The notes beneath the pieces are model-generated. The model worked only from the letters and a program-made list of their open reading frames with translations. It was not told the DNA's origin and did no database searches. Position numbers and translations under genes: made by a program. Below are positions 1-64,000 of a stretch of 64,000 nucleotides of DNA, one piece after another; position 1 is the first letter of the stretch, and each line of letters begins with the position of its first letter. The stretch comes from Promicromonospora sp. Populi (lineage in GTDB: Bacteria; Actinomycetota; Actinomycetes; Actinomycetales; Cellulomonadaceae), in contig NZ_CP163528.1 in NCBI RefSeq assembly GCF_041081105.1, forward strand, positions 2,914,001-2,978,000. Direction: 5' to 3'.

Positions 1-162
1 GGCAACCTGCGCCGGCTCGAGCTCACGAGCGGCAGCCAGCGCGTGCCCGACCATCGGCTTGCCGCCGAGCGGATGCAGGATCTTCGGTAGCGCGGACTTC
101 ATGCGGGTGCCCTGGCCGGCGGCAAGAACGATGACTGCTGCCGGCTGAGGTGTCTCGGTCAC
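1..162 (-). CDS. glmU: GlmU N-terminus (partial)
   Basis: First ~54 residues of the bifunctional N-acetylglucosamine-1-phosphate uridyltransferase / glucosamine-1-phosphate acetyltransferase, which makes UDP-GlcNAc for peptidoglycan in the cytoplasm. The nucleotidyltransferase signature [11 protein letters not shown] is followed by [13 protein letters not shown], the standard GlmU start. The GTG start at 162 has GGAG six bases upstream. The gene runs off the left edge. The adjacent tRNA-Gln is a common actinobacterial arrangement. Confidence 0.95.
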
Positions 163-196
163 GAGTGCTCCGATCGGTGGGTTCGTCAGATCCGGA

Positions 197-271
197 TGGC
201 TCCGCCCCCAGGATTCGAACCTGGACTAAAGGCACCAAAAACCTCTGTGCTGCCGATTACACCAAGGCGGA
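197..271 (-). tRNA. tRNA-Gln (anticodon UUG)
   Basis: A full cloverleaf can be folded. The acceptor arms TCCGCCT/GGGCGGA pair (one G-T), the D stem is GTGT/GCAC, the anticodon loop TTTTGGT contains TTG, and the T arm CAGG-TTCGAAT-CCTG is canonical. The discriminator G is followed by an encoded CCA, which occupies 197-199. TTG reads CAA, so this is tRNA-Gln. Confidence 0.95.
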
Positions 272-445
272 TTGGGCGCGCGGAGGGCTCCGTCGTGACC
301 CGAAGCGGGCGTGTGCCACCGTCGCACGTCCGTGAACAGTCTGCCAGGTTCCGGGGGATGCCCCATGCCGTACCGGCCGAGTCGTCAGCCACACTGTTCG
401 CTCCGTCGCCCGTGGCAGCACGTCCCGAACCGCCGCTCGGGCACA

Positions 446-1093
446 ATGAGCACCATGGCCGCCGAAAACCGACGTACTCACCGACCTCGCATGACGGCCA
501 GTCAGCGACGTGAGCAGCTGCTCTCGGTCAGCCGCGGACTGTTCGCCGGGAAAGGCTTCGAGGGCACGAGCGTGGAGGAGATCGCGGCACGCGCCGAGGT
601 CTCCAAGCCCGTCGTGTACGAGCACTTCGGCGGCAAGGAGGGCATCTACGCCGTCGTCGTGGACCGCGAGGTGCAGGCACTCACCACCGCCCTGAGCGGC
701 GCCCTCGACGCCGGCGGGCACCCGAAGGTGCTGCTGGAGCGCACAGCATTGGCCCTCCTGGACTACATCGAGTCGTCCGAGGACGGTTTCCGCATCCTCG
801 TCCGTGACTCCCCCGTCGCGCAGGCGACCGGGACGTTCTCCAGCCTGATCGGCGACGTCGCCACCCAGGTCGAGTCGATCCTGGAGGCCCAGTTCAGGGC
901 GGCCGGGCTCGAGACGAAGACCGCGCCGCTGTACGCGCAGATGCTGGTCGGCATGATCGCGCTCACCGGCCAGTACTGGCTGGACGCGCGCAGCCCCAAG
1001 AAGACAGAGGTGGCGGCCCACCTGGTGAACCTGGCGTGGAACGGGCTGCACAACATGGAGAAGAAGCCGGCGCTGACCAAGCTGTCGCGCTGA
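446..1093 (+). CDS. TetR/AcrR-family transcriptional regulator
   Basis: 215 residues. The N-terminal helix-turn-helix is typical of TetR (RREQLL...FAGKGFEGTSVEEIAARAEVSKPVVYEHFGGKEG). The C-terminal ligand-binding half is helical. The ATG at 446 is chosen because the HTH starts about 20 residues later; a further in-frame ATG lies at 455. No clear Shine-Dalgarno is seen. It stands alone between tRNA-Gln and an AT-richer gap, so its target and ligand are unknown. In several actinobacteria a TetR gene sits next to glmU/tRNA-Gln, so this may be a core-genome regulator. Confidence 0.88.
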   Translation: MSTMAAENRRTHRPRMTASQRREQLLSVSRGLFAGKGFEGTSVEEIAARAEVSKPVVYEHFGGKEGIYAVVVDREVQALTTALSGALDAGGHPKVLLERTALALLDYIESSEDGFRILVRDSPVAQATGTFSSLIGDVATQVESILEAQFRAAGLETKTAPLYAQMLVGMIALTGQYWLDARSPKKTEVAAHLVNLAWNGLHNMEKKPALTKLSR

Positions 1094-1146
1094 GGCTGTC
1101 GCACTGACGCGCACCGGCCCCAAGACAGTTCTGCCGAAGGCGGCTC

Positions 1147-1163
1147 ATTGACGGCACGTCAAT
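1147..1163. repeat. 17-nt palindrome downstream of TetR gene
   Basis: ATTGACG-GCA-CGTCAAT has perfect 7-bp arms. It lies 53 nt after the TetR stop codon, with no plus-strand gene following. It could be a weak hairpin terminator or a protein-binding site; no T-tract follows. Confidence 0.4.
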
Positions 1164-1278
1164 AGCGGCCGTCGAAATGCCCCGGCAAGGTCGGAAACTC
1201 CCGATTTCACCCCCATTTACCTGCGCCGGCGCAGCGCAAATTGCGTCAAGGCACAGATGTATGCGTAGCCAATTAAAT

Positions 1279-1318
1279 AACGAGCACCCCTCGCGGAATC
1301 CCGCGAGGGGTGCTCGTT
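1279..1318. terminator. Strong stem-loop terminator
   Basis: A 17-bp perfect stem (1279-1295 with 1302-1318) encloses a 6-nt loop. AT-rich flanks (AATTAAAT on one side, TTCAGC on the other) make it a good intrinsic terminator. It lies 57 nt beyond the stop codon of the small minus-strand peptide gene and may also stop plus-strand reading from TetR. Confidence 0.8.
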
Positions 1319-1374
1319 CAGCTGGGGATGCTACAACTACCGCTACGGTACGCGCCGGGCGGCTACTTCCCTGG

Positions 1375-1458
1375 TCAGAGACCCAGGAGGCAGAGGATGT
1401 CCTTGACGGTCCAGCCCAGGTTGTGAATCAATTCCGAGACGATGTCCACGAGAGTCAT
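1375..1458 (-). CDS. Probable 27-residue amphipathic peptide
   Basis: An unannotated-size ORF of 27 codons. The start ATG at 1458 is preceded by GGAAGGA with 9-nt spacing; two further in-frame ATGs (1467, 1476) lack good spacing. Hydrophobic residues fall at 3, 4, 6, 7, 10, 11, 14, 18, 21, 22, 24, 25 and 27, an i/i+3/i+4 pattern that makes one face of a helix. D5, S8, E9, H12, N13, T17, K19 and D20 form the polar face. There is one Trp (W16) and one Cys (C23). A sigma70-like promoter lies upstream and a strong terminator downstream, so this is a complete transcription unit. No processing, transport or immunity gene is adjacent. Size and pattern recall phenol-soluble-modulin or leaderless-bacteriocin peptides, but no family is recognised. 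Confidence 0.6.
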   Translation of the reverse strand: MTLVDIVSELIHNLGWTVKDILCLLGL

Positions 1459-1530
1459 TGGAGCCATTCCTTCCATAAAACGGGAATCACAGGATGATCA
1501 CCTGCGAGCGGAACAGTGTTCGCGTTCCAT

Positions 1531-1559
1531 ACATTAAGCACACGACCCGGACTCTGCAA
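1531..1559 (-). promoter_or_regulatory. Predicted promoter of the small peptide gene
   Basis: TTGCAG at 1559-1554 and TAATGT at 1536-1531 are separated by 17 bp. The expected start near 1524 gives a leader of about 65 nt. The leader contains the inverted repeat GAACA-C-TGTTC (1511-1521), a possible operator or hairpin. The 253 bases from 1459 to 1711 are otherwise without a gene and are AT-richer than the rest of the window. Confidence 0.5.
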
Positions 1560-1711
1560 CGGGAATCGGATATACATCCTTAATGCGCGCCCAGTTTCAC
1601 CCTGTGATATTAGGTCCGAAATCGAGCAGCACACCACGCTAAACCGGACATATTCCAGAGCTGTAGGCGGCTATTTCGAGCCGCAACCAACGGGCCCTGT
1701 GCGCCGAGACG

Positions 1712-2755
1712 TCACCACGCCGCGAGCAGCAGCTTCTCCACCGCGTCGACCGTGACCGGCCGGGGGTTGGGGTAGGGGTCGGACGCCACGCGCTCCGCGA
1801 CCTCGCGCAGTGCGGTGCGGGGCACACCGAGCGCGCCGAGCGTCGTCGGGCCGTCGTGTCGTGCCGCGAGCGCGGACACCGCGAGCACCGGGTCGCCGTA
1901 GGCGACGCGTGCCAGCCGTGCTGCCGCGTCGGGCGCCGCGACCAGGTTGAAGCGCATCACGTGTGCCAGGAGCAGGGCGTGCAGCTCCGCGTGCGGCAGT
2001 CCGTAAGTTCCGCCGAGCACGTGCGCGAGCTGGTGGTGCAGGCCCATCCGCGCCTGCGCCAGGCATGCGCCTGCCAGCCAGGCCGCCTCCTGGAGCCGGC
2101 CGCGCGCTACGACGTCGGCCGGGTGGTCCAGCACGACGGGGAGCGCCGACAGGACGCCGTCCGCGGACTCCACCGCGTACGCGCGGGTCGCCGCGCTCGC
2201 CTCGGTGTCCCACAGCGCCTCGACGGCGTGCGCCAGCGCGTTGAGGGCAGAAGTGAGCGTGAGCCCGCGGGGCATCGAGAGCGTGAGCTCCGGGTCGTAC
2301 ACGACGGTGCCCGGCGCGAGGGCAGGATCGCGCCGTGTTGTCTTGACGCCGTCCGCGGTCTCCCCGAGCACGGGCGTCGCCTCAGAGCCGGCATAGGTGG
2401 TGGGGACCGCGACCTGCGGCATGCCGGTGCGGATCGCCAGCGCCTTCGAGAGCCCGATGGCCGATCCGCCCCCGATCGCGACCAGCGCGTCCGCCCGCAC
2501 CTGACCGGCGAGGTCGAGCGCCTCGGCGGTCACCTCGACCGGGGTGTGCTGGGCCGGGTGCCCGAAGGTCGCGGCATGCCGCTCCCCCAAAGCCACGGCC
2601 AGCTCCTGCGCAGTCCGGGCCGACGACGGCGACGCCACCACCAGGACCCGCTGCGACCCGAGCCGTTCGATCTCGTCCGGCACGAGCGTCCGCGCGCCGG
2701 GGCCGTGCAGCACTCGCCCGGCGTAGACCTGGTGCACCCTGATGTCTGTTCCCAC
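1712..2755 (-). CDS. Iron-containing alcohol dehydrogenase, maleylacetate reductase-like
   Basis: 347 residues of the Fe-ADH / dehydroquinate synthase-like fold. The NAD-binding glycine motif AIGGGSAIGLSKA and the PTTYAGSEATP segment are characteristic of maleylacetate reductases. These reduce maleylacetate to 3-oxoadipate in hydroxyquinol and chlorocatechol catabolism. Metal or active-site histidines lie in NALAHAVEALW, MGLHHQLAHVLGG and LPHAELHALLL. A GTG start at 2755 fits the family's N-terminus; its RBS is weak. The gene is divergent from a MarR regulator with a MarR-type operator between them, so it is probably that regulator's target. No other aromatic ring-cleavage gene is nearby. Confidence 0.85.
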   Translation of the reverse strand: MGTDIRVHQVYAGRVLHGPGARTLVPDEIERLGSQRVLVVASPSSARTAQELAVALGERHAATFGHPAQHTPVEVTAEALDLAGQVRADALVAIGGGSAIGLSKALAIRTGMPQVAVPTTYAGSEATPVLGETADGVKTTRRDPALAPGTVVYDPELTLSMPRGLTLTSALNALAHAVEALWDTEASAATRAYAVESADGVLSALPVVLDHPADVVARGRLQEAAWLAGACLAQARMGLHHQLAHVLGGTYGLPHAELHALLLAHVMRFNLVAAPDAAARLARVAYGDPVLAVSALAARHDGPTTLGALGVPRTALREVAERVASDPYPNPRPVTVDAVEKLLLAAW

Positions 2756-2824
2756 GGGGGCTGAGCCTACGGTCGCCGGGGCGCCCCGACCATGGGCACA
2801 CCCCTGCAGGGGCCTTATCGAGAT

Positions 2825-2838
2825 TCTTGATGTCGAGA
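2825..2838. promoter_or_regulatory. MarR-type operator
   Basis: TCTTGA-TG-TCGAGA is a near-palindrome; 12 of 14 positions are symmetric. It sits 20 nt upstream of the marR start and about 70 nt upstream of the divergent dehydrogenase. Its form resembles sites bound by actinobacterial MarR repressors. That the adjacent MarR binds it is inferred. Confidence 0.6.
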
Positions 2839-2857
2839 TATCCGGTAGCCTCGCGCC

Positions 2858-3361
2858 ATGGAGCACACAGGTCCCGCCGACGAGGTCGACCGTATCGTCG
2901 CCGCGTGGCACCACGTGCGCCCGGACCTGGAGCTCGAACCCCTGACGGTGTTCAGCCGCGTGTCCCGCCTGGCCCGGCACCTCGACCTGGCGCGCCGTAC
3001 CGCGTTCGCCAGGCACAGCCTGGAGACCTGGGAGTTCGACGTGCTCTCGGCGCTGCGCCGGGCCGGAGAGCCGTACCGGCTGTCCCCCGGCACGCTGGTG
3101 ACGCAGACCCTGGTGACCAGCGGCACCATGACCAACCGGATCGACCGGCTGGAGTCGCGCGGGTTCGTACAGCGGCACCGTTCCCCGGACGACCGCCGTG
3201 GTGTCCTGGTGCAGCTCTCCGCGGACGGCCTGGCGCAGGTCGACGGCGCCATGAGCGACCTGCTCGACATCGAGGCCAAGGTGCTGACCGCGCTGTCCCC
3301 CGCGGAGCGCCCGCAGCTCGCGGCCCTGTTGCGCACGGTCACCGCCCAGTTCGACGACTAG
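2858..3361 (+). CDS. MarR-family transcriptional regulator
   Basis: 167 residues. A winged helix occupies roughly residues 50-125: WEFDVLSALRRAG, then LVTSGTMTNRIDRLESRGFV as recognition helix, and the wing HRSPDDRRGVLVQLS. This is the classic MarR layout, with dimerisation helices at both ends. It probably represses itself and the divergent maleylacetate reductase-like gene through the palindrome at 2825-2838. The ligand is likely aromatic, by analogy with the family and the neighbouring gene. Confidence 0.9.
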   Translation: MEHTGPADEVDRIVAAWHHVRPDLELEPLTVFSRVSRLARHLDLARRTAFARHSLETWEFDVLSALRRAGEPYRLSPGTLVTQTLVTSGTMTNRIDRLESRGFVQRHRSPDDRRGVLVQLSADGLAQVDGAMSDLLDIEAKVLTALSPAERPQLAALLRTVTAQFDD

Positions 3362-3367
3362 GGCCGG

Positions 3368-3820
3368 TCAGCTGCTGCGGGTGACCATTACCTTCTCGCG
3401 GCCGAGCGGGTCGGGCAGGAAGAAGAGGTCGTCCGCGTCGGCGACGTAGAGCGGCAGCTCGCCCAGGTCCGAGGGCATGCCGTCGGCGTCGGTCACGGTC
3501 AGCTCGACGTGGTCGGCCGAGCGCGACACGTACTTCCAGGTGCCCTCGAGCTCGGCGGGGGCGCGAGCCGCCTTGACCGCGCCGGCGACCGCGTGGTCGA
3601 CGGTGCCGTCGTCCGCGCCCGTGAGCGCGCCGGCGAGCACCTCGTCCGGGATCCCGACGGCGGTGAACGTCCGGTCCTCGCTGAGCGCGACGTAGGTCGC
3701 GGCGTCGTCACCCACGTAGGAGCCCACGAACTGGGGCTCCGCGTAGTTGATCGTGCACCCGGACAGCATGAGCACGCCGGCGAGTACTCCCACCCCTAGG
3801 AAGGCCTGTCGCTGGTTCAT
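3368..3820 (-). CDS. Small lipoprotein of unknown function
   Basis: 150 residues. A signal peptide ends in the lipobox LSGC (Cys near residue 21), so the product should be a membrane-anchored exported lipoprotein. The start at 3820 is chosen for GAGG six bases upstream and a proper signal peptide; a longer reading to 3862 would bury the signal. The mature part is Asp/Thr-rich and predicted beta-rich, and matches no domain I recognise. It is convergent with marR. Confidence 0.75.
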   Translation of the reverse strand: MNQRQAFLGVGVLAGVLMLSGCTINYAEPQFVGSYVGDDAATYVALSEDRTFTAVGIPDEVLAGALTGADDGTVDHAVAGAVKAARAPAELEGTWKYVSRSADHVELTVTDADGMPSDLGELPLYVADADDLFFLPDPLGREKVMVTRSS

Positions 3821-3980
3821 TCGATACCTCGGTTGTCCCGGACCTGCTGGTCGGTCGCCCAATCTAACGGGAAAGCCGCGATCCCTCCTGGGGAACCGGG
3901 ATGGTGATCACCACACCCTGTGCTGATCCGATGAACACCCTGAGCGACCAACTGCCGTCGTCCCGCACAATGACGGCATC

Positions 3981-5219
3981 ATGAGCAACACGCGCACGGC
4001 GGCAGGCGGCTCCGCGCTCCTCGTAGCGGTCCTCGTCTTTGCCCTGAACCTGCGCACCCCCATCACATCGCTCCCGCCAGTCATGTCCGACGTCGCGGCC
4101 GGGCTCGGCCTCGACCAGACCCTGGCCGGGCTGCTCGTGGGCATCCCCGCGCTCTGCTTCGGCGTGGTGGCACCGGCGGCGTCAGCCCTTATCGCCCGGG
4201 CCGGGCCCTACGCCGCCGTCACCGTCGCCCTCGTGGGGGTGATCGCCGGGACCCTGATCCGGTCGGCAGGCTCCGGAACGCCCGGCGTCGTGGCGGCGTT
4301 CACGGGGACCGTGGTGCTGGGTGCGGCAATCACCGTGGGCAACGTGGTGGTCCCGGTGATCATCGCGCGGGACTTCCCGGCGCGGGCGGCGCTGGCGACC
4401 GGCCTGTACTCGTCGACGATGAATCTCGGGTCGGTCTTCGCGACGTCCCTCACGGCGCCGCTGGCGGCCCTGCTGGGCTGGCAGGGCGCCGTCGCCTCGT
4501 GGGCGCTCGTGGCAGTCGTGGCCCTGGTGGTCTGGCTGGTCACCACCCGCCGTCGGCCCGTGCCCAAGACTCAGGCCACCCGGGCGGCCCACCTGCCCGA
4601 CCCGTCGGAGCAAGCCGCCGAGCGGCCCGGCGAGACGTGGCACGGCGTGCTGCGCCGCCCGCTCACCTGGGCACTGACGGTGGCGTTCGCGGGGCAGTCG
4701 TTCTCGTACTTCGCGGTGACGGGCTGGCTGCCGGAGCTCCTGCGTGACCTGCTGGGCGTGTCCGTGACCACGGCGGGCAACGCATCGGCCCCGTTCCAGG
4801 GGCTGGCCATCGCGGGCAGCGTGCTGGTCCCGCTCGCGCTGGCCGCTCGGGTACCGATGCGCGCCGCCGCGGTGACCACCTGCCTGCTCTGGGTGGCTCT
4901 GCCCGGGGGCCTGCTGCTGGCGCCGCAGTGGTGGCTGCTGTGGGTGAGCCTCGCGGGGATCGCCCAGGGCGGGAACTTCGTGGTGATCTTCACGATCGTC
5001 GCCCAGCAGTGCCGCACGGTGGCCCAGACCCGGCGGACGGTCGCCGTCGTGCAGGCGTTCGGCTACATGATCGCCGCCACCGCGCCCGCTGTGATCGGCG
5101 CGGTGCACGCGGCGTCGGGCGGCTGGGACGCGGCGATCCTGGTGCTGCTCGGGTCCACCCTGACGCTCGGGACGGCGGAGCTGATCGCGACGCGACGCAC
5201 TGGCCGCGCGCGACCCTGA
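3981..5219 (+). CDS. MFS transporter, CynX/NimT type
   Basis: 412 residues with about 12 hydrophobic segments in two halves joined by a polar loop around residues 190-220. The N-terminus (FALNLRTPITSLPPVMSDV) and the RAALATGLYSSTMNLGS region match the CynX/NimT (cyanate / 2-nitroimidazole) branch of the major facilitator superfamily. The substrate is unknown. It lies directly upstream of lat on the same strand, but lat has its own promoter, so they need not be co-transcribed. Confidence 0.88.
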   Translation: MSNTRTAAGGSALLVAVLVFALNLRTPITSLPPVMSDVAAGLGLDQTLAGLLVGIPALCFGVVAPAASALIARAGPYAAVTVALVGVIAGTLIRSAGSGTPGVVAAFTGTVVLGAAITVGNVVVPVIIARDFPARAALATGLYSSTMNLGSVFATSLTAPLAALLGWQGAVASWALVAVVALVVWLVTTRRRPVPKTQATRAAHLPDPSEQAAERPGETWHGVLRRPLTWALTVAFAGQSFSYFAVTGWLPELLRDLLGVSVTTAGNASAPFQGLAIAGSVLVPLALAARVPMRAAAVTTCLLWVALPGGLLLAPQWWLLWVSLAGIAQGGNFVVIFTIVAQQCRTVAQTRRTVAVVQAFGYMIAATAPAVIGAVHAASGGWDAAILVLLGSTLTLGTAELIATRRTGRARP

Positions 5220-5250
5220 GGCCGCGCCTACAGGAACTTTTCCATACTCA

Positions 5251-5282
5251 TTGAAAGATGGCAGGATCATTGCCTATCTTTC
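5251..5282 (+). promoter_or_regulatory. lat promoter overlapped by an inverted repeat
   Basis: TTGAAA (5251-5256) and TATCTT (5275-5280) are spaced 18 bp. The ATG at 5287 is 6 nt after the -10 box and no Shine-Dalgarno is present, so the mRNA is probably leaderless. An 11/12-nt inverted repeat (GAAAGATGGCA at 5253-5263, TGCCTATCTTTC at 5271-5282, one bulged base) covers both promoter elements. A repressor or Lrp-type protein bound there would block RNA polymerase. Confidence 0.65.
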
Positions 5283-5286
5283 CAGC

Positions 5287-6594
5287 ATGACGACACATCT
5301 TGAGCCCACCGCAGTGCTCCCCACCCTTCGCGAGCACCTCCTGGTCGACGGGTTCGACCTCGTCCTCGACCTCACCCGGTCGCACGGCTCCACGCTCATC
5401 GACGCGCGCGACGGCCGCGAGTGGCTCGACCTGTTCACATTCTTCGCATCTTCCCCGCTCGGTATGAACCACCCCGCGCTGGCCGGGGACCCCGCGTTCC
5501 GCGCAGAGCTGGCCGCCGCCGCGATCAATAAGCCGTCCAACTCCGACATCTACACGGTCGAGATGGCGCGCTTCGCGGACACGTTCGCGCGCGTGCTCGG
5601 CGACCCCGCGCTGCCGCACCTGTTCTTCATCGACGGTGGAGCACTCGCCGTCGAGAACGCCCTCAAGGTCGCGTTCGACTGGAAGTCACGCCTGAACGAG
5701 GCGAACGGCCGCTCCCCGGAGCTCGGCACCCAGGTGATGCACCTGGAGCACGCTTTCCACGGCCGCTCCGGGTACACGATGTCGCTCACGAACACCGAGC
5801 CGGGCAAGGTGGCCCGGTTCCCCAAGTTCGACTGGCCGCGCATCCCCTCCCCGTACATCGCGGAGGGCAAGGACATGGACGCCGCCGAGGGTGCCGCGCT
5901 CCGGGCCGCCCGCGCGGCGTTCGAGGCCAACCCGCACGACATCGCGGCCTTCATCATGGAGCCCATCCAGGGCGAGGGCGGCGACCACCACTTCCGCCCC
6001 TCGTTCCTCCAGGGCATGCAGCTGCTGTGCCAGGAGTTCGACGCGCTGTTCATCATGGACGAGGTCCAGACCGGCGCCGGGATCACCGGCACCACGTGGG
6101 CCTACCAGCAGCTCGGCGTCACGCCCGACGTCGTCGCGTTCGGCAAGAAGACGCAGGTCTGCGGGATCATGGCCGGCGGCCGGGTCGACGAGGTGCCGGA
6201 CAACGCGTTCGCCGTCTCGTCGCGCATCAACTCCACCTGGGGCGGCAACCTCACCGACATGGTGCGCTCGCGCCGGATCCTGGAGACCTATGAGGCCGAG
6301 GGCCTGGTCGACCGAGCCCGGTCCATGGGCAAGCGCCTCCAGGACGCGCTCACCGAGCTGGCCACCCGGCACGACGGCGTGACCGACGTCCGCGGCCGGG
6401 GCCTGATGTGCGCGGTGACGCTGCCGTCCCGCGCGGTCCGCGACAGGGTGCTGTCCGCCCTCACCGAGCGGAGCGTCCTGCTGCTGGGCTGCGGCGAGCG
6501 CTCGGTCCGGTTCCGCCCCGCCATGACGGTCACCGCGGAGGCGCTGGAGGCCGGCGTCCGCGCCCTGGACGAGGTCCTGACGGAAACCCTCTGA
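5287..6594 (+). CDS. lat: L-lysine 6-aminotransferase
   Basis: 435 residues, class-III PLP aminotransferase. It moves the epsilon-amino group of lysine to 2-oxoglutarate, giving piperideine-6-carboxylate / 2-aminoadipate semialdehyde. PLP-site features are DEVQTGAG (D258) and the Schiff-base lysine in FGKKTQ (K287/K288). Lat-specific stretches include FFASSPLGMNHPAL, NKPSNSDIYT and INSTWGGNLTDM. In mycobacteria lat is paired with an Lrp regulator and is induced in starvation and persistence. Here an Lrp gene lies 2.5 kb away rather than adjacent. Start chosen from the leaderless promoter. Confidence 0.95.
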   Translation: MTTHLEPTAVLPTLREHLLVDGFDLVLDLTRSHGSTLIDARDGREWLDLFTFFASSPLGMNHPALAGDPAFRAELAAAAINKPSNSDIYTVEMARFADTFARVLGDPALPHLFFIDGGALAVENALKVAFDWKSRLNEANGRSPELGTQVMHLEHAFHGRSGYTMSLTNTEPGKVARFPKFDWPRIPSPYIAEGKDMDAAEGAALRAARAAFEANPHDIAAFIMEPIQGEGGDHHFRPSFLQGMQLLCQEFDALFIMDEVQTGAGITGTTWAYQQLGVTPDVVAFGKKTQVCGIMAGGRVDEVPDNAFAVSSRINSTWGGNLTDMVRSRRILETYEAEGLVDRARSMGKRLQDALTELATRHDGVTDVRGRGLMCAVTLPSRAVRDRVLSALTERSVLLLGCGERSVRFRPAMTVTAEALEAGVRALDEVLTETL

Positions 6595-6600
6595 CCCCAA

Positions 6601-6667
6601 TTGGTTGTGGGCGCGATCGTTGCGGCTTCCCGCCCGTTCTAGGCGCAACGATCGCGCCCACGACCAA
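6601..6667. terminator. 24-bp stem-loop after lat
   Basis: The arms at 6601-6624 and 6644-6667 pair over 24 bp with a single G-T wobble, around a 19-nt loop. It starts 7 nt after lat ends and sits between convergent genes, so a bidirectional terminator role fits. The arm contains GGGCGCGATCGTTGCG, itself partly palindromic. A dispersed intergenic repeat is the alternative. Confidence 0.65.
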
Positions 6668-6674
6668 CGCTGGG

Positions 6675-7352
6675 CTATTCAGTGGCGACGCTGTCGGCGA
6701 TCCTGATCAGTTCGGCGATCGTCGGGCCTGCGCTTCCTGTGGGTGTCCGGCCCAGGATGCCGAGCAGCAGGTAGGAGCCGGCGTCGTCGGTCCATTCGAG
6801 GCGCACCGGACCGAACCCGTTGTTGTCCACGCGGGTGACACGCGCCTCCAGGCCTGACTCCTGGAGGTCTCGCCACTCGACCGTCACGTTGTCGCCGGAC
6901 AGCTCCTCGGCAAGCTCCTGCGATCCTGGGTAGGCCACGTAGGTGATGGTCGCCGCCGGGTGGTACGCGCCCGACCGGACCTCCTCCTCGGGCCACGACA
7001 GGCCCGGCCCACCGCGGAAGGTCTCTGCGTTCTCAGGCCCGTCCAGCGAGTAGACGATCCAGGTGCCGAGGTGGTCCTCAGCCGTCGTGCGACCGATCCC
7101 GGCCGAGATCTCGGCGGGGCACTCCGCGACGGCGTGCAGGACATCTTCGGGCACCCAGTGCGGCTGGCGCAGGTCCGCGGCGCAGGTGCCTGCCGTGAGC
7201 TCGGTGGCGTCCGCCGGCGTGATGACGGGCTCCTCCTCCCCCGCCCCGATCACGAGCGTGACCACGAGGATGACTATGGCGCCGAGCAGCGTCACGGCCC
7301 CGCCGATCAGCCATTCCGGGCGGATCCTGGGTTCCTCGATGGTGGTGACCAC
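6675..7352 (-). CDS. Single-pass membrane protein, unknown function
   Basis: 225 residues, GTG start. One transmembrane helix at about residues 15-37 (LIGGAVTLLGAIVILVVTLVIGAG) is preceded by a short basic/acidic N-terminus, so the bulk is extracytoplasmic. The outer part carries two Cys (C57 and C78 by my count), which could form a disulfide. No domain is recognised. It starts 1 nt after the stop codon of the upstream gene (7354-7884); the two form an operon. Confidence 0.7.
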   Translation of the reverse strand: MVTTIEEPRIRPEWLIGGAVTLLGAIVILVVTLVIGAGEEEPVITPADATELTAGTCAADLRQPHWVPEDVLHAVAECPAEISAGIGRTTAEDHLGTWIVYSLDGPENAETFRGGPGLSWPEEEVRSGAYHPAATITYVAYPGSQELAEELSGDNVTVEWRDLQESGLEARVTRVDNNGFGPVRLEWTDDAGSYLLLGILGRTPTGSAGPTIAELIRIADSVATE

Positions 7353-7353
7353 G

Positions 7354-7884
7354 TCAGCCCCCGCACTCGATCTCGGTGACCGCGTCCCGCGAGAGCGCGA
7401 TCACCGTGCTCGACGAGACCGGGCTCTGCGCCACCCCCGGCAGCACCCAGGAGCCCCAGTCGCAGTCGTTCTCGGCGAAGTAGGCCTCACGCAAGCCGCC
7501 TTCCGCGCCGAAGCGCACGCGGTGGTCCGGCCCCTGGCAGTCGAACTCCGGATCGCACACGGAGATGGCGAGCGCGCGCATGGTCACCCAGGTGCTGGTG
7601 TCGACGCAGCCGTCGACAGGCAGGCCGTTGTAGGCCTGGAACGCCCTGGTCGCGACGTCCGAATCGGAGTCCCAGGCTCCGTCCACGGGCTCGAGCCCGG
7701 TGCTCGCCGACAGCATGTTCTGGGCCGCGACCACGGCGCCGCCGGACGTCGCACCGCACTCGCCGACCGGGTCGTTGGACAGCCACATCGCACTGGAGTT
7801 CACCGCCTGGACCACGGCAGCGACGATCAGGGCGGCGACCACCGTGCCACCGCCCGCCTGCAGCCAGGTTCGGGTGGTGGGCAT
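7354..7884 (-). CDS. Anchored protein with peptidoglycan-binding-like domain
   Basis: 176 residues. A signal anchor lies at about residues 8-28. The region AAQNMLSASTGLEPVDGAWDSDSDVATRAFQAYNGLPVDGCVDTSTW resembles a PG_binding_1 repeat (N-terminal helix, D-G-xx-G turn, ATxxAFQ helix). Five Cys suggest disulfides outside the cell. The ATG at 7884 has AAGGAG about 10 nt upstream. It is coupled to the next membrane protein gene; both probably work at the cell wall. The exact function is unknown. Confidence 0.65.
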   Translation of the reverse strand: MPTTRTWLQAGGGTVVAALIVAAVVQAVNSSAMWLSNDPVGECGATSGGAVVAAQNMLSASTGLEPVDGAWDSDSDVATRAFQAYNGLPVDGCVDTSTWVTMRALAISVCDPEFDCQGPDHRVRFGAEGGLREAYFAENDCDWGSWVLPGVAQSPVSSSTVIALSRDAVTEIECGG

Positions 7885-8075
7885 GCCCTGGTCGCTCCTT
7901 ACGTCTGCCCGACGCCGAAGCGGGGCGATGTACTTGCTGCCCGAGCGTAACAATCTGCCCTAACAAGACGGAAGCGACGCACCGGACTAAACCCCGCGTG
8001 GATGTTCATGAATTCACATTGGTAGGCCCGTCGTGTCCGCGGGCGCCGCGCGGGCCGGCGGGTAATCTCGGCGGC

Positions 8076-8999
8076 ATGCTGCGGCATCTGATCAGCCCGC
8101 CGCGACTGCGTCCGGGCGACACCGTCGCCGTCGTCGCCCCGTCCGGTCCCGTACCGGCTGAGCGCCTCGACGCCGGCGTCGACCGCCTGCTGGCCTGGGG
8201 GCTCGACGTGCAGGTCATGCCGCACGTCCGGGACACGCACCCGGTCCACGGCTACCTGGCCGGTTCCGACGCGGCACGCGCGGCCGACTTCCAGGAGGCG
8301 TGGCTCGATCCTGATGTCCGCGCGGTGGTCGCGGCAGGCGGCGGGTACGGGGCCGCCCGGATGGCCGACCTCGTCGACTGGGACGCGCTCGCCGCCACGG
8401 ACCCCAAGGTGCTCGTCGGGTACAGCGACACCACGGTGCTGCACCAGGCGGTCGCCGCCCGGCTCGGGCTGGTGTCGCTGTACGGCCCGATGCCCGGCTC
8501 GCCGTCGTTCCTCACGTCCGAGCCGGCCCGGGAGCACCTGCGGCGCACCCTGTTCGAGCCGGAGGCGACACACCAGATCACCGGCCCCCGGGCCCACGCC
8601 CTGGTGGGCGGCACGGCCCGCGGCATCACCATCGGCGGGTGCCTCTCGCTCCTGGCGGCGTCCGTCGGGGCCGTCTCGGCGCAGTCGTCCGCCGCGGGCG
8701 GGATCGTCCTGCTGGAGGACATCGGCAAGCGCACCTCCCGGCTCGACTCGTGCCTCACGCAGCTGCTGCGCGCTAGCTGGTTCGACGGCGCCGTCGGCGT
8801 GGTGCTGGGGTCGTGGCAGGACTGCGAACCGGTCGAGCCGGTCGTCCGCGACCTGCTGGGGCCGCTCGGCATCCCGATCCTGAGTGACCTCGGGTTCGGC
8901 CACGGGCCCGACCCGCTCACCGTGCCGCTGGGGGTGTCCATCGAGCTGGACGCCGACGCGGGCACGCTCACGCTGGACGAGCCAGCACTGGGGCGCTGA
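8076..8999 (+). CDS. LD-carboxypeptidase / MccF-like (peptidase S66)
   Basis: 307 residues. The nucleophile is S117 in GYSDTT, in the S66 nucleophile elbow. The Glu of LLEDIGKR and the His of GFGHGPDP supply the rest of the Ser-Glu-His triad. The family cleaves the L,D-bond of murein tetrapeptides during recycling, or detoxifies peptidyl-adenylates (MccF). There is no signal peptide, so it is cytoplasmic. TAATCT (8063-8068) lies 7 nt upstream of the ATG, suggesting a leaderless transcript. Confidence 0.9.
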   Translation: MLRHLISPPRLRPGDTVAVVAPSGPVPAERLDAGVDRLLAWGLDVQVMPHVRDTHPVHGYLAGSDAARAADFQEAWLDPDVRAVVAAGGGYGAARMADLVDWDALAATDPKVLVGYSDTTVLHQAVAARLGLVSLYGPMPGSPSFLTSEPAREHLRRTLFEPEATHQITGPRAHALVGGTARGITIGGCLSLLAASVGAVSAQSSAAGGIVLLEDIGKRTSRLDSCLTQLLRASWFDGAVGVVLGSWQDCEPVEPVVRDLLGPLGIPILSDLGFGHGPDPLTVPLGVSIELDADAGTLTLDEPALGR

Positions 9000-9008
9000 C
9001 ACCCGCGC

Positions 9009-9472
9009 TCAGCTCGGGTCCGTCATCTGCCCCTCGAAGTAGGTCTGCAGCACCACGGTGGTGCGCGTGGAGACCTTCGCCGTACGCCGGATCCGCCCGA
9101 GCAGCTCCTCCAGCGCCCGCGGCGACGCCACCCGTGCGGACAGCAGGTAGTTCGCGTTGCCCGCCACGGAGTAGCACGACTCGATGCCGGACATGCCGCG
9201 CAGCCGTTCGGGGGCGTCGTCCTCCTGCGCCTGGTCCAGGGGGGTGATCTCGATGAACGCGGAGAGCGGCAGACCCACCGCCTCAGGGTTCACCACCGCC
9301 CGGTAGCCGGTGATTACGCCGCGGGCCTCCAGCTTGCGCACCCGCACCTGCACGGCGGACAGGGACAGGCCCGAGATCTCGGACAGCACCGCAAGCGTGG
9401 TGCGCCCGTCCTTCCGCAGTGCGTCGACGAGCGCTCGGTCGACCCCGTCGAGCGGTCCCACATCGTTGTCCG

Positions 9473-9476
<4 letters not shown>
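9009..9476 (-). CDS. Lrp/AsnC-family regulator
   Basis: 155 residues. An N-terminal HTH (VDRALVDALRKDGRTTLAVLSEISGLSLSAVQVRVRKLEARGVI) is followed by a RAM effector domain (SAFIEITPL ... CYSVAGNANYLLSARV). Such octameric proteins sense amino acids. The ATG overlaps the ABC-F stop codon (ATGA), so translation is coupled. It could control lat, because Lrp and lat are neighbours in mycobacteria; that link is inferred. Confidence 0.92.
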
Positions 9477-11335
<1,859 letters not shown>

Positions 11336-11436
11336 CTGCCAAGGGTAGTCGGGCGCTAGGCTCGCTCGGTCGACGGCGACCGAGGCGAGGACTGCGCCGT
11401 CGACCCAACAGCTGACCTAAGCCGAGGAGCACAGAA

Positions 11437-12414
11437 GTGGCCCAGTTCGACATGCCGCTCTCCGATCTTGAGACGTACTCCCCCGAGATCGACGAGCCCG
11501 CCGACTTCGACGAGTTCTGGTCGACGACCCTGGCCGAGGCCCGCACGTTCGACGAGGCGCCGCGGGTGGAGCGCATCGACGTAGGGCTCACCGAGATCCT
11601 GGTCGACGACGTCACGTTCCCCGGGTTCGGCGGCCACCCGGTCAAGGCGTGGCTGACGCGCCCCGCGCACGCGGACGGTGACCTGCCAGTGGTGGTCGAG
11701 TACCAGGGCTACGGCGGCGGGCGGGGGCTGCCGCACGAGCGCATCCAGTGGGCCGCCGCGGGCTACGCGCACCTCATGATGGACACGCGCGGCCAGGGGT
11801 CGGGCTGGGGTTCGGGCGGGGACACGCCGGACCCGGTGGGGTCCGGCCCGGCGAGCCCCGGGTTCATGACCCGTGGTGTGCTCGACCCGCACGACCACTA
11901 CTACCGGCGGGTCTTCACCGACGGCGTCCGCGCCGTCGACGCGGTGCGCGCCATACCTGGCCTGGACCCGCGGCGCGTGGCGGTGCACGGCGGCAGCCAG
12001 GGCGGCGGCATCACCATCGCGGTCGCGGGCCTGGTGCCCGACGTCGTGGCGGCGATGCCCGACGTGCCGTTCCTGAGCCACTTCCGCCGGGCGGTGTCGA
12101 TCACGGACAGCTTCCCGTACGGCGAGATCACGAAGTACCTGTCGGTGTACCGCGACCCGGCGGTCGAGGCGCAGGTCTGGCGCACCTTCTCCTACCTGGA
12201 CGGGGTGTCGTTCGCCCGGCGGGCTAGCTGCGCGGTGCTGTTCTCGGTGGCGCTGATGGATGAGGTCTGCCCGCCGTCGACCGTGTACGCCGCGTTCAAC
12301 GGCTGGGGGCCGGGGCCTACCAAGGAGATCGACGTCTACCCGTACAACAACCATGAGGGAGGCGGCGACTACCGGTTCCCGCGCAAGCTCGGCTGGCTGG
12401 GCAAGCTCGGCTGA
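11437..12414 (+). CDS. CE7 acetyl xylan esterase / cephalosporin-C deacetylase
   Basis: 325 residues, the usual CE7 length. The catalytic triad is visible: S187 in HGGSQGG, D275 in ALMDEVCPP and H306 in NNHEGG. Oxyanion-hole residues lie in YQGYGGGRG, and MDTRGQGS is a CE7 signature. The enzyme removes acetyl groups from xylo-oligosaccharides or small esters. It is cytoplasmic (no signal peptide). The GTG start at 11437 has GAGGAG seven bases upstream. A degenerate paralogue follows directly. Confidence 0.95.
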   Translation: MAQFDMPLSDLETYSPEIDEPADFDEFWSTTLAEARTFDEAPRVERIDVGLTEILVDDVTFPGFGGHPVKAWLTRPAHADGDLPVVVEYQGYGGGRGLPHERIQWAAAGYAHLMMDTRGQGSGWGSGGDTPDPVGSGPASPGFMTRGVLDPHDHYYRRVFTDGVRAVDAVRAIPGLDPRRVAVHGGSQGGGITIAVAGLVPDVVAAMPDVPFLSHFRRAVSITDSFPYGEITKYLSVYRDPAVEAQVWRTFSYLDGVSFARRASCAVLFSVALMDEVCPPSTVYAAFNGWGPGPTKEIDVYPYNNHEGGGDYRFPRKLGWLGKLG

Positions 12415-12521
12415 CGGGCGGGTTCGCCGAGGAACGGGCGGGCGAGATTTACCCGTTATATGCGGGAGGTAGGCTCCCAGCGCACGCATTGCTCACGGGA
12501 TACTCACGGGAGGTCAGCCCT

Positions 12522-13331
12522 GTGCCTGATTACGATCTGCCGCTCGTCTCGGTCGCACCGGCAGCGCCGCCCGCCACCGACGAGCCCGCGGACTTCGACA
12601 GCTTCTGGTCACGGACGATCGCAGCGCACCTCGACATCGACGTCGCTCCGGTGCTGACCGCCGCGTCCACCTGGTCCCCAGAGCTGCGGGCCGAGGTCGC
12701 TACGTTCGCCGGGTTCGAGGGCCGGCCGGTGCGGGGCCGGCTCATCACCCCGGTGGAGGCCGACGCGACCCTGCCCGGCGTGGTCGAGCTGCGACCGGCC
12801 GGCCGCGGTGCGGACCTGGACGTCGAGTGGCTCGCGTCGAGCGGGTTCGCGCACCTGGTGGTCGAGATCCCCGGGGACGACCTCGACGACCCGTACAACA
12901 GCGGCGTCTTCACCGACGCCGTCCGGTCGGTGCAGGCCCTACGCACCCTGCCGAGCGTGGACCCGTCCCGCGTGGCGGTGCTCGGCGTCGGCCCGGTGGC
13001 GGCAGCCGTCGTCGCCGCGGCGGGCCTGCTGCCCGACCTCGCCTGCGCCATGGTCGAGGGCGACATCCCCGCGGCGCACAAGGACTCCCTGGTCGCGTTC
13101 GCGCGGCGCGCGACCACACCGCTCCAGGTCACGCCGGGCGCGGGCGCCCAGGTGCTGCAGGAGGAGTGGGGCTTCAACGCGGCCCTGGCGCTCGGCGCGA
13201 TGACGGGCTCGGTCGAGCGGGTGGTCGAGTGCGTCCTCACCGAGGAGACCGACCAGGCCACCCGCCGCACCGACTGGCTCACCCGCCACACCCACCTGAA
13301 GAACATCTTCGTCCCCCAGATCGCCTACTAA
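12522..13331 (+). CDS. Degenerate CE7-esterase paralogue, catalytically dead
   Basis: 269 residues. The N-terminal DLPL...DEPADFDSFWSRT, FAGFEGRPVRGRLITP and VFTDAVRSVQALRTLPSVDPSRVAVLG align with the upstream CE7 gene. The nucleophile elbow GGSQGG is replaced by GVGPVA (Ser to Gly157), and the segments carrying the catalytic Asp and His are missing. It therefore cannot act as a CE7 esterase. Yet the frame is intact over 810 nt, with GGGAGG before the GTG at 12522, so it seems maintained. Possible roles are a binding or partner subunit of the active esterase, or early decay. Confidence 0.8.
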   Translation: MPDYDLPLVSVAPAAPPATDEPADFDSFWSRTIAAHLDIDVAPVLTAASTWSPELRAEVATFAGFEGRPVRGRLITPVEADATLPGVVELRPAGRGADLDVEWLASSGFAHLVVEIPGDDLDDPYNSGVFTDAVRSVQALRTLPSVDPSRVAVLGVGPVAAAVVAAAGLLPDLACAMVEGDIPAAHKDSLVAFARRATTPLQVTPGAGAQVLQEEWGFNAALALGAMTGSVERVVECVLTEETDQATRRTDWLTRHTHLKNIFVPQIAY

Positions 13332-13343
13332 CCCCTCTTGGGG

Positions 13344-14294
13344 TCAGCGGGCGACGGCGGTCACGAGCTGGGTGCCCGGGGCGGGGCCCGTCGCGCAGAA
13401 GATGGCGTCGACGACGTCGGCCGCCGTCCACGCGGCGCCCAGCGCCAGGGCGTGCTGCCGGGACCGCCCGAGCGCGGCGACCGTGGGGCCGGACCCGGAG
13501 ACGATCACACCCAGCGCGCCGGACTCGGTGGCGACCTCCAGCACCGGGGCCAGCTCCGGCCGCAGGTCCAGGGCCGGTAGCTCCAGGTCGTTGTGCAGCG
13601 CCTTGCCGAGCGCCACCGGGTCCCCCGCGCGGAGCGCGTGCATGATCGCGGTGTCGTCGGTGGGCGCCACCCGCGGGGTGGACGGACCGGCCAGCTCATC
13701 GAACCGGTGGAACACGCTCGGCGTCGACAGGCCCTCGCGCTGCGTGCCGAAGCACCAGTGGAACTCGCCGCGCGTCATGGCCGGCGTGAGCAGGTCACCG
13801 CGCCCCGTGCCGACGGCGGTGTGCCCCAGCAGGGAGAACGGCACGTCCGCCCCGAGCTCGGCGGCCATCTCCACGAGCTCCGGGCGCGGTATCCCCGCCT
13901 CCCAGAGCGCATCGCACGCCACGAGCGCGGCGGCAGCGTCGGCCGACCCGCCGGCCATGCCCCCGGCGACGGGCACACCCTTGGTGATGTGCAGCGCGAC
14001 GTCGGCCGCCAGACCCGTGCGTTCCGCCAGCAGCCCCGCGGCCCGCCACGCGAGGTTGGTCTCGTCGGTAGGTACGACGTCGGCCCCCGGGCCCGAGACC
14101 GTCAGCGAGATGCCCGAGCCGGGCGCCACCTGGGTCGCCGTGACCTCCTCGAACAGGGACACGGCCTGGAATATCGTCGCCAGCGGGTGGTAGCCGTCGG
14201 CGCCGACGGGCCCTACGCGCAGCGCGAGGTTGACCTTGCCGGGCGCGCGGACGCGGACCGACGGCTGCGGGGCCGCGGTCAGTCGCGGGATCAT
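13344..14294 (-). CDS. ispE: 4-diphosphocytidyl-2-C-methyl-D-erythritol kinase
   Basis: 316 residues, GHMP kinase fold. The ATP loop [19 protein letters not shown] lies at about 108-126. The N-terminal [22 protein letters not shown] and the C-terminal [14 protein letters not shown] are IspE motifs. It phosphorylates CDP-methylerythritol in the MEP isoprenoid pathway. The start codon overlaps the rsmA stop (ATGA), so translation is coupled, as in most actinobacteria. It is convergent with the CE7 paralogue. Confidence 0.97.
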
Positions 14295-15181
14295 TCGGCC
14301 CCCTCCGCGCCCTCGCCCTGCGACCCGTCGCCCTGCGGGACCTGTTCCGCTATGCGCGCGAACTGCTCGACCCCCAGGGTCTCGCCACGCGCGCTCGGGT
14401 CGACGCCGGCGGCCCGCAGCGCCGTCTCGGCGGCGACACCCGAGCCGAACAGCCCGGACAGCGCGGCCCGCAGCGTCTTGCGGCGCTGCGCGAAGGCGGC
14501 GTCGACGACGGCGAAGACCTGCTCGCGCGACGCGGTGGTCGACGGCGGATCCCGGCGTTCCAGGTGGACGAGCGCCGAGTCGACGTTCGGGGCAGGCCAG
14601 AAGACGTTGCGCCCGACGGTCCCTGCGCGGCGGGCCGACGCGTACCAGGCGGCCTTGACCGACGGGATGCCGTAGATCTTGGAGCCCGGCACGGCCGCGA
14701 TCCGGTCGGCGACCTCCGCCTGGACCATGACGAGCACCCGTTCCAGCGAGTCGAACCGCTGCAGCATGGTCAGCAGCACCGGGACCGCCACGTTGTACGG
14801 GAGGTTCGCCACGAGCGCCGTCGGCGGTGCGCCGGGCAGGGTGGTGACGTCCATCGCGTCGGAGAGCACCACCTCGAAGTCGGACTCCGGGAACCGGGCG
14901 TGCACGGTCTCGGAGATCTGCCCGGCCAGGACCGGGTCGATCTCGATGGCCACCACGGAGGCGCCGTCCTCCACGAGGCCGAGAGTCAGGGAGCCGAGCC
15001 CGGGTCCGACCTCCACCACCCGTTCGCCGGGCCGCAGCGCCGCGATACGGACGATCTTGCGGACCGTTCCGCCGTCGTGCAGGAAGTTCTGCCCCAGCGT
15101 CTTGGTGGGGCGGACACCCAAACGCCCTGCCAGGTCGCGGATCTCCGCGGGACCGAGCAGGGCGCTTGAGGTGTCGTTCAT
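14291..15181 (-). CDS. rsmA: 16S rRNA dimethyladenosine transferase (KsgA)
   Basis: 296 residues. The SAM-binding motif [12 protein letters not shown], the catalytic [11 protein letters not shown] (motif IV NLPY) and the N-terminal TLGQNFLHD identify RsmA. It dimethylates A1518 and A1519 of 16S rRNA late in 30S assembly. The ATG at 15181 gives the standard N-terminus. The C-terminus has a short Glu/Gly-rich tail. It forms an operon with ispE and follows the RpfB-type genes, as in Mycobacterium. Confidence 0.97.
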
Positions 15182-15309
15182 GCAGGTGAGCCTAACCGGA
15201 GCGTTCGTGCGGAGCGCACTCGGAGGTGGGACGCAGCGAAGCCAGTCCCGCTGGAGAGTGCGCGGAGCACGAGAGCGACCATGACTCAGTGCGCTGGTGC
15301 AAAGTGCAC

Positions 15310-16671
15310 TCAGTACCAGCCCACCGACTCCGAGTGGCTCCACGCACCGCACGGCGAGCCGTAGCGGTCCGCGATGTAGCCCAGGCCCCACTCGATCTGA
15401 GTGGCCGGGTTGGTGGCCCAGTCCGCGCCTGCCGAAGCCATCTTGGAGCCCGGCAGGGCCTGCGGCACGCCGTAGGCGCCCGAGGACGGGTTGGCCGCCT
15501 GGTAGTTCCAGCCCGACTCGCGCTGCCACAGGAGGTCGAGGCAGGTCCACTCCTGGCCGGTCCAGCCACGGGCGGCGGCCATCTGCTGGCCGATCTCCTT
15601 GACCGAGCCCGCCGGCACCGGGGCACTGGCCTCGGTCGGGACGGCCGCCTCGGGCTCCTCCACGACCGGGCGCTCCCTGGTGCCCTCGACGACTACCTGG
15701 TCGACGGGTTCCGTCGTGACCTCGTCGGAAAGCTCCTCGCGGGACACGACCTCACCGTCGACGGTGCGCACGAGGACGACGCGGGTGCGCACACCCTGCT
15801 CGCCCTCGGTCCGGACCAGGTCGCCCTCGTCCGCGTAGCGCTCGTCGTCCTGCACGGTAGTGGTCTCGAAGTCCACGTCGGTGGTCGTGGTGACCTTCTT
15901 GCTCTCGACGCGCTGCACCTGGACGGCCACGTCTGCGCCCGCCGTCTCGGCGGACTCCGCGGACTTGCTGTCGATGACCTCGTCCTCGGCGAGGGTGGCG
16001 ACCGGGACGATGCTCACGCGGTCGTCCTCGTCGAGCTCGACCTCGAGGCCGTCGAGCACGCTGTCGACGCTCGCCGCGTGGTCCTCGACGACGCGGGTCG
16101 CGCCGTCGGCCACCACGGCGACGGGACCGTCGTCGTTCAGCCGGAGCGGGAGCGAGGCACGGTCTCCGGAGCGGGACGCCACCAGGGCGACGTCGCTGCC
16201 ACGCTCGGCGAGCGTGCTCAGGGCCTCGCTCGCGTCGGTGACGGTGACCCAGACGTCGCGCTCGGCGTCGCCGTCGGTCATGGTGACCTGGCGTGCGTAG
16301 CGGACCACTACCTGGTCGCCGTCGGAGAGCTCTGCGTCGTTTCCGGGGGCCACGAGGTCGCGCTCGCCCAGACGGACGCCTTGCGACTCGAGCAGGCCCT
16401 CGACGGAGCCGGAGTAGGTGGTGACGGTCCTTGATGTGCCGTCGATGTCGAGCGTGACGGTCTTGTGCGCCTCTGCGAAGGCGACGGATCCGGAAGCGAC
16501 GGTCGCGACGGCTGCGAGGCCTGCGACGAGCGGCCAGCGACGGCGAAGCGTCGAGGTAACGGCCTGGGGTGCTACGGCCTCGGAGTTTGAGTTGGTGCTG
16601 GGGATGGAGCCAGAACTCTGCTGCTCAAAACGGGGGTTCACTCGTGTCCAGTCGTCGGACGTTCCGGGCAC
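15310..16671 (-). CDS. RpfB-type cell-wall hydrolase (DUF348 x3, G5, transglycosylase-like)
   Basis: 453 residues. A cytoplasmic tail of ~45 residues and a TM anchor (~46-66) lead into three DUF348 repeats, beginning near [12 protein letters not shown]5 domain follows (~255-340), and a C-terminal lysozyme-like domain begins at about 370. Its catalytic Glu is in WQRESGWN, and it ends ...SVGWY. RpfB proteins cleave peptidoglycan to revive dormant cells. The GTG at 16671 is the longest credible start; no RBS is clear, and GTG at codon 11 is an alternative. It is the last of three tandem paralogues, next to rsmA as in Mycobacterium. Confidence 0.9.
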
Positions 16672-16981
16672 GGGCGGTGAGGCGGGCTTCCCGTTTGGGG
16701 CGGGAGTCCCTACCGCGAATTGGCCTGGGGGGCCTAGCGACTCTGACGAGCCGTCGCGGTCTCGACCGGCCGATCCGGCGGTCTCACACTGACCGCGAGG
16801 TTCCGCGTTCAGTGCCGTTCTTGCTGCCGTCGGAGTGCTGTGGCCTACACCACGTCACACCCCCACGCCAGCGAGGACAACCGAACGTAACTGATTTGTT
16901 ATCGCCCGGCCAAATATCTTGTGGGGTAAGAACTGTGTTCTCGGTCACTCGTCCAGGACGAGCGTCCAAGTCTTGGGGGGA
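16672..16981 (-). other. 310-nt leader of the distal RpfB gene
   Basis: No ORF is supported here. The upstream end holds the CGTAAC/GTTATC motif; the rest is GC-rich with several potential hairpins. I looked for the c-di-AMP (ydaO) riboswitch found before some actinobacterial rpf genes and saw none of its conserved blocks. A promoter plus structured 5' leader is the best description. Confidence 0.4.
16886..16903 (-). promoter_or_regulatory. Shared rpf motif, copy 1
   Basis: Read on the minus strand the site is GATAAC-N6-GTTACG. The same arrangement occurs at 18175-18192 upstream of the middle paralogue. GTTAC-type repeats resemble MtrA-type sites reported near rpf and cell-wall genes in other actinobacteria. 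The factor binding here is unknown. Confidence 0.5.
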
Positions 16982-18169
16982 TCAGTCCGGCTCGGACTTC
17001 GGTGCCGGCTTCTCCGGTTTTGGCCCGGGCTTGGGCTTCGCGGGCTTGGGCTTCGGCTCGGAGCTCGGCTCGGGCTTCGGTGTCGGCTTTGGATCAGGGC
17101 GGGCCTTGGTGCCGTACAAGATCACCTCGTCTACGGGCGCCCGGGCGACCCAGGTAGACAGCTTCTCCTTGTCCACGACCTTGCCGTCGACAGTGGTGAC
17201 ATCCCAGGACGTGATCCGTTCGCCTGCCGCCCCCTTGGTCGCCCGGTACGGCGCCAGGTCCTCGAACCGGTCCGGGTCCGGGGCAGTGAGGGTGCGGAAC
17301 GGGAGCGAGGTGACGGTCTGGTCGATCGAGGTCTGGACCTGCTCGATCACGATGCTCAGCGTCGGAGCGCCCGGGCGGGCAGAGGCCTCGCGCTCGACCC
17401 TGATCCGGTCGTCGCCGTCGACCGTGACCGCGCGCTCGGCGAGCAGCTCGTCGAGCGTCGCGGCGCCGTCGGGCACCTGCCGCTTCTGACCGCCGACCAC
17501 AAGGTTGACCGGCCCGTCGGCGTCGAGCCGCATCGGGAGCGACACACGACCGTCGGCACGAGTCGGGAGCAGCACCACGTCGCGGCTCCCCTCGGACAGC
17601 GTGGCGAGCGCCTGGTCCGCGTCGACGGCGGCGACCCAGGCGGTCCGCCGCTCGCCGTCGGCCCGCACAGTGACGTGATGGCTGTACCGGACGACCACCC
17701 GGCCGCCGTCGTGCAGCGCACCTTCGGTACCAGGCGTCACGACGTCCCTGCCGGTGACCTCGATGCCCTCGTCGACCAGGAGGTCGGCGACGTCGCCCTG
17801 GAAGGTCTCGACTCTGCTGACCTTGCCGTCCACGTCCAGCGTCACGGTCTTGTGCGCCGAGGCGTAAGCGGCGACGCCGCCGGTGCCCGCCAGTGCGACG
17901 GCCGCGGTGCTCGCGAGGAAGACGACGCTGCGTCGGCGGCGCGGCGGCTCGGGCGCCGGATAGAGGTCTCGCCCCGCTGTCGGTAGGGGCGGCGGTGGCG
18001 GTGGCGGTACGGGACGCATCGCCGGCGGGAAGGCCTCGTCCGCGGAGGGCGGCGGGCCGAAGGGTGAGAGGTTCTGGAAGAGCTCGGAGACGCCGACGGT
18101 GCCGTCGGCCTCAGGATTGGTGGATTGATCGCCGGGGTCGTCCTGGGGCACCTGGGGAGATGTCACCAC
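16982..18169 (-). CDS. DUF348/G5 protein lacking the catalytic domain
   Basis: 395 residues. A long Pro-rich cytoplasmic tail (PPPPPPP near 55) precedes a TM anchor at ~80-102. DUF348 repeats (from HKTVTLDVDG) and a G5 domain follow. Where its two neighbours have the lysozyme-like domain, this one ends in a Lys/Pro/Glu/Ser-rich tail of about 40 residues. The tail could thread through or bind anionic wall polymers. It is the middle gene of a tandem triplet and probably a duplicate that lost, or never had, the hydrolase. GTG start at 18169. Confidence 0.85.
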   Translation of the reverse strand: MVTSPQVPQDDPGDQSTNPEADGTVGVSELFQNLSPFGPPPSADEAFPPAMRPVPPPPPPPLPTAGRDLYPAPEPPRRRRSVVFLASTAAVALAGTGGVAAYASAHKTVTLDVDGKVSRVETFQGDVADLLVDEGIEVTGRDVVTPGTEGALHDGGRVVVRYSHHVTVRADGERRTAWVAAVDADQALATLSEGSRDVVLLPTRADGRVSLPMRLDADGPVNLVVGGQKRQVPDGAATLDELLAERAVTVDGDDRIRVEREASARPGAPTLSIVIEQVQTSIDQTVTSLPFRTLTAPDPDRFEDLAPYRATKGAAGERITSWDVTTVDGKVVDKEKLSTWVARAPVDEVILYGTKARPDPKPTPKPEPSSEPKPKPAKPKPGPKPEKPAPKSEPD

Positions 18170-18174
18170 GCGAC

Positions 18175-18192
18175 CGTAACCCGACCGTTATC
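18175..18192 (-). promoter_or_regulatory. Shared rpf motif, copy 2
   Basis: On the minus strand GATAAC-N6-GTTACG lies 6 nt upstream of the GTG of the DUF348/G5 gene. It matches copy 1 in both half-sites and in spacing. The short distance suggests it overlaps the promoter. Confidence 0.5.
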
Positions 18193-18276
18193 GAATGCAA
18201 GCCTATCCGGAAATACGGCCTGCAAAACGTCGGGAAAGACCCTGGATATCCCATATATCCCAGGGTGAAAGGCCGG

Positions 18277-19455
18277 TCAGTACCAGCCGATCTCCACGGA
18301 GTGCGCCCACGCACCGCACGGCGTGCCGTAGCGCCCGGAGATGTAGCCCAGGCCCCACTCGATCTGCGTGGCCGGGTTGGTCAGCCAGTCGCTGCCGACG
18401 GACGCCATCTTGGAGCCCGGCAGGGCCTGCGGGATGCCGTACGCGCTGCTGGAGGGGTTGTCAGCGTTCCAGCGCCAGCCGCTCTCCTTCTGCCAGAGCT
18501 GGTCCAGGCAGGAGAACTCGTCGGCGCCCCAGCCCCGCTCGGCGGCCATCGCCTGGCCCAGGCCCCGGGCGGAGCCCGGGTCCACGGGCGCGGTGGCGAC
18601 GTCCATCGTCCCCACCACTACCACCTCGTTCACGGGCTCCCGGGTCACGGTCCGGTCCACGACGGTCCGTTCGACGACGGCGCCGCCGACCGTCTTCACG
18701 GAGTACTGCACCTCGGCCTCACCAGGCACGCCGGCGGTGCGGATGGACTCGTAGCCCTCGGGAAGGCTCGGGTCGTCGACCGTCTCGGTCTCGAACGGGA
18801 TCACCTCGGTCACCGTGCGCGACGACGATGCGTCTCGGCTGACCATGACGACCATCCCGTCCACGGCCGCGGCGTCGAGCGGCACAGACGTGACGTCGCC
18901 GTCGGCCAGCGAGATGCCCGCCTCGTCGAACACGCCGCGCACCGTCGACTGCGTGGTGTTGAACTCGAGCGCCGAGCCGTCCACGGCGATGTTCACCTTC
19001 TTGACCGTGGAGAACCGGACCGGGTCGCGGTCGAGCCGCGCGGTTCGGGAGGCCGTGGCGAGCGCGCCGTCGCCGCGGGGCCCAAGGGCCGCCATCAGCT
19101 CGCCGACCGTGCCGGCGGTGGTGCGGAGCGTGATGATCTGGCCGTCGAGCTCGACCGTGATCTGGCGGCTGGTGCGGACCACCACGGTGCCACCGGGTCC
19201 GACGCCGGAGCTTCCGACGGGCTGCACGACGTCGTCGCGGCCCAGCTCGATGTGCTGCGAGGCGAGCGCCTCGGTGACCGTGTCGCCGTAGACGCTGAGC
19301 GTGCGGACGTCGCCGTTGTAGTCGATCGTCACGGTGTTGGCGTTGGCCACGTACACCCCGCTCACAGCGACGAGCGTGCCGACGACGGCACCACGGACCA
19401 ACCACCGGGCCGCTCTGCTCGCGAGCCACGGCCGTGCGTACCTCACCACGAGCAC
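18277..19455 (-). CDS. RpfB-type cell-wall hydrolase (DUF348, G5, transglycosylase-like)
   Basis: 392 residues. A basic N-terminus and a TM segment (~20-38) precede DUF348 repeats (from TVTIDYNGDVRTL), then a G5 domain (FETETVDDPSLPEGYE ... VNEVVVVGT). The C-terminal domain is close to that of the 15.3-16.7 kb paralogue: catalytic Glu in [27 protein letters not shown] and CGAWAHS. It is the first of three tandem copies, directly downstream of tatD. CGTAAC and CTAAC elements at 19461-19475 just upstream resemble half of the shared motif. Confidence 0.9.
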   Translation of the reverse strand: MLVVRYARPWLASRAARWLVRGAVVGTLVAVSGVYVANANTVTIDYNGDVRTLSVYGDTVTEALASQHIELGRDDVVQPVGSSGVGPGGTVVVRTSRQITVELDGQIITLRTTAGTVGELMAALGPRGDGALATASRTARLDRDPVRFSTVKKVNIAVDGSALEFNTTQSTVRGVFDEAGISLADGDVTSVPLDAAAVDGMVVMVSRDASSSRTVTEVIPFETETVDDPSLPEGYESIRTAGVPGEAEVQYSVKTVGGAVVERTVVDRTVTREPVNEVVVVGTMDVATAPVDPGSARGLGQAMAAERGWGADEFSCLDQLWQKESGWRWNADNPSSSAYGIPQALPGSKMASVGSDWLTNPATQIEWGLGYISGRYGTPCGAWAHSVEIGWY

Positions 19456-19539
19456 CAGACCGTAACGGAACTAACAGCCCAGGAAAAGCCAGCACGACAT
19501 GAAATGAAATGCCGAATTCCTCGCGTCAATGCGCCATTC

Positions 19540-20484
19540 TCACCAGGTGCCGTAGACCCGCTCCGCGTTCGCGGATATGTCCGCGCACAGCACCGCGAGG
19601 TCTTCCTCCAGGTGGGTCGCCATGAACCGGGCCGTATGGGCGGCCGCGAACGGGGCGTTCGGCTGCCCCCGGTACGGGTGCGGTGTGAGGTACGGGGCGT
19701 CGGTCTCCAGCAGGATCAGCTCGCGCGGAGCCACGGCAAGGGCCGCACGCAGGTCATTGTTGGCCTTGAACGTGACCGGTCCGGCGAACGACAGGTACCA
19801 GCCGTTCTCGGCGCACACGCGGGCCATCTCGGCGTCGCCGCTGAAGCAGTGGAAGACGGTGCGCTCGGGGGCGCCGTCGGCCAGCAGGACCTCGATGACC
19901 TGCGCGTGCGCATCCCGGTCGTGGATCTGCAGGGCCAGGCCCAGCTCGTTGGCCAGCGCGATGTGCGCGCGGAAGCCGTCCCGCTGCGCCTGCTCACCAC
20001 GTGGGCCCGTGCGGAACAGGTCCATGCCGGTCTCGCCGATCGCGCGGATGCGGTCGTTGCCCTTCGCCAGGTCGGCGATCTCGGCGATCGCATCGTCGAT
20101 TCCGACGGCGTGCCGCTCCTCGAACTCGGGCGCGAGCCCGTCGGGCCCCACCTCATCAACGCCGGCATGCAGGGTGACCTCGTTGGGATGAACGGCAACG
20201 GCCCCGACCACCCCTCGTTGAGTGCTGGAGAGGAGGCTGGCGGTCCAGCGGGCCGACGGAAGATCGCAGCCGACCTGGACCACCCGGTCCACGCCCGCCG
20301 CCGCGGCCCGGGCCAGGTGGTCGGCCACCGACGGCGGCCAGGCGTAGGCGTCCGGCTCGCCGTCGGGCGCCGTATCGGCGAGCACCGCAGCGATGTGGTC
20401 GAGGTGGGTGTGGTTGTCCACGACTGGGACCGGTAGCGGCTCCGGGTCGGCCGGGAAGCCGCGCTCGCGTGTGCGCTTGGCCAT
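19540..20484 (-). CDS. tatD: TatD-family metal-dependent hydrolase/DNase
   Basis: 314 residues, TIM-barrel amidohydrolase. Metal ligands are visible in DNHTHLDH (H-x-H), GETGMD (Glu), LQIHDRDAH, VFHCFSG and LLETDAPYL. TatD proteins are 3'-5' exonucleases or RNases in DNA repair and RNA quality control. An N-terminal extension of ~20 residues (AKRTRERGFPADPEPLPVPV) precedes the barrel. It starts 8 nt after metG ends, in the conserved metG-tatD-rpfB-rsmA-ispE order. Confidence 0.95.
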   Translation of the reverse strand: MAKRTRERGFPADPEPLPVPVVDNHTHLDHIAAVLADTAPDGEPDAYAWPPSVADHLARAAAAGVDRVVQVGCDLPSARWTASLLSSTQRGVVGAVAVHPNEVTLHAGVDEVGPDGLAPEFEERHAVGIDDAIAEIADLAKGNDRIRAIGETGMDLFRTGPRGEQAQRDGFRAHIALANELGLALQIHDRDAHAQVIEVLLADGAPERTVFHCFSGDAEMARVCAENGWYLSFAGPVTFKANNDLRAALAVAPRELILLETDAPYLTPHPYRGQPNAPFAAAHTARFMATHLEEDLAVLCADISANAERVYGTW

Positions 20485-20492
20485 CGGGTCGC

Positions 20493-22118
20493 TCAGGCCG
20501 CCTGCTCGTCGAGGCGCGGGAACAGGGCGGCGCCCTTTGTGATCGTGGTGCCCGCGGGAAGCGCCCCGAACGTCGCCGCACCGTCGAGCGGCTGCGCGTC
20601 CAGCGACCCGAGCGGAGCCTCCGCGCCGAGCAGCTCCCACAGCCCGGCGGCCGCCTTGGGCACTATCGGGTTGAGCAGCACCGCGAGCGACCGCAACGCC
20701 TCCGTGGCCGTGACGAGCGACGTGGCGAGGCGGCCGCCGTCGACGCCCGTGCCGGTCTCGTTGAGCTCGCCGGGCTCCTTGGCGAGCTTCCAAGGCTGCG
20801 TGTCGGCGAGGTAGCCGTTCGTGGCGTCCACCAGCGTCCACACCGCGGAGACGGCGTCGTGGATGGCCAGCCGGTCGATCGCCGCCTCGGCGTCGGCCAC
20901 TGCCTTGGCCGCGACCTGGGCGAGGCCGGTCTCGGCGTCGGTGAGCTCGCCCGGCGACGGCAGGGAGCCGCCGAAGTACTTGCCGATCATCGCCGCCGTC
21001 CGGGACGCGAGGTTGCCGAACCCGTTGGCGAGCTCGCCGTTGTACCGGGCGGTCATGTCCTCCCAGGAGAACGAGCCGTCACCGCCGAAGGCGATGGTCC
21101 GCATGAAGTAGTACCGGAACGCGTCCGACCCGAAGGTGTCGATGATGTCCGACGGCGCGATGCCCGTGAGCTTGGACTTGCTCATCTTCTCGCCGCCCAC
21201 CAGGAGCCAGCCGTGCGCGAAGACCGTCTTCGGCAGCGGCAGGCCCGCGGCCATGAGCATCGCCGGCCAGATCACCGCGTGGAACCGCAGGATGTCCTTG
21301 CCGACCAGGTGCACGTCGGCCGGCCAGGTCCGCGCGAACTGCTCCTTGCGCTCCGGGTCGCCGCTGTCCAGGCCAACAGCCGTGGCGTAGTTGAGCAGCG
21401 CGTCGAACCAGACGTAGAGCACGTGCGACGAGTCCCACGGGATCGGGACGCCCCAGTCGAACGTGGAGCGCGAGATCGACAGGTCCTGCAGGCCCTGCTT
21501 CACGAAGCTGACCACCTCGTTGCGGGCCGACGCCGGCTGCACGAACTCCGGGTGCTCCTCGTACAGCGCGATCAGCCGGTCCGCGTACGCGCTCATGCGG
21601 AAGAAGTAGTTCTGCTCGGAGAGCATCTCGACGGGCGTGCCGTGGATGGGGCACAGCTTGAGCCCCTCGTACTCCCCCGTCCCGTCGATCAGCTCGCCCG
21701 GGAGCTTGTACTCCTCGCAGCCCACGCAGTACGGCCCCTCGTAGGCGCCCTCGTAGATCTCGCCCTTGTCGTACAGGTCCGTCAGGAACGCCTGCACCGC
21801 GGTCTCGTGCCGCTCCTGCGTGGTGCGGATGAAGTCGTCGTTGCGCACGTCGAGGGTCCCCAGGACCGGCTTCCAGGCCGTCTCGACGAGGCGGTCCGCC
21901 CAGTCCTGCGGCGACACCCCGTTCGCCTCGGCGGTGCGCATCACCTTCTCGCCGTGCTCGTCGGTCCCGGTGAGGAACCAGACGCTCTCCTGGCGCTGAC
22001 GGTGCCAGCGCGTCACGACATCAGCGGCGACCGTCGTGTACGCGTGCCCGATGTGCGGGGCGTCGTTCACGTAGTAGATCGGCGTCGTGAGGTAGAAGGT
22101 CTTCTTCGCTTCCGGCAT
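20493..22118 (-). CDS. metG: Methionyl-tRNA synthetase
   Basis: 541 residues, class-I synthetase. HIGH motif is at 22-25 (PHIGHAY) and KMSKS follows GWLLVGGE. The zinc knuckle region (PYCVGCEEYKLPG ... LCPIHG) lies at ~145-185. The anticodon-binding helical domain fills the C-terminal third, and no C-terminal EMAP/dimer domain is present. It charges initiator and elongator tRNA-Met. Confidence 0.98.
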   Translation of the reverse strand: MPEAKKTFYLTTPIYYVNDAPHIGHAYTTVAADVVTRWHRQRQESVWFLTGTDEHGEKVMRTAEANGVSPQDWADRLVETAWKPVLGTLDVRNDDFIRTTQERHETAVQAFLTDLYDKGEIYEGAYEGPYCVGCEEYKLPGELIDGTGEYEGLKLCPIHGTPVEMLSEQNYFFRMSAYADRLIALYEEHPEFVQPASARNEVVSFVKQGLQDLSISRSTFDWGVPIPWDSSHVLYVWFDALLNYATAVGLDSGDPERKEQFARTWPADVHLVGKDILRFHAVIWPAMLMAAGLPLPKTVFAHGWLLVGGEKMSKSKLTGIAPSDIIDTFGSDAFRYYFMRTIAFGGDGSFSWEDMTARYNGELANGFGNLASRTAAMIGKYFGGSLPSPGELTDAETGLAQVAAKAVADAEAAIDRLAIHDAVSAVWTLVDATNGYLADTQPWKLAKEPGELNETGTGVDGGRLATSLVTATEALRSLAVLLNPIVPKAAAGLWELLGAEAPLGSLDAQPLDGAATFGALPAGTTITKGAALFPRLDEQAA

Positions 22119-22234
22119 GCCGTCAATGGTAGTTGCGCGCCCACGGCGAAAGCCGCGTTGTCCACAGCCCCTGCCCGACGGCGGTGGGCTCCGTCAGCGG
22201 ACGACGGCGGGGTCGATCTCGTCGGCCCAGGCCG

Positions 22235-23446
22235 TTACTCGGTCGGCGTCAGCGTCACCCGCAGCAGCCGGTCGTCCTCGGCCGCCGGTGTACCCCGGCC
22301 GTCCGTGTTGTTCGTCAGCACGTACAGCTCGCCGTCCGACGCCGCGTGGACCGCGCGGAGCCGCCCGTACTCCCCCGAGAGCAGCGCCTGCGGCTCCCCG
22401 AAGCCCGGGCTGTCCCCATCCGCCACGTCCGACGCCGTGCCGAGCAGCGGCACACGCCACAGGCGCTCCCCGCGGAGCGCGGCCAGGTATACGGCCTCGT
22501 CAGTGACGGTTATGCCCGACGGCGAGGCCTCCGACGTCGGCCACCACGCCACCGGATCCGTGAAACCGGGCTGGTCGCCCGGGCCCTCGACCTCGGGCCA
22601 GCCGTAGTTGCCGCCGGGTTCGATCACGTTCAGCTCGTCCAGCGCGTCCTGCCCGAACTCGGCGGCGAACATCCGCCCGCTCGCGTCCCAGGCCAGGCCC
22701 TGCACGTTGCGGTGCCCCATGGACCACACCGGTGAGCCGGCCTCCGGGTTGCCGGGCGCCGGCTCGCCGTCGGGCGTGACGCGCAGGATCTTGCCGCCCA
22801 GCGACTCCGGGTCCTGGGCATTCGCCGTGTCCCCCGCGTCGCCGGTGGCGACGTACAGGTACCCGTCCGGACCCAGCGCGATCCGCCCGCCGTTGTGGTT
22901 CGAGGCCTTGGGTATCCCGTCGAGGACGGTCGTGAGGTCGCTCAGGACTCCGCTGTCGAGGTCCAGCTCGGCCCGTAGCACGGCGTTGTCCGTCTCCCCC
23001 GTGCGGTACAGGAAGACCGTGATCAGCGGACCTGCGTCCTCCGGGTCCACGGTCACGCCCAGGAGCCCGCCCTCGCCGTCGGCCACGGTCTGGTCGGCGA
23101 GCTCCTGCGCTCCGCTCGACCAGGCGAGGTACTCGACACCACCGTCCGGGTAGACCACGGCAAGCATGGCGTCGTCCCGCATCGTGACGAGGAACCTGTC
23201 GTCCGGCAGCGGAGCCAAGCCCCAAGGAACCGGAAGCTCCTCCGCGACCACCTCGACGTCGGCGGTCACCTGCCCGTCCCAAGGGTCGTCGCCCGACGCC
23301 GAGCCCGACGCCGGGGAGGACTCTGAGACCGTCGGGCTCGGCGACACGACGCCCGGTTGGGGCGAGCCGGTGCAGCCGAGGAGCAGCAGGGCCACACCTG
23401 TCGGCCCAGCAATGACAGAACCCGAGCGCCGCAGCCTGGAGGTCAT
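22235..23446 (-). CDS. PQQ-type sugar dehydrogenase lipoprotein
   Basis: 403 residues. The lipobox LLLGC near residue 24 makes it an exported lipoprotein; a Ser/Pro/Gly linker follows. The beta-propeller shows GdhB/Asd hallmarks: LPVPWGLAPLPDDRFLV, GGLLGVTVDP, KASNHNGGRIALGPDGYLYVATGD, GHRNVQGLAW and FGQDALDELN. Homologues oxidise aldoses extracellularly with PQQ and Ca2+. The ATG at 23446 best fits the signal peptide, though its RBS is weak. Confidence 0.88.
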   Translation of the reverse strand: MTSRLRRSGSVIAGPTGVALLLLGCTGSPQPGVVSPSPTVSESSPASGSASGDDPWDGQVTADVEVVAEELPVPWGLAPLPDDRFLVTMRDDAMLAVVYPDGGVEYLAWSSGAQELADQTVADGEGGLLGVTVDPEDAGPLITVFLYRTGETDNAVLRAELDLDSGVLSDLTTVLDGIPKASNHNGGRIALGPDGYLYVATGDAGDTANAQDPESLGGKILRVTPDGEPAPGNPEAGSPVWSMGHRNVQGLAWDASGRMFAAEFGQDALDELNVIEPGGNYGWPEVEGPGDQPGFTDPVAWWPTSEASPSGITVTDEAVYLAALRGERLWRVPLLGTASDVADGDSPGFGEPQALLSGEYGRLRAVHAASDGELYVLTNNTDGRGTPAAEDDRLLRVTLTPTE

Positions 23447-23597
23447 GGAATCCACTGCCCCATCGAAGCACCCTGCGGCTGCGGTCGGGCGGAATTTTGC
23501 GACCCCTGCACACGGCATCCCACTGTCGGCGTGTCGCGTGCAGTGTGTTGGGGTGGACGGGCGCGGCCGGCCCCTGCCGCGGTGGCAGAGTAGAGGC

Positions 23598-24194
23598 ATG
23601 AGTCTCACTGAGTCCGGGAGCGTGCGGCGGGCCCTGATCGTCGTCGACGTGCAGCCCACGTTCTGCGAGGGTGGCGAGCTCGCCACCGAGGGCGCGAACG
23701 CGATAGCGGACCGCGTCGCCGCCTACGCCGCGACCCACCGCGACCGGTACGTGACGGTGCTGACCACGCAGGACTGGCACATCGACCCGGGTGAGCACTT
23801 CAGCGAGACCCCGGACTTCGTCGACTCGTGGCCGCCGCACGGCATCGCCGGCTCCCCGAACGCCGAGCTGCACCCCGCACTGGCCGACCTCAACCCCGAC
23901 GCCCGGCTGAAGAAGGGCCAGTACTCGCACGGGTACTCCGGGTTCGACGGCGCGGACGAGCACGGGCGCACCCTCGAGACCGTCCTGTCCGACGCCGAGG
24001 TCACCGCCGTCGACGTCGTGGGCCTCGTGGAGTCGCACTGCGTCAAGCACACCGCGCTCGACGCCCGCCGCGCGGGCCTCGCTGCCCGCGTGCTGACCGA
24101 CCTCACCATCCCCGTGTCGCCCGAGCAGGGCCGGCTGGCCGAGCAGGAGCTGACGGCGGCCGGCGTGGACCTCCGCGACTCGTCCACCCTCTGA
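23598..24194 (+). CDS. pncA: Nicotinamidase / pyrazinamidase
   Basis: 198 residues, isochorismatase fold. The triad is D17 (VVDVQ), a lysine in RLKKGQY (K105/K106) and C148 in ESHCVKHT. Metal ligands D59 and H61 lie in TQDWH. It deamidates nicotinamide to nicotinate for NAD salvage. A GAGG lies 2 nt before the ATG, close for an RBS. It is divergent from the PQQ dehydrogenase gene. Confidence 0.95.
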   Translation: MSLTESGSVRRALIVVDVQPTFCEGGELATEGANAIADRVAAYAATHRDRYVTVLTTQDWHIDPGEHFSETPDFVDSWPPHGIAGSPNAELHPALADLNPDARLKKGQYSHGYSGFDGADEHGRTLETVLSDAEVTAVDVVGLVESHCVKHTALDARRAGLAARVLTDLTIPVSPEQGRLAEQELTAAGVDLRDSSTL

Positions 24195-24210
24195 TCCGTA
24201 GTCAGACGGT

Positions 24211-25992
24211 TCAGATCCAGCTAGGCAGAATCATCAGCCGCTGCCAGTACTCGTAAGGCACCGGCATCGCCGTCCAGATCGGGTAGTAGAGCACGCTCAC
24301 CCCGACGATCAGCAGCACCACCACCGCGGCCAGCCAGCTCACGATCCGCCGGTCGGCGCTCCCACGCCGGGTCCGTTCTATCCCGACCGCCAGGAGATAC
24401 ACGAGCGTCAGGATCACGTACGGCGTGAACACGATCGAGTAGAACGTGAAGATGGTGCGGTCGTCGAGCGGCCACGAGTACAGGAACCAGGGCAGCCAGC
24501 CCGCGGCGATCCCCACGAGGGCGGCCGTGCCGCGCCAGTCGCGGTACCGGACCACGAGCACCAGCACCACGGGGATCGCGAGCGCGCTCAGCCACCACAG
24601 CAGCGGGTTGCCGAGCGACGTCACGGCCTGGGCGCAGTCGCCCACGGAGTCCGCGGGGCAGGGCCCCTGGCCGGGCGTGTACTTCTCCCAGAAGAACGAC
24701 GTCGGACGCCACTGCACGATCCAGCCCAGCGGGTGCGACGCGTAGTTGTGCTCCGAGTTCAGCCCGTTGTGGAAGTCCCACATCATGTGGTGGTACTCCC
24801 ACAGGGACCGCCCGGCATCCCAGCCGCTCTGCGCCCAGCCCCAGTCCGGCCACCACCCCGGCGGGGACGCGTCGTTCACCACCGCCCAGTTCCGCAGGTA
24901 CGACTGCGGGTGCGCGAACCATGCGGACCACGTCGCGATGTACACCGCGACCACGGTGGGCAGCATGATCAGGGCGGCCGGGACGGCGTCGACCACCAGG
25001 GCGTCCTCCCACCACCGCTCGATACCGGCGGTGCGGCGGGCCGTGATGTCCCAGATGACGGTGAGCAGGCCGAAGGCCGCCACGAAGTACAGGCCTGACC
25101 ACTTGACGCCGCACGCCAGCCCCAGCGACACCGCCGCCGCGAGCCGCCACCAGCGGAAGCCCAGCCGCGGGCCGTACTTCCCGATCGCCCCGCCCGCCTC
25201 GACGATCTGCGCCACCCGGTCCGCGAGCCGACGCCGGGCCCACTCGCGGTCCAGCACCAGGCAGCCGAACGCGACGAGCACCCAGAACATGAGGAACTGG
25301 TCCAGCAGGCCGGTGCGCGAGTGCACTATCGCCTCGCCGTCGACCGCGAGCAGCAGGCCCGCGACCAGGCCCAGCAGCGTGGACGAGAACAGCCGCCGCG
25401 CGATGCGCGCGATCAGGAACACGGCCAGGATGCCGATCACGGCGCTCGCGATGCGCCAGGCCATGGGGTCCTGGGCACCGCCCATGAGGCGCATCCCGAT
25501 CGCGATCATCCACTTGCCGACGGGCGGGTGCACCACGTACTCGGCCTCGTCGGTGTTGTACGAGCTGACGTCACCGGCCTCGAACGCCGGGTTCGGCTCC
25601 TCGGGCCACGCGGCCTCGAAGCCGAGGCTGGCCAGCGACCAGCCCTCCTTGACGTAGTACGTCTCGTCGAACACCAGCTGGCCCGGGCGGCCCAGCGCCC
25701 ACAGCCGCGCGCCCGCGGCGATCGCGGTCACCACCAGCGCGCCGAGGATGCCCCAGAACCGGTCCGACACCCGCAGGCCGAGCCGGAGGCGTCGCTCGCC
25801 CAGCAGATCGCGCAGCAAGCGGTCGCGCACGGGCGGCTCGGGCCGCGACGGCTGCGCGACGGCGGGGAACGACCCGGTTCGCGTCATCTGCTCGCCCACG
25901 GCCTCCCGGCGCATGTGCGCGCCGTAGGTTCCGGGCAGAGCCTGCTGCGTTGCGGCGAAATGCGCTCCAGTGGCGTCAGGCTGCTCGGACAC
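24211..25992 (-). CDS. Dolichyl-phosphate-mannose protein mannosyltransferase (PMT)
   Basis: 593 residues, GT39. The catalytic Asp-Glu pair lies in LVFDETYYVKEGW, on the first outer loop, and PPVGKWMIAIG is the second PMT signature. About 11 hydrophobic helices follow a ~75-residue cytoplasmic N-terminus. The enzyme O-mannosylates secreted proteins, using polyprenyl-phosphate mannose. The GTG at 25992 is 6 nt after TATGCT, suggesting a leaderless transcript. It is divergent from rsmI, an arrangement conserved in Mycobacterium (Rv1002c/Rv1003). Confidence 0.94.
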   Translation of the reverse strand: MSEQPDATGAHFAATQQALPGTYGAHMRREAVGEQMTRTGSFPAVAQPSRPEPPVRDRLLRDLLGERRLRLGLRVSDRFWGILGALVVTAIAAGARLWALGRPGQLVFDETYYVKEGWSLASLGFEAAWPEEPNPAFEAGDVSSYNTDEAEYVVHPPVGKWMIAIGMRLMGGAQDPMAWRIASAVIGILAVFLIARIARRLFSSTLLGLVAGLLLAVDGEAIVHSRTGLLDQFLMFWVLVAFGCLVLDREWARRRLADRVAQIVEAGGAIGKYGPRLGFRWWRLAAAVSLGLACGVKWSGLYFVAAFGLLTVIWDITARRTAGIERWWEDALVVDAVPAALIMLPTVVAVYIATWSAWFAHPQSYLRNWAVVNDASPPGWWPDWGWAQSGWDAGRSLWEYHHMMWDFHNGLNSEHNYASHPLGWIVQWRPTSFFWEKYTPGQGPCPADSVGDCAQAVTSLGNPLLWWLSALAIPVVLVLVVRYRDWRGTAALVGIAAGWLPWFLYSWPLDDRTIFTFYSIVFTPYVILTLVYLLAVGIERTRRGSADRRIVSWLAAVVVLLIVGVSVLYYPIWTAMPVPYEYWQRLMILPSWI

Positions 25993-26025
25993 CGGGCCAG
26001 CATAGAGCGTGGGACCCTGTGCTTC

Positions 26026-26901
26026 ATGACCGACCCGTCCCCGATGCCTGGGCCCGCGCCCGAGGCCGGCTCTCTTGTCCTGGCCGCCACCCCGATCGGC
26101 AACACCGAGGACGCCTCGCCCCGGCTGATCCGCCTGCTGGCCGACGCCGACGTCGTGGCCGCCGAGGACACCCGCCGCCTGCACGGGCTCGCCGGGCGGC
26201 TCGGTGTCGAGGTACGGGGCAGGGTCACCAGCTATCACGAGCACAACGAGACGGCCCGGGCGGACGAGCTGCTCGACGTCGTCGCCGGGGGCGGCACCGT
26301 GGTGGTGGTGACCGACGCCGGCATGCCGTCCGTCTCCGACCCCGGGTACCGCATAGTGGAGCGCGCGATCCAGCGCGACCTGCGCGTGACCGCCGCCCCC
26401 GGGCCGAGCGCCGTGCTGACGGCGCTGGCGCTCTCCGGCCTGCCGACCGACCGGTTCACGTTCGAGGGGTTCCTGCCACGCAAGGCCGGGGACCGCACCA
26501 GGACGCTGACCGCGCTGGTCGCCGAACCGCGCACCATGGTCTTCTTCGAGGCGCCGCACCGGATCGCGGAGACGCTGGCCGCCATGGCGTCGGTATTCGG
26601 GGACACCCGCCCGGCCGCCGTCGCGCGGGAGCTCACCAAGACCTACGAGGAGGTGCTGCGCGGCCCCCTCGCGGACCTCGCACAGCGCGCGGCGGCCGAG
26701 CAGCTCCGCGGCGAGATCTGCGTGGTCGTGAGCGGGGCGACGGCGGTGCGGGCCGGCGTGGACGACGTCGTCGGCGAGGTCCTCGAACGGGTAGCGGCAG
26801 GCGAGCGCCTCAAGGCGGCGGTAGCGGAGGTCGCGGACGCCGCGGGCGTCCCGAAGCGGGACCTGTACGCGGCAGCCCTGGCCGCCCGCCCGCCAAAGTA
26901 G
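26026..26901 (+). CDS. rsmI: 16S rRNA 2'-O-ribose C1402 methyltransferase
   Basis: 291 residues, tetrapyrrole methylase fold. Motifs are LVLAATPIGNTEDASPR, EDTRRLHGL, VVVTDAGMPSVSDPG and APGPSAVLTALALSGLPTDRF. The C-terminal winged segment (ERLKAAVAEVADAAGVPKRDLYAAAL) is typical of RsmI. It methylates the ribose of C1402 in the decoding centre. The start at 26026 agrees with the family N-terminus. Confidence 0.96.
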   Translation: MTDPSPMPGPAPEAGSLVLAATPIGNTEDASPRLIRLLADADVVAAEDTRRLHGLAGRLGVEVRGRVTSYHEHNETARADELLDVVAGGGTVVVVTDAGMPSVSDPGYRIVERAIQRDLRVTAAPGPSAVLTALALSGLPTDRFTFEGFLPRKAGDRTRTLTALVAEPRTMVFFEAPHRIAETLAAMASVFGDTRPAAVARELTKTYEEVLRGPLADLAQRAAAEQLRGEICVVVSGATAVRAGVDDVVGEVLERVAAGERLKAAVAEVADAAGVPKRDLYAAALAARPPK

Positions 26902-26905
26902 CTCT

Positions 26906-28522
26906 CTACCAGTCGATCTGCGGGGTCGGGTGGTACGGGGCGCCGTCGCGGCGCCAGGCGGCCGCCTCCACCGCTACGCGGGTCCGGAACGACTCCCAGT
27001 CCTTGAGGCCGGGCTGCGCCCAGGCGGTCTCCGCCACCGCGGCGAGCCGGGGCAGCAGCATGGAGAACAGGTCGTCGCGGCTGATCATCGTCTCGGTCCA
27101 GACCGCCGCCGACACGCCCTCGATCGCGGACTCGGGCAGGCCGTCGATGAGCTCGGCGGGTTCCCAGTCGTAGGAGTCCTGCAGCTCGACGAAGCCGGCC
27201 CACTGCTGGCCCAGCACGTGGTCGGGCGTGTACTTCATGTCGAGGTACGCCCGGTCGGCCGGCGACATCACGAACTTGGCGCCCGCCCGCGCGGCACGCC
27301 GGAACGGGGCCGGGTCGGGGCGGGTGTCCCAGTACTGCAGCAGGGTCCCCGGCCGGACGACGTCGGACGCCTCGCCGTCGTGCACCTCGCCGGAAGCTGC
27401 GCCCTCCCCGGAAGCCGCAGCCGACTGCGCCAGCGCGGCCACCGCCGACTGGTCACCGTGCGCGGACCCGGCGCCCTCCTGCCACGCGACGGGAATCTTG
27501 CCCGCCCCCGAGATGATCTCCTGGCACAGCACCACGAACCGGCCGAACTCGTCGGGCCGGATGGTCAGCACCTCGTCACCGCCGAAGTGCACCCACGGCC
27601 CCAGCGTCATGCGTGCCACGTCGGTGAAGACGTCCCGCAGGAACGGCTCGGTGCTCGGCAGCTCGAAGTGCAGCCGCGAGAACCCGACCTCGATCCCGTC
27701 GTAGGGGTCGGTGGGCTCGCCAGTGGGCGTGAGCTCGCCGTAGGCGTGCGTCGCCGCGTTGACGTGCCCGGGCACGTCGATCTCCGGCACGATGACGATC
27801 TCGCGCTCGGCCGCGTACTCCTGCAGCTCGTGGTACTCGGCGGCGGTGAGGAACCCGCCGGGCGCGCCCGAGACGGCACCCTGCGACGACTTCTCCGTCA
27901 GCGCGGGACGGGACGGGATCTCCAGCCGCCAGCCCTGGTCGTCGGTGAGGTGCAGGTGCAGGCGGTTCATCTTGTACGAGCCCACCAGGTCGACGACGGC
28001 CCGCAGGTCCGCCTGCCCGAACCAGTGCCGCACCACGTCGAGCGACAGCCCACGCCACGGGTACCGCGGTTCGTCCCGCACGACGACGGCGCCCACCTCG
28101 AGCGGTCCGCCCGCCTCCCCGCGGTCGACCCCTTCGCGGTCGGCCTCCTCACGCCCCGCTCTCAGCCGGCCCGCGTTGATCAGCTGCCGCAGCGTCCGCA
28201 CCCCGTGCAGCAGGCCGGCCCGTTCGGGGGCCGCGACGGTCACACCGTCGGCGGTCACGCTCAGCGTGTAGCGCTCGGGGTTCCGGGAGCCCTCCGGACC
28301 CGCGGCGGGATCGAGCGTCAGGGCGACGGGCACCCCGCCGTCCGGCGCCACCGACGCTCCCGCGGCGGTGAGCAGCTCACCCGCGAGGCGCGCAACCACG
28401 GCGTCGGACGCCTCCAGGGTGACGGTCGTGAGATCCAGCGCCCCCTCGCCCCGTTCGAGGTGGACAGGTACAGGGATGACGGCGTCGGCGACGATGCCCG
28501 CGCCGCTGGTCACGGTAGTCAT
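26906..28522 (-). CDS. GH20 beta-N-acetylhexosaminidase
   Basis: 538 residues. An N-terminal GH20b domain (~10-150) is followed by the catalytic barrel. The Asp-Glu pair is D316-E317 in HFGGDEV. RGLSLDVVRHWF, LHLHLTDDQGWRLEI and VPEIDVPGH are GH20 signatures. No signal peptide is visible, so it may act on imported chito-oligosaccharides or recycled murein sugars. An Ala/Ser/Gly/Glu-rich insert around residues 375-395 looks disordered. The stop codon is 4 nt from the convergent rsmI stop. Confidence 0.95.
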   Translation of the reverse strand: MTTVTSGAGIVADAVIPVPVHLERGEGALDLTTVTLEASDAVVARLAGELLTAAGASVAPDGGVPVALTLDPAAGPEGSRNPERYTLSVTADGVTVAAPERAGLLHGVRTLRQLINAGRLRAGREEADREGVDRGEAGGPLEVGAVVVRDEPRYPWRGLSLDVVRHWFGQADLRAVVDLVGSYKMNRLHLHLTDDQGWRLEIPSRPALTEKSSQGAVSGAPGGFLTAAEYHELQEYAAEREIVIVPEIDVPGHVNAATHAYGELTPTGEPTDPYDGIEVGFSRLHFELPSTEPFLRDVFTDVARMTLGPWVHFGGDEVLTIRPDEFGRFVVLCQEIISGAGKIPVAWQEGAGSAHGDQSAVAALAQSAAASGEGAASGEVHDGEASDVVRPGTLLQYWDTRPDPAPFRRAARAGAKFVMSPADRAYLDMKYTPDHVLGQQWAGFVELQDSYDWEPAELIDGLPESAIEGVSAAVWTETMISRDDLFSMLLPRLAAVAETAWAQPGLKDWESFRTRVAVEAAAWRRDGAPYHPTPQIDW

Positions 28523-28571
28523 GATTGTTAGGGCCCCTTCGCTCCGATGGATGCCCCGCAGTTTGTCAGGT

Positions 28572-30197
28572 TCAGCCTGCGGAGACCAGGCCCAGGAGTG
28601 GTTCGGTGGGCATGATGCTCGTGGGGTCGGCGGGCACCTCGCTCGGCGCTGACCAGCCGAGGAACGACCGTGGAGGTATCCCGGAGGCGACGTCGGCCCA
28701 GACCCCGGCGGCCGTGGCCTGGCCCTCCCCGGGACCTGCCGCGGTGAAGATCACGGCGACCTGCGGCGGGATCCTGAGCCCGGCCCGGTCGCCCACGGAG
28801 GCCGCCGCCGACTGGTGCACCTCGAGCATGACCTGCGGCAGGCCCTTCGAGGTGGCGATCGTCGCGAGCCGGTCCACGACCGCTTGCAGCTCCGCGACCG
28901 GTACCGCGCCCGGCTCGGCCACGCCGTTGCCGGCCACCCGGAACTCCGGGTGCACCGACAGGCCCACGCCCGGCCGAGTCAGCAGCGGCTCGAGATCGTC
29001 GAGCTGCGCGGCCAGCGGCTGGTTGCCCGGCGCGATGTCGAGCAGCACGAGCTGCCCGGCCTCGCGGATCGTGTCGACCGCCGGCGTGATCAGGTCCAGC
29101 GGCTGCTCGTCGACGTAGTCGCCGTCCTCGCCCGCCGCGGTCGAGCGCAGGCTCGCCGTGACGGTGACCACTGGCGACCCGCCAAGCGTCTCGCCGTTGA
29201 GCGCGGCGGCGTCCACGGCACGGACCGCGTCGACCGCCGGGTCCGCCACCCCGGCCGGCACCGCGTACGACGTCGACACGTACCGGCCCGGGAACAGCTG
29301 CAGCGAGCCGTCCGGCAGGGTCGCGCCCGACGTCGCCACCGCTACCTGCCAGCCGAGGCCGTCGGCTGCGCCGAAGCTGCTGCCGATCCCGACCGTGCCG
29401 AGCGGCTTGAGGGCGCGGATGGTCGCGACGGTGTCCGGGCTGGCGGCGATGTTGCCGCCGGGAACCTCCACCGGGACGGCGCCGGCGGCGAGCGCGGTGC
29501 CGATCGCCGCCTCCTGACCGAGCTCCGGGTCCACGGCGACGAGGATCTCCTGCAGCAGCTGCGGCTCGGCGACGTCGGGGATCTCTGCGCGCAGCCGGTC
29601 CAGGTCGGCCGCGCCGAGGCGGTCGGCGGTGGGCAGGTCGACCTTGGCGTCGTCCTGCTCCTCGTCCTCGGCGCTGCCGTCGCTGCCGGCGGAAGCGGCT
29701 GCTTCCGCGGCCGCGCTCAGCGCACCGGGATCGAACCGGACGACCTCCGCCTCGCCCGTGGCGTCCCCCACGTCCGCGACGGCCTGCTCGTCGCCGATGA
29801 CAACGACGGTGCTCGCTCCGAGCCGCTCGAGCTCGGCGGCGAGGTTGCTGTCCGAGACGCCCCCGTCGGTGAGCAGCACCGGCGCGGCGATGGCGACGCC
29901 GGTGGCCGCGGCAGTGGCACGCGCCTCGTCGTTGTCGGCCGAGGCGAGCACGGCGACCGGCGAGGCATGGAAGAAGGCCTGGCTCGCGGTGAGCGAGAGC
30001 TCGGCGGGATCCGTCGAGTCGAGCACCAGCGCCGGCCCGGAGGGTTCACGGACCTGGAAGGTCGCCCCGGTCCGGCCGTCGTCGCCCTCTGCTGTCGGCA
30101 CCGTACAACCGGCGAGAACAAGGGCGGCGGCCGCTAGCAAAGCTGCTGCGGACGCAGGTCGGTGGTGCGGGACGAATCGGGCGTTCCGGATGACCAC
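28572..30197 (-). CDS. Large lipoprotein with cell-wall-binding-repeat-like N-half
   Basis: 541 residues, GTG start. A signal peptide ends in LAGC (~residue 30). The segment with ASPVAVLASADNDEARATA, APVLLTDGGVSDSNLAAELERLGASTVVVIGDE resembles cell-wall-binding repeat 2 units, which carry paired AxxLxxxxGxxxVxxxG motifs. An acidic Asp/Glu/Ser linker (~170-185) separates it from a C-terminal domain of unknown type, predicted alpha/beta (QLVLLDIAPGNQPL, VGLSVHPEFRV, QVMLEVHQSA). It is probably surface-exposed. Function unknown. Confidence 0.7.
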   Translation of the reverse strand: MVIRNARFVPHHRPASAAALLAAAALVLAGCTVPTAEGDDGRTGATFQVREPSGPALVLDSTDPAELSLTASQAFFHASPVAVLASADNDEARATAAATGVAIAAPVLLTDGGVSDSNLAAELERLGASTVVVIGDEQAVADVGDATGEAEVVRFDPGALSAAAEAAASAGSDGSAEDEEQDDAKVDLPTADRLGAADLDRLRAEIPDVAEPQLLQEILVAVDPELGQEAAIGTALAAGAVPVEVPGGNIAASPDTVATIRALKPLGTVGIGSSFGAADGLGWQVAVATSGATLPDGSLQLFPGRYVSTSYAVPAGVADPAVDAVRAVDAAALNGETLGGSPVVTVTASLRSTAAGEDGDYVDEQPLDLITPAVDTIREAGQLVLLDIAPGNQPLAAQLDDLEPLLTRPGVGLSVHPEFRVAGNGVAEPGAVPVAELQAVVDRLATIATSKGLPQVMLEVHQSAAASVGDRAGLRIPPQVAVIFTAAGPGEGQATAAGVWADVASGIPPRSFLGWSAPSEVPADPTSIMPTEPLLGLVSAG

Positions 30198-30278
30198 GAA
30201 TCACATTCTCCCCCACCGGACGACGAAGTGGAAACCCCGGTGGGTCCGCGACATCGATTACGGCGGCTCCAGATCACG

Positions 30279-30295
30279 GTAGACGAACTCGTCAC
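30279..30295 (+). promoter_or_regulatory. Half-operator upstream of the TetR gene
   Basis: GGTAGACGAACTCGTC repeats the left half (GGTAGACG) and central ACT of the palindrome found upstream of ohr. It lies about 65-80 nt before the TetR start. This suggests weaker autoregulation by the same repressor. Confidence 0.45.
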
Positions 30296-30358
30296 TCCAC
30301 CACCACGTAGACTTGGGCCTCGACGCACGGTCAAGAGAACGGAAGCGGGAGGCACGGC

Positions 30359-31000
30359 GTGAGCACCATGACAGCGAACGGCGATACGGCAGGCGCCGGG
30401 TCGGGTGGCGGCGAATCGACCACCGAGTCGCTCCGCGCGCCCCGGGACCGGATTCTCGACGCGGCCACCGACCTCTTCTACGCCCACGGGATCCGGGCGG
30501 TCAGCGCCGACAAGATCATCCAGCAGGCGGGCATCACCAAGGTCACCTTCTACCGCCACTTCCACACCAAGGACGACCTCGTCGTCGCCTACCTGCTGCG
30601 ACAGGGCGCCTGGGAGCGCGGAGCGCTCGACGCCATGCGCGAGGCCGCGAACGGCGCCGACGAGGCGTTCCGCCTGTTCGCCAACGGTGTGGGCACCGAG
30701 ATGTGCAAGCCGGGCTTCCGGGGCTGCGCCTTCATCAACGCGGCGGCCGAGTACGCCGCCCCGGACAGCCCGGTCCGGAAGGTGGTCGCCGAGCACCGCG
30801 CGTGGTACCGCCAGACCTTCACCGAGATGCTCGGGCAGATGCACGTGATCGACCCCGGCGAAGCCGCCGACGAGGTGCTGATGCTGCGCGACGGCGCCAT
30901 GCTCTCCGGCTATCTCGACGACCCGGCGCAGGTCGGGAGCGCACTGGCGCGGTCCATCTTCGCCGTCGTGACCGCCCACGGCACCGAGTCCGCCGACTAG
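30359..31000 (+). CDS. TetR-family regulator of the Ohr gene
   Basis: 213 residues. HTH: RDRILDAATDLFYAHGIRAVSADKIIQQAGITKVTFYRHFHTKDD. The C-terminal half contains two Cys in MCKPGFRGCAF, 8 residues apart. That motif is frequent in this TetR subgroup and could be a thiol switch. The GTG at 30359 has GGGAGG upstream. The next gene is an OsmC/Ohr protein with a matching palindrome in its promoter, so this is probably its peroxide- or electrophile-responsive repressor. Confidence 0.88.
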   Translation: MSTMTANGDTAGAGSGGGESTTESLRAPRDRILDAATDLFYAHGIRAVSADKIIQQAGITKVTFYRHFHTKDDLVVAYLLRQGAWERGALDAMREAANGADEAFRLFANGVGTEMCKPGFRGCAFINAAAEYAAPDSPVRKVVAEHRAWYRQTFTEMLGQMHVIDPGEAADEVLMLRDGAMLSGYLDDPAQVGSALARSIFAVVTAHGTESAD

Positions 31001-31051
31001 CCGCACCGCTCCGGCCGGCGCGGGCTTGTGTTCTCCGACCCTTCGGCTCTA

Positions 31052-31077
31052 AGGTAGACGTACTAGTTCGTCTACCT
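31052..31077. promoter_or_regulatory. 26-bp palindromic TetR operator upstream of ohr
   Basis: Arms AGGTAGACG and CGTCTACCT flank a centre containing ACTAGT; only one base pair breaks the symmetry. It lies 24-50 nt before the ohr ATG, next to a possible promoter (TTGTGT at 31026, TAAGGT at 31050). Binding by the adjacent TetR is inferred from the shared half-site upstream of its own gene. Confidence 0.75.
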
Positions 31078-31101
31078 GGTTGGAACCAGAAGGAGCACAA
31101 C

Positions 31102-31530
31102 ATGGCTGACACCATCTACACCGCGATCGCGACGTCCACCGGGGACGGCCGCGCCGGAGGCCAGGTCGTTACCGACGACGGCGTGCTCGACGTCAAGCTC
31201 GCGATCCCGACCGCCATGGGCGGGCCGGGCGGGGGCACCAACCCCGAGCAGATGTTCGCCGCCGGCTGGGCCGCGTGCTTCCACAGCGCGCTGAAGGCCG
31301 TCGCCGCGGCACAGAAGATCAAGTTCACCGACTCCGCAGTGGTGGCAGAGGTCGGCCTGAACCCGCTGGACGGCGGCCGGTACGGCCTGAGCGCGGCCCT
31401 GCACGTCGAGCTCGTCGGCCTGGACCAGGCCACCGCCGACCAGCTGGTCGAGACGGCGCACACGGTGTGCCCGTACTCGAACGCCACGCGGGGCAACATC
31501 GCGGTGACGGTCGACACGACGGTCGCCTGA
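31102..31530 (+). CDS. OsmC/Ohr organic hydroperoxide resistance protein
   Basis: 142 residues. The two redox Cys are in WAACFHSA and VCPYSNATRGN, the canonical Ohr pair; the conserved Arg and Glu lie nearby (AEVGLNPL). It reduces organic and lipid hydroperoxides with lipoyl thiols. AGGAG precedes the ATG at 31102. Ohr genes are usually controlled by a MarR-type OhrR; here a TetR gene and its palindrome take that place. Confidence 0.95.
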   Translation: MADTIYTAIATSTGDGRAGGQVVTDDGVLDVKLAIPTAMGGPGGGTNPEQMFAAGWAACFHSALKAVAAAQKIKFTDSAVVAEVGLNPLDGGRYGLSAALHVELVGLDQATADQLVETAHTVCPYSNATRGNIAVTVDTTVA

Positions 31531-31557
31531 CCGCGGCATCAGCAGTTCGCTTCGAGT

Positions 31558-31603
31558 ACGACCTGAGGTACCAGATCCCGCCCGGACTGGTACCTCAGGT
31601 CGT
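31558..31603. terminator. Stem-loop after ohr
   Basis: A 17-bp perfect inverted repeat (31558-31574 with 31587-31603) around a 12-nt loop begins 28 nt after the ohr stop. It probably ends the TetR-ohr transcript, though no T-tract follows. The remaining 150 bases to the kinase gene show nothing else but a G-rich RBS region at the end. Confidence 0.65.
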
Positions 31604-31753
31604 TCCCAAGGCGACCCCCCTGGCTCGGGAGCGGTCCCGAACTCGGTCCGCGCCCCCTGTTCCTCCAGATCAGCCTGTACTAGCGTCGTTCCCCAGCAAC
31701 GCGGGAACTTCACCCGCTATCAGACAAGGGACCTAATAGGGGGAGTTCGAGCG

Positions 31754-33634
31754 GTGCACACCGGGCAGATGGTCGGCGACCGGTACCGGCTCCAGGAGCG
31801 GCTCGGTTCCGGCGGGCACGGCGAGGTCTGGCGCGCCGCGGACCTGAAGCTGCACGAGCGGCCGGTGGCACTCAAGCGCACGCGGTACGACGGCGATGCC
31901 GGCGGGGCCGACCGGGTTCGCCGCGAGGCCCAGACCCTCGCGCGGATCAACCACCCGCACGTGGTCTCGGTGCACGACGTGGTCGACGACGACGGCGAGG
32001 TCTGGGTGGTCATGGAGTACGTGGCCGGCCGCCCGCTCTCCGACGTCGGCCGGCTCTCCGTCGGGGAGGCGGCCCGCTACGGCGCCCAGCTCGCCGGCGG
32101 GCTCGAGGCGGTGCACGCGCACCGGGTCCTGCACCGGGACGTGAAGCCCGCCAACGTCCTGGTGACCGGCGACGGCTTCGCGAAGCTCGCCGACTTCGGC
32201 ATCTCCCGCCCGCTGCACAACGAGGAGACGGTCACGGCCACCGGCGCGCTCACCGGGACGCCGGGCTATCTTGCGCCCGAGGTGGCCAAGGGCGGCCGGT
32301 TCACCGAGACCGCCGACGTCTGGTCGCTCGGCGCCACCCTCTACTACACGCTCGAAGGCACCACGCCGTTCGGCGACGACAACCCGCACGCCCTGCTGTG
32401 GAAGACCGTGTCCGAGGAGGTCCGCCCGCCCAAGCGGGCCGGCGCCATGGCCCCCGTCGTCCTGCGGATGCTGGCCAAGAAGCCCGGCGACCGGCCGCGC
32501 CTGGCGCAGGTCCGGCAGGAGCTGGCGGCGCTGGCCGGCGATCCGACGGCCGGCGTCGGGCCCGAGCCGGCCCGGCGCCCGCTGCGTCGCGGCCGCGCCC
32601 TCGCGGCGGCCGGTGTCGCCGTCGTCCTGGTGGCCGCGGCCTCGTCCGCCGTCTGGTTCTCCCTCGACCGCGGGCAGGCGCGCGGCGACGAGGCGCCGGG
32701 CACAAACAGCGTGGACGCCGCGGCGGCCCCCGCCGACCAGGGCACGACCACGAGCGCGGCAACCATCGGGGATCAGGCGACCGCCGACCCGTGCGCTCTC
32801 CACGACGTCGAGGCGCTCGGCGCGCTCGGCCAGGCACGGATCCGTACCGACGACGGTGATCTCAACACCTGTGACGTGGTCGTGATGACCGACGACGGCG
32901 CGGCGGTCGCGGCCGGCGTCTCGCTCTTGCGCAACACGGACGAACCCGCCGAGCCGAATCGGCAGGTCAACGGGATCACCGTGGTGGACGACGAGAGCGA
33001 TCTGCCCGAGGAGTGCAGCCGCGAGCTGTACCTGCCCGGAGGCCGCTACACCATCTTGCTGGACGCGTGGCCCGAGCCGTGGGCCAACACGTCGCTCGAC
33101 GAGCCGGAGGTCGACGACCTCTGCGCGTTTGCCGAAGCAAGCCTCGACCGCGCCACCACCCTGCTCAACGGGGGCCAGCTCCCGCGCCGCGAACGGGACC
33201 CCGTCCCGGGATCGCTCTACACCCAGAGCGCGTGCGACCTGCTCGCCGGGGAACCGCTCGAGCAGCTGCCCGGAGTCGACCCCGACCCCGCCTTCGTCGG
33301 GTTCGCCGAGTGGGACTGCCGGTGGGAGACGGACGACGGCAAGGAGCTGCGCGTGCTGTTCCGGAACGGCGAGCCGCCCTCGGACGACGACGGCAGGCGC
33401 CACGTCTTCAGCGGGCACGAGGTGTTCGACGAGGGCGCCTTGTTGTCCGCGAGCTCGTGCGTGGTCGAAGTCGTGAACCGGGTAACGGTCAGCCCGGACG
33501 GCGACGGCGACATCGTCGCGGAGCTGATCCGGTTCCACCTCCAGGCTGGCTCCGACGTGCCGGTGGAAGAGCTCTGCGACCTCACCCTGGACATCGCCGA
33601 GCCGGTAGCGGCCCGGCTGCCGGCCCTGTCCTGA
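31754..33634 (+). CDS. Membrane Ser/Thr protein kinase
   Basis: 626 residues. The kinase domain (~10-265) has the Gly loop LGSGGHGEV, K41, the catalytic HRDVKPAN (D129), the DFG at 147-149 and GTPGYLAPE. A TM helix follows at ~288-308 (AAAGVAVVLVAAASSAVWF). The outer domain (~310-626) has several Cys (DPCAL, NTCDVV, LPEECS, DLCAF, ACDLL, DCRW, SSCVV, ELCDL) that suggest a disulfide-rich sensor; no PASTA repeats are present. GTG start at 31754. It heads a kinase / FHA / membrane protein group. Confidence 0.93.
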   Translation: MHTGQMVGDRYRLQERLGSGGHGEVWRAADLKLHERPVALKRTRYDGDAGGADRVRREAQTLARINHPHVVSVHDVVDDDGEVWVVMEYVAGRPLSDVGRLSVGEAARYGAQLAGGLEAVHAHRVLHRDVKPANVLVTGDGFAKLADFGISRPLHNEETVTATGALTGTPGYLAPEVAKGGRFTETADVWSLGATLYYTLEGTTPFGDDNPHALLWKTVSEEVRPPKRAGAMAPVVLRMLAKKPGDRPRLAQVRQELAALAGDPTAGVGPEPARRPLRRGRALAAAGVAVVLVAAASSAVWFSLDRGQARGDEAPGTNSVDAAAAPADQGTTTSAATIGDQATADPCALHDVEALGALGQARIRTDDGDLNTCDVVVMTDDGAAVAAGVSLLRNTDEPAEPNRQVNGITVVDDESDLPEECSRELYLPGGRYTILLDAWPEPWANTSLDEPEVDDLCAFAEASLDRATTLLNGGQLPRRERDPVPGSLYTQSACDLLAGEPLEQLPGVDPDPAFVGFAEWDCRWETDDGKELRVLFRNGEPPSDDDGRRHVFSGHEVFDEGALLSASSCVVEVVNRVTVSPDGDGDIVAELIRFHLQAGSDVPVEELCDLTLDIAEPVAARLPALS

Positions 33635-33732
33635 CGGGGCTGACGGGAGCTGACCGGGGCTGACCGTGCGGTGTCGGGAGGGGTCCCCGAGACTGCATGT
33701 CAGGCTCGCGGCCAGAACACCTGGAGGTTGCC

Positions 33733-34530
33733 ATGACGGATATCCCGCAGATGGAGGGCACCGCACCGCTCTCCGCCAGCCACGCCAGCCTGGCGTTCGG
33801 TGTGCCGACGTCGGAGCCGGGCACCATCTACGCCCTGTCCGTGTCCGGCGGCGTCCGGCTCGGCGCCCGGGAGGAGCGCTCGGTGGTGTTCGGGCGCAAC
33901 CGCCCCGAGGTGCACGTCTGCGTGGGCGAGGACGACCTGCGGATCAGCCGCACCCAGGGCAGCGTCACGTTCCGCGGCGGCCGGTGGTGGCTCGCCAACA
34001 CCGGGCACCGGGCGCTCCAGCTCCCCCGCTCCATGACGCTGTTCCCCGAGGACGATCCCTACCCGGTCGAAGCGGGCTACACGCCGGTCTTCGTCAACGG
34101 CACTGCCCGACGCCGGCACCTGCTCGAGCTCTACGTCGCGGACGAGGACGGGCGCCTGCCCCGCCCGGCGCCCGACGCGGCGACGCTGCGGGACAAGCCC
34201 TGGAAGCTCCGCGCCGACGAGCGGCTGGCGCTGGTCTCGCTCGCGCAGAAGTACCTGCTGCACGAGGCCTACCCGCAGCCCTCGACCTGGCAGCAGGTCT
34301 CGGTGGACCTGGGCGCGCTGCAGCCCGGCGAGCAGTGGAGCGGCAAGCGAGTGGAGCACCTCGTGTCGGGCGTCCGGCGCCGGCTCTCGCGCGCGGGAGT
34401 GCCGGGGCTGACCCGCGAGGAGGTCGGTGAGCCGGTGGGCAACATGCTCAACCACAACCTGATCACCGAGCTGCTGCAGACCCGCACCCTGGTCCCACCG
34501 GACATCCTGCTCTTGGAAGACCTTCGCTGA
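33733..34530 (+). CDS. FHA-domain protein
   Basis: 265 residues. A forkhead-associated fold fits residues ~40-100: VVFGRN (GR motif), ISRTQGSV (S-R...), RGGRWWLANTGHRALQL (N-x-G). FHA domains bind phosphothreonine, so this may read phosphorylation by the upstream kinase. The C-terminal half (~150-265) is helical and may be a winged helix (LVSLAQKYLLHEAYP ... WSGKRVEHLVSGVRRRLSRAG). CTGGAGG precedes the ATG at 33733. Confidence 0.85.
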   Translation: MTDIPQMEGTAPLSASHASLAFGVPTSEPGTIYALSVSGGVRLGAREERSVVFGRNRPEVHVCVGEDDLRISRTQGSVTFRGGRWWLANTGHRALQLPRSMTLFPEDDPYPVEAGYTPVFVNGTARRRHLLELYVADEDGRLPRPAPDAATLRDKPWKLRADERLALVSLAQKYLLHEAYPQPSTWQQVSVDLGALQPGEQWSGKRVEHLVSGVRRRLSRAGVPGLTREEVGEPVGNMLNHNLITELLQTRTLVPPDILLLEDLR

Positions 34531-34534
34531 GTGG

Positions 34535-36100
34535 TCAGTTCTGGTAGACCTCGAACATGCCGCGGAGCTCGGCCGAGGTGAACGACGAGCGCTTCGTGTC
34601 CGGCGGGACGAAGAAGTCGACGAGGAAGGACTCCACCACGATGCTCGGCGGGCACGGCTCGCCGAACTCGTCCGAGAAGGCCGCGACCTGTCGGCCCGTA
34701 CGGATCTCGTAGAGCTTCACGTCGAACCGGCTCGCGTAGAACCGGACGTCTTCCCCGAAGGGGTTCGCGTCGCTCTCGTACAGGCAGGTCTCCTGGTAGG
34801 AGCCGTCCTTGGGCCCGTCGACGCACGCCACGAGCACCATGTCCTCGAGGCTCTCCGCCAGCCAGGAGCCCGGGAAGTCGTGCGCCTCCGGGTTGATGCC
34901 GTACACCCGCATCGGGTTGGCGCCGCTGCGCCGGTACGGCTCCGCGCCCCGGTACGGGGAGGGGTTGGCGCAGTACCGCTGGGCGGTGAGCAGGCCCCGC
35001 ACGTTCTTGCGCTGGATGCCGGTGATCACGTCGTACAGCTCGTCGGACGCGGCATCGGCGCGCTCGTCTGCGCGGAAGTCGTGCAGGAACGCCTCGTAGG
35101 CATGGCGCGACGCCGTCAGCTCGTCCGCGTCGGACAGGTCGCGGGCGCACTCGAGCACTCGCCTCGGCACCTCGCCCGACGCCGCCGCGACCGGCTCGGC
35201 CAGCGCCGGCGCCTCCCAGCCCTGGGCGTCGACCCATTCGACGACGTCGCGGGCCGCGCAGTTGTCCGGGTCCTCGGCGAGGTTGGCCAGGAACGTCTCA
35301 GCGACGGACTCCACCTGACCGGCCTGGCTCGGGACCTCGTCCAGCGTCGTCGTCAGCTGCTCGAACCCGGCCTCCAGCGACTCCTGGTCGATCTGGCCGG
35401 AAACATACGCGGCATTGAGCAGGTGCTCGGCGCGCTTGGGCCCGGCGCCGTCCCACAGTGCCCTCGGGTTGTCCATGTACACCTGCAGCTCCGCGGCGGC
35501 CACAAGCTCCTGCTCACCCGGCGCGAGCGCGTCGAGCAGGAGCCCGCAGGCCTCCAGGTCCGCCTCTCCTTCCAGGGCCGTCGAGCCGTCGACCACGCGG
35601 TCGGTGGGCCCGATCCGCTCCAGCAGCTCGGTCGCCCGGCCGCAGTCGCCGGCCGCGTGGGCGTCGGCGGCGGCGTCGACCGTCCGTGTCGTGTTGATCC
35701 GCAGCCCGACGACGGCGACCACCAGTGCCAGGACCACGGCACCGGCCACGATGCGCTGGGTGAGCGGGCGCTCCGCCGGGGTGATCTGCGCGGGGCGGGT
35801 GAGCCACCAGCCGTGCGCGATCATCGCCAGCCACCACACCGCGAGCACGATCAGCCAGCCGGGGGAACCGGGAGCGGCCGCCAGGATGATGAGCAGCACC
35901 AGCGTGCCGGCCAGAGCGGCGGCGAGGAGCCCCCACCGCCGCAGGAACACGTAGCCGAGGCCCAGCAGGGTCGCGTTACCGAGCAGGACCGCGAGCCGGT
36001 CGGCCGTGGGCGGCTCGACCGGCTCGGGCGGCGAGGGCGGCTCTGACCACACCTCGCCGGAGCCCCAGGGATTCTCGGGCGTGCCGCTCTGGGTATCCAT
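34535..36100 (-). CDS. Multi-pass membrane protein with large extracytoplasmic domain
   Basis: 521 residues. A Pro/Glu-rich N-terminus (~1-33) leads to three or four TM helices (about 35-53, 57-75, 80-100, 118-136). A ~380-residue outer part has a helical, TPR-like first section and a Cys-containing C-terminal domain (RYCANPSPYRG, LVACVDGP, ETCLYES, PCPPSIVV). No known family is recognised. It is convergent with the FHA gene (4 nt apart) and likely belongs to the same signalling group. Confidence 0.7.
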   Translation of the reverse strand: MDTQSGTPENPWGSGEVWSEPPSPPEPVEPPTADRLAVLLGNATLLGLGYVFLRRWGLLAAALAGTLVLLIILAAAPGSPGWLIVLAVWWLAMIAHGWWLTRPAQITPAERPLTQRIVAGAVVLALVVAVVGLRINTTRTVDAAADAHAAGDCGRATELLERIGPTDRVVDGSTALEGEADLEACGLLLDALAPGEQELVAAAELQVYMDNPRALWDGAGPKRAEHLLNAAYVSGQIDQESLEAGFEQLTTTLDEVPSQAGQVESVAETFLANLAEDPDNCAARDVVEWVDAQGWEAPALAEPVAAASGEVPRRVLECARDLSDADELTASRHAYEAFLHDFRADERADAASDELYDVITGIQRKNVRGLLTAQRYCANPSPYRGAEPYRRSGANPMRVYGINPEAHDFPGSWLAESLEDMVLVACVDGPKDGSYQETCLYESDANPFGEDVRFYASRFDVKLYEIRTGRQVAAFSDEFGEPCPPSIVVESFLVDFFVPPDTKRSSFTSAELRGMFEVYQN

Positions 36101-36195
36101 GGCTGCTCCTCTGGTCGGGTCTGCGCCCAGTGAAGCCTAGAACCACCGGGACCCCTCCCGGAAGGTGGAGCACCAGGTCACGAGGCCGGCAGGCC

Positions 36196-37980
36196 TCAGC
36201 CGAACGTCATCGTGAAGACCTGGACGCCCTCGGGCACCTGGAGGTCCACCAGCCCCTCGCTCGGCCCGTCGCCCTCCAGCACGGGGTAGAGCCGCGGGTT
36301 CCCGGAGACGTCGATCTGCCGGGTGTCCTCGCGCCCGTCGGTGGTCACCGTAGATTCAACGGTCCCTTCACCGCCGAGGACCACAAAGACGTCCGTCGAC
36401 CGGTAGGCGAGGCGCACCCGCGCGTCGTCGGACCTCGCTGTCGCGCCCTGGAAGTCGACCTCCCAGGTGCCGCCGAGAGAGAAGGTGTCCTGCTGCTGGT
36501 CCTCCTCGAGCGTGAACTCCTGGCGGTCCGCCGCGTACCGCGGCTCGCCGGAGTAGTTGATGACGCGCTTGATGGAGAAGTAGGTCTCGGGCGTGATCTC
36601 GTCGAGCGGGGTCGCGTCCTGGACGGTGGTGGCCTCCGGCAGCTGTACTCCGGGGTTTGCGTCGGCGAGAAGCTCACGGATCAGCTTCTCCGTGTTCTCG
36701 TACCCGCCCTCGCCCAGGCGGATGTGCCGCACGGTGCCGTCGGAGTCGATCAGGTACTGGGCCGGCCAGTAGCGGTTCCGGTACGCCGTCCAGGTCGCGT
36801 ACGAGTTGTCCTGGGCGATCGGGTAGGTCACGCCGAGGTCCTCGGCGCCCTGGATCACGTTGCGCGTCTCGCGCTCGAACGCGAACTCGGGGGTGTGCAC
36901 CCCGATCACCTCGAAGCCCTCGCCGACGTCGGCGTACCTGTTGTACCAGGCGTTGATGTGCGGGATGGACCGCTGGCAGTTGATGCACGAGTAGGTCCAG
37001 AAGTCGACGAGCACCACTTGGCCGCGCATGGCCTCGAGCTGGAGCGCCTGGCCGTCGGGCGTGTTGAGCCACCGGTCGATACCGCGGATCTCGGGTGCGG
37101 GGCCGCAGTCCTCCAGGACCGCCGCACCGTTCGAGCAGTTGGACAGCTCGCGGTTCTCGTCGGTGACGAGGCCACCGAGGTCGAGCGCCTCGCGCACGGT
37201 CTCCGAGGAGTCGATGCGCTGCTGCAGCGCGCCCGTGTAGTCCGGGAGCAGCCGCTGGATCGCCGCGGGCAGGTTGAAGGCCAGCGCGATCGCCAGCAGG
37301 ATGACGACGATGCCGCCGCCCGTGCGGATGGCCGTGGTGTGCCGCTGGAAGGCCTTGACCCGCTCGGCGACCCGACGCCCGGCGAGCGCGAAGACGAGCA
37401 GCGGGATCGCGGCGCCGATCGCGAACGACACCGTGAGCACCACGGTCTCGATACCGATGTTGCCCGTGGCGCCGGCGACCGTGATCGCGGCGAGCACCGG
37501 TCCGGCGCACGGCACGTAGAGCACGCCGAGGCCAAGGCCGAGGGCGAACGCGCCTCGGTCCTGCCGGGCGGCGCCGCGCTTCGCCCCGAAGGCGGCGATG
37601 CGCTGGAAGGGCCGTTCGAGGATGGTCTCGAACCGGGGCACGATCATGCCGATGCCCAGCACGACGAGCAGCGTGATGCCCGCCCAGCGCAGCAGGTCCT
37701 GGGGCAGGCCCAGGACGTTGAGCAGCAGCGAGCCGAGCAGTGTGAAGACGCTGAAGCTCAGGACGAGCCCGGCGATGACTACATAGGGACGCAGCGAGCG
37801 CCGGGTGCGCACGGCGGTGGCCGTACCTCCGGTGCCCGTGCCCCCAGCGTCGTCGGCGTTCCGGGTCCGTGCGCCCTGCACACCGCCCGCGAAGAAGATC
37901 ACGGGGAGCATCGGCAGGATGCATGGCGAGATTCCGGTGATGAGGCCTCCCAGTAGGCCGATGACGATGAGGGTTCCCAT
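36196..37980 (-). CDS. dipZ: DipZ: CcdA-type membrane domain fused to thioredoxin-like domain
   Basis: 594 residues. The N-terminal half is a CcdA/DsbD-beta transporter of electrons, with Cys in ISPCILPMLP (~20) and YVPCAGPV (~158). After ~300, a TlpA-type thioredoxin domain has WTYSCINCQ (CxxC), and a C-terminal beta domain from ~470 is typical of DipZ. It passes reducing power to extracytoplasmic disulfides. The ATG at 37980 lies 6 nt from the SigK-type -10 element, giving a leaderless mRNA. In M. tuberculosis dipZ sits between mpt83 and mpt70 and is SigK-controlled; the same association is seen here. Confidence 0.94.
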   Translation of the reverse strand: MGTLIVIGLLGGLITGISPCILPMLPVIFFAGGVQGARTRNADDAGGTGTGGTATAVRTRRSLRPYVVIAGLVLSFSVFTLLGSLLLNVLGLPQDLLRWAGITLLVVLGIGMIVPRFETILERPFQRIAAFGAKRGAARQDRGAFALGLGLGVLYVPCAGPVLAAITVAGATGNIGIETVVLTVSFAIGAAIPLLVFALAGRRVAERVKAFQRHTTAIRTGGGIVVILLAIALAFNLPAAIQRLLPDYTGALQQRIDSSETVREALDLGGLVTDENRELSNCSNGAAVLEDCGPAPEIRGIDRWLNTPDGQALQLEAMRGQVVLVDFWTYSCINCQRSIPHINAWYNRYADVGEGFEVIGVHTPEFAFERETRNVIQGAEDLGVTYPIAQDNSYATWTAYRNRYWPAQYLIDSDGTVRHIRLGEGGYENTEKLIRELLADANPGVQLPEATTVQDATPLDEITPETYFSIKRVINYSGEPRYAADRQEFTLEEDQQQDTFSLGGTWEVDFQGATARSDDARVRLAYRSTDVFVVLGGEGTVESTVTTDGREDTRQIDVSGNPRLYPVLEGDGPSEGLVDLQVPEGVQVFTMTFG

Positions 37981-37986
37981 GTGGCG

Positions 37987-38014
37987 GGTTCGTCGCGCGG
38001 GCCCTTCTGGATGG
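37987..38014 (-). promoter_or_regulatory. SigK-type promoter of dipZ
   Basis: Minus strand: CCATCC (38014-38009), 16-bp spacer, CGAACC (37992-37987). The identical hexamers and spacing occur upstream of the fasciclin gene and of sigK. The motif resembles the CCATCC / CCGAA-type SigK promoter of mycobacteria. Confidence 0.85.
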
Positions 38015-38048
38015 GTACGGCCCCGTCCTGGATGGGTACGGCCCCGTC
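38007..38048. repeat. Tandem 21-bp direct repeat
   Basis: Two exact copies (38007-38027 and 38028-38048) lie in the dipZ-fasciclin gap. Each carries GGATGG, so the dipZ-type -35 hexamer is duplicated, one copy without a matching -10. It may be a slippage duplication or an extra sigma or activator contact site. Confidence 0.8.
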
Positions 38049-38071
38049 GGAAAACTCGTGCGCATCCACCC

Positions 38072-38099
38072 CCATCCGGGTGTCGGTCGGCTCCGAACC
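38072..38099 (+). promoter_or_regulatory. SigK-type promoter of the fasciclin gene
   Basis: CCATCC (38072-38077), 16-bp spacer, CGAACC (38094-38099). Expected transcription start near 38106, giving a ~47-nt leader with GAGGAGAG before the ATG. Confidence 0.85.
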
Positions 38100-38152
38100 A
38101 TGGGCAAGACGCCCCGTGAGACGCGGGGTGACGACACACCGAGGAGAGACCG

Positions 38153-38815
38153 ATGAACGTTCGAACCCGCAAGTCCTACGCAGCAGTCGGCATCGCAGCC
38201 ATCACCATGCTGGGCCTCACGGCCTGCTCGGGGGGCGACGAGCCGGCGGCGAGCGAGACCACTGCGAGCGAGGAGACGAGCGCTCCGGCGGAGGAGCCTT
38301 CGGAAGAGATGGTCGACCCGGCCGCCAACCTCGTCGGCCCCGGCTGCGCGGCCTACGCAGAAGAGGTGCCGGACGGCCCCGGGTCGGTCACCGGCATGTC
38401 GACCGAGCCGGTAGCGGTGGCTGCCTCCAGCAACCCGCTGCTGACCACCCTGGTCGCGGCCGTGAGCGGTGAGGTCAACCCCGACGTCAACCTCGTCGAC
38501 ACCCTGAACGGTGACGAGTTCACCGTGTTCGCCCCGGTGGACGACGCCTTCGCGGCGATCGACGCCGCGACCATGGACACGCTGTCCACGGACGCCGACC
38601 TGCTGAGCTCGATCCTCACGTACCACGTGGTGCCCGGCCAGCTCACCCCCGACCAGGTGGTCGGCGAGCTGACCACCGTCCAGGGCGACACCGTCGAGGT
38701 GGCCGGCAGCGGCGACGAGCTCACGGTGAACGACGCGAACGTGATCTGTGGTGGCGTGATGACCCAGAACGCGACCGTCTACCTCATCGACGCTGTGCTC
38801 ATGCCCCCGATGTGA
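38153..38815 (+). CDS. Fasciclin-domain lipoprotein, MPT83/MPT70-like
   Basis: 220 residues. A signal peptide with lipobox LTAC (~residue 25) is followed by an acidic Glu/Ala/Ser linker (~28-55). The single FAS1 domain shows [14 protein letters not shown] (H1) and [16 protein letters not shown] (H2). The pair C67 (PGCAAY) / C200 region (VICGGV) matches the conserved disulfide of MPT70/83, a plausible substrate of DipZ. Surface adhesion is the family role. Confidence 0.95.
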
Positions 38816-38854
38816 TCTGCTGCACCCCGCCGTCGTGAGACGGCACTGAACAAC

Positions 38855-38892
38855 AACGGCCCGCCTCGACCTTCCGGTCGAGGCGGGCCGTT
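38855..38892. terminator. Bidirectional terminator between fasciclin gene and rskA
   Basis: A 17-bp perfect stem with loop TTCC lies 40 nt after the fasciclin stop and 19 nt before the convergent rskA stop. On the plus strand it is followed by TTCGTCTTTG, a fair T-rich tail. Confidence 0.88.
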
Positions 38893-38910
38893 CGTCTTTG
38901 CTGGGGTGGC

Positions 38911-39801
38911 TTAGGTGGTGAGGACGACGATGGGGTCGGTCGTCGGCTGCTCGGACCCACCCTCGGGCTCCACTGTCACGGCGATGCCGATACCGTCGGC
39001 CTGCCGCACGAGCGACGAGACGTCGCCGTCGTCCTCGGCGAGGACGCCCGCCGAGGACACGCTGCCGTCGGGAGCGACCACCCAGAGCTGGTACGCCCGG
39101 TCGGGGTCGAGGTCGGGCAGGTCCTCCGCCCGGAAGAACAGGTCGCCGTCGGCTACCAGAACCGAGGCCTGGCCGCCGCCCTCGATCGCGCGGCGGAGGA
39201 TCGAGCCCTCGGGGTCGGCGAGCATCTCGGCGACCACCTGGGACTGCTCGCGCAGCCGGTCGCGCTCGGCGGTCACCTGCACGGCGATCGTCGTCGGGAC
39301 GGCGATCGCGGCTGCCGCCGCGACGGAGACCGCTGCGACGCCCCAACGCCGGCTTCGCCGGCGGGAAGCGAGGTCGACGACGTCGTTCCCGGCGTCCGGC
39401 ATGGTGCCCTCACCGGGGGCGGCAGCAAGACCAGGCGTGGCGCCGGCGTCCGGCGTCGGGCCGGAACCGAGGGCCGAGACGCCGGATGACGTGACGGCCG
39501 GGCCGGGCTCCAAGCCCGGCGCAGCAGGCGGAAGGCTCACGGCGGGCAGCTGCGGCGTGCTCTGCACCCGTTCCAGCACGCTCGCCCGCAGGGCGGCCGG
39601 GGGCTCGGTCTCGATCGCGAAGGCCGCGACGACCTCGCGGTACTCGTCGAGCTCGCGCCGCGCGTCGGCGTCCGACTCCAGCAGGCGCTCGACGGCGCGC
39701 CGGTCCAGGTCGTCGAGGGCGTCCAGGGCGTACCCGGGCAGCAGGTCCCAGACGTCGGGACGCACGTTCTGCGGGCCAGTGCCAGTCATCTCGTCAGCCA
39801 T
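38911..39801 (-). CDS. rskA: Anti-sigma-K factor RskA
   Basis: 296 residues. The N-terminal ~75 residues form an anti-sigma helical domain (WDLLPGYALDALDDLDRRAVERLLESDADARRELDEY). A Pro/Gly/Ala linker of ~80 residues precedes a TM helix (~152-172). The outer RskA domain holds the family motif ADLPDLDPDRAYQLWVVAPDGS...AGVL. It overlaps the sigK stop by 8 nt, so translation is coupled and stoichiometry fixed. In mycobacteria, regulated proteolysis of RskA frees SigK. Confidence 0.95.
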   Translation of the reverse strand: MADEMTGTGPQNVRPDVWDLLPGYALDALDDLDRRAVERLLESDADARRELDEYREVVAAFAIETEPPAALRASVLERVQSTPQLPAVSLPPAAPGLEPGPAVTSSGVSALGSGPTPDAGATPGLAAAPGEGTMPDAGNDVVDLASRRRSRRWGVAAVSVAAAAAIAVPTTIAVQVTAERDRLREQSQVVAEMLADPEGSILRRAIEGGGQASVLVADGDLFFRAEDLPDLDPDRAYQLWVVAPDGSVSSAGVLAEDDGDVSSLVRQADGIGIAVTVEPEGGSEQPTTDPIVVLTT

Positions 39802-40375
39802 GACGCACCCCCAGGCAGTCGCGGAGCCGGTTGAGGCCGTCGCGGATCCTGCTCTTCACAGTGGGCAGCGCGGCGTCAAGCTGCTCGGCGACCTCGCGGT
39901 AGGTGAGGCCGCCGTAGTACGCGACCACCACCGCCTCACGCTGGGTCGGGGTCAGGCCCTCGATGCAGCGGCGCACGGCCGAACCCTCGAGGTTCCGCTC
40001 GACGTCCTCGACCACGACGTCGCGGACCGACTCCCCCATCCGCAGGTCCGTGTCCCGCTGGTCACGGTCCCGGCGCGCCTGCTCCGACCGCACGCGGTCG
40101 ACGGCGCGCCGACGCGCGAGCGTCGCGACCCAGGTCCGGGCGGAGCCGCGGGTCGCGTCGAACCGTGCTGCTGTCTGCCACACCTCCACCATCACCTCCT
40201 GGGTCACCTCTGCCGCATGATCGGGGTCGCGCAGGACGCCGAGTGACGCGCCGTAGGCTACCGGCCCCAGCGCGTCGTACACCGGGGCGAACGCCGCGGG
40301 GTCTCCCCCGGCGCACGCCGTGAGGAGTGCGTCGACGGTGTCGCGCGACGAGGTCCGGACTGGTGGTGATGCCAC
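39794..40375 (-). CDS. sigK: ECF sigma factor SigK
   Basis: 193 residues from the preferred GTG at 40375. Region 2 (VYDALGPVAYGASLGVLRDPDHAAEVTQEVMVEVWQTAARFD) and region 4 (RCIEGLTPTQREAVVVAYYGGLTYREVAEQLDAALPTVKSRIRDGLNRL) match SigK closely, including the YYGGLTYREVA stretch. An upstream in-frame GTG at 40417 is only 4 nt from the -10 element, before the likely transcription start, so it is less credible. A SigK-type promoter in front implies autoregulation. Confidence 0.94.
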   Translation of the reverse strand: MASPPVRTSSRDTVDALLTACAGGDPAAFAPVYDALGPVAYGASLGVLRDPDHAAEVTQEVMVEVWQTAARFDATRGSARTWVATLARRRAVDRVRSEQARRDRDQRDTDLRMGESVRDVVVEDVERNLEGSAVRRCIEGLTPTQREAVVVAYYGGLTYREVAEQLDAALPTVKSRIRDGLNRLRDCLGVRHG

Positions 40376-40421
40376 CGCCCCAGTCTGCCCCAAGAACACC
40401 CCCGATCGTCTCTGCACAGAA

Positions 40422-40449
40422 GGTTCGGCGCCGAACCCCTCCCGGATGG
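40422..40449 (-). promoter_or_regulatory. SigK-type promoter of sigK-rskA
   Basis: Minus strand: CCATCC (40449-40444), 16-bp spacer, CGAACC (40427-40422). The -10 hexamer is embedded in a perfect 16-nt palindrome GGTTCGGC/GCCGAACC (40422-40437), which might bind a regulator or act as a stop for the manD transcript ending 11 nt upstream. Confidence 0.85.
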
Positions 40450-40460
40450 GGTGATCCCGA

Positions 40461-41675
40461 TCACCAGTCGTGGAGCGTGCCGTCCTTCAGGCGGTTGATC
40501 GGCAGGTAGCCCGGGCTGTAGGGGTGGGCGGCAGCCAGCTCCTCGTCCAGCTCGACGCCGATGCCGGGCACCTCGCCCGGATGCAGGTAGCCGTCGTCGA
40601 ACGTGTAGGCGTGCCGGAAGACCTCGTTGGTGAGGTCCGTGTGCCCCGAGTACTCCTGGATGCCGAAGTTGTGGATCGCCAGGTCCAGGTGGAGCGCGGC
40701 CGCCATGCCGACCGGCGAGATGTCCTCCGGCCCGTGGATGGCGCTCTTGATCCCGCGCTGCCCTGCGTAGTCGAACAGCTTCTTCATCGGGCTCACACCG
40801 CCGAAGTGCGTGACGGCGGAGCGCACGTAGTCGATGAGCCGTTCGTCGATGAGCGTCTGGTAGTCGAACACGGTGTTGAACACCTCGCCGATCGCGAGCG
40901 GCGTAGTGGTGTGCCGGCGCACGAGCCGCAGCGCCTCCTGGTCCTCGGCGGGTGTGCAGTCCTCCAGCCAGAACAGGTCGTAGGGCTCCAGGTCCTTGCC
41001 GAGGCGGGCGGCCTCGATCGGGGACAGCCGGTGGTGCGCGTCGTGCAGCAGCGGCAGGTCGGGGCCGAACTCGTTGCGCACCGCCTCGAAGACCTTCGGG
41101 ATGTACCGCAGGTACGCGGCCGTGTCCCAGTCCTCCACGGCGGGCTGAGCGAGCAGGTCCGGCGCTGAGGCGTCGTCCGACGTCGTCGTGTGGACGCCGT
41201 AGACCGACTTGAGGCCGGGGACCCCGCTCTGGATGCGGATGCTGCGGTAGCCCCGCTCCTGCAGCGACCGGACCGAGTCGAAGATCTCGGGCAGGCTGGA
41301 GCCGTTCGCGTGCCCGTAGGCGCGGATCCGGTCGCGGCTGGCACCGCCGAGCAGCTGGTACAGCGGCAGGCCCGCGACCTTCGCCTTGATGTCCCACAGC
41401 GCGACGTCGACCGCGGCGATCGCGGCCATGGTCACCGGACCGCGGCGCCAGTAGGCGCCCCGGTACAGGAACTGCCAGGCGTCCTCGATGCGGTGCGGGT
41501 CGCGCCCGATCAGCAGCGGCGCGACGTGGTCGCGCAGGTAGCTGACCACGGCGAGCTCGCGCCCGTTGAGGGTGGCGTCGCCGAGTCCGGTCACACCGTC
41601 GTCCGTGGTGATCTGGAGGGTGACGAAGTTACGGCCGGGCGAGGTGACGACGACCTTCGCGTCGACGATCTTCAT
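40461..41675 (-). CDS. Enolase-superfamily sugar-acid dehydratase, ManD/RspA type
   Basis: 404 residues. The enolase-type barrel shows LLHDAHHRL and [13 protein letters not shown] (metal-binding Asp and Glu), [15 protein letters not shown], and the C-terminal [18 protein letters not shown] that is strongly conserved in ManD/Rsp[19 protein letters not shown] is the superfamily signature. ManD members dehydrate D-mannonate or D-gluconate to 2-keto-3-deoxy acids. Context with a sugar ABC transporter and a FadR-type regulator supports catabolism of an imported uronate-derived acid; the exact substrate is uncertain. Confidence 0.92.
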
Positions 41676-41733
41676 GCAGAGACTTTCTTGTTGGTGGTGC
41701 GGGGGGTGGTGCGGGAGTCGGCGGTGCAGAGGG

Positions 41734-42627
41734 TCAGCCCTTGGTGGCGCCCGCGGTCAGGCCCGCCACGAGGTAGCGCTGCCCGAAGACCGCCGCGAGG
41801 AGCACCGGGACGGTCATGAGGGTGGCGGCCGCCATCAGCCCGCCCCAGTCGGTGCTCGCGTAGGACATGAAGTTGAACAGCAGGACCGGCATCGTCATGG
41901 TGCGCTCGTCCGCGAGGATCAGCGCGAAGATGAAGTTGTTCCAGCTGAAGATGAACGCCAGCACCGCGGCGGCCGCCGTGCCCGGCGCCGCGAGCGGCAG
42001 CGCGATCCGCAGGAACGCCCCGAAGGCGGAGAGGCCGTCGGTCCGCGCGGCGTCCTCGAGCTCGACCGGGAGGCCCTCGAAGAAGCCGATCATGATCCAC
42101 AGGATCAGCGGCACGGAGACGAACATGTGGCTCAGGATCAGCACCAGGTGGCTACCGACCAGGCCGAGCTGCGCGAACATGTAGTACCAGGGCACGAGCA
42201 GCGAGATGGCCGGGACGATGCGGGCCACGAGCACTACCGAGCCCGTCCGGCGCATCCGGAACCGGCCGACGGCCCAGGCGGCCGGCACGGCGATGACGAT
42301 GCTCAGCGCAGTTGATACGACGCCGACCACCAGCGAGTTGACCAGCGAGTGCCCGAGCGCGCCGTCGGCCAGGACACCCTGGAAGTTGTCCCAGGTGGGT
42401 GTGAAGACCAGGCCGACGGTCGGGTCGGTGACCTGGACGTTCGTCTTGAAGGCGGCCGCGATCATCCAGACGATCGGCAGCGCGATGACCGCGCACACGA
42501 TGACGATCAGGACCGCACGCAGGACGCCGAGCGCACGCTGCGGGCCGGACCGCCGTCGGGCGACGAGCCGCTGGGGCACGCGTCCGGGCGTACGGCTGGG
42601 GACTGGGGCGGTGGTCACGGCGCTCAC
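41734..42627 (-). CDS. ABC sugar permease (MalG type)
   Basis: 297 residues, six TM helices. The ATPase-contact EAA loop is [28 protein letters not shown]. The GTG start at 42627 overlaps the stop of the other permease gene (GTGA), so they are coupled. It works with the upstream permease and binding protein. No ATPase gene is in the operon, so a shared MsmK-type ATPase elsewhere is needed. Confidence 0.93.
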
Positions 42628-43574
42628 GAGGCGCTCCTCTCGGTCCGGCGCCGCAGGAAGACCACGATCGCGACGATGAACAGCGTGAACAGGACCAGGA
42701 CCGCGGAGGCGAGGCCGTACTCCTGGTAGTCGAAGGTGAGACCGTAGGCATAGACGTTCAGCGTCTCGGCCTCGAAGTCCGAGCCGCCGCCCGGTCCCTT
42801 GGTCGCGTAGATCAGGTCGAAGGTCTTCAGGGCGTCGACGCCGCGGAGCACCAGGGCCGTGAGGATCGTGGTGCGCAGCATCGGCAGGATGATGTAGACG
42901 AACCGCTGCCAGCCGCTCGCGCCGTCCACCCGGGCGGCCTCCTCCGGCTCCTCCGGCAGCGTGGTGAGGCCGGCGAGCAGCAGCACGGTCATCATCGGCG
43001 TCCACTGCCACACGTCGATGAGCATCAGGGTGGGCAGCGACTGCGAGACCGAGCCCAGGAACTCCTGGGGCGGGATGCCGACGAACCCGAGCAGGTGGTT
43101 GGCTATGCCGTTGGTCGGGTCGAGGATCAGCATCCACAGGATGCCGATGGCGACCGGGGTGGCCAGCAGCGGCACCATCAGGATGGTGCGCACGATCTCC
43201 ATGCCGCGGAACGCCTTGCGCATGAGCATCGCCAGGGCCAGCCCGAGGATGGTCTCCAGCACGACGGCGCCGAGCGTAAAGACGACGGTGCGGCCCACGG
43301 CGGGCCAGAACCGGCGCGTGTCCGTGAGGGCGTCGGCGAAGTTCTGCAGGCCCACGTAGGCGTTGCCCGCGTTCACCGCGCCGAACGCGTCGGTGAGGCT
43401 GAGGTTGATCGTGAACACCAGCGGGAACACGATCATCAGCCCCACGAAACCGAGGGCGGGCGCGAGCAGCGCCCACTTGAGCCGGCGGTTCGCGGTCTCG
43501 AAGGTCACCATCGGCTTGTCCGACGGCGGGGTGCGGCGGGCGGTTGCGGCGCCGGCGGTGGTTGTCGTCGTCAT
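42624..43574 (-). CDS. ABC sugar permease (MalF/UgpA type)
   Basis: 316 residues with six TM helices after a ~30-residue Thr/Ala-rich N-terminus. The EAA motif is EEPEEAARVDGASGWQRFVYIILPMLRTT. It pairs with the MalG-type permease and directly follows the binding-protein gene (no gap). Confidence 0.93.
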   Translation of the reverse strand: MTTTTTAGAATARRTPPSDKPMVTFETANRRLKWALLAPALGFVGLMIVFPLVFTINLSLTDAFGAVNAGNAYVGLQNFADALTDTRRFWPAVGRTVVFTLGAVVLETILGLALAMLMRKAFRGMEIVRTILMVPLLATPVAIGILWMLILDPTNGIANHLLGFVGIPPQEFLGSVSQSLPTLMLIDVWQWTPMMTVLLLAGLTTLPEEPEEAARVDGASGWQRFVYIILPMLRTTILTALVLRGVDALKTFDLIYATKGPGGGSDFEAETLNVYAYGLTFDYQEYGLASAVLVLFTLFIVAIVVFLRRRTERSAS

Positions 43575-44888
43575 CTAAAACTCCCGCTGACGGTTGTCAC
43601 GGACGAGGAAGTCGTTGAACTCGGCGTCCGCATCCGCGGCGACGGACGCGACGTCCTCGCCGAGGATCCCGGAGACCAGCGGGCGGCCGACGATGTCGCG
43701 GGCGCGGCCCACCTGCATCACCTCGGGGCGGTCGTGCCCGACACCGTTGGCGGCGTTGATCCGCATCGCCTCGGCCAGGTCGGGCGGGAAGGACGCCAGC
43801 GTCGCCGGGTCGTCCCAGACGGACTGCCGTGCGCCGGGGATGCCCTCGGACTGCAGGCGCGCCACCATCTCGGGGCTGGAGGCCCAGCGGAGGAACCCCC
43901 ACGAGTCGTCCCGCAGCAGCGAGAACTCGTTGACCGCGAGGCTCCACGACGGGATGTTGTGCGGGACCGAGCCGGCCGGGCCGGCCGGGAACGGCGCGAA
44001 CCCCACGGTGTCGGAGACTGTCGAGATCGAGGTGTCGAGGAAGTTGCTGTAGATCGCGTCGGCGTCGACGTACATCGCAGCCTTGCCCTGCGCGAAGATC
44101 GGCATCGCCTGTTCCAGGCTCATGTTCGTGGCCCCGGGCGGCCCGGCGTCGTGCAGCAGGCGCCCGTAGTACTCGTAGGCGGCGATCGCCTCGGGAGTTG
44201 CGATGCCGGACCGGCCCTCGTGCATGAAGTCGCCGCCGAACGAGTACAGGAAGCTCGACCACTGGGTGACCGCACCGGCGCGCTGGCCGCGGCCGACGTA
44301 CCCGAAGAAGCCCTCGCTGCGCCGCTGCAGCTCCAGGGCGATGTCGAGCATGTCGTCGAGGGTCTGCGGCGCTCCCCCGAAGTCTTCGAGCAGGTCCTTG
44401 CGGTAGTACAGCGCCGGACGCTCGGTGACGACGGGGACGCTGACGACGTTGCCCGCGGCGGTCGACCGCTCGCGCGGGGCCTCCTGGAAGTCGGTCCAGC
44501 GGTAGGCGGCGTCGCCCTCGACCCGGTCGGTGAGGTCGGCGATCCAGCCGTTGCGGGCGAACAAAAGCTGGTCCTGCAGCGGACGGACCGTCATGACGTC
44601 GATATCGGTGGCCGAGGCGTTGAGCCGGACGTTGAAGGTCGAGGTGAGCTGGTCGGCGGTGAGCATCCGCACGGAGACGCGACGGCCGATCCGCTCCTCG
44701 ATCTCGGGCAGGTAGCGGCTGATCGCCTGCGTCCAGACGTGGTTGATGGCCAGGACGCGCAGCGGGGCGTTCGGGTCGGCCGTCCGCGGGCCGCGCGAGC
44801 AGGCAGCCAGCACGGACATCGCGGCGAGCACGCCGAACGACCGTCGGCTCAGCTCGCCGGCGCGCCGTGGGCTCGTGGGCAGTGACAT
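43575..44888 (-). CDS. ABC sugar-binding lipoprotein
   Basis: 437 residues. An RR motif (ELSRRSFGVLAAMSVLAAC) combines a possible Tat signal with a lipobox, Cys near residue 30. The remainder is a class-I/II solute-binding fold of the extracellular_1 family (LLFARNGWIADLTDRV, PVVTERPALYYRKDLLEDFG, QGKAAMYVDADAIYS). It should deliver the sugar acid to the two permeases. GGAGG lies 12 nt before the ATG. A perfect FadR-type operator is in its promoter. Confidence 0.92.
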   Translation of the reverse strand: MSLPTSPRRAGELSRRSFGVLAAMSVLAACSRGPRTADPNAPLRVLAINHVWTQAISRYLPEIEERIGRRVSVRMLTADQLTSTFNVRLNASATDIDVMTVRPLQDQLLFARNGWIADLTDRVEGDAAYRWTDFQEAPRERSTAAGNVVSVPVVTERPALYYRKDLLEDFGGAPQTLDDMLDIALELQRRSEGFFGYVGRGQRAGAVTQWSSFLYSFGGDFMHEGRSGIATPEAIAAYEYYGRLLHDAGPPGATNMSLEQAMPIFAQGKAAMYVDADAIYSNFLDTSISTVSDTVGFAPFPAGPAGSVPHNIPSWSLAVNEFSLLRDDSWGFLRWASSPEMVARLQSEGIPGARQSVWDDPATLASFPPDLAEAMRINAANGVGHDRPEVMQVGRARDIVGRPLVSGILGEDVASVAADADAEFNDFLVRDNRQREF

Positions 44889-44930
44889 GCGTGCGTCACA
44901 CCTCCGTGTGTGGCTCGGATGACAAGTGGT

Positions 44931-44951
44931 CCAACTGGTAGGACCAGTTGG
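44931..44951. promoter_or_regulatory. FadR/GntR-type operator of the sugar-acid operon
   Basis: Perfect palindrome: 9-bp arms CCAACTGGT and ACCAGTTGG around AGG. The core TGGTAGGACCA fits the FadR-subfamily pattern TnGTnnnACnA. It lies 43 nt before the binding-protein start. The FadR-type gene at 46.4-47.1 kb is the likely binder. Confidence 0.8.
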
Positions 44952-45028
44952 ACGCTAGCACGGTCGCGAGGGCACGCCAAAACCACCCGGAGTCGACTGA
45001 CGGAGTGCCGTCGCGATGGCGCCGCACC

Positions 45029-45871
45029 TCAGATGATCGAGGCGGCCTTGTCCACGGACGTCGGCGGATCCGCATCGACCGCGGTCAGGATGCCGTCGTC
45101 GTACTCCATCAACGTGACCGCATCGAGCGTGCTCTCGCCCCGCCGAATGACGCGAACGATTTCACGGGCATGAGCGCGACAGGGGCCGACGGCGCCACCG
45201 CCTCCGAAGCCTGCGTCGATGGCGTCGGGAGAAACCAGGCGTCCGCCGAGCTCGTGATCGTCCAGGCGTCCGGCCCACCACCGGGCACGAGCACGTTCGT
45301 GCGCAGTCGCCCGGTCGGTCTCGACGGACACGATGATCAGCCGTCGGCAGTCGGCTTTCGCGAGCGACAGCAGCAAGCGCTCCCCATACGCCGGCGTGGA
45401 CATCGTGCTCTCGAGCACGATGTCCAGAGAGCCCTCCAACGCAGAGCGGCGCACGGCGTTGCACACCTCCGTCGACATCGTCTGCAGCAGGGGTGACAGA
45501 TCCAGGGGCATGACGTTTCGACCATCCGGCAGCACCCGGGAGAGCGCGCTCGCGTAGGTCCCGTCGATCACGCACCGACGGGCAAGGAACTCCTTGGCGA
45601 TGTCGGCATCGATCACCAGCCGCGAGTGGACATCCTCCACCGCAGCCGACAAGGTCGAGCTCTTTCCCGCACCGGGCGGTCCGGCGGTGACCACGACACA
45701 GCTCCCGCCTCGCGTCACGCCCCCGGCGTAGGTCTCCAGATACCAGTCTCGAGCTTCCCGGACGAGCCGACGCCGCTGCGCCGATGCAAGTACCGCATCC
45801 AGCGACCGCTCGCCCGAGATTGCCGCCAGAGCCGCAGCATGAACCTCGTCGCGCAGCTCACTCATGCGCAT
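45029..45871 (-). CDS. Zeta-toxin-family kinase
   Basis: 280 residues. Walker A GPPGAGKSS is at 64-72. Downstream are VIDADIAKEFLARR (substrate Asp) and DIVLESTMSTPAYGERLL, the zeta-toxin substrate-binding region. RARARWWAGRLDDHELGG may be the lid. Zeta toxins phosphorylate UDP-GlcNAc and poison wall synthesis. Starts at 45871 or 45865 both overlap the antitoxin stop, so translation is coupled. Lower GC and irregular codon use relative to neighbours hint at acquisition. Confidence 0.85.
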   Translation of the reverse strand: MRMSELRDEVHAAALAAISGERSLDAVLASAQRRRLVREARDWYLETYAGGVTRGGSCVVVTAGPPGAGKSSTLSAAVEDVHSRLVIDADIAKEFLARRCVIDGTYASALSRVLPDGRNVMPLDLSPLLQTMSTEVCNAVRRSALEGSLDIVLESTMSTPAYGERLLLSLAKADCRRLIIVSVETDRATAHERARARWWAGRLDDHELGGRLVSPDAIDAGFGGGGAVGPCRAHAREIVRVIRRGESTLDAVTLMEYDDGILTAVDADPPTSVDKAASII

Positions 45872-46280
45872 CGAGGATCACGTCGGCCTCAGCCTCGGTG
45901 AGAAAACCGCCTTCGAGAAGCGCCTCGACGTCCTCCTCAGACGAACCGGGCAGAACACCGTCGACCGGATCGACGACGCGACGTACCCATGCCTCGATCC
46001 CACGAAGGCGCGGGAACATCTGATCCGTCGAGATCTTGCCCGCGTACCGCTCCAGGACTACCTCTTCGACCGACTCACCGACACCCACCGCCTTTGCCCT
46101 GGCGATCAACCGATGCACGGCAGACTGAGACATGTGTACAGCGCGGGCGATGTCGCGCTGCGCCATCCCGCCTTCAGCCGCTAGGTACACGCGCCGGGTC
46201 CGCTCGATCTCCGCCAGGCGCGCGAGCACATAGGCCATCTTCAGATCCGACTCGCCGACTACGGCAACATGGTTTGACAT
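45858..46280 (-). CDS. HTH antitoxin partner of the zeta toxin
   Basis: 140 residues. A Tyr/Arg-rich first helix (MAYVLARLAEIERTRRVYLAAEG) precedes an HTH (MAQRDIARAVHMSQSAVHRLIARAKAVG). The C-terminal acidic helix (SSEEDVEALLEGGFLTEAEADVIL) could cover the toxin. It is not the short epsilon antitoxin of plasmid systems. AGGAGG stands before the ATG at 46280 and a palindrome lies further upstream, so it probably autoregulates. Confidence 0.8.
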   Translation of the reverse strand: MSNHVAVVGESDLKMAYVLARLAEIERTRRVYLAAEGGMAQRDIARAVHMSQSAVHRLIARAKAVGVGESVEEVVLERYAGKISTDQMFPRLRGIEAWVRRVVDPVDGVLPGSSEEDVEALLEGGFLTEAEADVILDAHE

Positions 46281-46310
46281 GACGACCTCCTGAGCGACCA
46301 GGCTACGCGG

Positions 46311-46327
46311 TGATTCATTTTGAATCA
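46311..46327. promoter_or_regulatory. Palindrome upstream of the TA pair
   Basis: TGATTC-AAAAT-GAATCA, perfect 6-bp arms, 31 nt before the antitoxin ATG in an AT-rich patch. A further TTGATT lies close by (46334-46340 region). The likely binder is the HTH antitoxin. Confidence 0.6.
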
Positions 46328-46351
46328 AGCGCAGTTGATTGCCGACGGTCG

Positions 46352-47128
46352 CTAGCGGCCTAGCAACGTCTCGATGTGGCGGGAGGCCATCAGGTCCAAG
46401 CCGACGTCGAGGTCCGGGCCGTAGGTGCGCAGCCCCAGCGCGAGGTGTTCCCGCATCCGCTCGCGCGCGAGCTGGACGTCGCGCGCCTGGATCGCCTCGA
46501 CGATCTCGGGATGGTGCGGCACCCCCGGCTCCCCGATCCGCGGGTCCGAGTTGGACCGCAGCATCATCTCGAACATCATGCCGCCGATGGAGGACAGCAT
46601 GATGCGCAGCACCGGGTTGCCGCAGGCGGCGGCGATGGTGTCGTGGAAGCGGAGGTCCTCGCGCGCCTTGTCGACGACGTCGCCGGCGGACTCGACGCGG
46701 TCGAGCGCCTGCACTATCGCGTCGACCTGCTCGTCGGAGGCGCGCTCGGTCGCCAGTCCCGCGATCTCCACCTCGAGCGGGATCCGCGCCTCGATGAGCT
46801 GCCGCACCGTCGGGCGCTCGGTGCGGTAAAGGGCGTCGTATCCGCGAGCGTGCGCCGACGACTGCTCGGTGACGAACGACCCACGGCCCGGCGCGACCTC
46901 GATCAGGTCGGTGGCCTCCAAGCGGCGCAGCACCTCTCGGATCACGTTCCGGCTCGCGCCGAACTGCACCGCGAGCTCCCGCTCCGACGGCAGCTTGGCG
47001 CCGACCGCCCACTCACCCGTGTGGATCTGCTGCTCAAGCTGGCGTGCGATGTGCTCGGTGAGCAGGCCCCGGCGCCCGGTCGTCCCCGTGTCCCGGGGGT
47101 CCGACGGCGGCGCGAGGGGGGAGGTCAT
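46352..47128 (-). CDS. GntR-family regulator, FadR subfamily
   Basis: 258 residues. The winged helix (~20-90) includes GAKLPSERELAVQFGASRNVIREVLRRLEATDLIEVAPGRGSFV. The all-helical FCD domain (~100-245) carries the metal/ligand residues in RFHDTIAAACGN and HPEIVEAI (Asp/His). FadR-type proteins sense sugar acids or fatty acyl groups. The palindrome at 44931-44951 matches its subfamily, so it probably represses the ManD-transporter operon. Confidence 0.92.
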   Translation of the reverse strand: MTSPLAPPSDPRDTGTTGRRGLLTEHIARQLEQQIHTGEWAVGAKLPSERELAVQFGASRNVIREVLRRLEATDLIEVAPGRGSFVTEQSSAHARGYDALYRTERPTVRQLIEARIPLEVEIAGLATERASDEQVDAIVQALDRVESAGDVVDKAREDLRFHDTIAAACGNPVLRIMLSSIGGMMFEMMLRSNSDPRIGEPGVPHHPEIVEAIQARDVQLARERMREHLALGLRTYGPDLDVGLDLMASRHIETLLGR

Positions 47129-47146
47129 GGATCGAGGATATGCGGC

Positions 47147-47995
47147 TCAGCACTGGTCGTAGGCGTACGCCTCGTTGTCGGGGCCCACCAGGTCGCGGTC
47201 GCGCAGGATCGTCAGCGGAGCCCGGTCCGGGCCGGCACACACGGCGTCGAACCCGTCCGGGAGGTTGTCGGTGTACTCGATCTGGAGCACGTTCTCCCCG
47301 TAGACGCCGGTGTACGCGCCGCACTCGGCATAGGCCGCACACTCCTCGGTAACGGCGAAGTCGAACCCGAGCGCATGCCCTTCGGCAGCCGCCTCGGCGG
47401 CATTCTTCTGCCCGACGGCGAGGCCTGCGCCGTGGGCCAGCTCGATGTAGGAGCCCGCGAGCGCCAGGGCGTCCGCCTGCTCGATCAGGCCCGTGCTCGG
47501 GTCGGTGAACCGCGTCCACGTGTCGAGGTTGTCGATCTCGACCCCGTCGAAGCCCGCATCGGCACACCCGGTGATCACGGGGCCCAGAATGCCGAGGATC
47601 CGGTCGCGCTTCGCCTCAGTTGACGGGTCGAGGACGTACTCGTCGGGCCAGTCCGGATCCACGACGAGCCCACCCGCAGCGTCGTGGAGCAGCAGGTCCT
47701 CGTTGCCGTCGAGCCAGAGGTCCTCCTGGCCGGGCTGGGTCTGGAAGCCGTTGACGTAGCAGACACCGTAGGCGCCGGCGGCGGGCTCGGCAGTCGCGTC
47801 CCGCACTACGACGTCGAGCCCGCTCGCCAGGTCGTACGCGGCGCCGAGCTGGTAGTCGAACACCCCGCTCGTGGGCGGGAGGGTCACGGCCTCGGCGGCG
47901 GCGCTGGCGCCGGTTGCGGCATCGCCGCCGTCGTCGGCCGAACAGGCCGTGAGCGCCAGGACGACGAACGCGGCGGCGACCAGCTGCCGTGGCAT
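47147..47995 (-). CDS. GH114-like glycoside hydrolase lipoprotein
   Basis: 282 residues. The lipobox LTAC ends the signal peptide (~residue 18). Motifs of endo-alpha-1,4-polygalactosaminidase-like proteins follow: VFDYQLGAAYD, YGVCYVNGFQTQPGQEDLW, DAGFDGVEIDNLDTW and GLAVGQKNAAE. The family hydrolyses galactosaminogalactan-type polymers. Four or more Cys probably form disulfides. It starts 1 nt before the SDR gene ends, same strand, so the two are co-transcribed. Confidence 0.85.
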   Translation of the reverse strand: MPRQLVAAAFVVLALTACSADDGGDAATGASAAAEAVTLPPTSGVFDYQLGAAYDLASGLDVVVRDATAEPAAGAYGVCYVNGFQTQPGQEDLWLDGNEDLLLHDAAGGLVVDPDWPDEYVLDPSTEAKRDRILGILGPVITGCADAGFDGVEIDNLDTWTRFTDPSTGLIEQADALALAGSYIELAHGAGLAVGQKNAAEAAAEGHALGFDFAVTEECAAYAECGAYTGVYGENVLQIEYTDNLPDGFDAVCAGPDRAPLTILRDRDLVGPDNEAYAYDQC

Positions 47996-47996
47996 C

Positions 47997-48644
47997 TCAG
48001 CGGGCGGCGACGGCGTCCGCGATCGGCGTCGTGCCGTTGCCGAACTCGATGGTGCGGCCGATCGTGCTGTCGTCCGCCAGGACCGCGGCGGCGACCGCCG
48101 CGACGTCGGCGCGCGAGACCCGGCCGTCGCCGGGCTCGGCTACCTCGATCAGACCGGTGGGCTCGTCCAGCGTGAGCGGGCCCGGGGCGAGGATCGTGTA
48201 GTCGAGCCCGACGGCGCGCAGGTGCTCGTCCGCTGCGGCCTTCGCCTCGGCGTACGCGAAGAACGAGTTGTCCTCGGGCACCCCGTGGTCGAGCCGCGCA
48301 CCGAGGTAGGACACCATGACGTAGCGCGCGACACCCGCCGCCTTCGCGGCGTCCATCGAGCGGATCGCGGCGTCGCGGTCCACGGCGTAGGTACGCGCCT
48401 GGCTGCCGCCGCCCGCACCCGCCGACCAGACCACGGCGTCGTGCCCCCGCACGAGCTCGGTGAGCCCGGCGATGTCGAGGTTCTCGACGTCGGCGACCAG
48501 CGGGGTCGCTCCCGTGGCCGCGACCTCCGCCTGGTGGTCGGCATTGCGGAACACGCTGGTGACGTCGTCGCCACGCTCGACGAGCAGCGGGGCGAGCCGG
48601 AGCGCGATCTTGCCGTGGCCACCGATGATGAGAACTCGGGACAT
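47997..48644 (-). CDS. NAD(P)-binding protein, atypical SDR
   Basis: 215 residues. The Rossmann motif is RVLIIGGHGKIALRLAPLL at the N-terminus. DAVVWSAGAGGGSQARTYAVDRDAAIRSMDAAKAAGVARYVMVSYLGA and a YAEAKAAADEHLR segment match the NAD(P)H-binding (NmrA/YwnB-like) group. The substrate is unknown. The ATG at 48644 is preferred over the upstream start at 48668. Confidence 0.88.
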   Translation of the reverse strand: MSRVLIIGGHGKIALRLAPLLVERGDDVTSVFRNADHQAEVAATGATPLVADVENLDIAGLTELVRGHDAVVWSAGAGGGSQARTYAVDRDAAIRSMDAAKAAGVARYVMVSYLGARLDHGVPEDNSFFAYAEAKAAADEHLRAVGLDYTILAPGPLTLDEPTGLIEVAEPGDGRVSRADVAAVAAAVLADDSTIGRTIEFGNGTTPIADAVAAR

Positions 48645-48675
48645 GGTGCTTCCTTCCGTGGGGTGCACCCCCAGG

Positions 48676-48780
48676 CTATGCCGAGATCTGCGCCATGAGG
48701 CCCATCAGGTCCGGGGCCACCCACTCCTCGGCGATCTTGTCGCCCTCGAAGCGGTAGACCTCGACGCTGCGCCACCTGAC
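48676..48780 (-). pseudogene. SnoaL-like protein, 3' remnant
   Basis: Only the last ~34 codons remain. RSVEVYRFEGDKIAEEWV and PDLMGLMAQISA form the C-terminus of a SnoaL/polyketide-cyclase-like protein of the kind often annotated as ester cyclase. No start is available: upstream on this strand the frame runs antisense through the MerR remnant. A deletion removed its 5' end. Confidence 0.7.
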
Positions 48781-49242
48781 CTTGCCGCGCTGCTGACCGA
48801 GGCGCGGGCCGGGCGGCTGGCCGCCGAGGGCCCGGTCTCGCCGGAGCTCACCACGCTGCTCGCGGGTCTCGGCGAGGTCGCGGACTCCCCGATGGCCGCG
48901 CACGACAGGGAGCACCTGGCCTTCCTCGACGTGGTGGTCCCGGAGGCAGCGCGGGGCTCGCTGATGGCGACGCTGCACGCGACGCGGGAGCACGCGGCCC
49001 AGTTCTACGACCTGCTGGACGCCCTCGCCGACCTGGAGCCGGGCGATCCGCGAGTGGCCCACGCGGCGGAAGCACTGACGGCCCTGCTGCCCGCTGATCT
49101 GGTGCCGCCCGTCTCCGACCAGAAGGCCGGCGGTCTGATGGACAACATCTTCGCCGACCTCGCCCCGGCCCAGCGAAGGGCCGTCCGCGACGCGATGCGG
49201 CTCATCGCCGAGCGGCGGGAAGGAAGGACTCAGGCCCGCTGA
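48772..49242 (+). pseudogene. MerR-family regulator, 3' remnant
   Basis: About 155 C-terminal residues with no HTH: DLAALLTEARAGRLAAEG, DREHLAFLDVVVPEAARGSLMATLHATREHAAQFYDLLDALA and FADLAPAQRRAVRDAMRLIAERR match the effector end of actinobacterial MerR regulators. The N-terminal DNA-binding half is missing; the frame leads directly into the reversed SnoaL remnant. The end overlaps the PPOX gene stop by 13 nt. Confidence 0.7.
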
Positions 49243-49730
49243 CGTTCCTCCTGCTCCCGGACCAGCTCCTCGACCGCGGTCGGCAGGGTCGTCTCGAAGT
49301 CGATCAGCTTCACCCACGTCGGGGTCACGACGATCCGGACCATGCCGTCGACATAGAGCGAACGCACCCCCTTCTCCCACTCGACCCGCTGCTCCGCCGT
49401 CATCTCGTAGCTGGTGTTCGCCTCGAGGAACTCGTCCGGGATGCCGTCCACGTGGTCCAGCTCGGCGGTACCGCGGATGAGCAGGATCTTGGGCGGGTGC
49501 ACCTCGGTGTCGATCGTCAGGGCGACCATCGGGTTCTCGCGCAGGCTCGGCAGCTTCGGGGCGTTCTTCGGCGTGCACATGACGATCTCCGAGCCGTTCC
49601 ACGAGAATCCGATCGGGACGTTGCGGGGCGTGCCGTCCTTGGCGACGTACGCCAGGCGGGTGATGTCGCGGGCGAGCAGCTCCTGGCTGATCGGGCGGTT
49701 CAGGATCTCGGTGACCTCGTTGGTGTCCAT
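49230..49730 (-). CDS. Pyridoxamine 5'-phosphate oxidase-fold protein
   Basis: 166 residues, split-barrel flavin-binding fold: ITRLAYVAKDGTPRNVPIGFSWNGSEIVMCTPKNAPKLPSLRENPMVALTIDTE. Such small PPOX proteins bind FMN, F420 or haem; which applies here cannot be told. The C-terminus ends in a charged helix (EELVREQEERQRA). Its convergent neighbour is the MerR remnant. Confidence 0.88.
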   Translation of the reverse strand: MDTNEVTEILNRPISQELLARDITRLAYVAKDGTPRNVPIGFSWNGSEIVMCTPKNAPKLPSLRENPMVALTIDTEVHPPKILLIRGTAELDHVDGIPDEFLEANTSYEMTAEQRVEWEKGVRSLYVDGMVRIVVTPTWVKLIDFETTLPTAVEELVREQEERQRA

Positions 49731-49910
49731 GGTCTTCCCTCTCGTCGTGCGGCCCGGATGGCCGCTTCTATGCCTGGGACGGAGCGGGCGCCAGCTTCTC
49801 GACATCCGCAGAGCTCGCACCGTCAAAAGTGGTATGCCCTCGCCCGCTACCTGTGGTCCGATGGCTCCTCGCCCTAGGCTCCAAACCGCACCGCTGCCGC
49901 GAGGAGACAG

Positions 49911-50984
49911 ATGACCGACCGACTCCTGCCCGATGCCGAGACGATCGAGACCGTGCTCGCCTCCCGGCCGGGCGCGTGGGGTGCCGGAGCACGAGTGCTC
50001 TCGGTGCGGGACCTGTCCCCCGGGCTGAGCCGGGCGGCGGTGCTCCGGGTGAGCATCAGTGCGCCGGGCAGCCGCCCGGCCCAGTGGATCGTCAAGATCC
50101 CGAGCTGGGGCGAGCCGTCCCTCCTCGACTCGCGGGACGGGCGGCTGCACCTCCGGGAGGCCGACTTCTTCGGCAGCGACGTCCCCGGTCTGCTGCCCAG
50201 CGGCCTGGCCACACCGGCGGACCCGACCGTGATCCGGCAGAACGGCCTCGACTGGATAGTGATGCGCGACGCCGCCGCCGTCCTGCACCAGAGCTGGACT
50301 CCCGCCGCCGCGATGACCACCGCCGAGCGGATCGCGCCGCTGTTTGCCGTGGGAGCCGCGCGCGCCGGCCTGCTCGACTCCCTCTGGCTGGAGCGGGCGG
50401 GCTACGCCGCATACACCCATCACATCCGAGACGGTCACGACAACCTCGACGCGCTGGCCCATGACCCGCAGCTCAGGGCGCTGTTCACCCCTGAGCAGGT
50501 TGATGCCCTGCACACCTGCCTGGACGCCGCCGCCGTGCTGAGCGCACGCGCCGCGGAGCTGCCCACCACTCTGGTCCACGGAGACCTCCACCCGCGCAAC
50601 GCCGGCCTCGACCCGCACGGCGCGCTCCTCCTCATCGACTGGGAGCACGTGGGCGTGGGCCCCGTGGGGTTCGACCTGGGCACCTTTGTCTCGATGTACC
50701 GGGCCTTCGGCGGATCCGGCGAGCTGGACGAGCCCGCCCTGCTCGAGGTCTACGGCCGGGCCCTCAGCGACCTGGCCGGGGCCGACCTGCGCCCCGCCGT
50801 CGCCATCGGCTTCGCCATCGCTCACCTGACCTGGGGTCTGCACCTTCGCCTGGGTCCCGGCCTGACGGCGGTGCGCCAGGGCCTCCACGGCGACAGCCCC
50901 GGGGAGCTCGCCGCGCATCTCGACGATCTCCGCTCGGGCTGCCTGCGTGCCCTGTCCTGGGCGTCCGCGACGTCGTTGGCCTGA
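49911..50984 (+). CDS. Aminoglycoside-phosphotransferase-fold kinase
   Basis: 357 residues. The catalytic loop TTLVHGDLHPRNAGL and the metal site LLIDWEHVGVG are the APH/choline kinase signature. The N-lobe has the ATP lysine in WIVKIPS. The family phosphorylates small hydroxyl substrates; resistance cannot be assumed. CGAGGAGACAG precedes the ATG. The 180-nt gap before it shows no other gene. Confidence 0.88.
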   Translation: MTDRLLPDAETIETVLASRPGAWGAGARVLSVRDLSPGLSRAAVLRVSISAPGSRPAQWIVKIPSWGEPSLLDSRDGRLHLREADFFGSDVPGLLPSGLATPADPTVIRQNGLDWIVMRDAAAVLHQSWTPAAAMTTAERIAPLFAVGAARAGLLDSLWLERAGYAAYTHHIRDGHDNLDALAHDPQLRALFTPEQVDALHTCLDAAAVLSARAAELPTTLVHGDLHPRNAGLDPHGALLLIDWEHVGVGPVGFDLGTFVSMYRAFGGSGELDEPALLEVYGRALSDLAGADLRPAVAIGFAIAHLTWGLHLRLGPGLTAVRQGLHGDSPGELAAHLDDLRSGCLRALSWASATSLA

Positions 50985-50996
50985 TCGGGCCCCAAG

Positions 50997-51026
50997 TTGA
51001 CGCAGTGTTCAAGTTCGCCGTATCTT
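50997..51026 (+). promoter_or_regulatory. Promoter of the peptide-FrnE-TetR operon
   Basis: TTGACG (50997-51002) and TATCTT (51021-51026) are spaced 18 bp, a near-consensus vegetative promoter. The first ATG (51035) is 8 nt beyond the -10 box with no RBS, so the transcript is probably leaderless. Confidence 0.75.
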
Positions 51027-51027
51027 T

Positions 51028-51045
51028 CTTGACTATGAAGTCAAG
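51028..51045. promoter_or_regulatory. Palindromic operator over the start codon
   Basis: CTTGACT-ATGA-AGTCAAG has perfect 7-bp arms, and its centre contains the ATG start codon of the small gene. Position over +1 fits repression by the TetR protein encoded at the end of the operon. Confidence 0.7.
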
Positions 51046-51232
51046 TAACGCGATCTCCGCGCCGGGCCTGGTGCTCGACGCCCCGGCAGCCCTGGCGGCT
51101 TCGGCAGCAGAGGCCCCCGAGTCCGTCGACGCCGGGGCGGCCACCGCCTCCCCCACCACCGCATCGCCGTTCCAGCTCCTGCCCACGGGCGAGGCGTTCG
51201 GCGTCTGCGACCTGGACGGGGTGTGCTCCTGA
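51035..51232 (+). CDS. 65-residue Ala-rich peptide with C-terminal CDLDGVC
   Basis: The N-terminal ~45 residues are Ala/Ser/Pro-rich and probably unstructured; there is no signal peptide. The C-terminal segment is FQLLPTGEAFGVCDLDGVCS, with two Cys five residues apart at the very end. Its stop overlaps the DsbA-type start (TGATG), so translation is coupled, and it has its own promoter and operator. The layout (disordered leader, short conserved-looking Cys-containing tail, redox enzyme next door) resembles a modified-peptide precursor or a dedicated thiol substrate. No family is recognised. Confidence 0.65.
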   Translation: MKSSNAISAPGLVLDAPAALAASAAEAPESVDAGAATASPTTASPFQLLPTGEAFGVCDLDGVCS

Positions 51233-51948
51233 TGGCCGGCGAGGCATTCGGCCGGTCCGCGGACCGGCTCGTGGTCGACGTGTGGAGCGACGTGATGTGC
51301 CCGTTCTGCTACATGGGTGACACCCTCCTGGAGCAGGCGGTGGCTCAGTTCCCGCACGCCGCCGGCGTGGAGGTGCGTTATCACAGCTTCCTGCTGATGC
51401 CGGAGCTGACCGAGGACGACACCCCGGTCAACCCGGCCGAGCTGCTGTCCGCCAAGCACGGCCTCCCGCGCGAGCAGGCAGAGGCGATGAACGAGCAGGT
51501 CTCGGCCCGCGCCCGGCAGATCGGGCTGGAGTACCACCTCGACAAGGCCCAGGCCGTCGGCACCCGCACCGCGCACCAGCTCAGCCACTACGCCGCAGGC
51601 CAGGGCAAGCAGCACGAGATGGTCAAGCGGCTCTTCCAGGCGTACTTCACCGAGGGCCTCAACGTCGCGGACCGCGAGGTCCTGGGTGACCTGGCCGCCG
51701 AAGTCGGCCTGGACCGGGACGCCGCCCTAGCGGCCCTGGCCGGCGGCGAGTTCGCCGACGACGTCGAGGCGGACCTGCGGCAGGCCCGCGAGTACGGCAT
51801 CACCGGGGTGCCGTTCTTTGTGTTCGCCGGCAAGTACGCCGTCTCGGGCGCACAGCCGGTCGAGGCGTTCACGCAGGCCCTGGAGACGAGCTGGAACGAG
51901 ACCGTCGGCTCGGCCGCGACCGCCGGCGCCGCCGGGGCCGGGCGATGA
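51232..51948 (+). CDS. DsbA-family oxidoreductase, FrnE type
   Basis: 238 residues. The thioredoxin-fold active site is DVWSDVMCPFCYMG (CPFC). The helical insertion and GTRTAHQLSHYAAGQGKQHEM, GITGVPFFVFAGKYAVSGAQP (cis-Pro loop VPFF) are FrnE signatures. No signal peptide, so it acts in the cytoplasm. Translation is coupled to the peptide upstream and to the TetR gene downstream (ATGA overlap). Confidence 0.93.
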   Translation: MAGEAFGRSADRLVVDVWSDVMCPFCYMGDTLLEQAVAQFPHAAGVEVRYHSFLLMPELTEDDTPVNPAELLSAKHGLPREQAEAMNEQVSARARQIGLEYHLDKAQAVGTRTAHQLSHYAAGQGKQHEMVKRLFQAYFTEGLNVADREVLGDLAAEVGLDRDAALAALAGGEFADDVEADLRQAREYGITGVPFFVFAGKYAVSGAQPVEAFTQALETSWNETVGSAATAGAAGAGR

Positions 51949-52520
51949 GCTCGGACACCCCGCGGCTGCGCGCCGACGCGCAGCGGAACGTCGAGGGCAT
52001 CCGCCTGGCTGCCCTCGACGTCTTCCGAGCCCACGGGCTGAACAGCCCCCTCGACGAGGTCGCACGCGCCGCGGGGGTCAGCAAGGGCACCATCTACCAC
52101 CGCTTCGGGGGTCGGCAGGGGCTGATCGACGCCGTCGTCGAGGAGCTCGTGGCCGAGCGCATCAGCGGCATCATCAGCTCGGTCTCGGCCATCGACGACC
52201 CGGTCGAGCGGTTCGAGGGTTACCTGCGCGGGCTCTGGCTGCTCCAGTACGACGAGCCGGCCGCCAACGACGTCCTGCTGCGCGCACTGCCGGGCTCTGC
52301 CCCGCTGGCGGCGATGTGCGAGCACGCCGCCGAGGTCGCCGCCCGCTTCCTCGCTGACGCCCGGGCCACCGGCACGATCCGGGACGACCTGACGCCGGAG
52401 GACGTCGGCATCCTCATCTGGGAGCGCGGCATCATCGCCCGCGCCTGCGACCAGCAGCACCGCGACGGTTACATCAGGAGCTTCGAACACACCCTGCGCG
52501 GACTCCGCAGCGGTTCGTGA
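51945..52520 (+). CDS. TetR-family regulator of the FrnE operon
   Basis: 191 residues. HTH: RNVEGIRLAALDVFRAHGLNSPLDEVARAAGVSKGTIYHRFGGRQGL. It is the last gene of a three-gene coupled operon. The palindrome at 51028-51045 is the likely binding site, which would give negative autoregulation of peptide and oxidoreductase. Confidence 0.9.
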   Translation: MSSDTPRLRADAQRNVEGIRLAALDVFRAHGLNSPLDEVARAAGVSKGTIYHRFGGRQGLIDAVVEELVAERISGIISSVSAIDDPVERFEGYLRGLWLLQYDEPAANDVLLRALPGSAPLAAMCEHAAEVAARFLADARATGTIRDDLTPEDVGILIWERGIIARACDQQHRDGYIRSFEHTLRGLRSGS

Positions 52521-52564
52521 CCACGCGCGACACCCGGTTCGGACGTTCCACTACGGTGTGACGC

Positions 52565-53266
52565 ATGCAGCCTGCGACGACGGGCTCTGCCCGTCCGACA
52601 GTCGTCTTCGATGTACTCGGCACACTGGTTGACCAGGCAGGAAGCCTCGGCACTCGGGTGTCCGAGGTGACCGGGATCAAGAGCGGTGCCGCGGCATACG
52701 TAGCCCGTCGATGGCTCGAGCGCATCGCCGAGCGGGAGCGCGAGATCGTCGAGCGTCGTCGCGCGTTCGCCCCCAGTCACGAGCTGGACCGTGAGGTCCT
52801 GAACTCGCTCGTCCACGAGAACCTGCTGCCGCCCGGGTCGGCGGTCAGGCTCGCCGACGCGTCGGAGCGGCTGCTGCCGTGGCCGGACGCCGCGGCCGGC
52901 CTCGACCTCCTTAGCCGCGACCTCCCGGTGCTCGGCCTCTCGAACGCGAGCCGCCGGGTCCTGGCCGGGCTGAGTGCGGGCGGCGGCCTGCGGTGGCACC
53001 AGGTGCTCTCCGCCGAGGACGCCGGCACCTACAAGCCAGGCCGGGAGATCTACGAGCTGGCGCTGGCCAGCGCACCCGCCGCGGCGGACCCGCCCTTCAT
53101 GGTGGCGGCGCACGCCTGGGACCTGCGGGCCGCCGCCGCGGCGGGGATGCGCACCGCCTACCTGCCCCGCCCCGGCGGCGACCTGCCTCGTCCGGGTGAC
53201 GGGTTCGACCTGCACGCGATGAACCTGGTGGACCTGCACGCCCAGCTGCTCGCCCTGCCCGGCTGA
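52565..53266 (+). CDS. HAD-superfamily hydrolase, type II haloacid dehalogenase-like
   Basis: 233 residues. The nucleophile is D16 in VVFDVLGTLVD. The LGLSNAS motif II, YKPGREIYELAL (Lys, motif III) and the haloacid-dehalogenase signature VAAHAWDLRAAAAAGMRTAYLPRPG are present. It may hydrolyse 2-haloacids or act as a phosphatase. It is convergent with the WYL regulator. Confidence 0.9.
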   Translation: MQPATTGSARPTVVFDVLGTLVDQAGSLGTRVSEVTGIKSGAAAYVARRWLERIAEREREIVERRRAFAPSHELDREVLNSLVHENLLPPGSAVRLADASERLLPWPDAAAGLDLLSRDLPVLGLSNASRRVLAGLSAGGGLRWHQVLSAEDAGTYKPGREIYELALASAPAAADPPFMVAAHAWDLRAAAAAGMRTAYLPRPGGDLPRPGDGFDLHAMNLVDLHAQLLALPG

Positions 53267-53278
53267 GCCCGCAAAGGC

Positions 53279-54253
53279 TCAGGACACGTCTCCGTAGCGG
53301 GCCGCCAGCGCGGTGGCGCGGTCGCGCAGCGCGGTCCGCAGCGACTGCGGGGCGAGCGCCTCCGCGGCCGTGCCGAGCTGCCACAACGCCCATTCGGCGT
53401 GGCGCGCGTCCTGGAAGGTCACCTCCAGCCGCAGGCGGCCGTCGTCGTCGGCCTCCTCGTCAAGGATCGCGAGCGCCGTGCCCACCAGCTCCTCGCGGCG
53501 CGCCGGGTCCATCCGGACCAGGACGGTTACCTGGTTGCCGCCGGTGCGGAAGCGGGTGCTGCGCTCCTGCCAGACCTGGTCCAGGTCGACCCGGTCCGGG
53601 CGCTGTGCGGGTTCGGCCAGCTCCTCCGCGGCCAGGATCCGGGACAGCCGGTAGGTGCGGTCCGCGCCGGACGACATGGCCAGCAGGTAGCCCTTGTCGC
53701 GCACGGTGACCAGGCCGATCGGGTCCACCGTGCGCCACCGCGGGGCCTGGTCCACTGCCGCGTAGTGGATGCGCAGCCGGTGCCCGGCGAGCACGGCTCG
53801 CCGGATCTCGACCATCGCGGCTTGGGGCACATCGTCGGCAACCGGCCGGCGCGCCAGCAGGTCGGTCTCCGGTTCGACCAGAAAGCGCTGCGCCGCGTCG
53901 CTCGCTACGGCCCGGTGGTTCTCGGGCATGGCGTCGACCACCTTGCGCATGGCCGAGGCGAGCGCCGAGCCGAGGCCGAACACCTGCTCGCCGCGGCCCG
54001 TCCCGGCGGTCAGCACCGCCAGGGCCTCGTCGTTGTTCAGCCCGGTGAGCTCGGTCCGGAACCCGGGCAGCAGGGCGAACCCGCCGTGGCGACCACGTTC
54101 GGCGTAGACCGGGACGCCGGCCGCGGACAGCGCCTCGATGTCGCGCAGCACGGTGCGGGTGGACACCTCCAGCTCGCGGGCCAGCGTGTCCGCGGTCAGC
54201 CGGCCGCGCTGCCGCAGCAGCAGCACCAGCGAGACCAGCCGGTCGGCGCGCAC
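53279..54253 (-). CDS. WYL-domain regulator (YafY-like)
   Basis: 324 residues. N-terminal HTH_11 (RLVSLVLLLRQRGRLTADTLARELEVSTRTVLRDIEALSAAGVPVYAERGRHGGFAL), WYL domain (~140-215, HRLRIHYAAVDQAPRWRTVDPIGLVTVRDKGYLLA) and the C-terminal WCX extension. WYL domains bind nucleic-acid-like or small ligands. It is divergent from ridA, with a palindrome between them. Confidence 0.92.
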   Translation of the reverse strand: MRADRLVSLVLLLRQRGRLTADTLARELEVSTRTVLRDIEALSAAGVPVYAERGRHGGFALLPGFRTELTGLNNDEALAVLTAGTGRGEQVFGLGSALASAMRKVVDAMPENHRAVASDAAQRFLVEPETDLLARRPVADDVPQAAMVEIRRAVLAGHRLRIHYAAVDQAPRWRTVDPIGLVTVRDKGYLLAMSSGADRTYRLSRILAAEELAEPAQRPDRVDLDQVWQERSTRFRTGGNQVTVLVRMDPARREELVGTALAILDEEADDDGRLRLEVTFQDARHAEWALWQLGTAAEALAPQSLRTALRDRATALAARYGDVS

Positions 54254-54276
54254 AGAAAAACTCTAGCGGAATACCT

Positions 54277-54289
54277 GACACAGGGTGTC
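54277..54289. promoter_or_regulatory. Palindrome between WYL gene and ridA
   Basis: GACAC-AGG-GTGTC, perfect 5-bp arms, 24 nt upstream of the WYL start and 91 nt upstream of ridA. A candidate operator for the WYL protein. Confidence 0.5.
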
Positions 54290-54379
54290 GTGATTTGGCG
54301 CCAGGCTCGGTGACACGACGTCGAAGATGGCGGCTACCGAGCCCCGGACCGGCGTCGTCCCGAAACGAATGGAGCTGAC

Positions 54380-54781
54380 GTGACGATGGAACGCACTGCG
54401 GTCAACCCGGTGGCGTGGTCGGTGGAGCTGGGGTTCAACCAGGCGGAGGTGGTCTCCGGGCACACCCGGACCCTGTACTGCTCCGGGCAGACCGCGATGA
54501 GCAGCGACGGCAAGCCCCTGCACGACGGCGACATGGCGGCGCAGCTGGCGTTGAGCCTCGACAACCTGGAGGCAGTGCTCGACGAGGCCGGCATGTCGCT
54601 GGCGAACCTCGTCCGGCTCAACGTCTACACCACCGACGTCGACGTGCTCTTCCAGCACTACGGGGTGCTGGCGTCGCGGCTGGGCGCGGCCCGGGTGGCG
54701 CCGCCAACGACGATGCTCGGGGTCACCCGGCTGGCGATTCCGGGGCAGCTGGTCGAGCTGGAGGCAACCGCCGCCGGGTGA
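54380..54781 (+). CDS. RidA-family protein
   Basis: 133 residues. YjgF/RidA fold: SGHTRTLYCSGQTAMSSDGKPLHDGDMAAQLALSLDNLEAVLDEAG, LVRLNVYTTDVD, ATMLGVTRLA. It likely deaminates reactive enamines/imines or acts as a related hydrolase; the archetypal RidA Arg near the end is not evident, so substrate may differ. GGAG is 5 nt before the GTG at 54380; an ATG follows at 54386. A divergent WYL regulator suggests induced expression. Confidence 0.85.
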   Translation: MTMERTAVNPVAWSVELGFNQAEVVSGHTRTLYCSGQTAMSSDGKPLHDGDMAAQLALSLDNLEAVLDEAGMSLANLVRLNVYTTDVDVLFQHYGVLASRLGAARVAPPTTMLGVTRLAIPGQLVELEATAAG

Positions 54782-54817
54782 TTGTTCGGGCATTCGGAAC
54801 AGGTATTCCGGGATACC

Positions 54818-54847
54818 TTGCGCCGGGACCGGTCCCCGCGCTAGCGT
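54818..54847 (+). promoter_or_regulatory. Promoter of the Liv transporter operon
   Basis: TTGCGC (54818-54823) and TAGCGT (54842-54847), 18-bp spacer. A near-palindrome with GGTAT/ATACC arms (54802-54817) lies just upstream and a large operator just downstream over +1. Confidence 0.5.
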
Positions 54848-54850
54848 CGT

Positions 54851-54884
54851 CGAATTAGTGACCGACTGTTCGGTCACTAATTCG
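54851..54884. promoter_or_regulatory. PaaR-type operator, Liv operon
   Basis: Perfect inverted repeat: 15-bp arms (54851-54865 and 54870-54884) around CTGT. The core ACCGACTGTTCGGT (54861-54874) matches the core before the phenylacetate-CoA ligase gene (ACCGATCGTCCGGT). It covers the expected transcription start, so a repressor is likely. Confidence 0.8.
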
Positions 54885-54900
54885 AACCCAGGAGATTTCG

Positions 54901-56073
54901 ATGAAGAAACTTCACATCCCCCTTGCGGCCGCAGCGGCCGCCACCCTCGTGCTCGCCGGGTGCTCGTCCCAGAACTTCGGCGGCGAAGACACGCCCAGCG
55001 AGACCGGACCCATCGCCATCGGCGCGGTCCTCGACGTCACCGGGCCCGGCGCCAGTCTCGGTGTCCCGCAGCAGAACACCCTCCAGATGCTCGCCGACCA
55101 GCTGAACGAGGCCGGCGGCATCGACGGCCGCGAGGTCGAGCTGACCATCGTGGACAACCAGTCCACCGAGGACGCCGCCGCCCGCGCGGTGAGCGACCTC
55201 GTCGAGCAGGACGACGTCGACATCATCCTCGGCGCGTCACGGACCGGCCCGAGCCTCGCGATGCGACCGGTCGCGGAGCAGAACGAGATCCCGATGATCT
55301 CGCTCGCCGCCAACGCCGCGATCGTCGCCGACTCCGAGTGGGTCTTCAAGACCACGCAGGACGACCGCGTGGTGCTCGAGAAGATCCTCGGCCACGCCAG
55401 CGACGCCGGGTACACCCGGGTCGCGCTGCTCCGTGACGCCTCCGGATTCGGCGAGGGCGTCGCCGAGACGATCACCGAGCTCGGCGCCGAGCGCGACATC
55501 GAACTCGTGACGACGGAGTCGTTCGAGCCGACCGCTACCGACTTCACCGCGCAGCTCACCAACATCCGGTCGTCGGACGCCGACGCGGCGATCATCTGGG
55601 GCATCAACCCGGCGGCGGCCCTCGCCCAGCAGCAGTACGTCCAGCTCGGCGTCGACCTGCCCGTCTACCAGTCGCACGGCGTCGCCAACCAGACGTTCTT
55701 CGACCAGGCGGGCGACGCGGCCAACGGCGCGATCGTGCCGATGGGACGCATGCTGGTGGCCGACCAGCTCGCCGACGACGACCCCCAGAAGCCCGTCATC
55801 GAGGACTACGTCGCGCAGTACGAGGCGGAGTTCGGCGAGGCACCCAACGCGTTCGGCGGTTACGCCTTCGACGCGTGGAACATCGCGATCGAGGCCATCA
55901 CGGCGGCCGGGACCGAACCCGAGGCACTCCGCGACGCCATCGCGGCCACCACCGACCACGTCGGCGTCTCGGGTGTCTTCAACTACTCGGACACCCAGCG
56001 CTCGGGCCTGACCGCCGACTCCGTGATCATCGCCGAGGCGGAAGACAACGCCTGGGTCCTGATCGGGGAATGA
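54901..56073 (+). CDS. LivJ-type ABC substrate-binding lipoprotein
   Basis: 390 residues. Lipobox LAGC at ~20. The periplasmic-binding type-I fold shows IAIGAVLDVTGPGASLGVPQQNTLQMLADQLNEAGGIDGREVEL and DDVDIILGASRTGPSLA. Homologues bind branched-chain amino acids, amides or aromatic acids. The PaaR-type operator and adjacent paaK suggest an aromatic acid here. AGGAGA precedes the ATG. Confidence 0.93.
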   Translation: MKKLHIPLAAAAAATLVLAGCSSQNFGGEDTPSETGPIAIGAVLDVTGPGASLGVPQQNTLQMLADQLNEAGGIDGREVELTIVDNQSTEDAAARAVSDLVEQDDVDIILGASRTGPSLAMRPVAEQNEIPMISLAANAAIVADSEWVFKTTQDDRVVLEKILGHASDAGYTRVALLRDASGFGEGVAETITELGAERDIELVTTESFEPTATDFTAQLTNIRSSDADAAIIWGINPAAALAQQQYVQLGVDLPVYQSHGVANQTFFDQAGDAANGAIVPMGRMLVADQLADDDPQKPVIEDYVAQYEAEFGEAPNAFGGYAFDAWNIAIEAITAAGTEPEALRDAIAATTDHVGVSGVFNYSDTQRSGLTADSVIIAEAEDNAWVLIGE

Positions 56074-56077
56074 TCCT

Positions 56078-56949
56078 TTGCTCACCGAATTCTTTCAGCT
56101 GACGGCGGCAGGGCTGTCACAGGGCTCTGTGTACGCCCTGCTCGCCGTCGGCCTGATCGCGATCTACAGCGTGCGACACATCGTGAACCTCGCCCAGGGC
56201 GAGTTCGCGTCGTTCGCCGGCCTCGGCGCCGCGTGGCTCATCGCCGTCGGGGTCCCGGTGGTCCTCGCCATCGTGGCCGCCGTGGTCACCGTGACCGTCA
56301 CGGCGGTCCTGATCGACCGGCTCGTCATCGCCCGGGTCAAGAAGATGACCACGCTGACGTCGATCATCCTGACGCTCGGCATCGCGACGCTCATGCAGGC
56401 GCTCATGCTCCTGGCCTGGGGGCCGACGGCGCGCCGGCTGCCCCCTTCCCCGGCTCCGACGTCATGATCGGCGGGGTCAGCATCCGCTCCCAGGAGTTCT
56501 GGATGCTCGGCGCCATCCTGGTGGTCGGCGTCGGGATCATCCTGTTCTCGGAGCGCACGCGGCTCGGCAAGGCTATGCGCGCCGTCGCCGAGCAGCCGAT
56601 CGCCGCGCGCATCGTGGGGATATCGCCCGCGCTCGCCTCCGCGGTCGCCTTCGGTATCGCGGGCTTCTCCGGCGCCATCGCCGGCGTCGTCTCCTCCCCG
56701 CTCTACCTGTCGGCCTGGTCGGTGGGGCTGCTGCTGGCGCTCAAGGGATTTGTGGCCGCCGTGCTCGGCGGGCTCACGTCCTATCGGGCCGCGATCGTCG
56801 GGGGCCTGCTCCTCGGCATCCTCGAGTCCTACGTCGCGGGCTACATCGCCTCCGGCTATCGCGACGCGGTCGCCTTCCTGATCCTCATCATCGTCCTCAT
56901 CGCCCGGCCCGCGGGCCTGGTGCTCCGACCGAACAGGGCCCGAGTCTGA
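56078..56949 (+). pseudogene. LivH-type ABC permease, frameshifted
   Basis: Two overlapping reading frames make one permease. The first (from TTG at 56078; MLTEFFQLTAAGLSQGSVYA...) runs to LLAWGPTARRLPP and stops at 56467. The second continues in another frame from FPGSDVMIGGVSIRSQEF to the stop at 56949. A single missing C in the run at 56441-56445 (five C where six restore the frame) explains it. This may be a sequencing error, since the flanking liv genes are intact; if real, the transporter is disabled. Confidence 0.88.
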
Positions 56950-58883
56950 TGGCTGCTCAGAAAAACCCGATCCCGCTGCTCGGTCCGGCCAAACGCAGGA
57001 ACGAGATCGTGGGCCTGGTCGTGCTCGCCCTGGCCATCGTGGTCCTCCCGTTCGTCGCCAGCCCCTCGATGCTCGGCATCGTGGTGTTCGCCATGATCTT
57101 CGCCCTGCCCGCGATCGGGCTCAACCTGCTCATGGGGCTCGCGGGCCAGGTGAGCCTCGGTCAGGCCGCCTTCTTCGCGGCGGGCGCGTACACCCACGCG
57201 ATCCTGCTCACCCGCTACGACGTCCCCGGCCCCCTGGCCGCCGTGGCGGGCGTAGCGGTGGCGATGCTGCTCGCGCTCCTCGTCGGGGTACCGCTCCTGC
57301 GGCTGCACGGTCACTACCTCGCGCTCGCGACGCTCGGCCTGGGCTTCATCGTGATGATCCTGGTGCGCGAGAACGACTTCACCGGCCGCAACACCGGTAT
57401 CCACGGGTTCTCCCGGCCCGAGGTGTTCGGGGTGTCGATCGACAACAACGCGTTCTTCCTGTGGTTCGTCGCGCCGGCCGTCCTGGTCGCGCTGGCGCTG
57501 GCGATGAACCTCACGCGCAGCCGCACCGGACGGGCCCTCTCGGCCCTGAACGACTCCGGGATCGCCGCCGAGTCGCTCGGCGTCCCGACGTTCCGGCTCC
57601 GGCTGGGCGTCTTCGTCCTCTCCGGAGGGCTGGCCGGGCTCGGCGGCGTCTACTACGCCTACCACGTCTCGCTGGTCAGCCCCGCGGTCGCGGAGCTCCA
57701 TCTCTCGGTCGAGTTCCTGCTCATGGCGGTGCTCGGCGGGCTGGGCTCCGTCTGGGGTGCGCTCATCGGTGCGGTCATCGTGGAGTGGCTGGGCGAGGGA
57801 CTGCGGGACCTGATCCCGATCCTGATCCCGGGGGCCAGCGGCGAGGTGCAGCTCGTGGGCTACGGCCTCGCGCTCGTGCTCGTCATCCTCGCGATGCCCG
57901 GGGGTGTCCACCAGTTCCTCGACTCCCTCTGGAAGCGCGTGCGGTCCACGGCGAGTCGCGGCAGACCCGCAACGGCTCAGGCTGCACCCGCGGACGACGA
58001 CCTGGCAGATGTGGAGCTCTCCGTGTCGACGCCGGTCGCCCCCGGCGAGATCGTTCTTGAGGTCCGCGGGCTCACCAAACGCTACGGCGGGGTCGTGGCC
58101 GTCGACGACGTCAGCTTCGACGTCCGCGCCGGCCGGATCATCGGGCTCATCGGCCCGAACGGGGCCGGCAAGACGACCTGCTTCAACATGATCAGCGGGG
58201 CCCTGACCCCGACGGCAGGTGAGGTCCGGCTCTTCGGGCAGTCGATAGCAGGCAAGCACCCCCACATCGCCGCCCGGCTCGGGCTCACGCGGACCTTCCA
58301 GAACCTCCAGGTCTTCACCTCGACCGACGTGCGCGGCAACGTCTACATGGGGCGCTACCTGCGCGGCCGCGCCGGGTTCGTGCGCGGCATCCTGGGCCTC
58401 CAGGGCCACGAGCAGCGGCGTCAGCTGGCGGACGCCGACGAGCTCCTGCGTGCCTTCGGCCTCGACGACGTCCCCCAGATGGCCGCGGGCGACCTCCCGT
58501 TTGGCCGCCAGCGGATCATGGAGGTTGCCCGGGCGCTGGCGTCCGAACCCGCGGTCCTGCTGCTCGACGAGCCAATGGCCGGGCTCACCGGGGCCGAGCG
58601 CGACCGGCTCGCCCGGCTGCTGCGCTCGCTCCGTACCGCCGGCCTGACGACGATCCTCGTGGAGCACGACGTCGGCCAGGTGCTCTCGCTCGCCGACGAG
58701 GTCATCGTGCTCGACGACGGGGTGGTCGTCAGCCACGGGACCCCGGAGCACGTACGGCACGATCCGGCCGTGATCGCCGCATACCTCGGCGACACCGCGA
58801 CCACCGAACCGGCCAGCACCGACACGGTCGCCCCCGAGGCGGCCGCCCCCGAGAAGGTCACCATCAAGAAGGAGGCCCGATGA
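56949..58883 (+). CDS. LivM-LivG fusion (ABC permease + ATPase)
   Basis: 644 residues. Residues ~1-335 are a LivM permease (about 9 TM helices; GLAGQVSLGQAAFFAAGAYT, EAA-like loop region). A linker (~335-370) leads to a full LivG ATPase: Walker A GPNGAGKTT (~400), signature LPFGRQRIMEVARAL, Walker B LLLDEPMAGL, H-loop VEHDVGQV. The ATG overlaps the livH stop by 1 nt. Fused LivMG exists in some actinobacteria and proteobacteria. Confidence 0.95.
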   Translation: MAAQKNPIPLLGPAKRRNEIVGLVVLALAIVVLPFVASPSMLGIVVFAMIFALPAIGLNLLMGLAGQVSLGQAAFFAAGAYTHAILLTRYDVPGPLAAVAGVAVAMLLALLVGVPLLRLHGHYLALATLGLGFIVMILVRENDFTGRNTGIHGFSRPEVFGVSIDNNAFFLWFVAPAVLVALALAMNLTRSRTGRALSALNDSGIAAESLGVPTFRLRLGVFVLSGGLAGLGGVYYAYHVSLVSPAVAELHLSVEFLLMAVLGGLGSVWGALIGAVIVEWLGEGLRDLIPILIPGASGEVQLVGYGLALVLVILAMPGGVHQFLDSLWKRVRSTASRGRPATAQAAPADDDLADVELSVSTPVAPGEIVLEVRGLTKRYGGVVAVDDVSFDVRAGRIIGLIGPNGAGKTTCFNMISGALTPTAGEVRLFGQSIAGKHPHIAARLGLTRTFQNLQVFTSTDVRGNVYMGRYLRGRAGFVRGILGLQGHEQRRQLADADELLRAFGLDDVPQMAAGDLPFGRQRIMEVARALASEPAVLLLDEPMAGLTGAERDRLARLLRSLRTAGLTTILVEHDVGQVLSLADEVIVLDDGVVVSHGTPEHVRHDPAVIAAYLGDTATTEPASTDTVAPEAAAPEKVTIKKEAR

Positions 58884-59596
58884 GCCTCGAGATCACCGAC
58901 CTGACGGCGGGCTACGGCCAGCTCCGGGTCCTGGAAAAGCTGTCGTGCAACGTCCCGACCGGCTCGATCCTCGCCGTTGTCGGCGCCAACGGTGCCGGGA
59001 AGACGACGCTCCTGCGCGCCGTCGACGGGCTCATCCCGGCGTCGTCGGGCAGCGTGACCCTGGACGGCGAGCAGATCCTCGGCCTGGCCACCGAGAAGCT
59101 GGCCCGCCGCGGGCTCGCGCACGTGCCCGAGAACCGGCTCGTCTTCCCCGGTCTCTCGGTCCAGGACAACCTCGTCCTCGGCGCGTGGAGCAAGCCCCGC
59201 AACGCGCCGTTCGACGAGACCCTCGCACTGTTCCCGCGGCTGGTCCCGCGGCTCGCGCAGGCCGCCGGGTCGCTCTCGGGGGGCGAGCAGCAGATGCTCG
59301 CGATCGGCCGGGCGCTCATGTCCCGGCCGAAGGCCCTGCTGCTCGACGAGCCGAGCATCGGGCTTGCGCCCAAGGCCGTCGTCGAGATCATGGACGTCCT
59401 CGCCCGGCTCCGGGACTCGGGCGACATGTCGATCCTGCTCGTCGAGCAGAACCTCTCGGCGGCGTTCCGCGTGGCGGACCGCGCGATAGTCGTCGCGCAC
59501 GGAAGGGTCGCGCTCGAGGGTTCGCCCGACGAGCTGATGAACTCCCCCGAAGTGCGCGACGCATACTTCGGCGGCCTGGACGCCAAGGCGTCATAG
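58880..59596 (+). CDS. LivF-type ABC ATPase
   Basis: 238 residues. Walker A GANGAGKTT, signature LSGGEQQMLAIGRALM, Walker B LLLDEPSIGLAP and H-loop VEQNLSAAF. RGLAHVPENRLVFPGLSVQDNL is characteristic of LivF. ATGA overlap with the LivMG gene. It ends the operon at a pair of palindromes. Confidence 0.96.
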   Translation: MSLEITDLTAGYGQLRVLEKLSCNVPTGSILAVVGANGAGKTTLLRAVDGLIPASSGSVTLDGEQILGLATEKLARRGLAHVPENRLVFPGLSVQDNLVLGAWSKPRNAPFDETLALFPRLVPRLAQAAGSLSGGEQQMLAIGRALMSRPKALLLDEPSIGLAPKAVVEIMDVLARLRDSGDMSILLVEQNLSAAFRVADRAIVVAHGRVALEGSPDELMNSPEVRDAYFGGLDAKAS

Positions 59597-59646
59597 ACCA
59601 CCCAACTGACTCGCCCGCCCCAATACGGCGAGTCAGTGGGTTGGTC
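59596..59646. repeat. Palindromic unit A after livF
   Basis: Inverted repeat with outer arms GACCACCCAACTGACTCG and, on the other side, CGAGTCAGTGGGTTGGTC; the arms pair with two imperfect positions around a ~15-nt loop. It begins at the livF stop. Together with unit B it forms two tandem hairpins. Confidence 0.75.
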
Positions 59647-59698
59647 GGACCACCCAACTGACTCGCCGCACTGGTGCGCCGAGTCAGTTGGGTGGTCC
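59647..59698. repeat. Palindromic unit B after livF
   Basis: A near-perfect inverted repeat with the same arm as unit A (GGACCACCCAACTGACTCG and its complement) around CCGCACTGGTGCGC. The second arm matches exactly, unlike in unit A. It could be a terminator for the liv operon or one member of a dispersed REP-like family. Confidence 0.75.
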
Positions 59699-59799
59699 GA
59701 CCGCGTTGCGCCAAGCCAGTCAGCCAATGCCGTTGGTGTGCCGGCGGGTGTGCGCGCGGCGGGTGGGACAGGTCACCACCCGCCGCGCGGTCCTGGGGT

Positions 59800-61101
59800 T
59801 CAGCGCAGGTCGTACAGCCGCTTCAGCTTGCCCTCGCTGCGCGGGAGCGAACCGGCGGGCTCGACGACGACGCCCACGCTCGACCCGACCCGCTCCTTGA
59901 CCTGCTTGGCGAGCACCTTGGCGAACGGGCTCGCGGACTCGACCGACTGGCCGGGTGCGTGCTCTACGCGGACGCAGAGGGAGTCCATCCGGCCCTCCCG
60001 GGTCAGCTCCAGGATGAAGTGGGGCGACAGCTCGGGAATGCCGAGGACAACCTCCTCGATCTGCGTCGGGAAGAGGTTGACGCCGCGCAGGATGATCATG
60101 TCGTCGTTGCGGCCGGTGATCTTCTCGATGCGCCGCATACCAGGCCGCGCGGTGCCGGGCAGCAGCCGGGTCAGGTCCCTGGTCCGGTAGCGCAGGACCG
60201 GGAAGGCCTCCTTGGTCAGCGTGGTGAACACCAGCTCGCCGTGCTCGCCGTCGGGCAGCGGCTCCCCCGACTCGGCGTCGATGATCTCGGGGAGGAAGTG
60301 GTCCTCCCAGATGTGCGGGCCGTCCTTCGTCTCGACGCACTCGTTGCCGACACCGGGACCCATGACCTCGCTCAGCCCGTAGATGTCGACGGCGTCGATG
60401 TCCAGGCGCTCCTCGAGCTCGTGCCGCATCTCGTTGGTCCAGGGCTCGGCGCCCAGCACCGCGACGCGCAGGCTCGTCGACCGCGGGTCGACGCCTGCGG
60501 CCTCCATGGCATCAACGATCGTCAGGAGGTACGACGGCGTGCAGAGGATGACCTCGGGCTCGAAGTCGGTGATCAGCTGCACCTGGCGGGTGGTCTGACC
60601 GCCCGAGACGGGGATCACCGTGGCGCCGAGCCGCTCGATGCCGGCATGGGCGCCGAGGCCGCCGGTGAAGAGCCCGTAGCCGTACGCGTTGTGCACGCGC
60701 ATCCCCTGCCGCACCCCGGCGGCCCGGAGGCTGCGAGCCACGAGGTCCGCCCACGTGTCGAGGTCCTTGTGGGTGTACCCGACGACTGTCGGGCGGCCCG
60801 TGGTGCCCGAGGACGCGTGCACGCGCGCGACCTGGTCCATGGGCACCGCGAACATGCCGAACGGGTAGTTCTGGCGGAGGTCTTCCTTGGTCGTGAAGGG
60901 CAGCAGCCGGACGTCTTCGAGGCTGCGGATGTCCTCCGGGGTCACCCCTGCATAGCCCAGCTTCGCGCGGTAGAACGGCACGTTCTCGTAGGCATGCCGA
61001 ACGGCCGACTGCAGGCGCACCAGCTGCAGGTCTCTGATCTGTTCGCGCGAGAGCCGTTCGGCCTCGTCGAGCACGGGCTCGTACTGCATGGAGATCGTCA
61101 T
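59800..61101 (-). CDS. paaK: Phenylacetate-CoA ligase
   Basis: 433 residues, ANL superfamily. The P-loop is ARVHASSGTTGRPTVVGYT; GLSEVMGPGVGNEC and YRTRDLTRLLPG and GRNDDMIILRGVNLFPTQIEE are PaaK signatures. It makes phenylacetyl-CoA with ATP and CoA, the first step of the paa pathway. The ATG at 61101 has GAGGAG nearby. A PaaR-type operator lies 51 nt upstream. The rest of the paa pathway is not in the window. Confidence 0.96.
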   Translation of the reverse strand: MTISMQYEPVLDEAERLSREQIRDLQLVRLQSAVRHAYENVPFYRAKLGYAGVTPEDIRSLEDVRLLPFTTKEDLRQNYPFGMFAVPMDQVARVHASSGTTGRPTVVGYTHKDLDTWADLVARSLRAAGVRQGMRVHNAYGYGLFTGGLGAHAGIERLGATVIPVSGGQTTRQVQLITDFEPEVILCTPSYLLTIVDAMEAAGVDPRSTSLRVAVLGAEPWTNEMRHELEERLDIDAVDIYGLSEVMGPGVGNECVETKDGPHIWEDHFLPEIIDAESGEPLPDGEHGELVFTTLTKEAFPVLRYRTRDLTRLLPGTARPGMRRIEKITGRNDDMIILRGVNLFPTQIEEVVLGIPELSPHFILELTREGRMDSLCVRVEHAPGQSVESASPFAKVLAKQVKERVGSSVGVVVEPAGSLPRSEGKLKRLYDLR

Positions 61102-61151
61102 TGGTACTCCTCGAGGATGGTCGCCGGCCCGGACGGGCGGCCCGGACAAAT

Positions 61152-61173
61152 ACTAACCGATCGTCCGGTTGGT
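61152..61173. promoter_or_regulatory. PaaR-type operator, paaK
   Basis: Core ACCGATCGTCCGGT (61156-61169) with outer ACTA/TTGGT flanks. It closely fits the PaaR pattern known to me from Corynebacterium glutamicum (ACCG-N2-CG-N2-CGGT with ACT/AGT ends). The same core precedes the liv operon. Confidence 0.8.
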
Positions 61174-61187
61174 TAATAGTCGATGAT

Positions 61188-61215
61188 GGGGCCGGGAACG
61201 TAAGCTCCCGGCCCC
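61188..61215. terminator. Terminator of the MFS-esterase operon
   Basis: A 10-bp perfect stem (GGGGCCGGGA with TCCCGGCCCC) and 8-nt loop, starting 11 nt after the esterase stop on the minus strand. Confidence 0.75.
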
Positions 61216-61225
61216 ACCTGTTCGG

Positions 61226-62359
61226 TCAGAGATTCTCGACGAAGAAGTCGACGATCGGGTCCAGCACGGCCTCGGTCGACCAGACCCTGCCGCCCTCGGG
61301 GTCGCCGAGGAAGGAGAGGTCCCCGTGACCCGCGCCCTGGACCAGGTACCGCGTGCTCGGCACGCCGGCAGCCAGGAGCGCGTCGTGCGTGAGCAGGGTC
61401 TGCGACGGCGAGATGAGGGTGTCGTTCGTGCCGTGGTAGTTGAGGAACGGGGGCTCGGTGCCGTCGATGTACGTGACCGGGTCCGCCGCGGCGGCAGCTA
61501 CCGGATCGTCGAAGAGCGTCTCGCCGGTACCCGCACCCAGGACGTAGGTGGTGACGAAGTTGTCCGGGGTCTCGCGGTAGTAGTCCTGCGTCTCCTGGTC
61601 GAAGTCGGCAGCGATGCGGGTGAGGTCGGACGCGCCGAACTCCTCCACCACCGCGCTCACGTCGCTGGAGACGTCGAGGTTCTCGCCGACGTCGAACGAC
61701 TCGTCACCCTGCGTGACCCCGGCCATGGAGGCCAGGTACGCCCCGGCGGACTCGCCCCAGAGACCGATCGAGTCGCCGTCCAGGCCGTAGTCGGCAGCGT
61801 TGGCCCGCAGGAAGCGCACGGCGGACTTCACGTCGGCCACGCCGTCGCGGTAGGTCCCGCCGTCGCCGATCGTCCGGTACTCGATCGCCGCCACGGCGAT
61901 CCCGTGCTCCATGAGGTACGAACGGTTCCCGATCGAGCCGCCGCGGTCGGAGACGATGAACCCTCCGCCGGGGATGTACACGACGACGGGAACCGGGCCC
62001 GACACGTCCTGCGGCACCGTGATGTCCATCCGGATGAGGTAGGTCGACCCGTCGTCGAGCACGGGCTCCGAGAAGACCACGTTCGAGTACTCCGTGAGCT
62101 CCACACCGGTGCACTGGGCCTGCGGGCTGTCGTCGGCGTCGAGCACGATGCTTGTGCTCTGGTCGCTCTCCGCGACCGTGGTCGAGAGCGGGAGCCCGCC
62201 TCCGCCTCCGCCGCCCATTGCGGGGGCGGCCGCTGCGGGAACGGTGCAGTCGGCGGACGGGGTTGTCGTGTCCACCGGGACGGCGCACCCGGCGAGGAGC
62301 AAGCCGACCGCCACGACCGATGCTGCGATGCCCGCGCTGCGGGCCGATATCTTGCGCAC
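61226..62359 (-). CDS. Alpha/beta-hydrolase (esterase-like) lipoprotein
   Basis: 377 residues. Lipobox LAGC at ~25; a poly-Gly linker at ~48-56. The hydrolase fold shows VVVYIPGGGFIVSDRGG (HGGG-like oxyanion loop) and the nucleophile elbow GLWGESAGAYLA (Ser in GESAG). The Asp and His are probably in NYHGTNDTLISP and GAGHGDLSF. Carboxylesterase/BD-FAE-type activity at the cell surface is likely. GTG start with GAGGAG upstream; 4 nt after the MFS stop, so translation is likely coupled. Confidence 0.9.
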   Translation of the reverse strand: MRKISARSAGIAASVVAVGLLLAGCAVPVDTTTPSADCTVPAAAAPAMGGGGGGGLPLSTTVAESDQSTSIVLDADDSPQAQCTGVELTEYSNVVFSEPVLDDGSTYLIRMDITVPQDVSGPVPVVVYIPGGGFIVSDRGGSIGNRSYLMEHGIAVAAIEYRTIGDGGTYRDGVADVKSAVRFLRANAADYGLDGDSIGLWGESAGAYLASMAGVTQGDESFDVGENLDVSSDVSAVVEEFGASDLTRIAADFDQETQDYYRETPDNFVTTYVLGAGTGETLFDDPVAAAAADPVTYIDGTEPPFLNYHGTNDTLISPSQTLLTHDALLAAGVPSTRYLVQGAGHGDLSFLGDPEGGRVWSTEAVLDPIVDFFVENL

Positions 62360-62363
62360 TCTT

Positions 62364-63860
62364 CTACTCCTCGTTCTCTGGGACGGCGGAAACCTGCTGG
62401 GCGGACGTGGCCGGATAGCGAACGAACGCGACGATCGCCACCGCGACGAACGCGGCGGCGGCCAGCCAGAAGACGCCCTGGTACCCGGCGATCACCCCGA
62501 GGGCGAGCGTGTGCGTGCTCGGAACGCCGCCGAGGCCGCCGACCTCGACGAGGTGGGTGCCGATGAAGATTCCGTTGGCGATCCCGGACAGGGTGGTCAG
62601 CAGCGCCACGCCGACCGAGGTACCGATCTGCTGCGCGGCGTTGAGGACCGCCGAGGCCACGCCCGAGTCCTCCGCCCGGACGCCGAACGTCGCCGCGGAC
62701 AGCGTGCTGGCAAAGATGACGCCGAGGCCGACCCCCGTCAGCAGCAGCCCGGGCAGGATGCCGGTGGTGTACTCCACGCCGTCGTGGACGAGGGCGAGCA
62801 GCACCATGCCGAGCGCGCTGACCAGCGCCGCGACGGGCACCTTGACGCGCAGGGGAACGTTGACCGCCAGGCCCGCCGAGATGCCCTGGGCCCCGATGGC
62901 GATCGCAGCGACCATCGGGAGGAACGCGAGCCCGGCGTAGAACGCGGGCATCCCGATGATCTCCTGGAGGTAGCTGGTCGCGAACACGAAGACGGCGACG
63001 ATCCCGACCGAAGCGATCAGCATGACGAGCGAGGACGTCGAGCGCCGGCGATCCGCCAGGATCGACGGCGGCAGCAACGGGTTGGCCGTGCTGCGCTGCG
63101 TGCGCGCAAAGACGACGAGCAGCACGATGCCGACCACCAGCGTGATCCCCGCGACGACCGGCTGCAGCGACGCGGTGGCGACGGCGTACACAACGCCGAC
63201 CACGCCCACCGAGGCGAGGATCGACCCGCGCACGTCGAACGGCTTGGGCTCGGTCGGCTGCGGACGCGGCAGGGCGAGCAGCGCCCCGACGACGGCGACG
63301 ACCGCGAACGCCACGTTGATGTACAGGGTCCAGCGCCACGAGAAGTACTCGGTCAGCCAACCACCGAGGATGAGGCCGACGCCGGCGCCCGCCCCGGACA
63401 CGGCGCCGAAGACGGCGAAGGCCTTCTCACGGCTGGCCGAACCGGCGAACGCGACGGTGAGCAGGCCCAGGGCGGCCGGCGCGAGCAGCGCCGCGAAGAC
63501 ACCCTGCGCGGCCCGGGCGGTGATCAGTACCGCGAGGCTCGGCGCCCAGCCCCCGACCGCCGAGGCCAGCGCGAAGCCGATCGCGCCGATGACAAACGCG
63601 CGGTGCTGGCCGATACGGTCACCGATGCGCCCTCCCACGAGCAGGAGGCCACCGAAGGCCAGCGAGTAGGCAGCGACGATCCACTGCCGGCCGCTCGCGT
63701 CGAAGCCGAGCTCCGCCGCGGCCGCCGGCAGGGCGATGTTGACGATCGTCGCGTCGAGCACCACGAGGAGCTGCGCGAGCGAGACCACGACGAGTGCGAA
63801 CCAGCGCCGGGGTGGCGCCGACGAGCCGATCGATGTCGTGGACGGTGTTTGGGTTGACAT
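62364..63860 (-). CDS. MFS exporter, DHA2 (14-TM) family
   Basis: 498 residues with 14 hydrophobic segments. Motif A (GGRIGDRIGQHRAFVIG), motif B/D1 (VVLDATIVNIALPAAAAELG) and motif C (GAVSGAGAGVGLILGGWL) identify a drug:H+ antiporter-2. It exports drugs or natural products. Divergent from a TetR gene with two palindromic operators, a standard efflux-repressor arrangement. Confidence 0.95.
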   Translation of the reverse strand: MSTQTPSTTSIGSSAPPRRWFALVVVSLAQLLVVLDATIVNIALPAAAAELGFDASGRQWIVAAYSLAFGGLLLVGGRIGDRIGQHRAFVIGAIGFALASAVGGWAPSLAVLITARAAQGVFAALLAPAALGLLTVAFAGSASREKAFAVFGAVSGAGAGVGLILGGWLTEYFSWRWTLYINVAFAVVAVVGALLALPRPQPTEPKPFDVRGSILASVGVVGVVYAVATASLQPVVAGITLVVGIVLLVVFARTQRSTANPLLPPSILADRRRSTSSLVMLIASVGIVAVFVFATSYLQEIIGMPAFYAGLAFLPMVAAIAIGAQGISAGLAVNVPLRVKVPVAALVSALGMVLLALVHDGVEYTTGILPGLLLTGVGLGVIFASTLSAATFGVRAEDSGVASAVLNAAQQIGTSVGVALLTTLSGIANGIFIGTHLVEVGGLGGVPSTHTLALGVIAGYQGVFWLAAAAFVAVAIVAFVRYPATSAQQVSAVPENEE

Positions 63861-63882
63861 GCGTCCCCTGCTCTACTGAGTG

Positions 63883-63898
63883 CGGAATAGCTATTCCG
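63883..63898. promoter_or_regulatory. TetR operator 1 (MFS side)
   Basis: CGGAATAGCTATTCCG, a perfect 16-nt palindrome, 23 nt upstream of the MFS start. Confidence 0.8.
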
Positions 63899-63915
63899 AT
63901 CACGGTAACACAGAA

Positions 63916-63931
63916 CGGAACAGTTGTTCCG
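63916..63931. promoter_or_regulatory. TetR operator 2 (regulator side)
   Basis: CGGAACAGTTGTTCCG, one mismatch from a perfect palindrome, same consensus as operator 1. Centre-to-centre distance is 33 bp, about three helical turns. Confidence 0.8.
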
Positions 63932-63949
63932 GCGGGCTAGTATCGAGGG

Positions 63950-64000
63950 GTGTCAGACGAGAACCCAGTAGAGGCGGACGACGCGACCGAGCGCATCCTG
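63950..64000 (+). CDS. TetR-family regulator N-terminus (partial)
   Basis: 17 codons (GTG start at 63950), ending ...DDATERIL, which is where TetR proteins begin the first HTH helix. TAGTAT lies 6 nt before the GTG, suggesting a leaderless start. The identity rests mainly on the divergent MFS and the two palindromes; the gene runs off the right edge. Confidence 0.6.
   Translation, partial: MSDENPVEADDATERIL

What the first reader, a model, noticed from the sequence alone, without database searches (positions are those of the whole stretch)
50997..52520. Coupled operon: Cys-tailed peptide, FrnE oxidoreductase, TetR
A 65-residue peptide ending GVCDLDGVCS is translationally coupled to a cytoplasmic DsbA-type enzyme, which is coupled to a TetR gene. 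A strong leaderless promoter and a perfect palindrome lie exactly at the peptide start. The peptide has the form of a precursor or dedicated thiol substrate: disordered leader and short terminal Cys motif. I know of no described system with this content.
Basis: partly seen in the sequence, partly recalled or inferred. Interest (0 to 1): 0.75.

Follow-up and report, generated by a model that had tools for sequence, protein, structure and literature searches.

The report
Redox enzyme's tail as separate peptide
A soil bacterium makes a thiol-handling enzyme that lacks the cysteine tail seen in relatives, and a small peptide encoded just in front of it looks like that missing tail; in several other genera a similar small peptide is encoded just behind the enzyme instead.

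Summary
A 65-residue peptide (51035-51232), a FrnE-type DsbA oxidoreductase (51232-51948) and a TetR regulator (51945-52520) form an overlapping operon. The peptide occurs in 13 of 13 genomes of the genus (Promicromonospora) and 0 of 46 others searched. The promoter fits a leaderless start and carries two TTGA-N8-TCAA sites, the only two in the 64 kb window.

The peptide is probably not a precursor. In Deinococcus FrnE a C-terminal CX4C tail docks on the active site of a neighbouring molecule and is proposed to regenerate it (PMC8945050). The 14 peptide-linked FrnE copies have only the CPFC pair and no tail. The peptide's conserved end, SPFxLLPxGEAFGVCDLDGVCS, resembles such tails.

The split recurs. 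Of 30 tail-less FrnE genes without an upstream peptide, 15 have a small downstream ORF ending in a FrnE-like tail by profile, and 5 more by eye; none was found behind 31 FrnE genes with their own tail or the upstream peptide.

Best reading: a regenerating redox tail supplied in trans. The link from this upstream peptide to the tails is statistical; the tail-only profile does not detect it.

The parts
50997..51026 (+). Promoter: TTGACG, 18 nt, TATCTT; -10 ends 8 nt before the ATG (fits leaderless mRNA)
   Evidence: Only promoter-like site found in 50900-52700; TTGAC[GC]-17/18-TAnnnT-7/8-ATG in 13 of 13 genus genomes
50997..51012 (.). Putative TetR operator 1, TTGACGCAGTGTTCAA, overlaps the -35
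   Evidence: TTGA-N8-TCAA in 13 of 13 genus promoters
51029..51044 (.). Putative TetR operator 2, TTGACTATGAAGTCAA, overlaps the start codon
   Evidence: 9 of 13 genus promoters; sites 1 and 2 are the only two in the 64 kb window, and 0 occur in L044, the second copy, where no tetR match was found
51035..51232 (+). 65-aa dithiol peptide, proposed trans-acting FrnE tail (variable N-terminal part, conserved C-terminal part)
51164..51229 (+). Codons of the last 22 residues SPFQLLPTGEAFGVCDLDGVCS
   Evidence: 10 of these 22 positions (P, F, L, F, G, V, C, D, G, C) invariant in 13 of 13 genus genomes
51232..51948 (+). frnE: DsbA-fold oxidoreductase, CPFC active site (Cys23, Cys26), no other Cys
   Evidence: PF01323; AlphaFold2 pLDDT 83.5, best PDB matches are D. 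radiodurans FrnE, TM 0.88; Cys census
51945..52520 (+). tetR: TetR-family regulator, last gene of the operon
   Evidence: PF00440; found in 10 of 11 Promicromonospora peptide loci

Best explanation
The operon makes a FrnE-type thiol-disulfide oxidoreductase whose C-terminal regenerating Cys tail is not part of the enzyme but is made as its own small peptide, upstream and probably translationally coupled. SHOWN: the tail is absent from this FrnE; a conserved dithiol peptide overlaps its gene in the whole genus; related tail-less FrnE genes have a small downstream ORF with a FrnE-like tail. INFERRED: the peptide binds FrnE through its hydrophobic PFxLLP stretch and places its CX5C pair at the CPFC active site, as the tail of a neighbouring molecule does in Deinococcus FrnE crystals; its dithiol reduces the oxidised CPFC, and the oxidised peptide is recycled by another cellular thiol system. 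The TetR protein represses the operon from two sites over the -35 and the start codon until an unknown signal, perhaps thiol stress, releases it.
For: 1) The 14 peptide-linked FrnE copies (13 genomes plus the second copy L032) have CPFC and no other Cys; 10 of the other 40 FrnE loci end in CX4C (e.g. AEVCGPDGCTT; count), and so does D. radiodurans FrnE (GCEDGQCAV). 2) In all drFrnE structures the tail of one molecule sits at the active site of another, with a Cys244-Cys22 disulfide in crystals grown with DTT; mutation or deletion of the tail Cys lowers NADPH/TrxR-driven DTNB reduction (review PMC8945050, section 2.4 read). 3) A profile built only from 18 FrnE tails finds tail-like frames just downstream of 9 of 30 tail-less FrnE genes at E<0.1, but of 0 of 24 with their own tail or the upstream peptide, and in 0 of 54 reverse strands and 0 of 54 upstream stretches. 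4) With a profile of tails plus downstream peptides the count is 15 of 30, and 0 of 31 genes with own tail or upstream peptide (12 of the 15 were in that profile; 8 of 15 also have E<0.05 with the tail-only profile); 5 more by eye, among them L016 with CGPDGVC, a CX5C like the window's. Of the 15, 8 have a start codon overlapping the frnE stop as ATGA, GTGA, TGATG or TAATG (the script preferred such starts where present). 5) A profile of the 20 downstream peptides, with no upstream peptide in it, scores 44 of 116 upstream-type peptides at E<1, against 2 of 116 with the pre-Cys part shuffled and 0 of 116 with the loop also shuffled; the real peptide beats its decoy in 100 of 116. Pre-Cys segments alone also align better to FrnE tails than to position-permuted tails: 16.3 against 14.4 (sd 0.33), 0 of 400 permutations reaching it; hhalign P 1.6e-4, probability 50%. 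6) In L044, the one locus of 11 without a tetR match, both operator sites are missing too.
Against: The tail-only profile does not find the upstream peptide: 0 of 14 loci even at E<1; in the window its ORF is not among the 12 top hits shown and ranks 798 of 1106 with a re-trimmed version, which scores only 4 of 116 upstream-type peptides at E<1 (decoys 0 and 0). The window's own peptide ranks 409 of 1106 with the downstream-peptide profile (best domain 5.1 bits) and 34 of 1106 (E 19) with both together, so the link rests on other members of its family. The loop is CX5C, not CX4C. Mean dN/dS of the last 22 codons is 0.72, against 0.18 for 40 frnE codons: conservation is at single positions. Ten of 30 tail-less FrnE genes have no tail ORF in the stretch read behind them, so a nearby tail is not always needed. 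Sequences in the shuffles are related, so the significance is overstated by an unknown amount. The genome context of upstream-type peptides outside Promicromonospora could not be read. No binding or redox data exist.
Confidence: 0.68

Rival explanations
1. Independent small thiol or metal-binding protein (buffer, metal sensor or signal to TetR) that shares an operon with FrnE; the likeness to FrnE tails is convergent.
For: CX5C with acidic residues could bind metal; drFrnE is cadmium-induced (PMC8945050); the tail-only profile does not detect the peptide.
Against: Likeness extends to the segment before the cysteines; pairing with a tail-less FrnE in 14 of 14 cases and with none of the 10 tail-bearing loci.
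Confidence: 0.16
2. Regulatory leader ORF: a leaderless, coupled upstream ORF whose translation, perhaps sensing cysteine supply, sets frnE expression, as proposed for Cys-rich leaderless ORFs of mycobacteria.
For: Leaderless-type start, stop overlapping the next start, two Cys codons near the end; precedent in PMC4633059 (passages read).
Against: No Cys cluster: the two Cys are five residues apart; non-Cys residues PF, FGV and DG are invariant in the genus and FGVCDLDG recurs in an Actinomyces-named relative (P0100); the downstream tail ORFs elsewhere cannot be leaders of frnE.
Confidence: 0.08
3. Precursor of a modified peptide product (RiPP-like) with a variable leader and a conserved Cys core, oxidised by FrnE.
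For: Variable N-terminal part and constant C-terminal part; UniRef names of single members such as 'Mycofactocin' (P0015) or 'FxLD family lantipep...' (P0046, P0062).
Against: 0 Pfam and 0 NCBIfam matches at E<=1; only frnE and tetR stay beside it. As a general rule (recalled) RiPP leaders are kept and cores vary; here it is the reverse.
Confidence: 0.06

Closest known systems
D. radiodurans FrnE (DR_0659; PDB 5cnw, 5co3, 5coh, 5cp1, 5xwh)
   Same: Same fold and 45-47% identity; CPxC active site; the tail acts between molecules in the crystals
   Different: There the CX4C tail is part of the enzyme; here it is absent from FrnE and a separate CX5C peptide is made
S. coelicolor SCO1869 (PDB 3gl5), FrnE-like DsbA-family protein
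   Same: Same fold, 40% identity
   Different: Has its own C-terminal EACGPDG stretch; the alignment shown ends before a second Cys
Tail-less FrnE of S. roseofulvus and D. maricopensis
   Same: FrnE without the C-terminal Cys pair; a different regeneration was suggested for them (PMC8945050)
   Different: The review section read mentions no trans tail; their neighbours were not examined here
Cys-rich leaderless upstream ORFs of mycobacteria
   Same: Leaderless small ORF ahead of another gene (PMC4633059, passages)
   Different: Cys clusters and a proposed attenuation role; here a conserved protein motif

Membership tests
FrnE (DsbA family, cytoplasmic) | DsbA-like thioredoxin fold | tested here: met
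   PF01323 5.7e-46; AlphaFold2 model matches drFrnE, TM 0.88
FrnE (DsbA family, cytoplasmic) | CXXC active site near the N-terminus, CP(W/F)C | tested here: met
   CPFC in 14 of 14 peptide-linked copies
FrnE (DsbA family, cytoplasmic) | Cytoplasmic, no signal peptide | not tested
   No signal-peptide program was run; the start MAGEAFGRSADRL shows no hydrophobic stretch by eye
FrnE with regenerating tail | C-terminal CX4C in the same chain | tested here: not met
   0 of 14 peptide-linked copies
FrnE with regenerating tail | Tail supplied by a neighbouring ORF | tested here: inconclusive
   Resemblance and co-occurrence; tail-only profile negative for the upstream peptide; function untested
RiPP precursor | Known precursor family | tested here: not met
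   0 Pfam and 0 NCBIfam matches at E<=1
RiPP precursor | Maturation, protease or export gene conserved beside it | tested here: not met
   11 window genes traced in 11 loci: constant are peptide and frnE (11) and tetR (10); APH 7, HAD 7, others fewer. Genes of the other loci that are absent from the window were listed for 4 loci only and not annotated
Cysteine attenuator leader | Cluster of Cys codons at the end of the ORF | tested here: not met
   Two Cys codons with five codons between them
TetR autoregulated operon | Inverted repeats over the promoter | tested here: met
   TTGA-N8-TCAA sites
TetR autoregulated operon | Binding of this TetR to the repeats | not testable with these tools
   Needs a gel-shift or footprint

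The most novel reading that the evidence does not exclude
Detached redox tails are a general, overlooked design of the FrnE family: the enzyme and a diffusible dithiol peptide are made from neighbouring, often overlapping genes, the peptide shuttles electrons between FrnE and another thiol system, and the pair exists in at least two orders (peptide upstream in Promicromonospora, downstream in other genera of its family and order) and once, on a Paracoccus plasmid, as a tail-like stretch fused to a glutathione S-transferase-family protein.
Probability: 0.4. Interest if true: 0.85.

Novelty: new variant of a known kind. Interest (0 to 1): 0.72.

Why it matters
It would answer how some tail-less FrnE enzymes are regenerated; the review read here only suggests that their mechanism differs (PMC8945050). 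It turns a set of small, family-less ORFs of about 45-85 residues into a testable protein family, and gives a case of a catalytic redox arm supplied as a separate gene product, which would let the cell set electron flow by peptide dose.

Tried and rejected
Direct homology test: the FrnE-tail profile against 1106 window ORFs did not pick out the peptide. Mean dN/dS as proof of tail selection: 0.72, not low. Pattern for the V-type tail in 394 class genomes: only this genome. E/N-type with one mismatch in 335 genomes: 4 other matches; the peptide profile over their loci gave at best E 0.052 for L072, matching only GVCDMDG inside a 244-residue frame. A4 profile in 394 genomes: own genome plus L046, whose translation shows no such peptide. 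A5 profile in 345 genomes: own plus four matches at E 0.004-0.009 inside frames of 225-767 residues, not taken as peptides. Viral contigs and plasmids: no peptide. FrnE sister branch L047, L048: no peptide, no tail. Other operator sites in the own genome: 13 places within 3 mismatches of the consensus against 4 for the reversed control; the only other place with two mismatches lacks an intact GTCAAG arm, so no regulon member is claimed. The shared GEAFG of peptide and FrnE start is left unexplained.

Full report
What is there. The peptide ORF 51035-51232, frnE 51232-51948 and tetR 51945-52520 overlap as TGATG and ATGA. frnE is a DsbA-family protein (PF01323) and tetR a TetR_N protein. The peptide has no Pfam or NCBIfam match at E<=1.

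Distribution. A profile of the peptide finds it in 13 of 59 genomes: 13 of 13 of the genus, 0 of 46 others. It ends TGATG at frnE in 13 of 13. In a database of 5.8 billion proteins one profile gives 106 proteins at E<=10, and a second adds ten more. Some carry names from outside the genus, such as an Actinomyces MAG (P0100) and Glycomyces harbinensis (P0111). Their gene context could not be read.

Gene neighbourhood. In 11 ten-kb loci the peptide and frnE match in 11, tetR in 10, and the other eight window genes tested in at most 7. The constant unit is peptide-frnE-tetR.

Promoter and operators. TTGAC[G/C], 17-18 nt, TAnnnT and 7-8 nt to the ATG are kept in 13 of 13 genomes. TTGA-N8-TCAA lies over the -35 in 13 of 13 and over the ATG in 9 of 13; the four without the second site are L008-L011. 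In the 64 kb window the motif occurs only at these two places; in the 11 relatives' loci it occurs only at the promoter, and not at all in L044, where no tetR match was found. The frame after the L032 frnE shows a short tetR-like remnant (read by eye). N-terminal residues MxSS/MxST of many family members would fit an operator embedded in the gene start; outside the genus this is inference from protein letters.

The missing tail. A review describes D. radiodurans FrnE with an N-terminal CXXC and a C-terminal CX4C tail that docks on the active site of another molecule and is proposed to regenerate it; S. roseofulvus and D. maricopensis FrnE lack it (PMC8945050, section 2.4; the primary paper I looked up was not held). 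Here the 14 peptide-linked FrnE copies have only CPFC. In the 54-row FrnE tree they are one side of one branch, support 98/98; the nearest rows, L047 and L048, belong to another family and have neither tail nor peptide. The AlphaFold2 model (pLDDT 83.5) matches drFrnE best (5co3, TM 0.88, 45% identity), with residues 228-238 under pLDDT 50.

Tails in trans elsewhere. A peptide profile run over 6931 ORFs of the fetched loci turned up small ORFs directly behind tail-less FrnE genes (L027, L091). A systematic look over 64 FrnE loci gave: own tail 17, upstream peptide 14, downstream tail ORF 15, none 18. By kinship 14 of the 15 are in the window's own family (one, L092, in its own genus) and one, L019, in another family of the order. 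Of the 18, five have a downstream tail ORF when the frames are read by eye (L016, L022, L025, L085, L102); L103 (a Paracoccus plasmid) has a tail-like stretch at the N-terminus of a GST-family protein that overlaps frnE; and L107 has a Cys pair farther from its end. That leaves 11, one of which, L106, has a broken frame. The profile used for the 15 included 12 of them; with FrnE tails alone 8 of 15 have E<0.05. The control uses that tail-only profile on 54 loci: at E<0.1, 9 of 30 tail-less loci downstream, 0 of 14 upstream-peptide loci, 0 of 10 tail-bearing loci, and 0 of 54 on the reverse strand or upstream.

Is the upstream peptide such a tail? For: pre-Cys similarity beyond permuted controls; hhalign P 1.6e-4, though at 50% probability; 44 of 116 peptides at E<1 with the downstream-peptide profile against 2 and 0 of 116 decoys; and pairing with a tail-less FrnE in 14 of 14. 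Against: the tail-only profile finds 0 of 14 loci and 4 of 116 peptides at E<1; the window's own peptide ranks 409 of 1106 ORFs with the downstream profile and 34 of 1106, E 19, with both; and the loop has one residue more. L016 (CGPDGVC) shows that a downstream tail can also be CX5C. The rows are related to each other, so the shuffles overstate significance to an unknown degree. For these reasons I set the odds at 0.68, slightly under my first estimate of 0.7.

Mechanism. Likely steps: TetR repression, release by an unknown signal, coupled synthesis of peptide and FrnE, docking of the peptide at CPFC, dithiol exchange, recycling of the peptide by another thiol system. Only the gene arrangement and the sequence likeness are shown; the rest is inferred from drFrnE.

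Literature. Searches for FrnE with RiPP, disulfide, cadmium, C-terminal tail or operon terms, for DsbA family with split or small-protein terms, and for Promicromonospora with DsbA listed no report of a separately encoded FrnE tail. Apart from the papers cited above and passages of PMC10715225, only listings were seen, in three cases a part of the papers found (12 of 17, 10 of 25, 10 of 22), and the library lacks most subscription papers.

Noticed in passing
L014, L015, L018-L021, L023, L026, L027, L083, L084, L090-L093 (downstream of frnE): Small ORFs of 48-83 residues ending in FrnE-like tails (e.g. CVDGVCALPE) behind 15 tail-less FrnE genes, 8 of them overlapping the frnE stop by one or four bases; six of them tested, no Pfam or NCBIfam match at E<=0.1.
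   Followed up: yes
L103:1245-1812: Paracoccus plasmid: a tail-like MSGPLIPLGETGATCDGGLCEMP stretch forms the N-terminus of a GST-family protein whose gene overlaps frnE.
   Followed up: partly
L032 (downstream of its frnE) and L044: Second peptide-frnE copy of P. thailandica: different peptide N-terminus, no operator sites, and only a short tetR-like remnant.
   Followed up: partly
window 51188-51202 and 51238-51252: GGCGAGGC(G/A)TTCGGC occurs at the peptide tail and at the frnE start (14 of 15 bases alike), giving GEAFG in both proteins; possible duplication or shared docking motif.
   Followed up: no
L092 (second FrnE of a Promicromonospora, genome G002): The same genus also holds a FrnE paralogue with a downstream tail ORF ending FCDDDHCEIPTH, so both gene orders occur in one genus.
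   Followed up: no
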